In this document: positions 1-49,601 of the stretch, in pieces
Numbering within the stretch: the stretch's first letter is position 1
Layout: every line of letters starts with the position of its first letter
From: Belliella alkalica
GTDB lineage: Bacteria; Bacteroidota; Bacteroidia; Cytophagales; Cyclobacteriaceae
Length of the DNA: 49,601 nt
NCBI RefSeq assembly: GCF_022549785.1
Contig: NZ_JAKZGO010000004.1
Span: forward strand, 1-49,601
Direction of reading: 5' to 3'
The notes under the pieces: model-generated
Databases searched by the model: none
The model's input: only the letters and a program-made list of their open reading frames with translations
Told to the model about the DNA's origin: nothing
Position numbers and translations under genes: made by a program

Positions 1-261
1 TTCTTTATACCAAACGTGATTACACCTGGTGAAGATGGCAAGAACGATCGTTTTGTGATCAAGGGTATAGGCAAGTTTGTGAGCAACAACATAGTTATTT
101 TCAACAGATACGGAGACCATGTATATGAAAGCAGTGACTATCAAAACGACTGGTCAGCTGAAGGTCTACCATCGGGAACATTCTATTATGTATTCAATGC
201 AGTAGATTCGACAGGAAGGACACATGTGTTCAAGGGTTGGATTCAGGTTATAAAAGATTAA
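1..261 (+). CDS. C-terminal end of a T9SS type-B sorted (gliding motility-associated C-terminal domain) protein, 5' truncated by the window
   Basis: The reading frame is open from the first base and ends at a TAA, giving the last 86 residues of a larger protein. The stretch reads as the CHU_C / 'gliding motility-associated C-terminal' domain: a start like [15 protein letters not shown], then a central [12 protein letters not shown] segment, a W and a GTFYYV strand, ending in [10 protein letters not shown]. In Bacteroidota this domain is the type-B signal that sends secreted proteins through the type IX secretion system to the surface or medium. The passenger domains lie outside the window, so the protein's own function cannot be told. 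An internal GTG at 16 is not a credible start because the domain begins before it. A terminator follows directly. Confidence 0.88.
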
Positions 262-292
262 TCTAAGAGAAAAAATAATATTGATAAAAACT

Positions 293-328
293 AAAACAGC
301 TGGTGTTTTTAAAACCCAGCTGTTTTTT
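293..328 (+). terminator. Rho-independent terminator after the T9SS cargo gene
   Basis: An 11-bp perfect stem (293-303 pairs with 316-326) with a 12-base loop ends in a run of six T. It lies 31 bases after the stop of the partial T9SS gene. The A-run on the left arm could also serve the opposite strand, but the leftward lipoprotein gene stops at 542, rather far away. Confidence 0.85.
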
Positions 329-541
329 GTGTCCATCCACTTTCTTGCCAATAATCAAACAAATTGATATAATTTAAGTCAAAATATATACTTGTAACTA
401 ATCGACAAAAATCATTGATTGCACGTTTTTATTGGGAAATTCACCCAATGATGATGATGAGGATAGCCATAATTCTTAATTTATAAGCTTCGAATATCCA
501 GTATCAATATTAAAAACTCTAATTTTTGTACATGATATACA

Positions 542-1699
542 TTAACTATTTTTTCCCAGCATCACTTTGAACACCTTTACAAAATCCTCTTCCTCTTCTA
601 AGTTCTCAGTCCCCAAAAACCAAATATATCCATCTCGAACGAGCCATTGTCTAGCATCAAATTCATTAGGTATCGCATAATCAGCTAACTTTTTACCCTC
701 CATGTCTAAAATCAGCATCCTGATTGGATAGTCTTTTCTCGTTTTGGGAATCACCTCCATGTAAGCCACATTTTCATACTTTGATTGATCAAGTTCTGGC
801 ACCCCTGGGAAAAAAGAAATTAGAATGTATTCATCAAGAATTTTGATGTTTTCAAACATTCCACTGTACACATCCATACTTATTGCACGCGGATCTACAT
901 CTTTGAAGTTTTGGCCTTTGTTAAAATAGTAATCCCCAATAGCTAAATCGACCCTCTTAATCTTGTTGTATGGTTCTTTTAATTCATGTATATTCAAAGC
1001 AGGCTCGATTCCTTGGATAAAGTAAATTCGATCCTGTGCTGAAGTCATTCTCGGGATAAAATGTGGGATTTCGTGTGCTTTTCCATTTCTAAAAATACTT
1101 TGTTCATCAAAATTCATGAATTTCTCAACTTTTCGATCCAAAGTATCAAACCAAGCAAATGATGTATAGTTTTCATAAAACTCTGGAGTATCTCTGAAAT
1201 ATTCGGTCCTTCCTGCACCGTTGGTCAGGATTTTATCTCCAATCCAATAAAACTCATTGTCTGCCGAAGCCCTTCCTGAAAATGCCGGCATCTCTGCTTC
1301 TTGATGTTTGCCTCCATTGATTAGATTTCCCTCCAAATCATAAGTATATACTCCCTGATTGGAAATGATGGTGAAGCTTTTTCCATCTTCTGAAAATTTT
1401 CCTGCACCTAACGGAAAAGCGCCGTAGCTATCTGGTGAATCAGTTTCGTTTTTTATTTCTGTAGGATTGTTACCATCAAAATCACTTACTATCAAACTCC
1501 TTTTTTTCTGATCAAAAAGCAAAATCCTTCCAGATTTGGGATGTACATCCATCAAATTGAGTAAACCCAAATAAGAAATTTGTAAAGAATCTGATTTTAC
1601 CAAAGTTAGGTCTTCTGCTTTTCCATTATTTTCATTACTTTTCTCTGAACAAGAAAAAACCAAAAACAAGGACATTAATAAGAATATTTGTCGTTTCAT
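542..1699 (-). CDS. Lipoprotein of about 385 residues, DUF4221 / 6-bladed beta-propeller-like
   Basis: The N-terminus (MKRQIF..., hydrophobic core, then FSCSEK) is a lipoprotein signal peptide with the acylated cysteine near residue 17. The rest has short strand-turn units such as GRILLFDQKKRSLIVSDFDG, GVYTYDLEGNLI and RMLILDMEGKKL, as in the beta-propeller-like lipoproteins (DUF4221 and BF3164 types) common in Cytophagales. Nothing catalytic is visible and the role is unknown. A second protein of similar size and layout lies at 29188-30360. The gene runs divergently from tatD with a 63-base gap, which must hold both promoters. The start is an ATG that puts the signal peptide exactly at the N-terminus. 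The DUF4221 assignment is from recall of family features, not a search. Confidence 0.7.
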   Translation of the reverse strand: MKRQIFLLMSLFLVFSCSEKSNENNGKAEDLTLVKSDSLQISYLGLLNLMDVHPKSGRILLFDQKKRSLIVSDFDGNNPTEIKNETDSPDSYGAFPLGAGKFSEDGKSFTIISNQGVYTYDLEGNLINGGKHQEAEMPAFSGRASADNEFYWIGDKILTNGAGRTEYFRDTPEFYENYTSFAWFDTLDRKVEKFMNFDEQSIFRNGKAHEIPHFIPRMTSAQDRIYFIQGIEPALNIHELKEPYNKIKRVDLAIGDYYFNKGQNFKDVDPRAISMDVYSGMFENIKILDEYILISFFPGVPELDQSKYENVAYMEVIPKTRKDYPIRMLILDMEGKKLADYAIPNEFDARQWLVRDGYIWFLGTENLEEEEDFVKVFKVMLGKNS

Positions 1700-1762
1700 G
1701 AGTCTAAATTTATGTTAAACTAACAAATAAGGACTTGTAATCAAAAAAGAGTTGCTGATTTT

Positions 1763-2407
1763 ATGGAGTTATTTGATTTACATACGCATGGTATCAATGG
1801 GAAGCGCTCGATATACAACCAAAGTACTGAAAAAGACAAAGCCCAATTTTGGTATTCTATGGGAATTCACCCTTGGGAATTGGATGAAGACTGGGGGCGG
1901 GAATTGGAAAAAATGAAAGTAGCTTCCCAAGATCCAAATTTGATGGCGATTGGAGAATGTGGCTTTGATCTGATCAAAGGGCCTGAAGTCAAAATACAGC
2001 AGGAAGCATTTGTGGCACAGCTAGATTGGGCCCTTGAGTTAGGGTTACCAGTCATCATGCATCAAGTTAAAGGTTTGCATCTTTTGCAACAAATCATAAA
2101 GGATAAGGCAAAACTTCCTCCGATGATTTGGCATGGTTTCAATGCAAAACCACAGATCGGACTCTCCTTGTTGGATGCGCCTATTTACTTTTCCTTTGGT
2201 AAAGCGTTGTTCAAGAGTGGCTCAAATGCACAGGAATTTCTGAAAATTTGTCCGCTTGAGAGAATTTTTTTAGAAACTGATGATTCGAATTTGAAAATTG
2301 AACAGATTTTTTCACAAGCTTCTTTACTTTTGCAAATTCCAGTCGAAAGACTTTTGGAACAAGTGGTGGGAAATTGGAATAACATCTCGAAAAGAAAAAT
2401 GACATGA
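1763..2407 (+). CDS. TatD-family metal-dependent hydrolase
   Basis: The protein is 214 residues, a TIM-barrel amidohydrolase of the TatD family (DNase or phosphoesterase activity on nucleic acids in characterised members). The metal-ligand pattern is visible: HTH at 7-9, GECGFD with Glu65, His100 in IMHQ, WHGF with His124, and ETDD with Asp173. It is shorter than E. coli TatD (about 260), with compact loops, as is usual for Bacteroidota paralogs. It overlaps the next gene by four bases (ATGA), so the two are surely co-transcribed and probably translationally coupled. The exact substrate is unknown; pairing with tcdA is common but does not define a pathway. Confidence 0.9.
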   Translation: MELFDLHTHGINGKRSIYNQSTEKDKAQFWYSMGIHPWELDEDWGRELEKMKVASQDPNLMAIGECGFDLIKGPEVKIQQEAFVAQLDWALELGLPVIMHQVKGLHLLQQIIKDKAKLPPMIWHGFNAKPQIGLSLLDAPIYFSFGKALFKSGSNAQEFLKICPLERIFLETDDSNLKIEQIFSQASLLLQIPVERLLEQVVGNWNNISKRKMT

Positions 2408-3126
2408 GTGATTTAGCGTGGCTTTCAAGGACGGAATTGATAGTAGGCCGTGAAGGATTGGAAAAATTGGCAAAAAAACATGTATTGGTAGTTGGATTGG
2501 GTGGAGTTGGGTCTTTTGCTGCGGAGTTTATCTGTAGAAGTGGGGTTGGAGAAATGACGATTATCGATGGGGATGCTGTAGATATCAGCAATTGTAACAG
2601 ACAGCTGCCTGCTACTCAAAAAAATGTCGGTCAGCTAAAGGCTGAATGGATGGAAGAGCGATTGACCGCGATCAATCCAAACCTTAAGATTCATGTCATC
2701 AAGGAATTTCTAAAGCCTGGTGCGATGTTCAAATTGCTTCAGGAAAATGAGTATGATTATGTTGTGGACTGTATTGACAGTTTTTCGCCGAAACTTCATC
2801 TGATAGAAAGTGCCTATCAAAAAGGGTTTCCCATAGTCAGTTCGATGGGTGCTGGAGGAAAGGTAGATCCCACCCAGATCAAAGTTGCCGATATCTCAGA
2901 AACCTACAATTGCAAACTTGCCAAACATGTCAGAAAGAGGATCAAGAATAAGGGCATTACTTCTGGATTCAAGGCCGTATTTTCTTCAGAACTCTATCTC
3001 AAAGATAGCCTCATGATGACTGATGGCCGAAATTTCAAAAAATCAGCTTACGGAACCATGTCCTTCTTACCAGCCGCTTTTGGCTGTACCTGTGCTTCTG
3101 TGGTAGTCAATGATTTACTTGAATAA
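2404..3126 (+). CDS. tcdA: tRNA threonylcarbamoyladenosine dehydratase TcdA (CsdL)
   Basis: This is an E1-like (ThiF/MoeB-fold) ATP-dependent enzyme that cyclises t6A37 to ct6A in ANN-decoding tRNAs. The nucleotide-binding loop GLGGVGS sits at residues 31-37, the acidic DGDAVD segment at 55-60, and the SNCNRQ signature at 62-67. The C-terminal half has YDYVVDCIDS and SMGAGGKVDP. That is the TcdA pattern, without the CxxC zinc site of MoeB or ThiF. At 240 residues it is slightly shorter than E. coli TcdA (268). It overlaps tatD by four bases (2404-2407). No csdA or csdE sulfur partner is nearby. Confidence 0.93.
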   Translation: MSDLAWLSRTELIVGREGLEKLAKKHVLVVGLGGVGSFAAEFICRSGVGEMTIIDGDAVDISNCNRQLPATQKNVGQLKAEWMEERLTAINPNLKIHVIKEFLKPGAMFKLLQENEYDYVVDCIDSFSPKLHLIESAYQKGFPIVSSMGAGGKVDPTQIKVADISETYNCKLAKHVRKRIKNKGITSGFKAVFSSELYLKDSLMMTDGRNFKKSAYGTMSFLPAAFGCTCASVVVNDLLE

Positions 3127-3188
3127 TGTACAAAGTATGATGTACGAAGATGAGTTTGGATGTAAGTTTGAAAGCTGCTCTGAAGAAA

Positions 3189-3658
3189 TTTAGAAGTTTA
3201 GTGTTTAGGAGTTTAGAAAAAGTCCTCCAATCCCCCAATCTTCTAATCTTCAAATCCCTAATATCTATTTGGTGCTTTGGAAATAGCGAATTGGGCGACC
3301 CACTTAAAGGTCTGCCCCAACCTTCCAACTTTATAACCTTATAACAAATCCCCCAATCCCCCCTATCTGTTTAGAAGTTTAGGGTTTAGGAGTTTAGAAA
3401 AAGACCTGCTATCCCCCAATCTTCTAATCTTCAAATCCCTAATATCTATTTGGTGCTTTGGAAATAGCGAATTGGGCGACCCACTCAAAGGTCTGCCCCA
3501 ACCTTCCAACTTTCCAACTTTATAACCTTCTAACAAATCCCCCAATCCCCAATCCCCCCTATCTGTTTAGAAGTTTAGGGTTTAGGAGTTTAGAAAAAGT
3601 CCTCCAATCCCCCAATCTTCTAATCTTCCAATCTTCAAATCCCCAATCCCCAACCCCC
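3189..3658. repeat. Three-copy direct repeat of about 180-196 bp, third copy truncated
   Basis: Copy 1 is 3189-3369, copy 2 is 3370-3565 and copy 3 is 3566-about 3658, all head to tail. Each begins TTTAGAAGTTTAG(G/T)GTTTAGG and continues with a pyrimidine-rich run of CCCAATC and CTTCTAATC words. Copies 1 and 2 then carry a shared non-repetitive middle (from ATCTATTTGGTGCTTTGG to GGTCTGCCCCAACC) and end in CCCCCTATCTG. Copy 2 differs from copy 1 by small insertions such as a doubled TTCCAACTT. Copy 3 keeps only the first part. The complementary strand has clusters of three G-runs spaced by ATT. It fills the gap between tcdA and the barrel gene and contains no convincing gene. Confidence 0.9.
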
Positions 3659-3767
3659 TTTTTTAGCCTTTTAACCTGAAAAAAATCCATTTAAAACTTA
3701 GTGAAATTGGATGTTAAACTTTTCAATCACTCGTGGTGTCTAAGACTCGATTTAAAAAACCAAAGGA

Positions 3768-6614
3768 ATGAATATTAAGATTTACAGATTATTTTTCTTG
3801 CTTGTGATGATGGCTGCCACTATGGAGGTTTCAGCTCAACGAAATCAGCAAGGCAGACCTGATTTGAAATTCAAAGGGAAGGTCATCGAAGGTGCTACTA
3901 AGCTGCCAATGATTGGTGCCAATGTGTTGGTAAAAACGGTAACCGATTCCGTATTGACATCCACAGTGACGGATATTGATGGAAATTTTGAGGTAAGTAG
4001 ACCTTGGATCCCCGATGTAAAAGTTGAGATTTCTTTTTTGGGTTTTGAAAAATTCTCCAAGCAAATGGGAAGAACAGACGGTTTGGATCTTGGAATTGTT
4101 GCCCTTAATGAAGACAGCAAATTGCTTGGAGAGGTAGTTATAGAAGGCCAAATTGTAGTAGGTGAGCAGAGAGGAGATACAACTTCTTTCAATGCTGCAG
4201 CCTTCAAAACTAGGGAGAATGCAGATGCGGAAGATTTGATTAGAAAGTTGCCTGGTGTGACTATTCAGAATGGTCAGATTCAAGCAAGGGGAGAAAATGT
4301 TCAAAAGGTATTGGTAGATGGAAGGGAATTTTTTGGCAACGATCCTTTTCTGGCAATGAGGAATCTTCCAGCTGATGTAGTAGATCGCGTAGAAATACTA
4401 GACCAAAGATCAGATCAAGCTAGATTGACTGGCTTTGATGACGGAAATTACGCAAGAACTATCAATATTGTCACACGAGGAGATAGAAGGCAAGGTACAT
4501 TTGGACGACTTTATGCAGGTTATGGAACTGACGAGCGCTACTCAGCTGGTGGAAGTTTAAACTTTTTTAAAGGTGATCGTAGGATTTCACTCGTAGGGCT
4601 ATTTAACAATATCAATCAGCAGAATTTTTCATCTGAAGATTTAGGTGGAAGTGCTGGAGGTGGCAGGCCAGGAGGAGGAAGAGGTGGAGCAGCTAACTTT
4701 GGAGGTGGCCAAGACAATGGTATCATTACAACCAACAGCATGGGATTGAATTATTCCGACAAGTTGGGAGATAAAATGAATGTAACGGGAAGTTACTTCT
4801 ACAGCAATTCTCGTAATAATCTGAGCAGTTTTACTAATAGAGAAATAATCTTGTCAGGGGACAATAGACAGTTTTATGAAGAGGATTTAATTAATACTGT
4901 TGAAAACGGCAATCATAGAGCCAACGCAAGGATAGAGTATGATATCAATCCCAAAAATGCTTTGATAATTACTCCAAGTTTGAATTATACTTCAAGCAAT
5001 GCATATACAGATAGAGATGCTTTGACAATGAATGCTGTCTTGGATCCATTGAGTAGCACAAGGTCTATTTCAGACAACAACTCTTCAGGGTATAATATTT
5101 CAAACAATATTGTTTACAGATATAAATTCGAAAAACCAGGGAGAACACTTTCTACTACTTTATTCACTGCATTGAACAAGCGGGATTCATATTCCGAATT
5201 ATTGGCAGCAAATAGGGATTTTATCAGAAATATCAGTGATACCATCAATCAAGAAACTTTTGGTTTGACTGATGGATTCAATTATAGAGTCAATATGCAA
5301 TTGACTGAGCCGATTTCGGAAAAATCATTGTTGACATTGTCTTATCAAGTTTCAAACAACAAGTCTTCCGCAGATCAACAGACTTTTAGTTTGGTGCCAG
5401 AGGCAAATTTGATGGTACTTGATACAGCATTGAGTAACGTTTTTGACAATCGATTTGTCGTTCAGAGACCAAGTGTAGGCTACAGATACAATTATAAAAA
5501 TTGGAATATCAATGCCAATTTGGATTACCAGTATGCTGAGCAGGATAATGAAAGTTTGTTTCCTTTGGAAAGGGTGTTCAATAGATCATTCAGTAATTTG
5601 CTCCCTGGTTTGAACTTGAACTATAGGAACATTGCAAAAGGGAGGACTTTTAGGATGAGATATAGAACTTCTACAAATGAGCCAAGTGTCAATCAATTGC
5701 AAAATGTAATCGACAACTCAAATCCATTGAACTTAAGAGTAGGTAATCCAAATCTTGGACAGTCCTTCAATCACAATGTATTTGTAAACTTGGGGAAATT
5801 GAATTTGGAAAAATCCAGAACTTTCTTCGTATTTGCTTTTGCATCTTTGACAGAGAATTTTATCGGTTCCAATACTTTTGTTGCCCAACAAGATACTTTG
5901 ATCAATGGAGAGGTTTTGTTGAGACCTGGTGGGCAATTGTCAAGACCTGAAAATCTAAGCGGCCAATTCAATACAAGAGTATTTATGACTTACGGGGCTC
6001 CTATCAAAGCAATTAAATCACAGTTTAACATGAATACTTCGGCTTCCTTCAACAGAACGCCGGGTATCATCAATGGTCAACGTAACCAAAATGACAATAT
6101 CGATTTGAGCCAAGGCTTGACTTTAACTTCAAATATCAGCAAGGATTTGGATTTTACATTGTCAACTACTGGTACTTATACAATCGTGAATTCTTCCTTA
6201 CAGACTAATTTGAACAATAATTATTATATCCAAAACTCGAATATTAGGTTGTACTATTCTCCGAACAACGGAAAACTATTTGTTTCTAATGTAGTCAACA
6301 ATGCGCTATATAGAGGTTTGTCAGCAGGCTTAGATCAGCAAGTTTGGTTATGGAATATCGAAGCAGGCTATAGATTCCTAAAAGATAATAAAGGTGAATT
6401 CAAGGTGACAGTATTTGACCTTTTGGGTCAAAACAATGCTATTTCCAGAACAATCAATGACATCTCTATCACTGATACCTTCACAAGAGTATTGACAAGA
6501 TATGCTTTATTTAGCTTTACTTACAATATCGGAAGCTTTAAGCAACCTGCTCGTGAACAAGGTGGAAACCAAATGATGCGTATGTTCCAAGGTGGTGGGG
6601 GAAGAAGCTGGTAA
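3768..6614 (+). CDS. Outer-membrane beta-barrel protein, TonB-receptor-like (carboxypeptidase-regulatory N-domain, OMP_b-brl_3 type)
   Basis: A signal peptide (about residues 1-23, ending VSAQ) is followed by a carboxypeptidase-D-regulatory-like beta-sandwich (about 32-120). A plug-like domain comes next, with DLIRKLPGV, VLVDGREFFGNDP and ADVVDRVEILD. A long series of amphipathic strands fills the rest up to residue 948. This is the architecture of the outer-membrane beta-barrel family related to TonB-dependent receptors; the ligand is unknown. A glycine-rich insert sits near residues 297-320 in an early barrel loop, and the C-terminus is GGGGRSW. No SusD-like partner follows. It stands alone, with the direct repeats upstream and a terminator downstream. 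Confidence 0.87.
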   Translation: MNIKIYRLFFLLVMMAATMEVSAQRNQQGRPDLKFKGKVIEGATKLPMIGANVLVKTVTDSVLTSTVTDIDGNFEVSRPWIPDVKVEISFLGFEKFSKQMGRTDGLDLGIVALNEDSKLLGEVVIEGQIVVGEQRGDTTSFNAAAFKTRENADAEDLIRKLPGVTIQNGQIQARGENVQKVLVDGREFFGNDPFLAMRNLPADVVDRVEILDQRSDQARLTGFDDGNYARTINIVTRGDRRQGTFGRLYAGYGTDERYSAGGSLNFFKGDRRISLVGLFNNINQQNFSSEDLGGSAGGGRPGGGRGGAANFGGGQDNGIITTNSMGLNYSDKLGDKMNVTGSYFYSNSRNNLSSFTNREIILSGDNRQFYEEDLINTVENGNHRANARIEYDINPKNALIITPSLNYTSSNAYTDRDALTMNAVLDPLSSTRSISDNNSSGYNISNNIVYRYKFEKPGRTLSTTLFTALNKRDSYSELLAANRDFIRNISDTINQETFGLTDGFNYRVNMQLTEPISEKSLLTLSYQVSNNKSSADQQTFSLVPEANLMVLDTALSNVFDNRFVVQRPSVGYRYNYKNWNINANLDYQYAEQDNESLFPLERVFNRSFSNLLPGLNLNYRNIAKGRTFRMRYRTSTNEPSVNQLQNVIDNSNPLNLRVGNPNLGQSFNHNVFVNLGKLNLEKSRTFFVFAFASLTENFIGSNTFVAQQDTLINGEVLLRPGGQLSRPENLSGQFNTRVFMTYGAPIKAIKSQFNMNTSASFNRTPGIINGQRNQNDNIDLSQGLTLTSNISKDLDFTLSTTGTYTIVNSSLQTNLNNNYYIQNSNIRLYYSPNNGKLFVSNVVNNALYRGLSAGLDQQVWLWNIEAGYRFLKDNKGEFKVTVFDLLGQNNAISRTINDISITDTFTRVLTRYALFSFTYNIGSFKQPAREQGGNQMMRMFQGGGGRSW

Positions 6615-6637
6615 GCTTTCATTCAATTCCTGAAACG

Positions 6638-6672
6638 AAAAAAAGCTGAACGATCAACGTTCAGCTTTTTTT
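6638..6672. terminator. Bidirectional hairpin terminator between the barrel gene and the FAS1 gene
   Basis: A 15-bp perfect stem (6638-6652 with 6658-6672) and a 5-base loop are flanked by seven A on the left arm and seven T on the right arm. It can end the rightward barrel transcript and the leftward FAS1 transcript, whose stop is at 6739. Confidence 0.9.
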
Positions 6673-6738
6673 GTGTTTTATTATTTCTAAGGAAAATTCT
6701 AGTTGATCTTGAATTGGTGGAGTTTCAAGAGTTCTGAA

Positions 6739-7308
6739 TTATTCGCTTTTTGGAAGTACTACTGTATCTATAGAATGGATTACACCATTTGACTGATACA
6801 CATCAGCGATTGTTACTTTTGACTGATTGCCATTTTCATCTGAGATATAAAGGTCTTTTCCTTTCATCCATGCAGTCAGCTTACCACCTTGTACTGTTGT
6901 CAAAGTAGCTTTTCCATTGCCTTTTTTGATAGCTGCAGCGATTTCTTTTGATCCCATTTTTCCAGCTACCACATGATAAGTCAAAATTGAAGTAAGTGTA
7001 GCCTTGTTTTCTGGTTTTACCAAACTTTCTACGGTGCCAGCAGGAAGTTTTTCAAAAGCGGCATTGTCTGGAGCGAATACGGTAAATGGTCCAGGTGTCT
7101 GTAAAGTTTCTACCAAACCTGCTGCTTGAACGGCTGCTACCAGAGTAGTATGATCTTTAGAGTTAACTGCATTTTCCACGATGTTTTTAGAAGGATACAT
7201 TGGAGCACCACCTACAGTTACAGTTTTTTCACTTTGAGCAAACGCCAGGGTTGATCCTAGAAAAAACATGGCTAAAAATGCTGATTTGAATAAATTGATA
7301 GTTTTCAT
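6739..7308 (-). CDS. Secreted fasciclin (FAS1) domain protein
   Basis: The 189-residue protein has an Ala-rich signal peptide (cleavage after AFAQ near 25) and one FAS1 domain. The H1 and H2 boxes are clear: [17 protein letters not shown], then LTYHVVAGK, then a C-terminal NGVIHSIDTVVLP. FAS1 domains mediate adhesion or matrix contacts, and some bacterial ones are surface or exopolysaccharide proteins. The spacer between signal and domain (about 26-50) carries a VENAVNSKDHTTL stretch leading into helix 1. It is transcribed alone, with a terminator on its 3' side shared with the barrel gene. A related single-domain protein is encoded at 34643-35146. Confidence 0.92.
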   Translation of the reverse strand: MKTINLFKSAFLAMFFLGSTLAFAQSEKTVTVGGAPMYPSKNIVENAVNSKDHTTLVAAVQAAGLVETLQTPGPFTVFAPDNAAFEKLPAGTVESLVKPENKATLTSILTYHVVAGKMGSKEIAAAIKKGNGKATLTTVQGGKLTAWMKGKDLYISDENGNQSKVTIADVYQSNGVIHSIDTVVLPKSE

Positions 7309-7492
7309 AATTCTAAATTTTTGGTTTGTTTATTTGGGTGGAATTACGTTAAACATGGTTGCCTTGGATTGGCACATTTTTACATTTTTTATTTTTCCAC
7401 CATACTGTAATGGTAATCTTACATGTCTATTTACACCAAAGCTCCTCTGTGTGTTCTTTTAAAAAAATATCTAAACTAGAAGAATTGAAAAT

Positions 7493-7522
7493 AAAAAAAG
7501 GCTAAATCTTGCGATATAGCCT
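7493..7522 (-). terminator. Terminator of the small secreted protein gene (leftward)
   Basis: AGGCTA at 7499-7504 pairs with TAGCCT at 7517-7522 across a 12-base loop. Read leftward, the stem is followed by a run of seven T (7493-7498 and beyond), about 30 bases after the stop at 7552. Confidence 0.65.
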
Positions 7523-7551
7523 GTTTTCAGTTTAGGTTTATTGTTATTTGC

Positions 7552-7932
7552 TTAATTATCTTCTTTAAATTTATCCACAATGTAAAGGAAAAGATTGAAA
7601 GAGAGGGTAGACATTCCTTCTTTTTTTACCTCTTTATCACTTCCTTGTTTATAAATTGGGTTTTCTTTCCTAATTGGATTTTGATTAGTAGAAGCTTTTG
7701 TTTCTTTACTAGTACTATTATATTTATTATTTACATCTATCTTATGGTCATAATTAGCGGACTCAGGACTTTCAAAGTGTATAGGGTTTTCGGTAGTTTT
7801 TGGAACATCAGGAAGATATTTATCTTTATCACCTTGTCCAAAGGTGTCGAAATTACCGAAAGCACAAAACACCAGAATAAGGAACAAACCTTTTGTGCTT
7901 ATTGAAGAAATAATATTTTGTTCTAACATCAT
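7552..7932 (-). CDS. Small secreted protein of unknown function
   Basis: About 126 residues. The start MMLEQN (ATG pair at 7927-7932) is chosen because it places a signal peptide, ISTKGLFLILVFCAFG, at the N-terminus with cleavage after DTFGQ. A longer frame back to 8070 would run into csaA on the other strand and bury the signal peptide. The mature part is polar and low in complexity (many N, K, T, E) and finishes with a hydrophobic segment MSTLSFNLFLYIVDKF. I do not recognise the family. The short gap to csaA (75 bases, divergent) must carry the promoter, and a hairpin follows the stop. Confidence 0.55.
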   Translation of the reverse strand: MMLEQNIISSISTKGLFLILVFCAFGNFDTFGQGDKDKYLPDVPKTTENPIHFESPESANYDHKIDVNNKYNSTSKETKASTNQNPIRKENPIYKQGSDKEVKKEGMSTLSFNLFLYIVDKFKEDN

Positions 7933-8007
7933 GTGTGGCTCTAATCCTAAATGTATAACTTGGGAGTTTGAAATAAGGTTTTCAAAAGTATTAAAAATAT
8001 TGCATCT

Positions 8008-8343
8008 ATGCAAACGATTGATCATGTTGATTTTCAAAAGATTGATGTCCGAATTGGAACAATTGTCCATGCAGAAGTTTTTGAGAAAGCACGAAAGCCT
8101 GCATACAAATTGAAAATTGATTTGGGCGAACTTGGAGTCAAAAAATCATCTGCTCAAATCACAGATTTGTACGATGTGGATGAATTGATAGGGAAACAAG
8201 TCATTTGTGTTTGCAATTTCCCGCCTAGGCAAATCGCCAATTTTATGTCCGAAGTACTTGTCACTGGATTTGATGATGGACAAGGTAGGATAGCATTGGC
8301 TACGGTTGATTTTCCTGTACCCAATGGTGGAAAATTACACTAA
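8008..8343 (+). CDS. csaA: CsaA-type tRNA-binding / chaperone-like protein
   Basis: At 111 residues this has the length of B. subtilis CsaA (110) and its OB-fold pattern: DFQKIDVRIGTI, KPAYKLKIDLG, GVKKSSAQIT, a VCNFPPRQI segment, and the C-terminal PNGGKLH. The fold is the homodimeric tRNA-binding domain also found at the end of methionyl-tRNA synthetase. CsaA was named as an export chaperone in Bacillus, while structural work supports RNA binding. The gene converges on the Rieske gene with a four-base overlap of their 3' ends (8340-8343). Transcription starts in the short gap shared with the divergent small secreted protein gene. Confidence 0.92.
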   Translation: MQTIDHVDFQKIDVRIGTIVHAEVFEKARKPAYKLKIDLGELGVKKSSAQITDLYDVDELIGKQVICVCNFPPRQIANFMSEVLVTGFDDGQGRIALATVDFPVPNGGKLH

Positions 8344-8660
8344 ATAAAAATTTTCAATCCATTTTCAGTTAATTCTACGCGATAGGTTTTCAACTCACCG
8401 CATGAACCTGACTTTACATCACCTGTTTGCATATCAAATCGATATTCATGAAGTGGGCATACGATTTCTCCAAAACTCGTTACCATTCCCTGCTTTAGTT
8501 CTGCTTTTCTATGAGGGCAATGGGTTTCGAAAGCATAAAAAACTTCTCCTACTCGACTAATACAAATCCTTGTGCTACCCAATAATACAACTTTGATATT
8601 TCTGTCAGCTATCATGTCCATTACTTGCGATCTATTTTCTCCAAGTGTAAAATTTTTCAT
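8340..8660 (-). CDS. Rieske [2Fe-2S] ferredoxin-like protein
   Basis: A 106-residue cytosolic Rieske protein. The cluster ligands are in CPH (Cys48, His50) and CPLH (Cys68, His71), that is CxH-x17-CxxH, the spacing typical of small Rieske ferredoxins related to NirD and dioxygenase ferredoxins. There is no signal peptide or membrane anchor, so it is probably a soluble electron carrier or the small subunit of an oxygenase. No oxygenase or reductase partner is adjacent. The ATG at 8658-8660 is preferred over a TTG two codons upstream. Its 3' end overlaps csaA by four bases on the opposite strand. Confidence 0.85.
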   Translation of the reverse strand: MKNFTLGENRSQVMDMIADRNIKVVLLGSTRICISRVGEVFYAFETHCPHRKAELKQGMVTSFGEIVCPLHEYRFDMQTGDVKSGSCGELKTYRVELTENGLKIFI

Positions 8661-8712
8661 AATCAAAGATTTAATTGGTAATTTAGAAGTCTAAACCTAA
8701 CACAATCTTATC

Positions 8713-9456
8713 ATGAAAAAAATATTAATTCTTCCACTGTTATTTTTATTCGGATCATTGTTTGGCCAGAGTCTAGATGGAGCATGGAAACTTACCCATC
8801 AAAATGGGAAAGAGATCAAAGACAAAACATACATCAAAATCTATCAAGACGGGTATTTTTCTTTTGGAGCAAAAGAAAACGAAGGCAATAAATTTATAAG
8901 TGCTGGAGGTGGTGAGTTTAGTCTCAATGATAATTACTATTTGGAGACCTACGATTTTTTTACTGCAGATAAGGAAATGGTGGGAATGAAAGTTGAGTTT
9001 TCTCTTGATTTGATAGATGGGAAAATGGTTATCTCCACAGAGAAAGCTGGTAACGCATCGGTGGAAATTTGGGAAAAAGTAAGTGATGCCAAAGATGACT
9101 TGACACGTAATTGGGTGATTACAGGAAGAAAAAGAGATGAAGAAATCAGTAGATCCACGCCAGGGGCTCGAAGAACTATCAAAATCCTAAGTGGAGGTCA
9201 TTTCCAATGGGTAGCTTTCAATTCAGAGACTAAAGAATTCTCAGGTACGGGAGGAGGAACATACACAGCCGAGGATGGTAAGTATATTGAAAACATTGAG
9301 TTTTTCTCCAGAGATGATAGTAGAGTTGGCGCAAGTTTGGATTTCAAATATGAAGTGATCGATGGCGAATGGCATCACAGTGGTATGAGTTCCAAAGGAG
9401 ATCCGATTTATGAAATTTGGACAAAATACAAAGATGCGTATCAGCCTGAAAAATAG
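8713..9456 (+). CDS. Secreted protein with two lipocalin-like repeats, function unknown
   Basis: 247 residues with a signal peptide (cleavage after SLFGQ near 19). The mature chain is an internal duplication of about 110 residues: SLDGAWKLTHQNGKE...IYQDGYFSFGA...YYLETYDFF...EIWEK matches DLTRNWVITGRKRDE...ILSGGHFQWVAF...KYIENIEFFSRD...EIWTK. Each half starts with a W and ends in EIW, as in the lipocalin-like DUF4488 type of Bacteroidota. The ligand is unknown. It is divergent from the Rieske gene, with 52 bases between starts, and is followed by a long perfect inverted repeat. Confidence 0.72.
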   Translation: MKKILILPLLFLFGSLFGQSLDGAWKLTHQNGKEIKDKTYIKIYQDGYFSFGAKENEGNKFISAGGGEFSLNDNYYLETYDFFTADKEMVGMKVEFSLDLIDGKMVISTEKAGNASVEIWEKVSDAKDDLTRNWVITGRKRDEEISRSTPGARRTIKILSGGHFQWVAFNSETKEFSGTGGGTYTAEDGKYIENIEFFSRDDSRVGASLDFKYEVIDGEWHHSGMSSKGDPIYEIWTKYKDAYQPEK

Positions 9457-9464
9457 ATGTATTT

Positions 9465-9517
9465 ATTCTCGGAATTAATTATCGTCACATCCTACAGAAA
9501 TTTTTAATTCCGAGAAT
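9465..9517. repeat. 14-bp perfect inverted repeat with 25-base loop
   Basis: The arms at 9465-9478 and 9504-9517 (ATTCTCGGAATTAA and its exact complement) begin nine bases after the stop of the two-repeat secreted protein gene. No T-run follows directly, so it is not a classical terminator. It could still form an mRNA 3'-end structure or be an operator for the antiporter gene 181 bases downstream. Confidence 0.7.
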
Positions 9518-9697
9518 CATTTATCTTTGTTTTACTTTTACTGAGATGTCAATATGGGAGTTTGTAGGTAAAAGATTTATATTTTTCAATAAATCATAAT
9601 CTTGTTGATAGCTAAAAAAAGTTAGAAACAACTTTGTCGAATTACCGTTTTGACAAATCAATAGAGAAGCTTTCCAGTCAGTCTTAAGTAAGTACAT

Positions 9698-11845
9698 ATG
9701 ATTTTTCTAAACACTTTAGATACAAGTTTACCGCTTACAAATCCAGTATTAAAATTTCTTTTGATACTGGTCATTATTTTGTTTGCTCCAATTATCCTCA
9801 ACAAAATCAAAATCCCACATTTGCTCGGTCTAATTATAGCTGGCGCTGTGATAGGGCCAAATGGTTTTCATTTGATGGAAAGGGATAGTAGTATAATTCT
9901 GTCAGGGACGGCAGGTTTATTGTACATAATGTTTCTTGCCGGATTGGAGATTGATTTAGGTGATTTTAAAAAAAACAGCAAGAAAAGTCTTGTTTTCGGT
10001 CTCTATACATTTTTGATTCCAATGGCCCTTGGTACACTGTCAGGCTTGTATATTTTAAACTTCTCGATTTTTACCTCTGTATTATTGGCAAGTATGTTTG
10101 CTTCGCATACACTTATCGCATATCCCCTGATCAGCAAGCTTGGCGTTGCCAAAAACAAAGCAGTTAATATTACTGTCGGAGGAACGATGATTACTGATAC
10201 TTTGGCATTGTTGGTTCTTGCTGTTATTGTAGGCATGACTACAGGAGAGGTAAATTCAGAGTTTTGGATAAGGCTTTCAGTGTCGATTATTATTTTTGGT
10301 TTGATAGTCATGCTATTGTTTCCAATTATTGGAAGTTGGTTTTTTAAGCGTTTTGATGATAATGTATCTCAATATATTTTTGTCTTGGTCATGGTTTTTT
10401 TAGGAGCGGTCTTAGCAGAACTTGCAGGTATTGAAGCCATTATCGGAGCCTTTCTTGCAGGCTTAGCCTTGAATAGGTTAATACCTCACACTTCCCCATT
10501 GATGAATAGGATTGAGTTTGTCGGAAATGCTATTTTTATACCATTCTTTCTGATAGGAGTGGGCATGTTGATTGATTACAGGGCATTTTTCAAAGATATA
10601 GAGACGATCAAAGTGGCATCAGTAATGATTGTAGTGGCCACCTTTGCAAAATTTATAGCTGCATGGTTGACGCAAAAAACTTTTAAATTCACCCGTGATG
10701 AGAGACGTTTGATCTTTGGTTTGAGCAATGCACAAGCTGCAGCTACTTTGGCGGCTGTGTTGGTCGGTTACAATATAATACTTGGAGAGACATCATCAGG
10801 AGAGCCTATCAGATTGTTAAGTGAGAGTATCTTGAATGGTACAATTTTGATGATTTTATTTACTTGTACCATTGCTTCTTTTGTGGCTCAAAAAGGAGCA
10901 AAAAATATTGCATTATCAGATGCTTCAGAATCTGAATCTGATGAACAAGAAAGCCAAGAGAAAATATTGATTCCATTGAGCAATTCCGAAACTACAGATG
11001 AGCTTATCAATCTTGGGGTTACAATCAAATCCAAAATAAATAAAACAGGACTTTATGCCCTGAGTATAATCGACAATAACTCCAATGATGGAACTGCGGA
11101 TAAAAATGCAAAGAAAATTTTAAACAAAGCTGCTGTTACAGCTTCTGCAACAGACAATCATTTGAATGAGCTGTTAAGATATGATCTAAATATAGTAAAC
11201 GGAATCACAAGTGTAGTGAAGGAGCATAAAATCACCGATTTGATTTTAGGTCTACATGTAAAAAAAGGTATCTCAGATTCATTCTTGGGACACCTTACTG
11301 AAGGTATACTCACTAAATGCAATACCACTACTTTGATCTATAAACCTGCTCAGCCTTTCGGTACTATCAAAAGACACGTAATTATTGTTCCTGAGAAAGC
11401 TGAAAAGGAAATTGGATTTGCATTTTGGCTTATTAAGGTATGGAATATTGCTAGAAATTCCGGCGCCAAGCTTGTCTTTTATGCAACAAAGGAGTCGCTT
11501 GCTTTTATCAAAGAAATTCAGCTGAAGCACCCTGTGGAATCTGAATTTCATGAATTTAGCGACTGGGATGATTTTCTGATATTAGCCAGGGATTTTCATA
11601 AAGACGATAATCTGATTATTGTGATGAGTAGAAAGGAAAAGCCTTCATTTCACTCATTTATGAACAAAATACCATCTTATCTCAACAAATATTTTAAGGA
11701 TACAAGCTATATTCTAATTTACCCTATGCAGGCTGGTGTCACAGACGCATCAAAATTTGATCTCAAAAACCCAACATTTATCGAGCCTTTGGAAAAGCTT
11801 GATGAGATTGGAAAAACTATTGCCAAAATTTTCAAAAGGAAGTAA
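9698..11845 (+). CDS. CPA2-family cation:proton antiporter with C-terminal universal-stress-like region
   Basis: 715 residues. The N-terminal part to about residue 400 is a membrane domain with 11-13 hydrophobic helices. It holds GLIIAGAVIGP, a FLAGLEID segment, and a GGTMITDTLALL helix with the conserved acidic residue of Na+/H+ and K+/H+ antiporters. LAGIEAIIGAFLAGLALNR is the typical CPA2 (KefB/NapA-like) motif. The soluble C-terminal 300 residues show two alpha/beta USP-like units (EKILIPLSNSE..., then HVIIVPEKAEKE...) rather than the RCK/TrkA-N domain of KefB. A regulatory nucleotide-sensing role is inferred. It is transcribed alone, and the cation cannot be told from sequence. Confidence 0.9.
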   Translation: MIFLNTLDTSLPLTNPVLKFLLILVIILFAPIILNKIKIPHLLGLIIAGAVIGPNGFHLMERDSSIILSGTAGLLYIMFLAGLEIDLGDFKKNSKKSLVFGLYTFLIPMALGTLSGLYILNFSIFTSVLLASMFASHTLIAYPLISKLGVAKNKAVNITVGGTMITDTLALLVLAVIVGMTTGEVNSEFWIRLSVSIIIFGLIVMLLFPIIGSWFFKRFDDNVSQYIFVLVMVFLGAVLAELAGIEAIIGAFLAGLALNRLIPHTSPLMNRIEFVGNAIFIPFFLIGVGMLIDYRAFFKDIETIKVASVMIVVATFAKFIAAWLTQKTFKFTRDERRLIFGLSNAQAAATLAAVLVGYNIILGETSSGEPIRLLSESILNGTILMILFTCTIASFVAQKGAKNIALSDASESESDEQESQEKILIPLSNSETTDELINLGVTIKSKINKTGLYALSIIDNNSNDGTADKNAKKILNKAAVTASATDNHLNELLRYDLNIVNGITSVVKEHKITDLILGLHVKKGISDSFLGHLTEGILTKCNTTTLIYKPAQPFGTIKRHVIIVPEKAEKEIGFAFWLIKVWNIARNSGAKLVFYATKESLAFIKEIQLKHPVESEFHEFSDWDDFLILARDFHKDDNLIIVMSRKEKPSFHSFMNKIPSYLNKYFKDTSYILIYPMQAGVTDASKFDLKNPTFIEPLEKLDEIGKTIAKIFKRK

Positions 11846-11867
11846 AGTAGTTTGAGCTAAAATTTCC

Positions 11868-12467
11868 TCAAATCGCCAACCTCCTCACTTCTTCATATCG
11901 AAAGCAATCTACAAGGTGGTCATTAACCAAGCCGGTGGCTTGCATATGCGCATAGATAGTGGTGCTTCCCAAAAACTTAAAGCCTCTTTTCTTGAGGTCC
12001 TTAGAAAGTTTATCAGACTCCGCAGTTGTAGCTGGTGCATTTTGCAATGAATCTAGCTGCCTATCAATAACCTTCCCATCTACAAAATCCCAAATGTAAT
12101 TGGAAAAAGATCCAAATTCACTTTGGATTTCCATGAATTGTTTGGCATTGTTGATTGCAGCTTCGATTTTGAGTTTGTTGCGGATGATGCTTGGGTCTTG
12201 CAGCAGCTCTGTGACATATGATTCTGGCATATCTGCAACTATTTTGTAATCAAAATCAGCAAAAGCTTTTCTGTAACCTTCCCTTTTCTTCAAGATTGTA
12301 GCCCAGCTAAGTCCTGCTTGTGCGCTCTCTAATATCAAAAATTCAAAATGTACCTTGTCATCGAACACTGGCACACCCCATTCTTCGTCATGATATTTCA
12401 CATATTGCTCAAACCCCATGCACCAAGGGCAACGAATCTTGTTTGGATCATGTGGTAAGATTGACAT
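11868..12467 (-). CDS. tag: DNA-3-methyladenine glycosylase I
   Basis: A 199-residue base-excision enzyme that removes 3-methyladenine from DNA. The structural zinc ligands of Tag are in place: Cys13 (RCPWC), His26 (KYHDEEWG), then H and C in the C-terminal NDHLVDC. The central FEFLILESAQAGLSWATIL with the catalytic Glu is typical. The start is set at the ATG at 12465-12467, right before MSILPHDPNKIRCPW. A longer frame reaching 12560 overlaps tspO and adds unrelated residues. It is the last gene of a leftward unit DUF4286-tspO-tag, eight bases after the tspO stop. Confidence 0.94.
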   Translation of the reverse strand: MSILPHDPNKIRCPWCMGFEQYVKYHDEEWGVPVFDDKVHFEFLILESAQAGLSWATILKKREGYRKAFADFDYKIVADMPESYVTELLQDPSIIRNKLKIEAAINNAKQFMEIQSEFGSFSNYIWDFVDGKVIDRQLDSLQNAPATTAESDKLSKDLKKRGFKFLGSTTIYAHMQATGLVNDHLVDCFRYEEVRRLAI

Positions 12468-12475
12468 ATAAATTC

Positions 12476-12940
12476 TTAATTTAAATACCAAATACTTGCA
12501 TTGAGAACAGTAGCGAAACTTACCCACAGGAAGTAAGGTATCATTAAAATTGATGCCCATTTTTGGATTGGGAAGAATATTTTAATGCATACTAGAATAC
12601 TTATCCATAGCGGTACAATTATGATTAGCCCCATTAATGGTGACTCAAGTCCAAAAAATGCAGGTGACCAAAGTGCATTTAAAAATACTTGTAAGCCAAA
12701 AACGGCAATGGCTTTTTTCATCATTGGATGTTCTGATTTCCAAATTAGGAAAAGAGCAACCCCCATTAATATATAGAGGATTGTCCAAGTTGGTCCAAAT
12801 ACAGAAGATGGAGGGTTGAAACTGGGTTTTTCAATTATTGTATACCAAGTTAATACCTTTGGGACTGTGAATGTAGCACCTACTAAGCCAATTATCTGTA
12901 GTAGAAGAATACACAGGATAAGTTTAACAAAGTTTATCAT
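12476..12940 (-). CDS. tspO: TspO/MBR family membrane protein (translocator protein homologue)
   Basis: 154 residues with five hydrophobic helices, the fold of tryptophan-rich sensory protein / mitochondrial translocator protein. Hallmarks: WYTIIEKPSFNPPSSVFGPTWTILY in helix 1-2, NALWSPAFF in helix 3, and the C-terminal YFLWVSFATVLNASIWYLN. TspO binds and can photo-degrade porphyrins, and in Rhodobacter it controls pigment gene expression in response to oxygen and light. Here it lies about 400 bases from a divergent carotenoid operon with a B12-type light regulator, so a link with photo-oxidative stress is plausible but inferred. It starts one base after the DUF4286 stop. Confidence 0.95.
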   Translation of the reverse strand: MINFVKLILCILLLQIIGLVGATFTVPKVLTWYTIIEKPSFNPPSSVFGPTWTILYILMGVALFLIWKSEHPMMKKAIAVFGLQVFLNALWSPAFFGLESPLMGLIIIVPLWISILVCIKIFFPIQKWASILMIPYFLWVSFATVLNASIWYLN

Positions 12941-12941
12941 A

Positions 12942-13244
12942 TCAGACTTGCTCTAGTAAAGTCATAAAAATGGCTAATTTTCTCGGGAATTTTTTCTGTA
13001 CCAAAGCATTATGTGCGTCAAAGTACTTATTCTGATATGTCATGACCAAATCCATATTTTTTGCGAAAAATTGGACTGAATAATTTATGCCTCCATCTTC
13101 AGAATCGTGCATAATTCTAAACATCTTGTTTTCTTCAAACATCTTGGTCTCCATAATAAAAGGGATGTGTGTATCTTTCATCCATGTCAGCCATTCTGCT
13201 TCCACGTCCTTTTCCACATTGACTGTGATATTATATAAAATCAT
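12942..13244 (-). CDS. DUF4286 family protein
   Basis: A 100-residue soluble protein. The opening MILYNITVNVEKDVEAEWLTWM and the DTHIPFIMETKMF segment are typical of DUF4286, a short ferredoxin-like (dimeric alpha-beta barrel) family widespread in Bacteroidota. No function is known. It is the first gene of the leftward unit with tspO (one base between stop and start) and tag. Its start faces the cruF start across 113 bases, so the two units share one divergent promoter region. Confidence 0.85.
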   Translation of the reverse strand: MILYNITVNVEKDVEAEWLTWMKDTHIPFIMETKMFEENKMFRIMHDSEDGGINYSVQFFAKNMDLVMTYQNKYFDAHNALVQKKFPRKLAIFMTLLEQV

Positions 13245-13357
13245 ATATTTATATTTAGTTTTGTACCGCTATCTATTGAACAAATAACAATTGTCAAAGT
13301 TGATTTTACAGCAATTGTTGATATTAAACATTAAAATATTCACAAACGTTTTTATCC
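13245..13357. promoter_or_regulatory. Divergent control region between DUF4286-tspO-tag and cruF-crtZ-carH
   Basis: The 113-base AT-rich gap carries the word CAATTGT twice (13288-13294 and 13312-13318, 24 bases apart). It also has ATTAAACA at 13323-13330, the complement of part of a word repeated in the ECF operon promoter. No clear TAnnTTTG box was found for either direction. A regulator site here would act on both tspO and the carotenoid hydratase unit. The repeats are seen; their role is inferred. Confidence 0.4.
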
Positions 13358-14026
13358 ATGCATAAAAAACATACTCAAAATTACGTAAAAGATTATTTTT
13401 TTACGAAAGTTAATATTTTTAAATTTATTATCACTGTTTTTCATTTAGTTGGATTGTTAGGGATGGTCATTCCCGATCTAAGAGTTTACTTTCAGTTTTT
13501 GACACCTTTTCATTTATTGTTATGTACTTCTTTACTTTTTTATTTTCACAAGGATTGGAGTTTCTCCTTCTACCTATTTACTGTTTTGGCATTTGGATTA
13601 GGATATGGATCTGAAGTACTAGGGGTGCATACTGGATTTCCTTTTGGAAGTTATACTTATGGACCAGTTTTGGGCTTTCAATTGTTTGAAGTTCCATTGT
13701 TGATAGGGATTAATTGGTTGTTGTTAGTTTATATAAGTGGAGAAGTTTTTCACAAAAAGATTAAAAATGATTACCTAGCAGCATTTTCAAGTGCTATTAT
13801 AATGGTTTTATTGGATGTTTTGATAGAGCCTGTAGCTGTAAAACTCGATTTTTGGTCTTGGGAGAATGATTTAATTCCTGCCTCCAATTTTGTAGGGTGG
13901 CTAGGAGTTGCCTTTCTCATTCAGTTGATTTACAGAAAATCAAATTTTATCAAAATAAATCCACTTTCTTTATATTTGTTATTTAATTTGGCAGCTTTCT
14001 TTTTACTGCTCAATATATTGCTATAG
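13358..14026 (+). CDS. cruF: Carotenoid 1,2-hydratase CruF-type membrane protein
   Basis: 222 residues, six to seven hydrophobic helices, of the 'carotenoid biosynthesis protein' family (PF04240). That family includes cyanobacterial/Deinococcus CruF (gamma-carotene 1',2'-hydratase) and haloarchaeal hydratases. The family blocks are clear: GYGSEVLGVHTGFPFGSYTYG with the conserved E and H, then PLLIGINWLLLVY, then LLDVLIEPVAVKLDFWSW. It adds water across the 1',2' double bond at the acyclic end of the carotenoid. It is the first gene of a unit with crtZ (53-base gap) and the B12 regulator. The neighbouring monocyclic-type pathway fits gamma-carotene or its derivatives as substrate; this is inference. 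Confidence 0.87.
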   Translation: MHKKHTQNYVKDYFFTKVNIFKFIITVFHLVGLLGMVIPDLRVYFQFLTPFHLLLCTSLLFYFHKDWSFSFYLFTVLAFGLGYGSEVLGVHTGFPFGSYTYGPVLGFQLFEVPLLIGINWLLLVYISGEVFHKKIKNDYLAAFSSAIIMVLLDVLIEPVAVKLDFWSWENDLIPASNFVGWLGVAFLIQLIYRKSNFIKINPLSLYLLFNLAAFFLLLNILL

Positions 14027-14079
14027 TATCAGGTCGTGTTATATTAATAAACAAAGTTGTACAAAAAGAAGTTAAACAA

Positions 14080-14520
14080 ATGATGTACGCAGTCCTTTAT
14101 ATTATATTAGGCTTTTCCATAATGGAATTTTCTGGTTGGTTCATACACAAATACATTATGCATGGGCCTTTATGGAATATCCATAAAACACATCATCAAG
14201 CATCAAAATCATTCTTTGAACTGAATGACCTGTTTTCTTTGCTGTTTGGTAGTATTGCAATCGTACTGATTGTAATTGGATTTAATCAGTTTGATTACAG
14301 ATTTTGGATGGGTGTGGGGATCAGTTTATATGGTATGAGTTATTTCTTCCTTCATGATGTATTGATTCATCGGAGAGTGAAATGGTTTGAAAGACCGAAG
14401 AACTATTTCTTGAGGGGAATATTCAAAGCACATCAGGCACATCATGCAACCAATAAAAAAGAAGATGCTGTCTCTTTTGGTTTATTCATAGTACCCAAAA
14501 AATATTTTAAAGCAAAATGA
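14080..14520 (+). CDS. crtZ: Beta-carotene 3-hydroxylase CrtZ
   Basis: 146 residues, membrane-bound non-heme di-iron hydroxylase that adds the 3-OH to the beta-ionone ring. All four histidine clusters are visible: HKYIMH (Hx4H), HKTHH (HxxHH), HDVLIH (Hx4H) and HQAHH (HxxHH). The length is that of compact Bacteroidota CrtZ (bacterial CrtZ are about 145-180). Its ATG is the first of two methionine codons, at 14080. The stop overlaps the start of the MerR regulator by four bases (ATGA, 14517-14520), so hydroxylase and light regulator are translationally coupled. Confidence 0.95.
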   Translation: MMYAVLYIILGFSIMEFSGWFIHKYIMHGPLWNIHKTHHQASKSFFELNDLFSLLFGSIAIVLIVIGFNQFDYRFWMGVGISLYGMSYFFLHDVLIHRRVKWFERPKNYFLRGIFKAHQAHHATNKKEDAVSFGLFIVPKKYFKAK

Positions 14521-15419
14521 ACGTGAGTACCTATTCAATTAAAGATCTGGAACAGCTGTCGGGAATCAAAGCGCATACTTTGAGGATATGGGAACAACGA
14601 TACAACTTGCTAAGTCCCAAACGAACGGATACAAATATTAGATTTTATGATGACGACGATTTAAAGTTGATTTTAAATGTCGCGTTACTGAATGACAATG
14701 GTTTCAAAATTAGCAAAATCGCTAAGATGAATATCAAAGAAATCAGAGAAGAAGTCGTGAAATTGACGGAAAGAACTCTTACCCATGACGATCAGATACA
14801 TGCACTTACTATCTGTATGATTGAGATGGACGAGGAGAGATTTGATAAAGTTCTTTCAACCAATATCTTGAAAATTGGTTTTGAGCAGACAATGTTGAAT
14901 ATAATTTATCCCTTTATGTCCAAGATCGGGGTTCTGTGGCAAACTGGAGCTATCAACCCTGCCCAAGAGCACTTTATAAGTAATCTGGTCAGACAAAAGC
15001 TCATAGTTGCTATAGATGGTCAAGTTTATAAAGGTGGTGGAAAAAAATTCTTGCTATTTCTACCAGAAGGGGAACTGCATGAAATATCCCTACTTTTTGC
15101 TGCATATCTGATAAAGCTTAAAGGACACAAGGTGTTTTATCTAGGTCAAAGTACGCCAAAGGCGGACTTAGAGTTGATATACAAAATGCATCAACCAGAT
15201 TATCTAATGACTGTAATCACTACAGCTCCTGGTGCTGATCAAGTTGAGGAATACATTAACTTCCTGTCATCTAATTACAAAGATTCTGAATTAATTGTTT
15301 CTGGCTATCAAATATTAGGGCAAGATTTTAAATTCCAAGACAATGTTAGAGTAATGAACTACATAAGAAATATAAAAGAGTATCTAGAAGAACTAGACCA
15401 AGTTTATCAAGAGAAATAG
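14517..15419 (+). CDS. carH: CarH/LitR-like MerR transcription regulator with B12-binding photosensory domain
   Basis: 300 residues. Residues 5-55 are a MerR winged helix (YSIKDLEQLSG, then HTLRIWEQRY and a DTNIRFYDDDDL wing). A four-helix B12-cap domain spans about 85-165. A Rossmann-type B12-binding domain follows from about 175. The photoreceptor signature W-x9-EH is exact (Trp141, Glu151, His152), and ELHEI provides the lower-ligand His188, as in CarH and LitR. Those proteins repress carotenoid genes in the dark as adenosylcobalamin-bound tetramers and let go when light breaks the Co-C bond. It overlaps crtZ by four bases and lies directly before an ECF sigma factor and the main crt operon. 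Light control is inferred from the motif, which many B12-independent MerR relatives lack. Confidence 0.9.
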   Translation: MNVSTYSIKDLEQLSGIKAHTLRIWEQRYNLLSPKRTDTNIRFYDDDDLKLILNVALLNDNGFKISKIAKMNIKEIREEVVKLTERTLTHDDQIHALTICMIEMDEERFDKVLSTNILKIGFEQTMLNIIYPFMSKIGVLWQTGAINPAQEHFISNLVRQKLIVAIDGQVYKGGGKKFLLFLPEGELHEISLLFAAYLIKLKGHKVFYLGQSTPKADLELIYKMHQPDYLMTVITTAPGADQVEEYINFLSSNYKDSELIVSGYQILGQDFKFQDNVRVMNYIRNIKEYLEELDQVYQEK

Positions 15420-15446
15420 TTCACCAAAAATAATAAAAAATTAAAC

Positions 15447-15468
15447 AGACCTCAGGGTCTTTTTTTTT
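15447..15468 (+). terminator. Terminator of the cruF-crtZ-carH unit
   Basis: AGACC and GGTCT form a five-bp stem around a TCAG loop (15447-15460), followed by eight T. It begins 28 bases after the regulator stop and separates this unit from the sigma-crt operon. Confidence 0.8.
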
Positions 15469-15479
15469 GACTAAATACG

Positions 15480-15489
15480 TGTATATACA
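15480..15489. promoter_or_regulatory. 10-bp palindrome upstream of the sigma-crt promoter
   Basis: TGTATATACA is a perfect palindrome about 95 bases before the predicted -33 box. It is a possible regulator site, but short AT-rich palindromes also occur by chance. Confidence 0.3.
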
Positions 15490-15544
15490 TCCAAAACAAA
15501 GATTTTAATAGATATTGATGGATTTCGTCATTCCTAGTTTTTAT

Positions 15545-15599
15545 TTTGTTTAATAAAAAATGAAAAAAATTACACAAAAAGTTTTGCGCTTTGTTTAAT
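15545..15599. promoter_or_regulatory. Direct repeats TTTGTTTAAT flanking and inside the sigma-crt core promoter (candidate CarH operator)
   Basis: The ten-base word occurs at 15545-15554 and again at 15590-15599, start to start 45 bases, about four helical turns. The second copy lies in the spacer between the predicted -33 and -7 boxes. A bound repressor there would block RNA polymerase. Thermus CarH is known to bind direct repeats overlapping its promoter. Binding by the regulator encoded next door is inference only. Confidence 0.4.
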
Positions 15600-15613
15600 C
15601 ATTTATATATTTG
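15583..15613 (+). promoter_or_regulatory. Bacteroidota-type promoter of the sigma-crt operon
   Basis: TTTG at 15583-15586 and TATATTTG at 15606-15613 with a 19-base spacer fit the primary-sigma consensus of this phylum (TTTG, 19-21 bases, TAnnTTTG) exactly. The start of transcription would be near 15617-15620, about 17 bases before the ATG at 15635. This rules out the TTG at 15611 as a start codon because it lies inside the -7 box. Confidence 0.75.
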
Positions 15614-15634
15614 ATTCAACAAAAACAAAATGCC

Positions 15635-16147
15635 ATGACAACTCTAGAATTCAGTTATTCACTTAATAAGCTCTCTAGCTCTTTGAAGCCATTTGCTTTG
15701 AAATTGACAAGAGACATGGATGATGCAAATGACCTAATGCAAGATACTATGGTTAAGGCTTTCACCAATAAGGATAAATTTACAGAAGGTACAAACTTGA
15801 AAGCATGGTTATACACTATCATGAAAAATACCTTTATTACCAATTATCAAAGGATGGTGAGAAGAGGTACTTTTGTAGATACTACTGACAATCTGCATTA
15901 TATCAATTCAGGAGATATTTTGGTTGAAAATGGAGCATATGGAGATTTTACCATGGATGATATACATAGTGCCATTGAGGGTCTAGATGATGTTTACAAA
16001 AGTCCATTCATGATGCATTACAGAGGATTCAAATACCATGAGATAGCTGAAAAATTAGATATACCTATTGGTACTGTAAAAAACAGAATACATATTGCAC
16101 GTAAAATATTAAAAGACGATCTTCACGTGTACAGACACAAAAATTAA
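15635..16147 (+). CDS. ECF-type RNA polymerase sigma factor heading the carotenoid operon
   Basis: 170 residues from the ATG at 15635. Region 2 is FALKLTRDMDDANDLMQDTMVKAF with the helix that contacts the -10 element, followed by NLKAWLYTIMKNTFITNYQR. Region 4 holds YRGFKYHEIAEKLDIPIGTVKNRIHIARKILKD, a helix-turn-helix for the -35 element. No anti-sigma factor gene is adjacent, so control is more likely at the level of its transcription by the B12-type regulator just upstream. It is followed by crtI after only four bases. Its regulon is unknown; by analogy with Streptomyces LitS or Myxococcus CarQ it may direct light-induced genes. The operon's own promoter looks like a primary-sigma one. Confidence 0.9.
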   Translation: MTTLEFSYSLNKLSSSLKPFALKLTRDMDDANDLMQDTMVKAFTNKDKFTEGTNLKAWLYTIMKNTFITNYQRMVRRGTFVDTTDNLHYINSGDILVENGAYGDFTMDDIHSAIEGLDDVYKSPFMMHYRGFKYHEIAEKLDIPIGTVKNRIHIARKILKDDLHVYRHKN

Positions 16148-16151
16148 TAAC

Positions 16152-17633
16152 ATGTCCAAAAAAAATGTTGTAGTTATAGGGGCTGGCTTTGCTGGCCTTT
16201 CTGCTGCTACACACCTTGCAAAGCAAGGCTATAATGTAACTCTTCTCGAAAAAAATAGTACCCCCGGTGGACGAGCTAGAAAGTTCGAGATCGAGGGTTT
16301 TGTTTTTGATATGGGGCCTAGCTGGTATTGGATGCCAGATGTCTTTGACACTTATTTTTCCCATTTTGGCAAGAAAAGTTCTGATTATTATGATCTTTTA
16401 AGGTTAGACCCATCATACACAGTGATTTTTGGGGATAATGACTTTGTGGATATACCTGCAAACCTAGATGAGTTCAGAGCGCTTTTGGAAACATTGGAGC
16501 CTGGAGTTGGTCCAAAATTAGACGAATTTCTGAATCAAGCTGCCTATAAATACAAAGTAGGAATTCAAGATTTGGTGTACCGTCCAAGTAGATCTTTATT
16601 GGAATTTGCTAGTCCTAAGTTACTCATGGACATGCTTAGGATGGATATTTTTCAATCCATGTCAAAACATGTACGCAAGTTTTTCAAAGAAGACAAGATC
16701 ATCCGTTTGATGGAGTTTCCGGTTTTATTCCTCGGAGAAACTGCCAATAATATTCCCGCACTTTATTCCTTGATGAACTATGCTGATATAGCTTTGGGGA
16801 CTTGGTATCCTAAAGGTGGCATGCACAAAATTATTGAAGGAATGGTAAATTTGGCCAAAGAAAAAGGTGTTAGATTCCACTTTGATGCCGAAGTTTCAAA
16901 AATTAACATCCAAGATGGCAGGGCAACATCTGTATCTACTTTAGATGGGAATGAGTATCAAGCAGATGTTGTAGTCGCTGGAGCAGATTACAACCATATC
17001 GATAGGCATGTCCTCGAAGACAAATACAGCAACTATGACGACAAGTACTGGGACAACCGTGTCATGGCACCTGGTAGTCTATTGTTCTATCTTGGGATCA
17101 ACAAAAAACTAAAAAATCTACGGCATCACAATTTGTTCTTCGATGAACCACTTGGACCACATGCCGATGCAATATATACAAACCCACGATGGCCTGAAAG
17201 ACCGTTGTTTTATGCGTCAGTACCATCCATCACTGATCCAACGGTAGCTCCAGAAGGAAGTGAAAACTTATTTTTGCTTGTTCCGCTAGCTCCAGATCTG
17301 GAAGATTCTGAAGAAATGAGGGAGAAGTATTATAATATGATCATGGACAGACTTGAGAAATTAACTGGACAAGAGATTAGGAGCCATGTGATTTATAAAC
17401 GATCTTATGCTCACAGTGATTTCAAATCAGATTATCATGCATTCAAGGGCAACGCTTATGGTCTCGCAAATACTTTGTTGCAAACAGCCATATTAAAACC
17501 TTCTTTGAAGAATAAAAAAGTAAAAAACCTCTATTATACTGGCCAACTTACCGTGCCAGGACCAGGGGTTCCACCATCTCTGATTTCTGGACATGTAGTA
17601 GCCAAAGAAGTGATCAAAGAAAACAATTTGTAA
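16152..17633 (+). CDS. crtI: Phytoene desaturase CrtI
   Basis: 493 residues, FAD-dependent enzyme that desaturates phytoene, normally through four steps to lycopene. The N-terminal dinucleotide fold is VVVIGAGFAGLSAATHLAKQG, continuing to LLEKNSTPGGRARKF and FDMGPSWYWMPD. The C-terminal FAD signature is NLYYTGQLTVPGPGVPPSLISG. The length is typical of bacterial CrtI. It is the only CrtI/CrtD-like gene in the window. A second desaturase for the 3',4' bond, if the pigment is flexixanthin, must be elsewhere or this enzyme must do both jobs. It sits four bases after the sigma factor gene and 21 bases before crtB. Confidence 0.96.
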   Translation: MSKKNVVVIGAGFAGLSAATHLAKQGYNVTLLEKNSTPGGRARKFEIEGFVFDMGPSWYWMPDVFDTYFSHFGKKSSDYYDLLRLDPSYTVIFGDNDFVDIPANLDEFRALLETLEPGVGPKLDEFLNQAAYKYKVGIQDLVYRPSRSLLEFASPKLLMDMLRMDIFQSMSKHVRKFFKEDKIIRLMEFPVLFLGETANNIPALYSLMNYADIALGTWYPKGGMHKIIEGMVNLAKEKGVRFHFDAEVSKINIQDGRATSVSTLDGNEYQADVVVAGADYNHIDRHVLEDKYSNYDDKYWDNRVMAPGSLLFYLGINKKLKNLRHHNLFFDEPLGPHADAIYTNPRWPERPLFYASVPSITDPTVAPEGSENLFLLVPLAPDLEDSEEMREKYYNMIMDRLEKLTGQEIRSHVIYKRSYAHSDFKSDYHAFKGNAYGLANTLLQTAILKPSLKNKKVKNLYYTGQLTVPGPGVPPSLISGHVVAKEVIKENNL

Positions 17634-17654
17634 ATAAAATTGTATATTAATAGT

Positions 17655-18497
17655 ATGGATGCAAAAGCCCTCTTTGATCAAACCACTTTTGAGTGCAGCA
17701 AGCTGATCACCCAAAGATACAGCACAAGTTTTACTCTTGGAATCAAAACTCTTGACCGAAAATTTCACATGCCTATATATGCTATCTATGGATTTGTGAG
17801 GTATGCAGATGAGATCGTAGATACATTTCACGATTATGATAAAAAAGCCTTGCTAGAGTTGTTCAAAAAAGATACCTATAAGGCAATTAGCGAAAGAATA
17901 AGTTTGAATCCAGTACTTCATGCATTTCAGATCATTGTTAATCAGTATAAAATTGATCTAGAATTAATAGAAGCCTTTTTATATAGTATGGAAATGGACT
18001 TGGATTTCAACACTTATAATGATACAAAATACAATGAATATATATACGGCTCTGCAGAAGTAGTTGGTCTGATGTGTTTGAAAGTGTTTTGTGAAGGTGA
18101 TGAAAAAAACTATGACCGCCTCAAATCTCCGGCATGTAAACTGGGTGCGGCATTTCAGAAAGTTAATTTTCTGAGAGATATCAAGAGTGATTATGAAGAG
18201 AGAGGTAGAGTGTATTTCCCTGGAGTTGACTTCATGACATTTGACAAATCAGCCAAACAACTGATAGAAGAAGATATCCAAAAAGATTTTGATGAATCAC
18301 TAATTGGAATAAATAATTTGCCCGAAGGTGCGAAAATGGGCGTCAAAGTAGCTTATCTATATTACCAAAAGCTGTTTGACAAAATCAGGTCATTGCCTCC
18401 TGAGACTATAACAAAAGAAAGAGTCAGAATTCCGAATTCTAGAAAAATGTCGCTCTTGCTGAGTACTTACTTTGTTATGAAACTGGGCTTGGCTTAG
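17655..18497 (+). CDS. crtB: Phytoene synthase CrtB
   Basis: 280 residues, condenses two geranylgeranyl diphosphates into phytoene. The two Asp-rich Mg-diphosphate sites are present: YADEIVDTF, and the QKVNFLRDIKSDYEERGRVYFP block, which matches the second squalene/phytoene synthase signature. The ATG at 17655 is preferred over a TTG at 17640, which would add five residues and leave no ribosome-binding room after crtI. The stop is three bases before crtYcd. No GGPP synthase (crtE) gene lies in the cluster, so the substrate comes from a prenyl synthase elsewhere. Confidence 0.95.
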   Translation: MDAKALFDQTTFECSKLITQRYSTSFTLGIKTLDRKFHMPIYAIYGFVRYADEIVDTFHDYDKKALLELFKKDTYKAISERISLNPVLHAFQIIVNQYKIDLELIEAFLYSMEMDLDFNTYNDTKYNEYIYGSAEVVGLMCLKVFCEGDEKNYDRLKSPACKLGAAFQKVNFLRDIKSDYEERGRVYFPGVDFMTFDKSAKQLIEEDIQKDFDESLIGINNLPEGAKMGVKVAYLYYQKLFDKIRSLPPETITKERVRIPNSRKMSLLLSTYFVMKLGLA

Positions 18498-18500
18498 ATC

Positions 18501-19211
18501 ATGGAAAAATATCTCTACTTATTTATTAATTTGTTAACCATATCATTTCCTCTTCTGAGATCTTTTGAAAACAGGGTTCATTATGCCAAAAATTGGTATG
18601 CATTGTTTCCTGCAATATTGCTTACAGGCGTTTTTTTTCTTATTTGGGATCATTGGTTTACTGTGATCGGAGTCTGGGAATTTAATCCAAGATACCTCTT
18701 GGGAATTTATTTTTTTGAGCTGCCATTAGAAGAATGGCTCTTTTTTCTGACTGTTCCATTTGCCTGTATTTTTATTTATGAAGTGTTAAATTACTTTGTG
18801 GAAAAAGACCTATTTGCTCCAATTGTAAAATCAGCAACACTTTCCTTGGTTATACTATTTCTAATCATTGGCTTTTATAATTTGGACAAGTGGTACACAT
18901 CTGTAAATTTCCTTCTTGCAGCAATTATCCTTTCCTTTCATTATATCCTTTTTAAAGGAAGGTACCTTGGGAGGTTTTTTCTTACTTATTTGGTTTCACT
19001 GATTCCATTTATATTGGTAAATGGAGTATTGACAGGGTCATTTATCGACGAGGCGGTGGTGAAGTATAATGACTCAGAAAATTTATCAATAAGAATCCTT
19101 ACAATACCAATAGAAGATACTGTATATTCGATGATATTACTTCTGATGAATATTAGTATCTATGAGAAGATAAAAAGTATGAAAACAATTCATTCAACTT
19201 CAAGTTTATAG
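18501..19211 (+). CDS. crtYcd: Lycopene beta-cyclase, fused CrtYc-CrtYd (heterodimer-type) membrane protein
   Basis: 236 residues with about six or seven hydrophobic helices arranged as two tandem 'lycopene cyclase domain' units. The first carries the key motif PLEEWLFF (with IWDHWFTVIGVWEFNP before it) and the second PIEDTVYSMILLLMNI. This corresponds to the CrtYc and CrtYd subunits of actinobacterial cyclases joined in one chain, as found in many Bacteroidota. It forms beta-rings from lycopene. Whether it cyclises one end or both cannot be read from sequence; the cruF gene nearby argues that at least part of the product is monocyclic. Gaps to crtB and ispH are three bases each. Confidence 0.92.
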   Translation: MEKYLYLFINLLTISFPLLRSFENRVHYAKNWYALFPAILLTGVFFLIWDHWFTVIGVWEFNPRYLLGIYFFELPLEEWLFFLTVPFACIFIYEVLNYFVEKDLFAPIVKSATLSLVILFLIIGFYNLDKWYTSVNFLLAAIILSFHYILFKGRYLGRFFLTYLVSLIPFILVNGVLTGSFIDEAVVKYNDSENLSIRILTIPIEDTVYSMILLLMNISIYEKIKSMKTIHSTSSL

Positions 19212-19214
19212 CTT

Positions 19215-20060
19215 ATGATGAATCTTCAAGTACATATAGATCAGCATTCCGGATTCTGCTTTGGTGTAGTCTATGCCATAGAAATGGCTGAGGAAATATT
19301 AGATGAGCAGGGGTACTTGTATTGTCTTGGAGACATTGTCCACAATGATGAAGAAGTAAATAGGCTTACCAATAAAGGTCTTAAAATCATCAATCATGAT
19401 GAGCTTCAAGTTTTGAAAAATGAAAAAGTCTTGATCAGGGCGCATGGGGAGCCACCTTCTACTTATGAACTTTCCATAAAAAACAACCTCACCCTGATCG
19501 ATGCTAGCTGTCCGGTAGTATTGAAGCTCCAAAATAGAATTAAGAACTCATTTGATAAGAAAGAGACCATTTATATATACGGCAAGCATGGACACGCCGA
19601 AGTGGTAGGACTTTTGGGACAAACCAACAATGAGGCAGTAGTCTTTCAAGATATATCAGAATTGGATCTTCCGAGCCTTCCTAAAAACTTAACCCTCTAC
19701 AGCCAAACTACAAAAAGCACAGATAAATTTTACGAGATCAATGCTATCCTGAAGGAAAATGACATTACCGTAAACACCAATGATACTATATGTCGTCAGG
19801 TATCAAATCGCGACAAAGAGCTTAGAGCTTTTGCTGAAAAATTCGATAAAATCATTTTTGTAAGTGGTACTAAGTCTTCTAATGGGAAGGTATTGTACAA
19901 TGTTTGTAAGGAAAAAAATCCAAACACACATTTTGTGTCCAACCAAGATCAAGTCAGTCCTTCATGGTTTTCTCCAAATGATACAGTTGGCATATGCGGT
20001 GCCACATCCACTCCAATGTGGCTAATGGAACAAGTTAAAGAAAGATTGAGTAAGTTTTAA
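19215..20060 (+). CDS. ispH: 4-hydroxy-3-methylbut-2-enyl diphosphate reductase IspH (LytB)
   Basis: 281 residues, the last enzyme of the MEP pathway, making IPP and DMAPP with a [4Fe-4S] cluster. The three cluster cysteines are in GFCFGV, DASCPVV and GICGATSTP. Substrate-binding motifs are RAHGEPP, YGKHGHAEVVG, SQTTKS, NDTIC and SGTKSSNG. The frame begins with two ATG codons (19215 and 19218). Sitting inside the crt operon, it would raise isoprenoid supply together with pigment synthesis. That suggests either the sole copy expressed with pigment or a second, dedicated copy. Confidence 0.96.
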   Translation: MMNLQVHIDQHSGFCFGVVYAIEMAEEILDEQGYLYCLGDIVHNDEEVNRLTNKGLKIINHDELQVLKNEKVLIRAHGEPPSTYELSIKNNLTLIDASCPVVLKLQNRIKNSFDKKETIYIYGKHGHAEVVGLLGQTNNEAVVFQDISELDLPSLPKNLTLYSQTTKSTDKFYEINAILKENDITVNTNDTICRQVSNRDKELRAFAEKFDKIIFVSGTKSSNGKVLYNVCKEKNPNTHFVSNQDQVSPSWFSPNDTVGICGATSTPMWLMEQVKERLSKF

Positions 20061-20091
20061 GTTGCGAATTAATTTTCTCTAAATTTGCCTC

Positions 20092-20787
20092 GTGTCCAAT
20101 ACTATAAGCCATACAAATTCAATAGATCCTAAAGGAATCATAATTGCTTTTTCTGTAATTGCTCTATGGTGTGCATCTTTGGTTTTTCTATTGAGTTTCA
20201 ACTTGAATTGGTCCAATCCTATTACTTATTTGGGTGTTTTAGTTCAAACACACCTTTACACAGGGCTTTTCATCACTTCACATGACGCAATGCATGGGTT
20301 GGTTTCAAAAAACAAAAAACTGAACCACACGATAGGCTGGTTTACTGCAATCTTGTTTTCTTACAATTTTTATTGGAAACTATTCCCAAAACACCACGAG
20401 CATCACAAGTATGTGGCCACTGACAAAGATCCTGACTATCATCATTCTGACAATTTCTTTCTTTGGTATTTTAGTTTTATAAAGCAATATGTTTCGATAT
20501 GGCAGATACTTCTTATGGCTGTCACATTCAATATTCTAAAGCTATTTCTTCCAACAGAAAATCTGATCATTTTCTGGATGTTGCCAGCAGTTTTGGCTAC
20601 TTTCCAGTTGTTTTATTTCGGTACTTACAGACCACATATGGGTGAATCTGAGAATATTCACCATTCTAAAACACAATCAAAAAACCATATTTGGGCATTT
20701 TTGTCCTGTTACTTTTTTGGATATCATTTTGAACATCACGATTCTCCTGGCACCCCATGGTGGAGGCTTTGGAGGCTGAAAGATTAG
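20092..20787 (+). CDS. crtW: Beta-carotene 4-ketolase CrtW
   Basis: 231 residues, membrane fatty-acid-desaturase-like di-iron enzyme that inserts the 4-keto group in the beta-ring. Histidine boxes: HDAMH (with GLFITSHDAMHG before it), HHEHH followed by DPDYH, and HFEHH followed by PGTPWW. FYFGTYRPH near residue 180 is a CrtW-specific block and separates it from CrtR and ordinary desaturases. The start is a GTG at 20092; there is no in-frame ATG between it and the ispH stop 31 bases upstream. It is the last pigment gene of the operon. Together with crtZ it would give a 3-hydroxy-4-keto ring, as in flexixanthin. Confidence 0.92.
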   Translation: MSNTISHTNSIDPKGIIIAFSVIALWCASLVFLLSFNLNWSNPITYLGVLVQTHLYTGLFITSHDAMHGLVSKNKKLNHTIGWFTAILFSYNFYWKLFPKHHEHHKYVATDKDPDYHHSDNFFLWYFSFIKQYVSIWQILLMAVTFNILKLFLPTENLIIFWMLPAVLATFQLFYFGTYRPHMGESENIHHSKTQSKNHIWAFLSCYFFGYHFEHHDSPGTPWWRLWRLKD

Positions 20788-20873
20788 TAAATTTTGAAAT
20801 TTTCTATTTTTTTATCAAAACCCCGAAACCATTTATGTCCAAAATAGATTAGATAGACTGTTAATTGGCAATT

Positions 20874-23279
20874 ATGAGAAATCTGTTTACAATAGTTAGC
20901 TTTTTGTTTATTTCATACAATAGTTTTGCCCAAGATGGAGTCATTCAGGGGAAAGTGAGAAATCCTGTTAGCAATGAAGCAATTCCATTTGCCAATATCG
21001 TCATCTTGGATTCTGACATAGGAACTGTTTCAGATGAAAATGGTATCTATAGACTAGAAGGAATCAAGCCGGGACTTTATAATGTCCGAGCAAGTTTTGT
21101 GGGTTTTAGAAGCAAAACGATTTTTGAGGTGCAAGTTTCCCGAGCCAAACCAGTACAATTGGATTTTGAGTTGGAAGAAGAAGCTGCTGATCTGAATGAA
21201 GTGGTCGTAAGCTCAGAATTTTCCAGATCGGAAGAAACACCACTATCTGTAAGGAAACTCAATGCCAATGAAATCGAAAGGTATCCAGGTGGCAACAGAG
21301 ATATTTCTAGAGTAATCCAGTCACTTCCTGGGGTAGCAAGTACAGCAAGTTTTAGAAATGACATTATTATCAGGGGTGGGGCGCCAAATGAGAATAAATT
21401 CTACATAGATGAAATCGAAGTTCCTGTAATTAATCACTTTGCCACACAAGGCTCATCAGGCGGTCCAGTTGGAATTCTCAATGTAAACTTAATCCAAAAT
21501 GTAGAGGTAATCACAGGTGGATTTCCAGCAAATAGGATGAACTCTCTAAGCTCCTTTTTTGAATTTCAGCTCAAGGAAGGCAGGAGAGATAAAATGGCTA
21601 CCCAGCTTACAGTTGGAGCCAGTGAATTGACACTTTCCAATGAAGGGCCATTGGGAGAAAAGACTACATATTTGGTATCAGCTAGAAGATCCTATTTGCA
21701 AGGGCTCTTTAGACTGATTGGCTTGCCTTTTTTGCCTACTTTCAATGATTTTCAATTTAAGACCAAAACAAAATTCAATGACAAAACAGAATTGACTTTG
21801 ATCGGTGTGGGTGCCATTGATCAGTTTGCTCTGAATTTTGACGTTCCAAATAATGAGACTTTTGAAGAAAGGGAAGAAAGATTATATCTCTTGGGAAGTC
21901 TACCGATTTCTTCCCAATGGAATTATGCAACTGGTGCAAAATTGAAGCGGTACAGGGAAAATGGTTTTTGGACATTTATTCTTAGCCGAAATATGCTGAA
22001 CAATCAGTCCATTAAATATTTCAACAACGATGAAAGTGACCCTCAAAATCTCCTTTTTGACTATACTTCCCAAGAAAGTGAAAATAAATTTAGGGCTGAA
22101 AACAGTATTTTTGGAAAAGGGTATAGTTTAAAATATGGAGTGAATTATGAATTTGCTAGGTATTTGATCAATAATTTTGATCGAAGTACATTATCCAGTG
22201 AAGGAGGAATCATTTCGGTCAATAATAAAGCATTCTTTAATAGTTATGGGGCTTTTGTTTCCGGGACAAAAACTTCATCGGATGAGCGGCTTTTGCTCTC
22301 TGGAGGAGTGAGAATGGATGGAAGTGATTTTGGAGCGACAGCCCAAAATCCTCTCAATCAAATTAGCCCTAGACTTTCTTTTTCATATCAATTGAAGCCT
22401 AATTTCTTCCTGACTGCAAACTCAGGGATCTATTACCAAAAGCCGCCTTATACAGCTTTGGGTTATAGAAATAACGAGGGAGCATTAGTAAATCAGCTAA
22501 ATGACATAAAATTTATCAGGTCTACCCAATTTATCACTGGGATAGAGCGCGTGTTTCCTGAGAAAAACAGGAGGTTCACAATAGAAGGATTTTACAAGCA
22601 TTATAATAATTATCCATCTTCGATCAGAAATGGGATTGCACTGGCCAATTTGGGGGCTGATTTTGGTGTCATCGGAAATGAGCCAGTCAATTCCAATGCA
22701 GAAGGAAGGGCTTACGGGGTGGAATTTTTGGCTCAGCAGCGGTTATTCAACAATTTCTATGGAATCGCAGCAGTGACCTTGGTGAGAAGTGAATTTACCA
22801 ATCCTAATACGGATGGATTTTTACCATCTTCTTGGGACAATAGATTTATAGTCAGCTTGACTGCTGGTAAGCGATTTGGCAAAAACTGGGAAATCGGTGG
22901 AAGATGGAGATTCTTAGGTGGTGCCCCTTATACTCCTTTTGACCTGCAAAGCTCAGCTTTGATCAATAATTGGGATGCTAGAGGAGTTGGAATCAATGAT
23001 TTCAACCGCATCAATGATATTAGACTTAAAGCATTTCATCAGCTGGATTTAAGAATAGACAAGAAATATTTCTTTGACAAATGGAATCTCAACTGGTACT
23101 TTGATATTCAGAACGCATACAATTTCAAAGCCCAACAACCACCCAACCTGATTCCGGTAAGGGATATGTCTGGTGAAATTCAAGTGAATCCTAATGATCC
23201 TTCCAGATACTTATTACGCTTGGCTGAAAACCCAGCAGGTACAGTGTTGCCTACTGTTGGGGTCATCATCGAGTTTTAG
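20874..23279 (+). CDS. TonB-dependent receptor with carboxypeptidase-regulatory-like N-terminal domain
   Basis: 801 residues from the ATG at 20874 (a TTG nine bases upstream is less likely). A signal peptide (cleavage after NSFAQ) is followed by a CarboxypepD-reg-like domain (VIQGKVRNPVSNEAIPFANIVILD, about 22-100). Next comes a plug domain (ISRVIQSLPGVAS, IIIRGGAPNENKFYIDEIEVP) and a 22-strand-type barrel finishing with VLPTVGVIIEF. The ligand is unknown. It begins 86 bases after crtW on the same strand with no hairpin between, so read-through from the crt operon is possible. A BamA/TamA-like barrel gene follows after 39 bases, making a likely pair. Confidence 0.88.
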   Translation: MRNLFTIVSFLFISYNSFAQDGVIQGKVRNPVSNEAIPFANIVILDSDIGTVSDENGIYRLEGIKPGLYNVRASFVGFRSKTIFEVQVSRAKPVQLDFELEEEAADLNEVVVSSEFSRSEETPLSVRKLNANEIERYPGGNRDISRVIQSLPGVASTASFRNDIIIRGGAPNENKFYIDEIEVPVINHFATQGSSGGPVGILNVNLIQNVEVITGGFPANRMNSLSSFFEFQLKEGRRDKMATQLTVGASELTLSNEGPLGEKTTYLVSARRSYLQGLFRLIGLPFLPTFNDFQFKTKTKFNDKTELTLIGVGAIDQFALNFDVPNNETFEEREERLYLLGSLPISSQWNYATGAKLKRYRENGFWTFILSRNMLNNQSIKYFNNDESDPQNLLFDYTSQESENKFRAENSIFGKGYSLKYGVNYEFARYLINNFDRSTLSSEGGIISVNNKAFFNSYGAFVSGTKTSSDERLLLSGGVRMDGSDFGATAQNPLNQISPRLSFSYQLKPNFFLTANSGIYYQKPPYTALGYRNNEGALVNQLNDIKFIRSTQFITGIERVFPEKNRRFTIEGFYKHYNNYPSSIRNGIALANLGADFGVIGNEPVNSNAEGRAYGVEFLAQQRLFNNFYGIAAVTLVRSEFTNPNTDGFLPSSWDNRFIVSLTAGKRFGKNWEIGGRWRFLGGAPYTPFDLQSSALINNWDARGVGINDFNRINDIRLKAFHQLDLRIDKKYFFDKWNLNWYFDIQNAYNFKAQQPPNLIPVRDMSGEIQVNPNDPSRYLLRLAENPAGTVLPTVGVIIEF

Positions 23280-23318
23280 GTGTTGCGAAGCTGAATCGAA
23301 AGCGTAACTTTGTTGCCG

Positions 23319-24458
23319 ATGAAAAAAGCATGGGTAATATTGTTTCTATTTTTTTCTTTGAAAGCTTATCCACAAGCGATTTCAGAAGCAGACAGTGTTG
23401 AAAAATCGGGTTTGATCGAAAAATTATTCGATTTTGCTGACAATACTGTTGATTTGATTTCGGGGGAAAAATGGTCTTTTATCCCTGCAGTAGTCTATTC
23501 TCCAGAGACTAACCTTGGATTGGGAATCAGGGCGATAAGGATATTTAGGCATAAAAATGCTTCCAATGAATTGCTTAGACCTTCTACTTTGCCTATTACT
23601 TTCTTATACACTTTAAATAATCAGACGATTGTAACTACTGAGTTGGATCTGTGGATGAATGAGAATAAGGAGTTTCTGAATGCGAGGATGGAATTTACAA
23701 ATTACCCGTTCAAATTTTATGGAATAGGAAATGATCTTGACGCTTCCAATGAGGAGTTCTATTCCACAAGATATGCATATTTTCATTTGAATTATGAAAA
23801 GAGAATAGCAAAAGGCTTGTACTTGGGACCAAGATATGAATTTAGGATAGACGATATTTACAAAAAAGAAGTCGGAGGTATCCTTGACACAGATCAAGTA
23901 GCGGGATCAGACGGTCAGAGGCTCTCAGGTTTGGGATTGGTATTGAACCATGATACTAGAGGTAACATTTTTCAACCTTCAGACGGCTGGTACAATCGAT
24001 TGACTTGGATGAGTTTTCAGAGTTTTTTGGGGAGTAATTTCACCTTCAATCAATATGCGCTAGACCTCAGAAAATTCCTCAATCCATTCAAGAGCCAGGT
24101 TTTGGCAGTTCAGAGTTATTGGAGTTTTACGACAGGAAATCCACCTTTTCAGCATATTTCCTTGATAGGGGGAAGTGATTTGATGCGTGGGTACTTTGAG
24201 GGCAGGTATAGAGATCGTCATGCTGTAGTGCATCAAGCAGAGTATAGAGTGCCGATTTACAGAAATTTCGGGATGGTTTTTTTTGGAAGTGCAGGTCAAG
24301 TGGCTAGTACTCCAAGTCAATTTGCTCTTAGTCGGATGAAATATGGTGGAGGAATCGGTTTTAGATACAAGTTAAATCCTGAAGGGTTGAATATCAGGAT
24401 TGACATTGCATTTGGAGATCAAAGAGCCTTTTATTTTGGCTTGAATGAAGTTTTATGA
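23319..24458 (+). CDS. BamA/TamA-family outer-membrane beta-barrel protein
   Basis: 379 residues. A signal peptide (cleavage after KAYPQ) is followed by a short region without POTRA repeats and then a barrel of the surface-antigen (Omp85-like, PF01103) type. LGLVLNHDTRGNIFQPSDGWYNRL is the usual first strand pair and the LIGGSDLMRGYFEGRYRDRHAV segment is the loop-6 VRGY/F motif region. Stand-alone short Omp85-like barrels are common in Bacteroidota and have been linked to lipid or polymer handling at the outer membrane; this one's role is unknown. The ATG at 23319 is chosen over a TTG at 23310. Its stop is two bases from the stop of the convergent wzi gene. Confidence 0.82.
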   Translation: MKKAWVILFLFFSLKAYPQAISEADSVEKSGLIEKLFDFADNTVDLISGEKWSFIPAVVYSPETNLGLGIRAIRIFRHKNASNELLRPSTLPITFLYTLNNQTIVTTELDLWMNENKEFLNARMEFTNYPFKFYGIGNDLDASNEEFYSTRYAYFHLNYEKRIAKGLYLGPRYEFRIDDIYKKEVGGILDTDQVAGSDGQRLSGLGLVLNHDTRGNIFQPSDGWYNRLTWMSFQSFLGSNFTFNQYALDLRKFLNPFKSQVLAVQSYWSFTTGNPPFQHISLIGGSDLMRGYFEGRYRDRHAVVHQAEYRVPIYRNFGMVFFGSAGQVASTPSQFALSRMKYGGGIGFRYKLNPEGLNIRIDIAFGDQRAFYFGLNEVL

Positions 24459-24460
24459 TC

Positions 24461-26152
24461 TTATTTTAAAATGTAAGAAATGCCAATTCTTCCCATTACA
24501 GTTTTTCGATCATCTCCAGGTACGAAATAGAAATCCGGATCATTTTCGAGATACCACTTATAGTTTAATGTATTCACATACTGTACGCTTCCACTAAGAA
24601 GGAGATTTCCAAATCTCCAATCAGCAACAAGACCTGGTACTAGATCTATATATTTGTTTCTCCAATCTTTGGATGTTTCCATTCGGAAATAATAGAAGTC
24701 ATTGTTGTATACAATTCTTTCAAATTGAAAACCTATTCTATTGTAGTTTTTCACCCAACTTACTTCTAGCCAATTAACATTTGCTGCTGGACCATAGCCC
24801 ATACCCAACACCTGACCTTGGTGGGTATAGCCGTGTCTTACGTGATCGTGAATATACCATGTATCGAGGTCTCTTATACTTTCTCTAATAGTCTGTCCAG
24901 TTTGAGTCATCTCAGCACTAAGCTGAATGTATTGATCCTTTTTAGTAAGAGGAAACATATTGCTAAAGCCAAATGTAAATCCTCGGTTTCTTTCAGGAGT
25001 CACAAAAAACTCCTTCAATCTCCTACTATTGCCATTGGTTCCGTATTCGCCATAAAATTCAAAATGTCCCTCTGGAGTTACCCATCGAAAGAAACCTGAG
25101 CTAAATTGTTGCCTCTGCTCTCTTTTAGAATTGTCAATACTATTGAGTCTTTTTTCACCATTGAATACAGGTAAATAGTCTTTTAGCTCGTCCATATCAC
25201 TCCTATACATGTGATTTGTGGAGGCATATCCCAAAGAAAGTCCAGGCACCCACTTTGGCTGATAGGTCAATATCAAGCCTGATAGATAGCGATCTCCATT
25301 TTCTCGTTTTGGTATGAATACATTGTTTTGCTGAAAAATATAATCTTGGTGAGGTAATTCGTAGTCAGTACTACTGAGGTGTCCAGCGATGACTTGACCT
25401 TCAAAATGCCCAACGGCAGTTTTCACAGGCTTCCTGGTGTTGACTGTAAAATGTGCAAATCCTGGAGCATTGTTGCTTAGTATCAGAGAAGACCTTTTTG
25501 CAGGGCCCCACCAAAGGTTTTCAGTCGATAATCCTATAGAAAAGCTTCCTGGGTTGATTCTTATACTTGATTGTCCTGGAAGAAATTTTCTATATGGCAA
25601 GGTGCCAAATCTCTCAGGCATATCAATTCTATTAAGATATTCATAGTAATACAAAATTGTGGATTGATGCTCGATTGGAAAGCCAATAAAATCTTTGTTT
25701 TGAGCTAAAACAATTTCTGGTTGAAACTGAAGACTAAAAATACCATAACTTGCAAATACTCCCATGCTAATCATCGATTGCATACCTTTATTTGGAATCA
25801 TTGCGCCATCATTTTGTCCAAATGTCAAATCTGAATTGTATTGATTCATAATTGTAAATGGCATGAGCATGAAGGTACCTTGATTTTTGTCTCCGAATCT
25901 CATGTTGATCTCCGATGTGTCAAAATCTTGAAAACTATTATCTATATCTATACCTGTATTAGTATCAAATGCCTGAGCTGGATAAAGTGGTCTTATCGTA
26001 AAAGAACTAAAGCGATCTACTTCTCCCAAAAGTTGTTTTCTTCTCAAATATTCTTCCATCCCAAGTGTACTGATAGGAAGGGTTTGCGCTACATTTTCAA
26101 AAGTTGTAAGTGCCAAAAGTAGGAATACATTGAGTTTTAGTAAATTTTTCAT
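24461..26152 (-). CDS. Capsule assembly Wzi-family outer-membrane protein
   Basis: 563 residues with a signal peptide (cleavage after NVAQT near 23) and a beta-rich chain typical of the Wzi family (PF14052). Marks are LPISTLGMEEYLRRKQLLG near the start, SLSTENLWWGPAKRSSLILSNNAPGF in the middle and a C-terminal series of barrel strands ending GRIGISYILK. E. coli Wzi is a lectin-like barrel that holds K30 capsule on the cell surface. Here it belongs with surface polysaccharide functions, as do wecB and the polyprenyl-phosphate sugar transferase further right. It follows the lipoprotein gene at 26166 by 13 bases, in one leftward unit. Confidence 0.88.
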   Translation of the reverse strand: MKNLLKLNVFLLLALTTFENVAQTLPISTLGMEEYLRRKQLLGEVDRFSSFTIRPLYPAQAFDTNTGIDIDNSFQDFDTSEINMRFGDKNQGTFMLMPFTIMNQYNSDLTFGQNDGAMIPNKGMQSMISMGVFASYGIFSLQFQPEIVLAQNKDFIGFPIEHQSTILYYYEYLNRIDMPERFGTLPYRKFLPGQSSIRINPGSFSIGLSTENLWWGPAKRSSLILSNNAPGFAHFTVNTRKPVKTAVGHFEGQVIAGHLSSTDYELPHQDYIFQQNNVFIPKRENGDRYLSGLILTYQPKWVPGLSLGYASTNHMYRSDMDELKDYLPVFNGEKRLNSIDNSKREQRQQFSSGFFRWVTPEGHFEFYGEYGTNGNSRRLKEFFVTPERNRGFTFGFSNMFPLTKKDQYIQLSAEMTQTGQTIRESIRDLDTWYIHDHVRHGYTHQGQVLGMGYGPAANVNWLEVSWVKNYNRIGFQFERIVYNNDFYYFRMETSKDWRNKYIDLVPGLVADWRFGNLLLSGSVQYVNTLNYKWYLENDPDFYFVPGDDRKTVMGRIGISYILK

Positions 26153-26165
26153 AATTCTAATTCAA

Positions 26166-26831
26166 TTATCTAACAGTAAGAGCACTAACTTCAATTTTTG
26201 AGATAGACCAGCTTTCGTCGCAGAGAGGGCTAAATGCATTTGTTTGCATCAACTCGTCCCCCATTGTGATTTTCAGGCTATCCTTAAAATGTCTATAAGT
26301 CTTGGTTATAGAATATTTTGTAGTTCTATTTGGAACTCCTGCCAAGCTGCAGAGTCCAGGTAGATTTGTTGCTATAGCACCTTCTTTAGGGAAGTTTTGC
26401 TTGAAAAATTCATCAGGATAAGATTGCCTTAAGCAATAGGTAGAAACACAAACGCTATTTGAAAAGGTAGTTCTATATACTTCTTCATCGTCTATTTTAA
26501 AATACCAATAATCTGGTCCAGAAACGCCATCATCAAGATTCCCATCCCATGAATCATGAGCTAAAACGTCAATTGTGATTTTTATGGCATTGTGAGGCGG
26601 TATGTCATATAGCTTGACCCAAACTTCCTCGTTGTGGTAAAAGCCCATGATTGTATCGTTTTCGAAGACAAAGAGTCTAGAGTTGTTGAAATTCCTCAAA
26701 TCTAACTGGTTAAAGTCATTGGAGTAGATTTGGGTTTCACCAACCAATTCATCTTCACATGAATTTAGCGCCGTCAGAAGAAAAAATCCCAAAAAGTAAA
26801 TTGGAAGCGTTTTTTTGAAATTGGTAGTCAT
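26166..26831 (-). CDS. Putative lipoprotein of unknown function, co-transcribed with wzi
   Basis: 221 residues from the ATG at 26829-26831; a TTG eight codons upstream would only add a polar tail before the signal peptide. The lipobox is LLTALNSCEDE, so the mature protein starts at a cysteine near residue 25. The rest is a single domain with several cysteines (VCVSTYC, GLCSLAG, PLCDESW) and a beta-rich HDSWDGN...GPDYWYFKIDDEEV segment. I do not recognise the family. The 13-base gap to wzi suggests that both act in the outer membrane on the same surface polymer. Confidence 0.6.
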   Translation of the reverse strand: MTTNFKKTLPIYFLGFFLLTALNSCEDELVGETQIYSNDFNQLDLRNFNNSRLFVFENDTIMGFYHNEEVWVKLYDIPPHNAIKITIDVLAHDSWDGNLDDGVSGPDYWYFKIDDEEVYRTTFSNSVCVSTYCLRQSYPDEFFKQNFPKEGAIATNLPGLCSLAGVPNRTTKYSITKTYRHFKDSLKITMGDELMQTNAFSPLCDESWSISKIEVSALTVR

Positions 26832-27009
26832 TTCGTCAATGTTTTTGTCCTTCAAGTGGATTGGATGAAGGTATGGTATTTTAATAATCTACAAATAAAC
26901 GAAATAAATATGCAAAACGTCTTATTTTCAAGAGAGAATAGATGATTTATGAATTTGTCCTCCTGCCAATTATAGTTAATTTAGCCATTCAATATTTATC
27001 AACCCTTCT

Positions 27010-28104
27010 ATGATCAAAATAACTTTGGTGGCAGGTGCTAGGCCAAATTTCATGAAAATTGCACCTATCATACACGCCATTCAAGCTGAAATAAATAAAG
27101 GTTCCCAATTATCATTTAGGCTTGTCCATACTGGGCAGCATTACGATAAAAAGATGTCGGGTGACTTTTTTGATCAATTGAATATACCTGAACCCGACAC
27201 GAACCTTGCCGCTGGAGGAGGGACACAAGCTGAGCAAACTGCTGCAGTGATGATTGCCTTTGAAAAGGAATTGTTTGCGAATAAACCAGATTTGGTGATA
27301 GTGGTAGGTGATGTGACCTCTACCCTTGCATGTTCGATCACTGCCAAGAAGCTTTGCTTAGATGTAGCACATGTCGAAGGAGGGATTCGGTCTGGAGATT
27401 TGACAATGCCAGAAGAAATCAATCGGATGGTGACAGACAGTATTTCAGACCATTTTTTCACCACATCAGAAATTGCCAATGAAAATCTTCTCCAAGCTGG
27501 CTTTGCAAAAGAAAAGATCCATTATGTCGGCAATACCATGATCGACACCTTGTTGACAAATAGGTCAAAATTCCAAAAGCCGAAAGGTGAAATTTTCGAT
27601 GTTTTGGAAGCGAAGAAATACTTTGTCCTCACCATGCACCGTCCTGCGAATGTAGATCAAGAGGGACAGCTCAAGGCAATGATTGATGCAATTATAGAAG
27701 GTACCAATGGGATGCCGATTATTTTCCCTGTTCACCCGAGAACTGCCAAAAGCTTGGAAAAGCTTGGGATTTCCTATTCAAACTTACACCTAGTTGACCC
27801 CTTGGCTTATTTGGAGTTTAATTATTTGGTGGAAAATGCCTTTGCTGTGATTACAGATTCAGGCGGAATCACCGAGGAGGCAAGTGTAATGAACGTACCC
27901 TGTTTGACTTTGAGAGACAATACCGAGCGTGCCGAAACCATTCATTTGGGGACCAATGAATTGGTTGGGACAAATCCCCAAAATCTAGCGCCATATCTTG
28001 AAAAGTTGATGCGTGGCGAATGGAAAACCTATAAAGGAATCCCACTTTGGGATGGCAAGACGGCAGGGAGAATCGTGGATAAGATTATTGAGATATACGG
28101 ATGA
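27010..28104 (+). CDS. wecB: UDP-N-acetylglucosamine 2-epimerase (non-hydrolysing)
   Basis: 364 residues, GT-B-fold enzyme interconverting UDP-GlcNAc and UDP-ManNAc for surface polysaccharides. Motifs: ARPNFMKIAPI, HTGQHYDKKMSG, GDVTSTLAC, the catalytic acidic HVEGGIRSGD and MPEEINRM, TMHRPANVD with the catalytic His, PVHPRTAKSL, and ITDSGGITEEAS with CLTLRDNTERAET at the nucleotide site. The length is normal for the family (about 370-380). It overlaps the next gene by four bases (ATGA at 28101-28104). No ManNAc dehydrogenase (wecC) is beside it, so the downstream sugar pathway is not visible here. Confidence 0.95.
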   Translation: MIKITLVAGARPNFMKIAPIIHAIQAEINKGSQLSFRLVHTGQHYDKKMSGDFFDQLNIPEPDTNLAAGGGTQAEQTAAVMIAFEKELFANKPDLVIVVGDVTSTLACSITAKKLCLDVAHVEGGIRSGDLTMPEEINRMVTDSISDHFFTTSEIANENLLQAGFAKEKIHYVGNTMIDTLLTNRSKFQKPKGEIFDVLEAKKYFVLTMHRPANVDQEGQLKAMIDAIIEGTNGMPIIFPVHPRTAKSLEKLGISYSNLHLVDPLAYLEFNYLVENAFAVITDSGGITEEASVMNVPCLTLRDNTERAETIHLGTNELVGTNPQNLAPYLEKLMRGEWKTYKGIPLWDGKTAGRIVDKIIEIYG

Positions 28105-28583
28105 TACAAAGAAGAATCAAAGAATTGGTTGCTGAATTAGGCTTAATACCACATCCAGAAGGAGGATATTATAAAGAGATCTACAGATCTGAATTAGGAA
28201 TTGGTACACCTTCTGGAGAGCGAAGTACTGTGACTTCAATTTACTTTTTGTTGACTTCTGAGAATGTTTCCAAATTTCATCAAATCAAAAGTGATGAAAT
28301 GTGGTTTTATCATGAAGGGTCTCCATTGACAGTACATGTGATCGATGAAAATGGTCAATATGAAAAAATCAAAATCGGCCCTGTATGTGAGAATAACAGA
28401 CCCCAACAGATGGTGCCTGCTGGGGTGATTTTTGGATCTACAGTAGATCAGCATGATTCATATGCACTAGTCTCTTGTGTAGTATCTCCTGGTTTTGATT
28501 TTGAAGATTTTAGACTGTTTTCTTGTGAAGAGCTTTTGGCAAAATATCCAGAGCATTCAGGTATTATCAAAATTCTTACATAA
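28101..28583 (+). CDS. Cupin-fold DUF985 family protein
   Basis: 160 residues of the DUF985 (PF06172) cupin family. Typical blocks are GLIPHPEGGYYKEIYRS, TSIYFLLTSENVSKFHQIKSDEMWFYHEG (metal-type cupin motif) and QMVPAGVIFGSTV, ending VVSPGFDFEDFRLFSCEELLAKYP. The fold resembles sugar epimerases of the RmlC kind, and its coupling to wecB by a four-base overlap hints at sugar-related work, but no activity is proven for the family. Its 3' end overlaps the convergent heme-binding-like gene by eight bases (28576-28583). Confidence 0.9.
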   Translation: MIQRRIKELVAELGLIPHPEGGYYKEIYRSELGIGTPSGERSTVTSIYFLLTSENVSKFHQIKSDEMWFYHEGSPLTVHVIDENGQYEKIKIGPVCENNRPQQMVPAGVIFGSTVDQHDSYALVSCVVSPGFDFEDFRLFSCEELLAKYPEHSGIIKILT

Positions 28584-29037
28584 ATCCAGTAGCTTTCAAG
28601 GCTGCTTCTGCGATAATCCCATCTTGTGCAGAAGTCACTCCAGATATGCCAATGGATCCAATGATGACATCATCTTGGAAGATTGGAAGTCCTCCTTCTA
28701 CAGCCGTGATCGGCATGGTAGTCAGGTGAACCGCCCCTCCTTTGATCATATCTTCGAAGATTTTTGTCGAACGTTTGAATTCAAAGGCTGTTTTGGCTTT
28801 GAGTTGGGCGATTTCTATACTTCCTATTTGTGTACCATCCATTCTTCTAAGCAAGATCAGATTTCCTCCTTGATCAAGAATCGAAATGACCACATTCCAG
28901 CTTTCAGAAATCGCTTTCTCTTGAGCAGCATCGGCAATTTTTGTGGCTTTTTCCAGATTGAGTATCGGCTGGGTCTGGGCATGGGCAAATGAGAAAATTG
29001 AAATGCTTAGAATTAGCGTTGTGAGAATGTGTTTCAT
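28576..29037 (-). CDS. Secreted GlcG/HbpS-family protein (heme-binding-like)
   Basis: 153 residues with a signal peptide (cleavage after SFAHAQ near 21) and one GlcG/HbpS domain: LEKATKIADAAQEKA, VVISILDQGGNLILLRRMDG, SIEIAQLKAKTAF, and the C-terminal GSIGISGVTSAQDGIIAEAAL. HbpS from Streptomyces is an extracellular heme-binding redox sensor and GlcG is a glycolate-operon protein of unknown role. Periplasmic single-domain members like this one are widespread, and their ligand is usually not known. The gene is alone on its strand, with its 3' end overlapping the cupin gene. Confidence 0.9.
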   Translation of the reverse strand: MKHILTTLILSISIFSFAHAQTQPILNLEKATKIADAAQEKAISESWNVVISILDQGGNLILLRRMDGTQIGSIEIAQLKAKTAFEFKRSTKIFEDMIKGGAVHLTTMPITAVEGGLPIFQDDVIIGSIGISGVTSAQDGIIAEAALKATGFM

Positions 29038-29187
29038 AATGTTTGGTTTAGGTATTTTGAACAGATGAGTGATAGATATGCTAATATCTGAATTTCACAC
29101 GGAAGCCCCGAGGATTTTTTGAGAATATCTATAGGGATTTTTTTTCAACTAAATAAACAATTATATTGAAGAAAAATTTTTGCCGAT

Positions 29188-30360
29188 ATGAAACAACTAA
29201 TTTATATTCTAAGCATTAGCCTAATTGTCTTTTCCTGTGATTCCAATAACAAGATTTCTGATCTAGATAAAGAATTCGAATTTGTCAAAGTTGATTCGGT
29301 CGTCATCGATATTTTGAAGACAGTTCATATACTGGACTATCACCACGAAAAAGAATTGTATTTGATAATCCCTCAGATGAGTATGGAGGGTAGATTTATC
29401 ATCATTGACAAAGAAGGAGAAATAGTAGCAGAGAATACCTTAGCCGAGGGACCAGATGCATTTGGTCTAGTTACCGCAAGAGTGGGGTTTGTTGGGGATG
29501 AGATTATGGTGGTCACCGACGGAAGTACATTTGTATATGACTTGAATCTGAAAGTTCAAAGAAGCTTTACTTTTGAGCAAGGGATTAGATTTAGATTGAT
29601 GAATTTTACAAGGGATAACCTTAGCACTTTCAAGACCACAGATGGTGCCATTTCTGCTGTGGTGAATATGAATGATGCATTTCTACAAACCTATCCAGTT
29701 GATTATTTTGATACCCTAAATATGGTTCATTTGCAGAATGCCAAAACAGGCGAAATCAAAAAGGGAGGGAAAATTGATGGAAGCAGTGCCTTCAAGCAAG
29801 GCGTTTTTATTCCGTTTTTAGATAATCCTATTTACTTTTCAGATTTGAACTCTACCTACATTTCAAGTATCATGTATGGTGATTCTATTGTGTATCAAAT
29901 GGATCCCAATGACAATTTTAAGATTGTGAATAAAATCAACTTGGAGAGAATTGCTCCCAATAAATTGATTACAGTTCCATTGGAAGAAGCTACAAGAGCT
30001 ACTGTGCAAGAACATCGAGGGAATAACAATAGATTTGGTGGAGCATTTTTTGAGGCTGTAGGTTTTGGTGATGAGATGTTGATTGGATATAGAACAGGTT
30101 CTGATCCGAATACTGTTTTTGAAAATCCAAGTGAGGAGCAACGTGAGCTTGAAGCAAATTCAAGGAAAAAGTATTACTTCCATATCAAAGATGGAAAGCA
30201 AATAGGGAAACCTATAGAATGGACTTTACCTGGCAAAATTTTGCTCAATGTTGGTCAAAATAGATATCTTCAATATGGTGACCAAGCTGAATTGCATGAG
30301 TATGAAAAAGACTATCAGTGTTATTTTATCTATGAATTGATGGAGAAGAAGATTGAATAG
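29188..30360 (+). CDS. Lipoprotein of about 390 residues, DUF4221-like
   Basis: The N-terminus has a lipoprotein signal (MKQLIYILSISLIVFSCDS, acylated Cys near 17). The body is beta-rich with propeller-like units (GRFIIIDKEGEIV, EIMVVTDGSTFVYDL, GQNRYLQYGDQAELH). Size, lipobox and general layout match the lipoprotein at 542-1699, though clear stretches of identity are few; both fit the DUF4221 kind. Function unknown. It stands alone between a leftward GlcG-like gene and a 536-base gap. No terminator is evident after its stop. Confidence 0.65.
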   Translation: MKQLIYILSISLIVFSCDSNNKISDLDKEFEFVKVDSVVIDILKTVHILDYHHEKELYLIIPQMSMEGRFIIIDKEGEIVAENTLAEGPDAFGLVTARVGFVGDEIMVVTDGSTFVYDLNLKVQRSFTFEQGIRFRLMNFTRDNLSTFKTTDGAISAVVNMNDAFLQTYPVDYFDTLNMVHLQNAKTGEIKKGGKIDGSSAFKQGVFIPFLDNPIYFSDLNSTYISSIMYGDSIVYQMDPNDNFKIVNKINLERIAPNKLITVPLEEATRATVQEHRGNNNRFGGAFFEAVGFGDEMLIGYRTGSDPNTVFENPSEEQRELEANSRKKYYFHIKDGKQIGKPIEWTLPGKILLNVGQNRYLQYGDQAELHEYEKDYQCYFIYELMEKKIE

Positions 30361-30708
30361 TCAAGCACTTCAAAGATTGTGAGCTTATAAGACTTTGTCA
30401 TGCCTTCGATCTATTTCTATTCAGAAATTATTCTTTTTATAGAAAAAATGAGGATTTCAATCTGTTCATTGACATGATCTGAATTTTGCTTTAAAATTTA
30501 AATGTATTAACTTAAATTTTCTTTTTCAGAAAAACTGATAGGTAATCCATGCTAAGGTATTTTTCTTGAATTTATAAAACAAAATCAACCATAAGACTAA
30601 ATTATATACTTTACCTTTAGATTAATACTTGAACAAATTAGGCTTAGGGAAATCCAAGTTTACAAATGTTTTTATTGGTATTTTCTTTTGTTATCTAAAA
30701 AAAGAAAA

Positions 30709-30739
30709 CCCCAAAAATGCTAAAAAGCAAAACTTGGGG
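30709..30739 (-). terminator. Leftward terminator downstream of the metalloprotease gene
   Basis: CCCCAA (30709-30714) pairs with TTGGGG (30734-30739), with an inner TGCT/AGCA pairing. Read leftward it runs into GGGGTTTTCTTTTTTT, a good U-tract. It lies about 160 bases past the gene's stop, so the 3' untranslated region would be long. Confidence 0.7.
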
Positions 30740-30793
30740 CTTCCACTACATATTTATATTTAAGATTGTATAAAGAAGCTTTAAAAGAACCTA

Positions 30794-30825
30794 TTCAGTG
30801 TGAATTTTGTGTTATTCACACTGAA
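30794..30825. repeat. Perfect 12-bp inverted repeat, 8-base loop
   Basis: TTCAGTGTGAAT at 30794-30805 is exactly complementary to 30814-30825. There is no strong T-run on either side. It may be a first, weaker terminator or an mRNA-stabilising hairpin in the 3' region of the metalloprotease gene. Confidence 0.7.
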
Positions 30826-30896
30826 AATTATTTAACCTCAGCAAAGTGAATTTAAAGCTAGTTTAGCTTTTAGTGAAAAAACTAATTTGTATTTGA

Positions 30897-32174
30897 TTAA
30901 AACCAGCCTTCCACATAAAATGATACATTACCACCTACCCAACCAGATCCAGATATACGAGCGTCATTTTGATTTGTACTGATATAATGACCTTCATTAG
31001 GGTGAAACCATAAATAGACTGGAATTCTTCCTTGACCTGGTGAATTATAAGCATGACCAATAACAGTACTATTAATAAAACCTTGTTCAGAAGAATTGGT
31101 AGATAAATAGTATGAATCCATCCCAGCAGAATAATGTCGATAAAGTGGCGTAGATCCTTGTTGGGGATTGTTATATATAAAACCTGTTACACCTGATGGC
31201 AAGAAGTTTTGGTTATTGGTAATGATACTAGTACCTTCTAACCAATTTCCTGTCCACCAATGCCTAAATATTCCATTAAAATTGGGGACAGCGCGAAAAA
31301 ATGTGTACAAAGGTTTTTCCTGATTATTGAAAGGGTATATAGTTCTAAATGAAACTATATCATTCAAAGAAAATCCAGACCATACATTTAGGGCAGTTCC
31401 CTTATTCATTACGGATTGAGGATCGTTTGAATATGTAGCAGGAATAGTATTAGCTCCACTAGCTCCAGAAGGCTCTATATTTGGAGATAAGTTCCAGTTT
31501 GTATGTCTAAATCCTATTGTATGACCAATTTCATGCACCATATTATTCCTTTTCATACCTGTGTTAAGCCCGAAACCCCAAAGAGTGTTAATTCGAATAA
31601 TTGATCCTGGATTACCATTTGTTGGGAAACCAGCAGATGCAATTACACGTATTCTTAAATCTCTATCTTCAATAAAATTAAAAGGCTCCCTTCTAACTAG
31701 GATATCAAAATTACCATCACTAACTAATTCGAATCTTAACCTAAAATTTCTTACTGAATTCAGATCATTTATAGCTTGAGTAATTTCAGGACGCCAATCA
31801 TGAATACCTCCAAATGGCATAGTAGAATCATCAACCCTAATTCTAATTGTCCTGAAACTAAAAAAATTACCACTTACTAAATTATTTGTCACTGCTTGAG
31901 CATTTGGGTTTGATTTTAGAAAATAATCTCCATTTCTTAGAGCATCTTTTTCTACAGAATGACAATTATCGATAAGATAAAACTCACCCACATCAAAAAC
32001 TTTGGCATTAAAAAAACCGTTTTCATCTAAAAATCTTTTTAGATCGGCATCTTTTTCTACGATATTGATCTCTGACTCTAAATCATAATCAGAAATCGGA
32101 TCTTTTATTTCTAATGTATCACATGAAAATATTGCAAATACAATCAAAACATAATAAGTTAATCTTATTTTCAT
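30897..32174 (-). CDS. Secreted zinc metalloprotease lipoprotein (M57/matrixin-like) with C-terminal DUF5648-like repeats
   Basis: 425 residues. The lipobox IFSCDT puts the acylated Cys at 18. The middle is a metzincin protease: HEIGHTIGFRH with zinc ligands His214, His218 and His224 and catalytic Glu215, and a downstream SVMN that fits the Met-turn. This is the 'dual-action HEIGH' M57 type of Bacteroidota. The last 140 residues contain units such as TPLYRHYSAGMDSYYLSTN and IPVYLWFHPNEGHYISTN that resemble DUF5648 repeats, probably a binding module. A surface-attached protease is inferred; the substrate is unknown. Base composition is a little more AT-rich than the neighbours, and it is bordered by non-coding DNA and a broken gene. 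Confidence 0.83.
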   Translation of the reverse strand: MKIRLTYYVLIVFAIFSCDTLEIKDPISDYDLESEINIVEKDADLKRFLDENGFFNAKVFDVGEFYLIDNCHSVEKDALRNGDYFLKSNPNAQAVTNNLVSGNFFSFRTIRIRVDDSTMPFGGIHDWRPEITQAINDLNSVRNFRLRFELVSDGNFDILVRREPFNFIEDRDLRIRVIASAGFPTNGNPGSIIRINTLWGFGLNTGMKRNNMVHEIGHTIGFRHTNWNLSPNIEPSGASGANTIPATYSNDPQSVMNKGTALNVWSGFSLNDIVSFRTIYPFNNQEKPLYTFFRAVPNFNGIFRHWWTGNWLEGTSIITNNQNFLPSGVTGFIYNNPQQGSTPLYRHYSAGMDSYYLSTNSSEQGFINSTVIGHAYNSPGQGRIPVYLWFHPNEGHYISTNQNDARISGSGWVGGNVSFYVEGWF

Positions 32175-32556
32175 AATTTTAAATTTAAAAGGTTAATAAA
32201 AATGTAGTTTACGATCTAAATTTACTTATAAAAAAAATTAAACCAATAATATTTGTGATTTTAATTACTGTCTTCCGACTAAAATAAGATAATATGATTA
32301 TAGCCCTTTCATTTCTTTAACCACATTGCAGTTAACCGCTCAGAACTAGCTGTTTTTTAGGAGTTTCATTTTTTTTCAATTTCCGATTTGTGTACTAGGG
32401 ATTTTCTTTTGGGAAATGGCTGGTACTTGGTTTGGAGAACATTGTATATCTGTTTTTGACTTTTGTTGGGTATTGTACATTTTCTGGTTGTAATTGTTTT
32501 GTCGTATGTATTGGTCTCCATAGTTATAATTACCTTTTGGATATTCCCTATTTTGT
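32175..32556. other. Gene-free interval between the metalloprotease and the broken methyltransferase
   Basis: About 380 AT-rich bases with no supported gene. It probably includes the promoter of the leftward metalloprotease and the unreadable rest of the methyltransferase. A 96-codon leftward open frame (32366-32656) overlaps the methyltransferase in another frame and shows no recognisable domain. Confidence 0.5.
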
Positions 32557-33000
32557 ATAATGAGCTTCTACAAAAAAGTGTTTGTTTGGAGTCTGAACGA
32601 AATGTTATTTGCCTACTCGGACACATTCTTTGGCCATTTTTATCTGGTTTTCCCAAGTATAAAGGTGCTCGATTACTGAGTTTGAAAATACCAAGTCAAA
32701 AGAATCATTTTGATATTCGGATAAATCCGTTGCATCTCCTTTTACCGATTTCAGCTTGGGATGTCCTGATTCTACTACGTCTAAATTTAACATAGTGATT
32801 TCTACATCATATTTCTCCAAGAAATCTTTATCGCTCCAAAAATATGATGCACCACCTACATCTAAGATCTTTAACTTCGTGTTTTTGTCAAAATTCTTTT
32901 CGATCAAAGTTTCAAATACAATAAAGCGTCTATTTCTGAACTTATACCCGATAGATTCAGGATTAGCAGAAGTACTCAATAGGTTTTTAAATTTAAACAT
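32557..33000 (-). pseudogene. Class I SAM-dependent methyltransferase, interrupted by a stop codon
   Basis: The open part (32605-33000) gives 131 residues with SAM motif I KILDVGGASYFW, then an acidic strand end at TMLNLDVV, GDATDLSEY and FDLVFSNSVIEHL, and ends CVRVGK before a TAA. Reading on in the same frame past that stop gives HFVQTPNKHFFVEAHY, which is the expected next block of these methyltransferases (about 230-250 residues when whole). A second stop (TAG) follows within four codons and no later homology is clear. The gene is therefore broken by at least one nonsense change. It neighbours a polysaccharide sugar transferase, so it may be the remains of a glycan or lipid-modifying gene. 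Confidence 0.75.
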
Positions 33001-33109
33001 GGGCTTTGTGGCCTTTTACTTTTAAATTGGTAAATACAAGATTAAAAAATTTATTGCTTCAAATGTAACACTGCTATGTAAAACTTTTTTAATTTTACGA
33101 TCAAATTTA

Positions 33110-33136
33110 ATTATTCGAAGTTAATATTCGAATAAT
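33110..33136. promoter_or_regulatory. 10-bp inverted repeat upstream of the sugar transferase gene
   Basis: ATTATTCGAA (33110-33119) and its complement TTCGAATAAT (33127-33136) flank a seven-base spacer. The arrangement suits binding by a dimeric regulator. It lies 65-91 bases before the sugar transferase start. Confidence 0.5.
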
Positions 33137-33161
33137 AGGTAAACAAGAATAATCTATCCAC

Positions 33162-33183
33162 TAACTATTTACGTAAATAGTTA
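33162..33183. promoter_or_regulatory. 22-bp perfect palindrome just upstream of the sugar transferase start
   Basis: TAACTATTTAC followed without a gap by its exact complement, GTAAATAGTTA. It ends 17 bases before the ATG at 33201, where a bound protein or a hairpin would act on the leader or ribosome binding. A gap-free 22-base palindrome is unlikely by chance. Confidence 0.6.
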
Positions 33184-33200
33184 AAGGATTAAAAATTTTT

Positions 33201-34574
33201 ATGAAAAGACGTTTTCACAAATACTTCCCTTGGCTTTTTGTTATTGGGGATCTTTTAACACTCGCGATAGGGCTTACCGTCACGGCAGCTCTTTTCGTGT
33301 ATTTCATCGATTACCCAAACATCAACCTTGCGTTGTATGGTTATTTTCTTCTTTTCTGGCTATTAATTTCTGTTGGTAGAAAAGACTACAAGATTGGAAG
33401 GACTACAGAAGTTGGGTATACCTTAAAGCAATTACCAGAATCACTGATATGGCTTTTGGGATTAATGTCTATTTTTTGGGTTCCTACGCAAGAGCATCCG
33501 TTAGGTATTTTTTTCTTAATTGGTGTAGCTATCAACTTGGTTTTATTTTTGGGGTTGTATAGAGTTGGTGTTCACCTTGCACTAAAGCAATACAGAATTC
33601 AAGGGAAAAACTATAGAAATGCCGTAATCCTAGGGAAAAGCGGAGCAAGTAGCAAATTGGCAAAAGTATTTAGGCAAAGAAGAGATTTTGGTATCAATTT
33701 CATAGGTTTTTATGATGATTTAGATGCAAATGATCTGAGCACTAAGGGGGCAATTGAGAAGTTTTTTGATGAAGCAGGTGCGTTAGACCTTGATTTGATT
33801 TATGTTAGCGAGAATTTGGATGTCAGCATAATCAAGAAGGTAATGGACTATGCTGATGATAAGTATATCAAAGTGAAAGTAATTCCAAATGGTAACCTAC
33901 AACTAGAGAAAAACTTGTCTTTCTCAAAGTACGGAGAGTTTTTTGTTATCAATGTCAACGACATTCCTCTAGACAATTTCATGAATAGAGTTTTGAAAAG
34001 GGCTTTTGATATTGCTTTTTCACTTTTTGTTATAGTTTTCATTTTAAGTTGGATGGTTCCTTTGGTTGGTTTTTTGATCAAGCTTGAATCCAAAGGTCCG
34101 ATTTTCTTTGTTCAAGATAGAAATGGAGTAAACAACAATGTATTCAAATGTCTGAAGTTCAGGTCAATGACTCCTAACGATTATGCAGACACAAAGCAAG
34201 CTACAAGAAATGACCCTCGTGTAACAAAAATTGGAGCCTTTTTGAGAAACTCTTCTTTGGACGAAATGCCACAGTTTTTGAATGTATTTATAGGTAATAT
34301 GTCGATTGTTGGCCCTAGGCCGCATACCATCCCAATGAATCAGACATTCCAAATGCAGGTTGAAAAATATAATTCACGTCATAAGATCAAACCTGGCATT
34401 ACAGGATTAGCGCAAGTAAAAGGCTATCGAGGAGAAATTGAGAACTTACGACAAATCAGATCCAGAGTTAGGCTAGACTCTTTCTATATTCAAAACTGGT
34501 CTATTTGGATGGATTTGAACATCTGTATTAAGACCGTAATTGAGTTAGTCTACAATAGAGATAATGCTTATTAA
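33201..34574 (+). CDS. Polyprenyl-phosphate sugar-1-phosphate transferase (WcaJ/WbaP-type)
   Basis: 457 residues. Four N-terminal hydrophobic helices (to about 120) and a CoA-binding-like Rossmann section (NAVILGKSGASSKLAKVFRQR, then GFYDDLD) are followed by one more membrane segment. The bacterial sugar transferase domain comes last, with KRAFDIAFSLF, GPIFFVQDRNG, KFRSM, the catalytic DP in RNDPRVTKIG, the LRNSSLDEMPQFLNV block, SIVGPRPH and ending VYNRDNAY. It starts exopolysaccharide or capsule synthesis by moving a hexose phosphate to undecaprenyl phosphate. No other transferase cluster is attached, so it probably works with genes elsewhere, such as wzi and wecB. Two palindromes lie in its leader, and a terminator follows. 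Confidence 0.93.
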   Translation: MKRRFHKYFPWLFVIGDLLTLAIGLTVTAALFVYFIDYPNINLALYGYFLLFWLLISVGRKDYKIGRTTEVGYTLKQLPESLIWLLGLMSIFWVPTQEHPLGIFFLIGVAINLVLFLGLYRVGVHLALKQYRIQGKNYRNAVILGKSGASSKLAKVFRQRRDFGINFIGFYDDLDANDLSTKGAIEKFFDEAGALDLDLIYVSENLDVSIIKKVMDYADDKYIKVKVIPNGNLQLEKNLSFSKYGEFFVINVNDIPLDNFMNRVLKRAFDIAFSLFVIVFILSWMVPLVGFLIKLESKGPIFFVQDRNGVNNNVFKCLKFRSMTPNDYADTKQATRNDPRVTKIGAFLRNSSLDEMPQFLNVFIGNMSIVGPRPHTIPMNQTFQMQVEKYNSRHKIKPGITGLAQVKGYRGEIENLRQIRSRVRLDSFYIQNWSIWMDLNICIKTVIELVYNRDNAY

Positions 34575-34588
34575 AAACTAGACAAAAC

Positions 34589-34625
34589 AAAAAAAACCTC
34601 GCTGATTGCTCTGCGAGGTTTTTTT
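34589..34625. terminator. Bidirectional terminator between sugar transferase and FAS1 genes
   Basis: The 12-bp stem (34591-34602 with 34613-34624) is CCTCGC with an A-run on one arm and a T-run on the other. It serves the rightward sugar transferase (stop 34574) and the leftward FAS1 gene (stop 34643). Confidence 0.92.
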
Positions 34626-34642
34626 GTTGATTGTTTATCCAA

Positions 34643-35146
34643 TTACATTGGAGGCAAAATCACAGAATCGATTACGTGAACTACACCATTGGAAGCTTCG
34701 ATATCAGCAGTAGTTACATTTGCATTGTTTACCATTGCTTTTCCGTCTTTCAAGGAAATTTTAACTTCAGCACCTTGTACTGTTTTGGCAGCCATTCCAT
34801 CAGATAGATCTTTGGAATACACTTTTCCAGCTACTACATGGTAGGTTAGTATCGCTACTAATTGAGATTTGTTTTCGGGCTTCAACAAATTTTCAATTGT
34901 GCCAGCAGGTAATTTTGCGAAAGCATCATTTGTAGGTGCAAATACTGTAAATGGTCCATCACCTTTCAATACATCAACAAGGTCGCCTGCTTTTACAGCA
35001 GCTACCAAGGTAGACAAGAATTCAGTTTGGACAGCTAAGTCAACAATATCGTTATCAACATTGAAAGTTGTGGCGTTTTTGTTGACAGTGAATGATGATG
35101 TTACAAAAAAGGCAATCATCATTGCAATTGTGAGAAAATTTTTCAT
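34643..35146 (-). CDS. Secreted fasciclin (FAS1) domain protein
   Basis: 167 residues, signal peptide followed by a single FAS1 domain. The H1 box is [17 protein letters not shown], the middle has LTYHVVAGK, and the H2-like end is [14 protein letters not shown]. It is more compact than the FAS1 protein at 6739-7308; the two share the box sequences but differ in the central part. An adhesive or matrix role is inferred from the fold. It is a single-gene unit that shares a terminator with the sugar transferase gene. Confidence 0.93.
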
Positions 35147-35395
35147 ATAAATGATAGTTTTGGTTTATGTAGGTATATAAGTCCATTGTATACTATATTG
35201 TTTGTCAATTATTTATGTCTAACTTCAACATAATTCTTCATAAACAAATTCTACGTATTGGTGTACAATTAACATCCATTCATAGTAGTTATATAGTAAA
35301 AAATTACACGAACGGTACTAGTTTTTCTTAATAAAGTCCATTTTGCATTGTTTCATATTAAACAGTTTTCTCTTTTATAGCTGAATTCTCAGAGT

Positions 35396-35403
35396 TAAAT
35401 TTG
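35396..35403 (+). promoter_or_regulatory. Possible -7 box for rlmH
   Basis: TAAATTTG fits TAnnTTTG but ends only four bases before the ATG of rlmH. It would give a leaderless or nearly leaderless mRNA, and no good -33 TTTG is found at the right distance. Confidence 0.3.
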
Positions 35404-35407
35404 TTTT

Positions 35408-35881
35408 ATGCAAATCAAATTAATAGCTGTTGGCAAAACAGACAGCAAGGAAATTCAATCCCTAATTGAGGAATACATTAAGCGTCTTGGATTTTATATC
35501 AAATTTGAATTGGAAATAATCCAAGATCTGAAAAATACAAAAAGTCTTTCTGAGGATTCCCAAAAGGAAAAGGAAGGAGAATTGATTCTGAAAAAACTCC
35601 AAACTTCTGACGATCTAGTATTGCTAGATGAAAATGGAAAACAATATGGGTCAGTTGACTTTTCAGATATTGTCCAAAAAAAGATGAACTCAGGATTGAA
35701 GCAACTCGTGTTTGTAATCGGAGGTCCTTATGGATTCTCTGATGCTGTCTACCAGAGGGCAAACAGTAAGCTATCTCTTTCAAAAATGACTTTTTCCCAT
35801 CAGATGGTTCGTGTGTTTTTTATCGAACAACTTTACCGGGCATTTACTATTTTAAGAAATGAACCATACCATCATCATTAG
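35408..35881 (+). CDS. rlmH: 23S rRNA (pseudouridine1915-N3)-methyltransferase RlmH
   Basis: 157 residues, a SPOUT-class methyltransferase of the ribosome. The C-terminal trefoil knot is unmistakable: FVIGGPYGFSDAV, then LSLSKMTFSHQMVRVFFIEQLYRAF and the ending NEPYHHH. The N-terminal MQIKLIAVGKT and IKRL segments fit the family, and the length equals that of E. coli RlmH (155). It is followed by the M16 peptidase gene after 69 bases, with a separate promoter between. Confidence 0.97.
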   Translation: MQIKLIAVGKTDSKEIQSLIEEYIKRLGFYIKFELEIIQDLKNTKSLSEDSQKEKEGELILKKLQTSDDLVLLDENGKQYGSVDFSDIVQKKMNSGLKQLVFVIGGPYGFSDAVYQRANSKLSLSKMTFSHQMVRVFFIEQLYRAFTILRNEPYHHH

Positions 35882-35894
35882 GAAGATTTAAGAA

Positions 35895-35923
35895 TTGGAT
35901 AATAATGAACTAAAATATTTTTG
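35895..35923 (+). promoter_or_regulatory. Promoter candidate of the M16 peptidase gene
   Basis: TTG at 35895-35897, an 18-base spacer, and TATTTTTG at 35916-35923 fit the relaxed Bacteroidota promoter consensus. The predicted transcript starts about 25 bases before the ATG at 35951. Confidence 0.5.
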
Positions 35924-35950
35924 TTAGATTACAAAGCGGTAAATAAAAAT

Positions 35951-38755
35951 ATGAAAATGAGAAATTCAAGAATCATTGTTTTAATGGCTTTTTGGCTTGG
36001 GTGTACTATTACAGTGCTTGCTCAAGACAACGAAAAAGTTCCTTTGGACAAAAGAGTCAGAAAAGGGAAGCTAGAAAATGGCTTGACATATTATGTCCAA
36101 CAAAATCCTAAACCAGAAAAAAAGGTGGAATTGAGACTCGCTGTAAATGTAGGATCAATTCTCGAAGATGATGATCAGGCAGGACTAGCCCATTTTACAG
36201 AGCACATGGCTTTCAATGGAAGCAAGAATTTCGAGAAAAATGAACTCGTAAGCTATCTACAGTCGATAGGCGTTTCCTTTGGTGGGGATCTGAATGCATA
36301 TACAGGTTTTGATGAGACGGTGTATATTTTGCCAATTCCATCAGAAGATGAGGAAATTTTAAGAAAAGGATTTCTAGTCCTTGCTGACTGGGCAAATGGT
36401 GTGCTGATGGAGGAAGAGGATATAGATGGAGAAAGAGGGATTATTGTAGAAGAATGGAGAACAGGTCAGGGATATTCCCAAAGAATCAGAGATCAATACT
36501 TACCAGTACTTCTCCATGAAAGTAAGTATGCAGATAGATTGCCAATAGGCAAAATGGAGATTGTGGAAAATTTTGAATATGAAACTATCAGAAGATTCTA
36601 TAGAGACTGGTACAGACCTGATTTGATGGCTGTCATAGCAGTTGGTGATGAGGATCCTGATAAATTGGAAGCTCTGATCAAGGAGTTTTTTGGAGAAATG
36701 GAAAACCCTGCAAATGCAAAGCCACGTGAAAGCTTTCCTGTTCCATCACATGAAGAAACCTTTGTGACAATAGCAACAGATGCAGAAGCTCCAGGGATCC
36801 AACTCCAGCTTTACTATAAGCATCAGGCTCAGCCTACAGAGACAAAAGAAGATTATAAAAACACCATAAAACGTTCGTTGTATAGTGGAATGCTCAACCA
36901 AAGATTGGATGAAATCAGACAGAAACCTGATGCTCCTTTTATCTATGCGGGAACTGGTTATGGGAATTTTGTCCGAGAAATGGATTATTTTTCTGCTTCT
37001 GCAGCTGTCGTTCCAGGAAAAATTGACGCAGGACTTACTGCGCTGATCCAAGAAAATGAAAGAGTTGCTCAATTTGGATTTACTGAGCAAGAATTGGAAA
37101 GGGTAAAGAAAACAATCCTAAACAGTGCCGAAAGAGCAGCCAAAGAGATGGATAAGGCGGAGTCGGGTTCGATTGTAGGAAGGTATGTTTCTCACTTTCT
37201 CAGCGGAAGGTTTGCTGAGAGCCAAGATTGGAGGTATGAATTCTACAAAGAAACTCTCCCTAAAATCACCGTAGAAGAAATCAATGCATTGGCGAAAGAG
37301 CTTGTGAAAGACGAAAATCGAGTTGTTGTAATCATTGCTCCCGAAAAAGAAAAAGAGAATCTTCCAACAGAAGAAACTGTATTGGCATTATTTGATGCAA
37401 TAGAGCATATTCAACTTACACCTTACGAAGAAAAACTACTTGCAGAAGACTTGATCACCGATCTACCTGCTGCTGGCAAAGTAACATCCAATAATTCCAT
37501 TAGTAATGTAGATGTGCAAGAACTCACATTGTCCAATGGTGCGAAAGTATTTATCAAATCGACCGACTTCAAAAATGATGAAATCCTGATTTCAGCATCT
37601 TCTAAAGGAGGTTCTTCGCTCTATTCTTTGGAAGATCACCTAAATGCCAGCAATGCAGCGGTAATGGTCAATGTAATGGGAGTGGGTGATTTTTCACCAA
37701 CAGACTTGAGAAAAGTTCTTTCTGGAAAAACAGTTTCAATCACTCCAAATATTGGAACCTATAACCAAACTATCTCTGGTATTGCTTCGCCAAAAGATCT
37801 AGAAACGGCTTTCCAATTGATTCATTTATACTTTACCAAACCAAGAAAAGACCTTGAGCTCTATGAAGTATATAAAGCAAATCAAAAATCACAATTGGAA
37901 AGTGCAGAAGCGAATCCAGACTATCAGTTTTCAAAGCAATTGAACAAAATCATTGCAGATGGAAATCCGAGAGCACTTGGGATTCTAGATCCAGCAGATT
38001 ATGATAAACTGAACGTAGATAGAGGTTTGGAGATCTTCAAAGAAAGGTTTTCAAATGCAGCTAATTTTGAATTCTTTTTCACTGGCAATATTGACACCAA
38101 GACTTTTATACCTCTTCTAGAGCAATACATCGCAAGCCTTCCTGGAGATCCCAACAATAAAGAAGATTTTGTTGACCTTGGAATAAGACCGCCAAAAGGC
38201 AAAACTGAAAGGATTGAAGTAGGTACTGACGAGAAAAGTCAAGTGATCATGTATTTCTCAGGAGAAACAGATTATGACCGTAAAAAAGCTGCTGATATTG
38301 GGTATCTCGGTGAAATATTGACCATCAAGCTAATCGAGAACCTCCGAGAAGAAATCGGTGGTGTATATGGAGTCGGTGCAAGTGGTAGTATGGGTATCGA
38401 ACCTGTTGGCAATTTCAGATTCTCTATACAATTCCCTTGCAGCCCAGATATGGTGCAAAAATTGACAGATGCAGCTTGGGCTGAAGTGAAGAAAATCCAA
38501 GAAAACGGACCTACTGAAGAAGATCTCAATAAAGTGAAGGAAAAAAGAAGAATCGCTTATGAAGAGAATTTAAAACGTAACTTTTTCTGGAATTCCCAAA
38601 TGTCATCAGTTAGGAATTATGACCTTCCCTGGGAAGTGATCTTGGAAGGTAAGGCTTCTATTGACGCTGTCACTCCTGAAAGGATCCAATCCGCGGCAAA
38701 AGCATATTTGACAAAAGAGAATTTACTTGAAGTACAAAGATTTCCAGCTAAATAA
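35951..38755 (+). CDS. M16-family (PqqL/insulinase-like) zinc peptidase, exported
   Basis: 934 residues from the ATG at 35951; a TTG at 35921 sits inside the predicted promoter and adds residues before the signal peptide. The signal peptide ends at VLAQD. The active site is the inverted zinc motif HFTEH (HxxEH, about residues 81-85 from this start). The third zinc ligand, a glutamate, lies in the GERGIIVEEWRTG stretch. Two M16 domain pairs follow in one chain, as in PqqL and plant-type processing proteases. The second half lacks the HxxEH site, as expected. It probably degrades peptides in the periplasm. It is alone in its unit and ends in a strong terminator. Confidence 0.93.
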   Translation: MKMRNSRIIVLMAFWLGCTITVLAQDNEKVPLDKRVRKGKLENGLTYYVQQNPKPEKKVELRLAVNVGSILEDDDQAGLAHFTEHMAFNGSKNFEKNELVSYLQSIGVSFGGDLNAYTGFDETVYILPIPSEDEEILRKGFLVLADWANGVLMEEEDIDGERGIIVEEWRTGQGYSQRIRDQYLPVLLHESKYADRLPIGKMEIVENFEYETIRRFYRDWYRPDLMAVIAVGDEDPDKLEALIKEFFGEMENPANAKPRESFPVPSHEETFVTIATDAEAPGIQLQLYYKHQAQPTETKEDYKNTIKRSLYSGMLNQRLDEIRQKPDAPFIYAGTGYGNFVREMDYFSASAAVVPGKIDAGLTALIQENERVAQFGFTEQELERVKKTILNSAERAAKEMDKAESGSIVGRYVSHFLSGRFAESQDWRYEFYKETLPKITVEEINALAKELVKDENRVVVIIAPEKEKENLPTEETVLALFDAIEHIQLTPYEEKLLAEDLITDLPAAGKVTSNNSISNVDVQELTLSNGAKVFIKSTDFKNDEILISASSKGGSSLYSLEDHLNASNAAVMVNVMGVGDFSPTDLRKVLSGKTVSITPNIGTYNQTISGIASPKDLETAFQLIHLYFTKPRKDLELYEVYKANQKSQLESAEANPDYQFSKQLNKIIADGNPRALGILDPADYDKLNVDRGLEIFKERFSNAANFEFFFTGNIDTKTFIPLLEQYIASLPGDPNNKEDFVDLGIRPPKGKTERIEVGTDEKSQVIMYFSGETDYDRKKAADIGYLGEILTIKLIENLREEIGGVYGVGASGSMGIEPVGNFRFSIQFPCSPDMVQKLTDAAWAEVKKIQENGPTEEDLNKVKEKRRIAYEENLKRNFFWNSQMSSVRNYDLPWEVILEGKASIDAVTPERIQSAAKAYLTKENLLEVQRFPAK

Positions 38756-38785
38756 ATTTGGTAGTAAGATTTTAATACAATTTTG

Positions 38786-38825
38786 AAAAAGGCCTCCCAT
38801 ACTTGATATTTTGGGAGGCCTTTTT
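38786..38825. terminator. Terminator after the M16 peptidase gene
   Basis: A 14-bp perfect stem (38786-38799 with 38812-38825, core GGCCTCCCA) lies 30 bases after the stop, with five A and five T at its edges. Confidence 0.93.
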
Positions 38826-38852
38826 ATTTTGAAACACCTTTTTTTATAAGAA

Positions 38853-39197
38853 TTCAGGGCTACGCCCCTCTGGGTTTAATCTAGCTATTGTTTCTACGAA
38901 GAAGAAAGGGCTACGCCCCTAACTTGTAGCATTTTTTGCAACCTAAATTTTCTAGGAATGGGTTAAAAAAAAACGGAAATCGTCATCCCATTTCTAATAA
39001 ATCAATAGTCTTCAAAAGCATCATTTGGCCGAAGAAAATCCAAAGATTTAGGCATAGATCTCAAAGGGGGCGCTAGCCCACATTTCTTAGTAGAAAATCA
39101 GCATCAATTCAAATTTCAGGGGCGTAGCCCTGCAATCTGAATGGATATGGAGTTGGAAATAATTTGGCGACAACAAAGAATTCAGGGCTACGCCCCT
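38853..39197. repeat. Five scattered copies of a short GC-rich palindromic (REP-like) word
   Basis: The 14-base word AGGGCTACGCCCCT occurs at 38856-38869, 38907-38920 and 39184-39197. It occurs inverted at 39118-39131, and a variant (GGGGCGCTAGCCC) at about 39066-39079. The first and last copies also share the flank AGAATTC, and the inverted copy has CTGAAT nearby. The word is a near-palindrome and far richer in GC than the surrounding AT-rich DNA. No gene lies between the copies. It resembles dispersed REP elements that sit in 3' intergenic regions. Confidence 0.8.
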
Positions 39198-39585
39198 AAC
39201 TCAGTGGCAATTGTACAAATCTCGCTTTCTTAATAGTAGCCAAAAAAATTGATTAATATTAAGTCAATTAATGCAATATTAACAAATCGACTAATGACGA
39301 TTACCCGTATGATTTTATTGAAAAACCCACCTACTTGTGTCATTCCGGATAATAAAAAAGCCGATGGATCTGTTCCATCGGCTTTCTAATTTTTATGTTT
39401 ATCCACTTTCTGGCACCTAGCCAATCAATAGAATGTTTGAAGATGAGGGCCTGTTGACAATTGTCCATTGCCGAGAATCAGCAACACATAAAACCTCTTC
39501 TCAACCGACGTGCAATACTGAGGATACTCATTATATTTTTTTTCAAAAACTCTATTGACAATGGGCAGCCAATAATTGAGATAAA
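39198..39585. other. Gene-free interval downstream of guaB
   Basis: No gene is supported here. It contains a leftward terminator at 39355-39385, about 200 bases after the guaB stop, and a ten-base palindrome GACAATTGTC at 39456-39465. The segment between them is either a long guaB 3' untranslated region or room for a small leftward RNA. Confidence 0.5.
39355..39385 (-). terminator. Leftward terminator distal to guaB
   Basis: A 12-bp stem (39357-39368 with 39374-39385, core GCCGATGGA) with a five-base loop. Read leftward it ends in TTTTTTATT; on the other strand the T-run is broken, so it acts mainly leftward. Confidence 0.8.
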
Positions 39586-41064
39586 TTACATTTTAGCAGA
39601 ATAGTTTGGAGCCTCTCTTGTGATGCTGATATCGTGAGGATGTGACTCTTTCACTCCAGCAGCAGTTATTTTTACAAACTTTCCATTTTCCTGTAGATCT
39701 TCGATTGTTTTGGTACCACAATATCCCATTCCAGCCTGAAGTCCACCGACTAACTGGTAAAGAACTTCTTGAACTAAGCCTTTGTATGCCACTCTACCGA
39801 CGATGCCTTCTGGAACTAATTTCTTGATATTATCTTCTGCATCTTGGAAATACCTGTCTTTTGAACCAGATTCCATTGCTTCAAGAGAACCCATTCCTCT
39901 ATAAGATTTGAATTTTCTTCCCTCGAAAATGATCATTTCCCCTGGAGCTTCTTCAGTACCAGCCAATAGGGAACCTATCATGATAGAACTTCCTCCAGCG
40001 GCGATTGCTTTTACCAAATCTCCAGAATATCTGATACCACCATCTGCTATTACAGGGACATTTCTGCCTTTTAGCGCTTCAGCACATTCAAAAACAGCTG
40101 AAAGCTGAGGAACACCAACCCCTGCAATCACTCTTGTCGTACAAATACTACCTGGACCAACACCGACTTTCACAGCATCTGCCCCTGCATCTGCCAAAGC
40201 AATAGCAGCTTCAGGTGTAGCAATATTACCAACGATCACATCAAGATCTGGAAATGCATCCTTTATTCTTCTACAGGTTTCTATAACACCTTTTGAATGA
40301 CCATGTGCGGTATCGATCGAAACTACATCTACACCAGCATTTTTCAATGCTTCTACACGTTCTACAATATCCGCAGTGACCCCAACGGCAGCACCAACTC
40401 TCAACCTGCCATATTCATCTTTACATGCATGTGGTTTGTCTCTTCTTTTAAGAATATCTTTGTAAGTGATCAATCCTGTTAGCTTATTTTCATCATCGAT
40501 GATTGGTAGCTTCTCAATTTTGAATTCTTGAAGAATCTCCTCTGCCTGCTCCAAAGTAATCCCAGCTTTTGCCGTTATCAGATTTTCTTTGGTCATGATA
40601 CTTTTGATATCTCTGTTAGGATCTTTGATAAATCTCAAATCCCTATTTGTAATGATCCCCATCAAAAGACGGTTTTCATCAACCACAGGAATTCCTCCAA
40701 TGTGGTATTCCGTCATGATTTTCTCAGCATCTCTTACTTTGGAATCGATGTGAAGGGTAATTGGATCCAAAATCATTCCTGACTGCGAACGCTTCACTTT
40801 TCTTACTTGGGCAGCTTGCTTTTCGATGGACATGTTTTTGTGAATAAAACCAAGTCCGCCCTCCAGTGCAATGGCAATAGCCAATTCAGCTTCTGTGACA
40901 GTGTCCATAGCAGCCGAAACTAAAGGGATATTTAGTCTGATGTTCTTAGTAAGTTGGGTGGAAGTATTGGTGTCGCGCGGGAGGACTTCTGAGTATCCTG
41001 GGACAAGTAGCACGTCATCGTATGTGAGCGCTTCAAAGAGGAATTTATTTGAATTTCGGTTCAT
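39586..41064 (-). CDS. guaB: Inosine-5'-monophosphate dehydrogenase
   Basis: 492 residues, oxidises IMP to XMP, the committed step of GMP synthesis. The N-terminal barrel part is [18 protein letters not shown]. Two CBS domains lie at about 95-210 ([17 protein letters not shown], and [15 protein letters not shown]). The barrel resumes with [20 protein letters not shown] and the catalytic loop GPGSICTTR. The flap end is [10 protein letters not shown]. The length is the norm (about 490). It is a single-gene unit with a plausible promoter just upstream of its ATG. Confidence 0.98.
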
Positions 41065-41097
41065 AGCAAATTTGGTTAGGTAACCCTATTTGCACGC

Positions 41098-41125
41098 CAA
41101 AGTTACAAACAATTCTGATAGCCAA
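41098..41125 (-). promoter_or_regulatory. Promoter candidate of guaB
   Basis: On the minus strand TAACTTTG (41105-41098) is a -7 box, with TTG (41125-41123) 17 bases upstream. The ATG is at 41064, leaving a leader of about 30 bases. Confidence 0.5.
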
Positions 41126-41222
41126 TCTAATCAAACTCAAATAAATTTTGTTTTAGGTGAAAAAACTTACACAATTCTTAAATAGCTAGCCAGTTATCAC
41201 TGCTTTGTTTCACTCATTTTTT

Positions 41223-41264
41223 CACAAAAAAAACTGACATGTTTACAAGTCAGCTTTTTTTGTG
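41223..41264 (-). terminator. Terminator of the batD-aroC-symporter unit
   Basis: A 16-bp stem with one mismatch (41223-41238 with 41249-41264, core CTGAC/GTCAG) has long A and T runs on its arms. It starts 34 bases past the symporter stop and insulates guaB. Confidence 0.88.
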
Positions 41265-41297
41265 AAAATCAATTTATGTATTTATTGAATCAGATTC

Positions 41298-42641
41298 TTA
41301 ACTTTCTAACTCATCAACGTTAGCTGTGAATGGATTAGAGTCTCTAATTAGTCTAGCTGGCATCTCACCTTCTGTGGATGCAACTGTCACACAAACTGCT
41401 GCATCACCAGTAATATTCACCACTGTCCTAAACATATCCAAAATTCTATCAGGAGCGATAATCAGAGCAACACCTGCACCAGGAACACCTATAGCCTCCA
41501 ATACAATAATCAACATAATCAATCCTGCACCAGGAACACCTGCAGAGCCAATAGCTGCCAAAGTCGCAGTAAGGACAATCGTCAGCTGCTGAGAAATAGT
41601 CAAATCCATACCCAAAGCTTGCGCAATAAACACTGCTGCCACAGCTTGGTACAAGCTTGTCCCATTCATATTGATCGTAGCTCCAAGTGGTAATACAAAA
41701 CTGCTCACTTCTTCAGAAACACCCAACTCTTCTTCTACCAGCTTCATTGTAACAGGAAGTGTCGCAGAGCTTGATGAAGTAGAAAAGCCCAATAACATCG
41801 CAGGTCTCAATGCTTTGATAAAGTCTAAAAAAGGGATTTTTGTAAATGCTTTGAGCATCAATGAATAAACTCCAACAATAATCAATAGTAATCCTCCCAT
41901 GACTACAAGTGTATATTTCAACAATGCCAAAAGTAATTCTACTGCCGATTCGGGATTTTCTCCCGCTATCTCGACTATCAAGGACGCCATCAAGGCAAAC
42001 ACACCATAAGGTGCAATCATCATAATATACTCCACGATTTTGATAATGACATCATTCAATGCATCAAAGAAATCAGTAAAGGTTTTGGCCTTATCTTTTG
42101 AAATTTGAAGGAGTGCTATTCCAGCAATAATCGCAAAAAACACAACTTGGAGCATACTTCCATTATCTGCCGCTGCTGCGATAAGGTTTTCAGGAACGAT
42201 ATCTACTATTGGCTGCAGAGGACCGGCCTCTTTTATAGCTGCTGCATCGCTAGCTTTGGAGCCGGCAGCTGCATCAAACTGAAGCATCAATTTATCCCTT
42301 GTCTCTTGAGGCAACTGCTCTCCAGGTTCAAAAAAGTTGACTAAAAGCAACCCCAAAGTAATCGCAATGACTGTAGTGACCAAGTATGCCAAAATCGTCT
42401 TGCCTCCTATTCTCGAAAGTTTAGATATATCTCCCAGATTTGCCACACCGACTATCAACGACGCTAATACCAAAGGTACTGCGATCATTTTTAAGGCATT
42501 GATAAAAATTGTGCCTACAGGTTTGATATAATTAACAGTGAAATCCGGAGAAATTCCAAATTGCACAATCACCAATCCGAAAACAAGGCCTAGAACCAGA
42601 CCAGCAATAATCTGGGTGTGTAAGGGTATTTTTTTGAACAT
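41298..42641 (-). CDS. Dicarboxylate/amino acid:cation symporter (DAACS family)
   Basis: 447 residues, about eight membrane helices with two re-entrant hairpins of the GltP/DctA/Glt(Ph) fold. The serine-rich hairpin 1 is GFSTSSSSATLPVTMKL, helix 7 has the sodium-binding INMNGTSLYQ, and hairpin 2 is IGSAGVPGAGLIML. The last helix has IVLEAIGVPG...DRILDMFRTVVNITGDAAVC, where the aspartate and following residues bind the substrate carboxylate or amino group. It imports acidic amino acids or C4-dicarboxylates with Na+ or H+; the choice cannot be settled by eye. It is the last gene of the leftward batD-aroC unit, 18 bases after aroC. Confidence 0.94.
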   Translation of the reverse strand: MFKKIPLHTQIIAGLVLGLVFGLVIVQFGISPDFTVNYIKPVGTIFINALKMIAVPLVLASLIVGVANLGDISKLSRIGGKTILAYLVTTVIAITLGLLLVNFFEPGEQLPQETRDKLMLQFDAAAGSKASDAAAIKEAGPLQPIVDIVPENLIAAAADNGSMLQVVFFAIIAGIALLQISKDKAKTFTDFFDALNDVIIKIVEYIMMIAPYGVFALMASLIVEIAGENPESAVELLLALLKYTLVVMGGLLLIIVGVYSLMLKAFTKIPFLDFIKALRPAMLLGFSTSSSSATLPVTMKLVEEELGVSEEVSSFVLPLGATINMNGTSLYQAVAAVFIAQALGMDLTISQQLTIVLTATLAAIGSAGVPGAGLIMLIIVLEAIGVPGAGVALIIAPDRILDMFRTVVNITGDAAVCVTVASTEGEMPARLIRDSNPFTANVDELES

Positions 42642-42659
42642 AATATTTGGGTTAATTTT

Positions 42660-43736
42660 TTACAACTTATTTGCTCTGCTAATCAAAAGATAATCCGCCA
42701 AAACCAATGCTCCCATAGCTTCTACAATCGGCACTGCTCTTGGCACAACACATGGGTCATGTCTCCCTTTTCCAGAAACTGTCACTGATTCTCCTGCTTC
42801 ATTTACAGACTCTTGATCTATCATAATAGTAGCCACGGGCTTGAAGGCAACTTTAAAATAAATATCCTCACCATTGGAGATACCTCCTTGAATGCCTCCA
42901 CTATGATTCGTACGAGTCCTTACTTTGTCCCCTTCTTTATAAAATGCGTCATTGTGCTCAGAACCCCTCATTTTCACTCCCTCAAATCCACTTCCATATT
43001 CAAATCCTTTTACAGCATTGATGCTTAGCATTGCCTTTCCAAGTTCTGCATTCAGCCTGTCAAACACCGGCTCACCAAGTCCTGGAGGAACTCCCTTGAT
43101 AACGCACGAAACTACACCACCAACTGTATCTCTAGATTTTCGGATCTGATCGATAAAGCTGATCATCTCATCTGCCATTTCTTGATCAGGACATCTGATG
43201 ATATTCTTTTCTGTTTGTGTAAGGTCTAGCTCTAGATAAGATTTTTCCAATTTCAAATCTCCAACCTGACTTACATAAGCTTGAATGCTAATGCCAAAAT
43301 GCTGCAATAGCAATTTTGCAATAGCTCCTGCGGCGACTCTTGCAGAAGTCTCCCTTGCACTACTTCTTCCACCACCTCTATAATCCCTTATTCCGTATTT
43401 TTCTTGATAAGTATAATCAGCATGGGAAGGTCTGAATTTATCCGCTATATGACCATAATCTTTACTTTTTTGGTCAGTATTCATGATAACCAAACCTATG
43501 GGCGTACCAGTGCTTTTCCCTTCAAATACACCTGAAAGAATCTGAAATTCATCCTCTTCTTTTCTTTGAGTTGTGATTTTGGATTGTCCAGGTTTTCTCC
43601 TCTGCATTTCACTTCGGATAAAATCCTCGTCGATTTCTAATCCAGCAGGACATCCGTCTATAATTACACCAAGTCCTTTTCCGTGAGACTCACCAAAGGT
43701 GCTTATTCTAAATAGTTTTCCAAATGAGTTCCCCAT
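42660..43736 (-). CDS. aroC: Chorismate synthase
   Basis: 358 residues, makes chorismate from EPSP with reduced FMN, the last step of the shikimate path. The three family signatures are seen: [18 protein letters not shown] near the start, [25 protein letters not shown] in the middle, and the C-terminal [18 protein letters not shown]. The length is typical for bacterial enzymes. Its ATG overlaps the last base of the batD stop codon, so batD and aroC are tightly coupled although their functions are unrelated. Confidence 0.98.
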
Positions 43737-45178
43737 TACCGCTTTTTCATAATCAAGACAGCCAATAGAATTACTGATACTGCCAACAATAAATTGATAA
43801 AGATGGAAAAATAGTACTTATATCGTTGGTTTAAAAGTTTATTGTTCTCAACTTCAATCAAATCATAAATTCCACCCAGTCTTTGATTGGAAATAGCTTG
43901 ATTTACCTTAGATTCTCCTGTGATATTTAGCACTGCTTTTGGTCGGAGTGTATCATACTTAGCTAAGTTTGGATTGAAATAGATCCATTCAAAATGATCT
44001 GACAAGGAGACTTCTCCTGGTTCATTGACAGTAAGGTAATAGCTAAATTCTTTTATTCCTGTGACTTTTCCCATTCCCCGGTTGACTTGTTGCCTTACAT
44101 TTGGATCGTAGGTGTTGAGCTTTTGGATTTGTTTCGTCTTAGGCTTGGAAACCGAATTGATATTTCCTTCACCTGAAATCCCAAAATTGTATGTAATCCC
44201 CTCGCCAGTTTCTGCATTAAGTTCTTTGATGTTTTCCCTCAACTGGAATACACCTACACTTACTTCATTTCTTAGTGGATGTGGCGGCAGAGGCTTCACT
44301 TTAATTGATTTTGCTGCCGAATAAAAGGTTTTGAAATCTTCCTGTCTATTGCTTCCAAAGAATGTTGGGTTTTTGGCAACTTTATATTTGATCATTTCCC
44401 ATCCTATTGAAGGTATGATGATTTCACCTTCAGAGAAAGGGAAAAATGTAGCTTCATATACCTTATACTTCACCCAGTTTTCACCATTGATAGAAACTCT
44501 TTCTGGCTGGATACTAGTGATACTGAAATTTTCTTCCCAAGCATTGCTTGGTTTTAGCTTCTTAAGGATCCCATCCAATTGTCTCCCTGGTTCATGCCAA
44601 CTGAATGGTGCCTGATTTGCCTCAGCCATGTAAAATGCCAAGCTTACATTCACGCCTTCACCAATATACACTTCTGGCTTATCCACAGAAGTCGCAAAAA
44701 ATGCCTCATCATCGATTTCGATGAACTCAGGCTCTTCGCGCGATCTTCCAAACATTTCATCAAATGGATCAAAAGCATTGCTTTGTCTTTGTGCAGAGCG
44801 GGCATCTACTACGCTGATGTTTTTCCCAGAAGCAGGATAATCGTTGCCGTTGATTTTGACTGTAAAATCAGGAACTGTGAAATCACCTTTTCGGCTCGGC
44901 CTATAATATTGGATAATGCTATTTGTACTACTCATCTGTCCATTGATAATGTTCATGGATGAGGATTGTGAAATGCCTTGTTTTTGAAACCCAACGATCT
45001 CTGGAAACTGATCGTATGATTTGATTTTATCATCCGAAATCGTTACCTTAATAGTGAAGTTTTCATTCAAGGCTATTTCACTGGGGCCAAGTTCAATTTT
45101 TACTTCCTGAGCTTGAATGTTTGCACAGATAAAGCTTAAAGTAAATACCAAAACCCAAGTGACCGTCGTTCTAATCAT
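43736..45178 (-). CDS. batD: BatD-family membrane protein
   Basis: 480 residues, with a signal peptide (cleavage after NIQAQ), a long periplasmic region and one C-terminal membrane helix ([23 protein letters not shown]) with a short basic tail. The region opens with [24 protein letters not shown], then [19 protein letters not shown], the recognised BatD (BatD/oxygen tolerance) pattern. BatD acts with MoxR ATPase and BatA/B/C/E proteins in the Bacteroidota stress and aerotolerance operon; here none of them is adjacent, so this is a detached or second BatD. It starts the leftward unit with aroC and the symporter. Confidence 0.88.
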
Positions 45179-45191
45179 AAGTTGTTCGTTT

Positions 45192-45199
45192 CAAATATA
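45192..45199 (-). promoter_or_regulatory. -7 box candidate of the batD-aroC-symporter unit
   Basis: TATATTTG on the minus strand (45199 to 45192) lies 13 bases before the batD ATG. No clear -33 TTTG is found 17-21 bases further up, so the call rests on one box only. Confidence 0.4.
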
Positions 45200-45295
45200 A
45201 GCGCAAATTAACTTTATATTTTAAACGCAACAAACGATCGGTAGTATCGTATCAGTATTAAAATTGTTTCTGTTTAACCTAATACATTTTGAGCC

Positions 45296-45487
45296 ATGCT
45301 AGAATACGTTAAGACTATCTTATTGAAAGTGAGTTTTGACAAAGCGCTCTTCGAAAAAGAGCTGAGAAAAAGCCTTAATCTGATCCTACCAGCAGAGATC
45401 AGCGAATTTAGGGCCTGGTGTTACAGGACATTTTCTCGTAACTACGAACCAGTTTTAAATAAATATTTTGTCAAACTCGCAGGTTAA
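45296..45487 (+). CDS. Small uncharacterised protein, 63 residues
   Basis: A short soluble protein, MLEYVKTILLKVSFDKALFEKELRKSLN and so on. It has an amphipathic N-terminal helix, a central FRAWCYRTFSRNY segment rich in aromatic and basic residues, and no signal peptide. Support for it being real: a proper ATG in a divergent intergenic gap, balanced codon use, a stop followed eight bases later by a terminator hairpin, and no better frame on the other strand. I recall similar short proteins in other Cytophagales genomes but cannot name a family. No function is proposed. Confidence 0.65.
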   Translation: MLEYVKTILLKVSFDKALFEKELRKSLNLILPAEISEFRAWCYRTFSRNYEPVLNKYFVKLAG

Positions 45488-45494
45488 AAAACCT

Positions 45495-45520
45495 AAAAGG
45501 CTCTAAATAGAGCCTTTTTT
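45495..45520. terminator. Bidirectional terminator between the small gene and queG
   Basis: AAAAGGCTCT (45495-45504) and AGAGCCTTTT (45509-45518) form a ten-bp stem with a four-base loop and T-runs in both directions. It serves both converging genes. Confidence 0.9.
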
Positions 45521-45528
45521 TATGCTCA

Positions 45529-46470
45529 TTATGTTTTCACAAAAGAAACATTCCTCGCCAAACCTTCCAATTTGGTCCTCTTTACAGCTGATTTTTGAAA
45601 AACTTTATTGAAAGTTTCTTGAGTTATTTCTTCCCAATCTTTCGCAGAGAATTCTTCCAACTCTGGATGGGGCAAAAATGCGGGCTCCTCATGTGGTTTG
45701 GAAAATCTATTCCAAGGGCATACATCTTGACAGATATCACATCCAAAAACCCAATTTTCAAATTTACCTTTCACTTCTGTGGGGATTTGATCCTTGAGCT
45801 CAATTGTGAAATATGAAATACATTTTGATCCATCCACTACGCCAGGTTTGACAATGGCATCTGTGGGACAAGCGTCAATACATTTTGTACAGGTTCCACA
45901 ATAATCTTTTGCCATCGGAGTATCTGGGCTAACTTCCAAGTCAATGATCAATTCTGCCAAAAAGAAAAAACTTCCCATTTGGCGGTTGAGCAAAAGGCTG
46001 TTTTTTCCTGTCCATCCCAAGCCGGATTTTTGTGCCCATTGTCTTTCCATTACTGGCGCAGAATCTACGAAAGCCCTTCCGCCAATTTCCCCTATTTCTT
46101 CGTTTAGCTTTTGGAGAAAATCCCTCAACTTGTCTTTGATCACAAAATGATAATCTTTGCCATAAGCATATTTTGCGATTTTGTAATCCTGGGGATCTTC
46201 ACTCAATTTTTTTGCTGGATAATAATTGTAAATCAAGCTTATCACAGTTTTTGCCCCATCAACCAGCTTGGTTGGATCGAGCCTTTTGTCAAAATTGTTT
46301 GCCAAATAACCCATTTGGCCATGATAATTTTGATTGAGCCAATTCTCAAGCCTTGGCGCTTCCTCTTCCAAAAATCCAGCCTTGGAAATACCACAAAAGT
46401 CAAAGCCCAGGTTTTTGGCCTGGGTTTTTATAATTTGGGCATACTTGTCTTTGGAATATAGTAAACTCAT
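45529..46470 (-). CDS. queG: Epoxyqueuosine reductase QueG
   Basis: 313 residues, last step of queuosine synthesis in tRNA, using cobalamin and two [4Fe-4S] clusters. The first cluster motif is [12 protein letters not shown], the second pair is CDICQDVCP, and the conserved [23 protein letters not shown] region carries the catalytic Asp. The length suits the short form without the C-terminal HEAT repeats found in some homologues (E. coli QueG is 379). Like the CarH-like regulator, it needs cobalamin, so the cell must make or import B12. It is a single-gene unit. Confidence 0.96.
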
Positions 46471-46800
46471 TTAATTTTATATGATTATCCGCAATCATGC
46501 CACTAATCAATTAAACGATTGTTTTTTGGCAAACTGATACTAATAGATATTGGATATTTATTGATATTGGTTCGAAATCACAGGTTAATTCAATTATTTA
46601 GATTCTACTGGTAAGAAAACGGATATCCATATAATTTTATATGATGATTATCCGCTATCACGCAAGTGAATGTATTTTACAAGATTTAAACATCACTTCA
46701 AGACCAATTTCCATGAATATCGAATGTCAATTAATATCTGGATTTTAAATATCCCTTTTCTATTTCCTTAATGGTGTCATTGCTGACATAAATTTTTTAA
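46471..46800. other. Gene-free interval with an imperfect direct repeat
   Basis: This 330-base AT-rich gap lies between queG and ruvB and has no gene. TAATTTTATATGATTATCCGC-type sequence occurs at 46472-46503 and again, with a three-base insertion and a few changes, at 46632-46666. The first copy begins next to the queG start and is probably part of its control region. Confidence 0.6.
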
Positions 46801-47835
46801 TTAAGAAAATAAGCTTCCTGTTTCACTACCAAAATTCGGTTTGATTTTGAGATGCTTATAGGCCAATTCTGTAGCCATCCTACCTCTTGCAGTACGTTTG
46901 AGGTACCCTTCTTGAATCAAAAATGGCTCGTAAACCTCCTCAATAGTCTCCGCCTCTTCCCCACAAGCAGTAGCAATGGTGCTTAATCCGACTGGACCAC
47001 CTTTGAACTTTTCTATGATGGTCATCAAGATTCTATTGTCCATCTCATCTAGACCATTTTCATCTACATCGAGCGCATTCAGTGCGAATTTTGCGATTTC
47101 CAAGGTAATGGTTCCATTGCCTTTGATTTCAGCAAAGTCACGGGTTCTCCTAAGAAGCATGTTTGCGATTCTAGGCGTACCACGGCTCCTTCTTGCTATT
47201 TCAAATGCCGCAATTTCATCTATGGGTGTTTGAAGAATACTAGCCGATCTGATCACAATGTCAGTCAATAACTTTGCATCATAATATTCCAATCGTGAAT
47301 TGATGCCAAACCTTGCCCTCAAAGGTGAAGTGAGCAATCCTGATCTGGTCGTAGCTCCAATAAGAGTAAATGGACTCAATGAAATCTGCACCGAACGGGC
47401 ATTTGGGCCAGAATCCAGCATGATATCGATCCTAAAATCCTCCATAGCGGAGTATAAATATTCCTCAACAATAGGATTGAGTCTATGAATTTCATCAATA
47501 AAAAGCACATCGCCCTCTTCAAGATTGGTTAATAGACCTGCCAAATCAGAAGGTTTATCCAAAACAGGCCCCGAAGTGATTTTAATACCTGCTTGAAGTT
47601 CATTTGCAATAATATTACTCAAAGTAGTTTTTCCCAAGCCAGGAGGGCCGTGCAGCAATACATGATCAAGAGGCTCCTGTCTTCGCTTTGCGGCTAGGAC
47701 AAATATTTTCAAGTTTTCAACAATCTTATGTTGACCGGTAAAATCATCAAAACTCAGAGGACGGAGTGCTTTCTCAATCTCTTTGTCCTTTGGACTCAAA
47801 TGTTCATCATCTCCGCTTAAATAATCTTCTCTCAT
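46801..47835 (-). CDS. ruvB: Holliday junction branch migration helicase subunit RuvB
   Basis: 344 residues from the ATG at 47833-47835, beginning [17 protein letters not shown]+ motor of the RuvAB complex. Walker A is GPPGLGKTT, Walker B is FIDEIHRL, sensor 1 is IGATTR, and the arginine finger lies in SPLRARFG. The C-terminal winged helix ends [18 protein letters not shown] frame extending to 47943 overlaps the apbE leader and has no RuvB homology, so it is rejected. No ruvA or ruvC is adjacent. Confidence 0.98.
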
Positions 47836-47992
47836 GTTCTTAAGTTCAATAGATACAAAGATAGAAAAATCAAGCAAGGCAAAAAGATAAATGATTTTCC
47901 GAATTCTACTGTGCAATATTATTGCAACTGATCGTTCAATCAACCCAAAAATTCAAAAAATAGACTTAAATTCGCAAAAAAAATTAGCCTCT

Positions 47993-49054
47993 ATGCGTAG
48001 CAATGCGAATAAAAATATTATTTATTCTATCATCCTTTTTCTTTTAGTAGCAATCGTCTATTTGTATCGTGAAAACAAGCAAAAACCAGCTGAAAAAGGA
48101 TTAGAACCTACTTCTGAAAAAGTCGTGCTCACTGGAAATACAATGGGCACTACATACAGAATTGTCTATCTGGATGCAGAATCGCGTGATTTCAAAGCAG
48201 GAATCGATTCAATTCTATTGGATTTTAATCAATCACTGTCCACTTATATTTCAGATTCCGAACTTAGTTCTTTCAATAAAACAGATACTTTATTATTTGA
48301 GACCACTTATTTTCCTGAAATCTTGCGGGTCAGCAAAAAAGTATTTGAGCAAACAAATGGTGCATTTGACCCTACTGTAGGTCGAATAGTAAACCTTTGG
48401 GGCTTTGGGCCTGGAGGGCCTCAGCTGAAAGACAGTGTGAATATAGACGCAATGCTAAATTTGGTCAATTTTTCAGCAATCCAATTTGATGAAAAGAAAG
48501 TCTGGAAAATGAAGCCCGATATGTATTTGGATTTTTCGGCTATCGCAAAAGGCTATGGAGTAGATGTCGTAGCGGATTACCTCACAGAACAAGGCGTGCA
48601 AAACATGCTTGTAGAAATTGGAGGAGAATTGGTAGCCAAAGGTGTAAATGACGAGGGAGAGCTCTGGAAAGTCGGGATCAACAGACCAGAAGCAGACAGC
48701 AATCCAAACGAGCTGTACAGTATTGTAGCTTTGAAAAACCAAGGCATGGCAACCTCAGGAAATTATCGAAATTTTTATGACTTAGATGGCAAGAAGATTT
48801 CCCATACTATTGATCCAAAAACAGGAAGACCGGTGAGACATGGTCTTTTGAGTGCAACAGTCTTGGCAGAGAACTGTATGTATGCAGATGCTATAGCAAC
48901 AGCTTTGATGGTCATGGGAACAGATAAGGCCATAGAGCTACAAAAGAACTCGGATTTTGAAGTTTTCTTGATTTATAGTGATGAGGAAGGAAAAACTCTT
49001 TCCTATGCAAGTGAAGGCTTGAAGCCTTATTTGTCTTTCACAGTCTCACAATAA
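47993..49054 (+). CDS. apbE: FAD:protein FMN transferase ApbE
   Basis: 353 residues from the ATG at 47993 (MRSNANKN...). A single N-terminal membrane anchor (about 9-26) is followed by the periplasmic flavin-transferase domain: GNTMGTTYRIVYLD, NQSLSTYISDSELS, FDPTVGRIVNLWGFG, LDFSAIAKGYGVDVVADYL, the metal and FAD site VEIGGELVAKG, TIDPKTGRPV and YADAIATALMVMG. ApbE attaches FMN to Thr of Na+-NQR and related proteins. No Nqr or Rnf genes are beside it. An upstream in-frame extension is disregarded because it precedes the membrane anchor and overlaps the ruvB start region. Confidence 0.95.
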   Translation: MRSNANKNIIYSIILFLLVAIVYLYRENKQKPAEKGLEPTSEKVVLTGNTMGTTYRIVYLDAESRDFKAGIDSILLDFNQSLSTYISDSELSSFNKTDTLLFETTYFPEILRVSKKVFEQTNGAFDPTVGRIVNLWGFGPGGPQLKDSVNIDAMLNLVNFSAIQFDEKKVWKMKPDMYLDFSAIAKGYGVDVVADYLTEQGVQNMLVEIGGELVAKGVNDEGELWKVGINRPEADSNPNELYSIVALKNQGMATSGNYRNFYDLDGKKISHTIDPKTGRPVRHGLLSATVLAENCMYADAIATALMVMGTDKAIELQKNSDFEVFLIYSDEEGKTLSYASEGLKPYLSFTVSQ

Positions 49055-49082
49055 TTTTCACCCAGCCAAAGCTTAATTCAAC

Positions 49083-49601
49083 ATGTTAGTAAACTTCCTT
49101 TTGTTATTCTTTACCGCTTTGATCGCTGGTAGCCTTGCTTATTTTATCCCTAGCTGGCAAGAACGATACTTCAAACTTATTTTGGTTTTCGCAGGTTCGT
49201 ATCTATTTGCAATCACTGTATTACATATTCTCCCTGAGCTTTTTGTGGGCACTGAAGATGCCACAAAAATGGGCTTGTACATACTGTTGGGTTTTTTACT
49301 TCAACAGGTTTTGGAGTTATTTTCCTCTGGGGTGGAGCATGGTCATATTCATCATCATGGCCATCATCATGGGATTGAATCTGGGGTATGGACATTGATG
49401 ATTGGTCTGTTTTTACACGCATTTTTGGAAGGTACATTGCTCTCACATGATGGAATTCTCGTGGCCCATGACCATGGTGCACATGAGGGACACCATCATC
49501 ACCACCATCATGGAAGTAATAATTTGATGTTTGGAATTATGCTGCACAAAGGACCAGAAGCATTTGCATTAGTGGCGGTGTTGATGAGTGCATTAAAAAA
49601 A
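49083..49601 (+). CDS. ZIP-family metal transporter, 3' truncated by the window end
   Basis: The frame starts at ATG 49083, 28 bases after apbE, and is open to the last base (173 codons). It has hydrophobic helices with the ZIP hallmarks: VLHILPELF in the second helix, HAFLEG in the fourth (metal-site His and Glu) and HKGPEAFAL in the fifth. Two histidine-rich loops, near residues 90-102 (HGHIHHHGHHHG) and 126-142 (HDHGAHEGHHHHHHHG), are typical of zinc transporters of this family. Transport of Zn2+ or another divalent metal into the cytosol is inferred. The C-terminal helices lie beyond the window. Confidence 0.93.
   Translation, partial: MLVNFLLLFFTALIAGSLAYFIPSWQERYFKLILVFAGSYLFAITVLHILPELFVGTEDATKMGLYILLGFLLQQVLELFSSGVEHGHIHHHGHHHGIESGVWTLMIGLFLHAFLEGTLLSHDGILVAHDHGAHEGHHHHHHHGSNNLMFGIMLHKGPEAFALVAVLMSALKK

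Follow-up and report, generated by a model that had tools for sequence, protein, structure and literature searches.

A CarH-type regulator, paired inverted repeats, and an ECF sigma–crt operon in Belliella alkalica: a predicted light circuit of Bacteroidota

The carH–ECF–crt locus and its regulator

The window, i.e., the whole 49,601-nt stretch of a Belliella alkalica (Bacteroidota) contig that was analyzed, harbored a carotenoid locus with all features on the + strand (coordinates are those of the whole stretch):

13358..14026, +, cruF-like carotenoid biosynthesis gene (Pfam PF04240)
14080..14520, +, crtZ-like hydroxylase (PF04116; 3' end overlaps carH start)
14517..15419, +, MerR-B12 regulator of CarH/LitR photoreceptor type, carH (Pfam, alignment, predicted model)
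15447..15469, +, intrinsic terminator (stem 15447-15460 plus T-run; shuffles mean 0.0)
15635..16147, +, ECF sigma factor gene (Pfam Sigma70_r2 and r4_2)
16152..17633, +, crtI phytoene desaturase (named from sequence and context)
17640..18497, +, crtB phytoene synthase (named from sequence and context)
18501..19211, +, crtYcd lycopene cyclase (PF18916)
19215..20060, +, ispH (Pfam; two ispH copies in the genome)
20092..20787, +, crtW-like ketolase, FA-desaturase (PF00487)

The original prediction had given the order carH, terminator, promoter, ECF sigma, and crtI–crtB–crtYcd–ispH–crtW, and this order was borne out by open reading frames, Pfam, and the single strand; the stem and T-run confirmed its terminator after the regulator, and its ECF sigma factor lacking an anti-sigma gene also stood, with both sigma domains present and no anti-sigma gene among the neighbors of the ECF gene. 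It did not contain cruF (13358) and crtZ (14080), both located 5' of carH. An ECF gene lay ≤1.5 kb 3' of carH in 69 of the 80 fetched loci of relatives, more than expected by chance; among the 11/80 loci without that order, four ended at contig ends (L050, L071, L076, and L081), and the other seven were intact (L057, L059, L064, L070, and L077-L079). A crt cluster of Algoriphagus was reportedly described by Tao in 2006. The gene order is already in print: PMC8683446 presented the identical order, as genes, and in the accessible part of that paper the word "light" had 0 matches and merR and rpoE were given no light role. What is new is the inverted repeats at the sigma promoter (see below).

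The regulator displayed an N-terminal MerR-type HTH (PF13411, 59.9 bits) and B12-binding_2 in Pfam, the Rossmann-domain model PF02310 giving no Pfam match at E 1e-3; its predicted structure model contained a CarH-like four-helix bundle plus a Rossmann B12-binding domain, and the cap-domain geometry, a point raised by the original prediction, was thus CarH-like in the model. Alignment equated W141, E151, H152, and H188 with W131, E141, H142, and H177 of Thermus CarH, respectively: the Wx9EH cap motif (W141, E151, and H152) and the lower axial His of the Rossmann domain (GxxH, G185-E-L-H188) were present, and all four SignatureFinder motifs GxxW, EH, GxxH, and GxxxP (as defined in the accessible part of PMC11796333) were read from alignment columns. 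The "exact residue pattern" claimed beforehand therefore held for these residues but not for the one following W141, which was Gln142 at the place of Thermus His132; this column carried Gln in 89/92 copies and Leu in three, and His in 0 of 40 phylum copies. An adenosyltransferase gene was found in the genome. Judged from these published signature residues, the regulator is a predicted AdoCbl photoreceptor of the CarH/class I LitR type.

Gln142 removes the second His ligand, which would suit a regulator sensing coenzyme B12 supply or redox instead of light, or a B12-independent one like CarA; Thermus CarH His132 makes the bis-His photoproduct, a trait that does not define the family, and the H132A variant was reported to stay mostly tetrameric. 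This reading is nevertheless very unlikely: cap residues and lower ligand were retained, a CarH-like protein with Arg at the His132 place still went from tetramer to monomer in light according to the accessible text of PMC11796333, and the predicted targets (see below) were mostly light-related. If the photoreceptor assignment is true, these would be natural CarH proteins without His132, useful for the debate on switch mechanism.

Inverted repeats at the sigma promoter and across genomes

The region between terminator and ECF gene contained the following elements:

15545..15578, +, distal predicted operator, TTTGTTTAAT-N14-ATTACACAAA (motif scan; conserved in relatives)
15583..15613, +, Bacteroidota housekeeping-type promoter of ECF operon, TTTG-N19-TATATTTG (read by eye; conserved in relatives)
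15590..15623, +, proximal predicted operator, TTTGTTTAAT-N14-ATTCAACAAA (motif scan; conserved in relatives; overlaps -7 element)

The promoter was composed of TTTG (15583-15586) and TATATTTG (15606-15613), in agreement with the "clean promoter" of phylum type foreseen before the ECF gene; TAnnTTTG was found 5' of ECF in 68/71 relatives and the complete pair TTTG-N17-22-TAnnTTTG in 47/71. The ECF start was probably ATG 15635, as the alternative TTG 15611 would overlap the operator. The two 34-bp inverted repeats, TTTGTTTAA-N16-TTAAACAAA, each had core centers 24 bp apart and little conserved pattern in the spacer, the conservation of the arms being built in because sites were picked by arm score. 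The half-site core TnnACA was identical to the core of nAnnTnnACAn, the CarH half-site published in PMC8156234, in whose accessible part CarH is described with a direct-repeat operator; Thermus-type tandem 11-bp direct repeats, likewise no defining trait of the family, were not found, the predicted sites being inverted and their spacer carrying almost no information.

The proximal repeat was centered on the -7 element and outside the -33/-7 spacer, and at rhodopsin loci the left arm of the repeat overlapped TAnnTTTG in 13/26; this placement is therefore the geometry of a repressor. MerR proteins are often activators, which counts in favor of the regulator switching the sigma promoter on in light instead of repressing it in the dark. 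Streptomyces LitR would be the precedent, since the accessible part of PMC12705666 describes it as promoting litS transcription after light. Given the position of the repeats, together with -33/-7 elements that looked intact and normally spaced, activation is improbable, and dark repression is the preferred reading.

Genome sites at one mismatch numbered four: two at the sigma promoter, one 5' of PTPS-folE, and one 5' of the rhodopsin gene (in the first genome scan, the rhodopsin site had two mismatches and was tied with two other sites). The survey was extended to 392 Bacteroidota genomes, 90 with and 302 without the regulator: 182 repeat sites versus 14 in the control were found in the 90 CarH genomes, and 14 versus 16, i.e., control level, in the 302 CarH-less ones; the surveyed genomes were related, so the Fisher values do not give probabilities for independent observations, and in the family sample a good many of the genomes lacking CarH were incomplete. 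The repeat follows the presence of the CarH-type regulator across Bacteroidota.

No site at one mismatch was found in 28/90 CarH carriers (8/60 in the family sample), and 29/40 phylum CarH loci had no near site at a threshold of 16/18. Those 28 carriers, CarH binding that is predicted only, and the presence of FAS1, SOD, and peroxiredoxin genes beside sites would also fit another light/oxidative-stress regulator that travels with CarH and owns the repeat, the CarH site lying elsewhere. We hold this to be quite unlikely, because sites fell to control level in CarH-less genomes, because the half-site core is the published CarH core, and because near sites occurred beside carH and neighbor genes in 11/40 phylum loci, in which CarH was 36-58% identical. 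MliR, a MerR regulator of Bacteroidota, was rejected as a competing candidate because it has no effector domain (PMC9478572).

Candidate sigma promoters and predicted targets

A second motif, AACA-N16/17-GTT, preceded cruF, crtZ–carH, ispH, and PTPS-folE and was absent before the sigma operon, the pattern expected of sigma targets; it was spotted by eye in the same loci in which it was later counted:

13279..13302, +, candidate ECF-type promoter of cruF, AACA-N16-GTTG (AACA-N16/17-GTT[AGT] 5' of cruF in 63/72 loci)
14050..14074, +, candidate ECF-type promoter of crtZ–carH, AACA-N17-GTTA (motif in 64/71 loci)
19184..19207, +, candidate ECF-type promoter of ispH, AACA-N16-GTTT (within crtYcd 3' end; motif in 55/65 loci)

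The motif was also present in 13/71 DUF4286 and 2/79 carH upstream regions. Sigma autoregulation was rejected, ACA-N16/17-GTTTA being found 5' of ECF in only 6/71. That the sigma factor does no more than boost the operon it belongs to, with a different sigma reading the motif, is possible but doubtful: the sigma targets are predicted only, and the motif was not found at the promoter of the sigma operon, but it marked cruF, crtZ, ispH, and PTPS outside that promoter and occurred 0 times at crtI, crtB, and crtW. A sigma factor acting on these outside genes is thus preferred.

The repeat occupied a fixed place 5' of rhodopsin genes. At PTPS loci, no repeat was found within 300 bp in 6/30 (L137, L140, L153, L156, L159, and L162), and CarH was present in all six of these genomes. 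The predicted regulon is thereby wider than crt, comprising rhodopsin and PTPS-folE, and these sites suggest that the same sensor may also switch a light-driven proton pump and light-damage defenses in Bacteroidota. Two groups of candidates in this genome were rejected: (i) the three photolyase-family genes (L095-L097), with no repeat within about 1.5 kb, and (ii) the crtD candidate L099, with neither the inverted repeat nor AACA-N16/17-GTT. FAS1, SOD, and peroxiredoxin genes were among the repeat-site neighbors; L235 was rejected as a FAS1 target and left uncounted because its site lay behind the gene.

Predicted light circuit and known systems

A two-tier light circuit run by a CarH-type repressor-photoreceptor is likely, as judged from residues, repeats, and sigma motif at the sequence level plus the predicted fold; the originally proposed cascade from photoreceptor through ECF sigma to crt is the best reading, conserved operator and sigma-type promoter motifs supporting both steps. 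We infer the light response, CarH binding to the repeats, and the sigma targets as follows. In the dark, AdoCbl-loaded CarH would sit on the inverted repeats and block RNA polymerase, repressing the sigma–crt operon, rhodopsin, and folE. Green/blue light would split the Co-C bond and free the promoters, upon which sigma, crtI, crtB, crtYcd, ispH, and crtW would be produced; sigma would then transcribe cruF, crtZ–carH, more ispH–crtW, and PTPS-folE, and rhodopsin would be under direct CarH control without sigma. Since sigma would transcribe crtZ–carH, CarH would be rebuilt and the response would limit itself.

It is somewhat probable that CarH acts in Bacteroidota as a global regulator responding to light, one that directly switches rhodopsin phototrophy and, alongside it, carotenoids, the synthesis of pterins, FAS1 proteins, and genes linked to photolyase, with a paired inverted-repeat operator, a switch independent of the His132 ligand, an ECF relay inserted between sensor and crt in Cytophagales-type lineages, and direct control kept in one lineage (family f7, probably Flavobacteriaceae, a guess). 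The rhodopsin link is the most interesting part: PMC3587595, in its accessible part, leaves the regulation of proteorhodopsin expression in flavobacteria to future studies, and a candidate sensor, a 34-bp predicted operator, and a predicted sigma relay make this regulation simple to test. If true, phototrophy would be linked to B12 supply, and the operator layout would differ from that described for Thermus CarH. The literature matches listed, with most subscription papers outside the search, contained none on CarH operators, CarH function, or CarH-rhodopsin control in Bacteroidota; for Chryseobacterium lacus (Bacteroidota), the accessible part of PMC7064467 gave light-induced carotenoids, and its authors detected neither car nor lit genes.

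CarH of Thermus thermophilus and Myxococcus, an AdoCbl repressor of crt genes, shared with the Belliella regulator the MerR HTH, four-helix Wx9EH cap, Rossmann lower-ligand His, crt-gene link, and predicted operator over the promoter, but had His132 and 11-bp direct repeats, whereas Belliella had Gln and inverted 34-bp repeats, would act via the ECF gene, and had a predicted regulon including rhodopsin and PTPS-folE. In Streptomyces LitR/LitS, a B12-based photoreceptor controls a sigma gene feeding a crt promoter (PMC12705666, accessible part), as proposed here from carH–ECF adjacency, the predicted operator, and conserved AACA-N16/17-GTT; unlike that system, Belliella has the sigma gene as the first gene of the crtIB operon, candidate sigma-type promoters precede cruF, crtZ–carH, ispH, and PTPS, and carH is a predicted sigma target. 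Myxococcus xanthus CarQ is likewise an ECF sigma in light-induced carotenogenesis (PMC8156234, accessible part), but it is held by anti-sigma CarR, whereas the Belliella ECF gene had no anti-sigma gene among its neighbors. Pseudomonas class II LitR (PplR/PmlR), as covered by the accessible part of PMC9758184, resembled the Belliella system in its sites, which are paired as T(G/A)TACA-N12-TGTA(C/T)A, and in the induction of photolyase, folE, and folM genes by light; of the B12 region it retains just the four-helix portion, and its core centers were spaced 18 bp versus 24 bp in Belliella.

Gene order around carH

The window, which derives from a Belliella-like member of the Cyclobacteriaceae, carried, in order, cruF-crtZ-carH, a terminator, ECF-crtI-crtB-crtYcd-ispH-crtW, and a TonB-type receptor gene; the original prediction, in which a terminator and then the ECF sigma gene plus crtI-crtB-crtYcd-ispH-crtW lay 3' of the MerR-type gene, was thus borne out. 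The closest carH locus among those listed was that of Belliella calami (93% identical). Of 80 loci retrieved with carH as the query, an ECF gene lay at most 1.5 kb downstream of carH in 69; the remaining 11 comprised (i) four interrupted by contig ends (L050, L071, L076, and L081) and (ii) seven uninterrupted ones, namely four Cyclobacterium loci plus L077-L079. Genome G123, with a CarH of 73% identity, had the ECF-crt operon on a contig separate from that of carH, and the operator remained beside ECF (L236). In family f7, crtI-crtB-crtZ often directly followed carH with no intervening ECF gene.

A cluster with merR and rpoE is already in print for Echinicola, with no light role given in the part of the source available (PMC8683446); published work on flavobacteria, two of them with proteorhodopsin, likewise places a MerR gene within the crt cluster or ahead of it, and sensor-sigma-crt cascades are known from Streptomyces (PMC12705666). 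As far as the literature searched shows, the following were new: the inverted form of the predicted operator and the link of that operator to genes for rhodopsin, PTPS-folE, and FAS1; the set of sigma-type promoters; and the lack of His132 (Thermus CarH residue) throughout the phylum sample.

The predicted operator and its co-occurrence with CarH

Alignment of 68 carH-ECF spacers (the window plus 67 loci with ECF >60% identical and spacer <600 bp) displayed two copies of TTTGTTTAAT-N14-ATTAAACAAA, offset from each other by about 44-45 bp. The proximal copy scored at least 17/20 in 67/68 spacers (exception L073), and the distal copy at least 15 of 20 in 62/68 (exceptions L046, L056, L058, L060, L061, and L073). 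The proximal copy was centred on the -7 element of a Bacteroidota promoter, as would be expected of a repressor site. Published CarH operators are described as 11-bp direct repeats in tandem, nAnnTnnACAn (PMC8156234); the half-site core TnnACA was shared, but it was inverted in the predicted Bacteroidota operator. In the Cyclobacteriaceae MAG locus L073, CarH (10001-10843) had Tyr for the lower-ligand His and Leu for the GxxxP Pro, and the sigma promoter repeats were decayed (best score 15/20); B12 sensing may have been lost naturally here.

CarH was found in 128/148 family genomes, and the site counts covered 80 of 96 family genomes picked by CarH status. Repeat and CarH showed strong associations, which were not independent trials because the genomes were related and many CarH-less family genomes were incomplete: (i) 80 sites (control 3) in 22 genomes with CarH at least 76% identical, 43 (control 2) in 18 with 62-73%, 27 (control 2) in 20 with 39-52%, and 5 (control 4) in 20 family genomes without CarH; (ii) among 392 Bacteroidota genomes of the phylum sample, 182 sites (control 14) in the 90 with CarH (E 1e-15), with at least one site in 62/90, and 14 sites (control 16) in the 302 without, with at least one in 13/302; and (iii) in genus g93, 1-8 sites in 22/22 CarH carriers and none in 3/3 non-carriers. 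Forty phylum CarH neighbourhoods (313 kb) contained 15 sites scoring at least 16/18, 14 of which preceded carH, ECF, or crtI by no more than 300 bp and were spread over 11/40 loci; no near site of that score was present in the remaining 29/40.

Candidate operator targets

The 4.95-Mb genome of the window (G000) was scanned for symmetric TTTGTTTAA-N16-TTAAACAAA with at most one mismatch, giving four sites versus one control site:
Sites 1-2: pair at the sigma promoter
Site 3: upstream of PTPS-GTP cyclohydrolase I
Site 4: upstream of a rhodopsin gene, then a CrtY-type lycopene cyclase gene

In an initial scan, for which the pattern differed slightly, the rhodopsin site had two mismatches and was tied with two others:
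G000:C1:138037-138070 (L087)
G000:C73:92433-92466 (L088)

The G000 rhodopsin, as read from its sequence, had the DTE pattern of proton pumps. Rhodopsin homologues (E 1e-30) occurred in 47/148 family genomes; the best 30 loci carried the repeat at -107 to -117 in 26 and at -40 in one more, its left arm overlapping TAnnTTTG in 13/26. Among the best 30 PTPS loci, the repeat lay at -60 to -62 in 21 and at most 300 bp upstream with a score of at least 16/20 in 24; owing to register shifts in A/T-rich sequence, a score of 16 was likewise reached with spacing 13 in 18 loci and with spacing 15 in 18. The six loci without a repeat within 300 bp (L137, L140, L153, L156, L159, and L162) all came from genomes with CarH.

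Forty stretches were taken around phylum-scan sites together with two carH neighbourhoods; 38/40 contained 41 sites scoring at least 17/18, and the genes facing them were named by Pfam or from reading the sequence.

Genes facing the 41 sites
ECF: 6
FAS1: 5
Rhodopsin: 4 (three genes)
NAD-epimerase-DUF2867: 2
PTPS: 1, with a second candidate (L369) 398 bp off a partial frame
Flavin reductase, SDR, heme oxygenase/PAS protein, SOD, MsrA, peroxiredoxin: 1 each
Intragenic: 3
Remainder: other or unknown genes

In a second set of 18 stretches, selected as unexplained sites or CarH/rhodopsin neighbourhoods, a site was adjoined by FAS1 in four (L229, L231, L232, and L234) and by flavin reductase-photolyase in one (L228). 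Genome G445 had ten operator sites, and the three examined (L339, L340, and L343) adjoined peroxiredoxin, MsrA, and superoxide dismutase genes. In L360, the operator was flanked by a heme oxygenase gene on one side and a gene for a PAS-like sensor (PAS named from reading) on the other, which suggests a link with bilin-based light sensing. The window itself contained:
6739-7308, minus strand, FAS1 gene (PF02469)
7325-7357, immediately 5' of the FAS1 gene, degenerate inverted repeat TTTGTTTAT-N15-TTAAACATG

This repeat may be a weak CarH site, since a full repeat occurred at FAS1 genes of several relatives.

The sigma-type promoter motif

AACA-N16/17-GTT[AGT], first noticed and then counted in the same loci, was located upstream of cruF (63/72), crtZ (64/71), ispH (55/65), and PTPS (20/30), and was present in the window at cruF, crtZ, and ispH. 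The narrower GTT[AG] form was found 61, 55, and 28 times at cruF, crtZ, and ispH, respectively, in 2/79 cases upstream of carH, in 13/71 upstream of DUF4286 (its upstream region being common with cruF), and never upstream of ECF, crtI, crtB, crtW, TonB, Omp, TspO, or glycosylase genes; the background per promoter ranged from 0.010 (GTT[AG], 120 bp) to 0.020 (GTT[AGT], 130 bp). The motif occurred in 4/30 rhodopsin promoters at scattered positions. Other spacings were rarer, the largest for cruF and crtZ being N13 (7/72 at cruF). Judged by sequence, AACA-N16/17-GTT reads as a putative ECF promoter with -35 AAC and -10 GTT. In most motif-bearing PTPS loci, the CarH repeat had this AACA as its right arm, so CarH and sigma inputs would meet there; carH itself would be a sigma target, which would give negative feedback.

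A divergent block, DUF4286-TspO-DNA-3-methyladenine glycosylase, adjoined cruF (window 11868-13244, minus strand), and many relatives retained all or some of it; TspO proteins elsewhere are tied to light or porphyrin responses, and the sigma motif was upstream of TspO in 0/44. G000 had two ispH copies (window 19215-20060 and G000:C18:10653-11510), and that of the crt locus lay behind the sigma-type motif, as if isoprenoid supply were light-raised.
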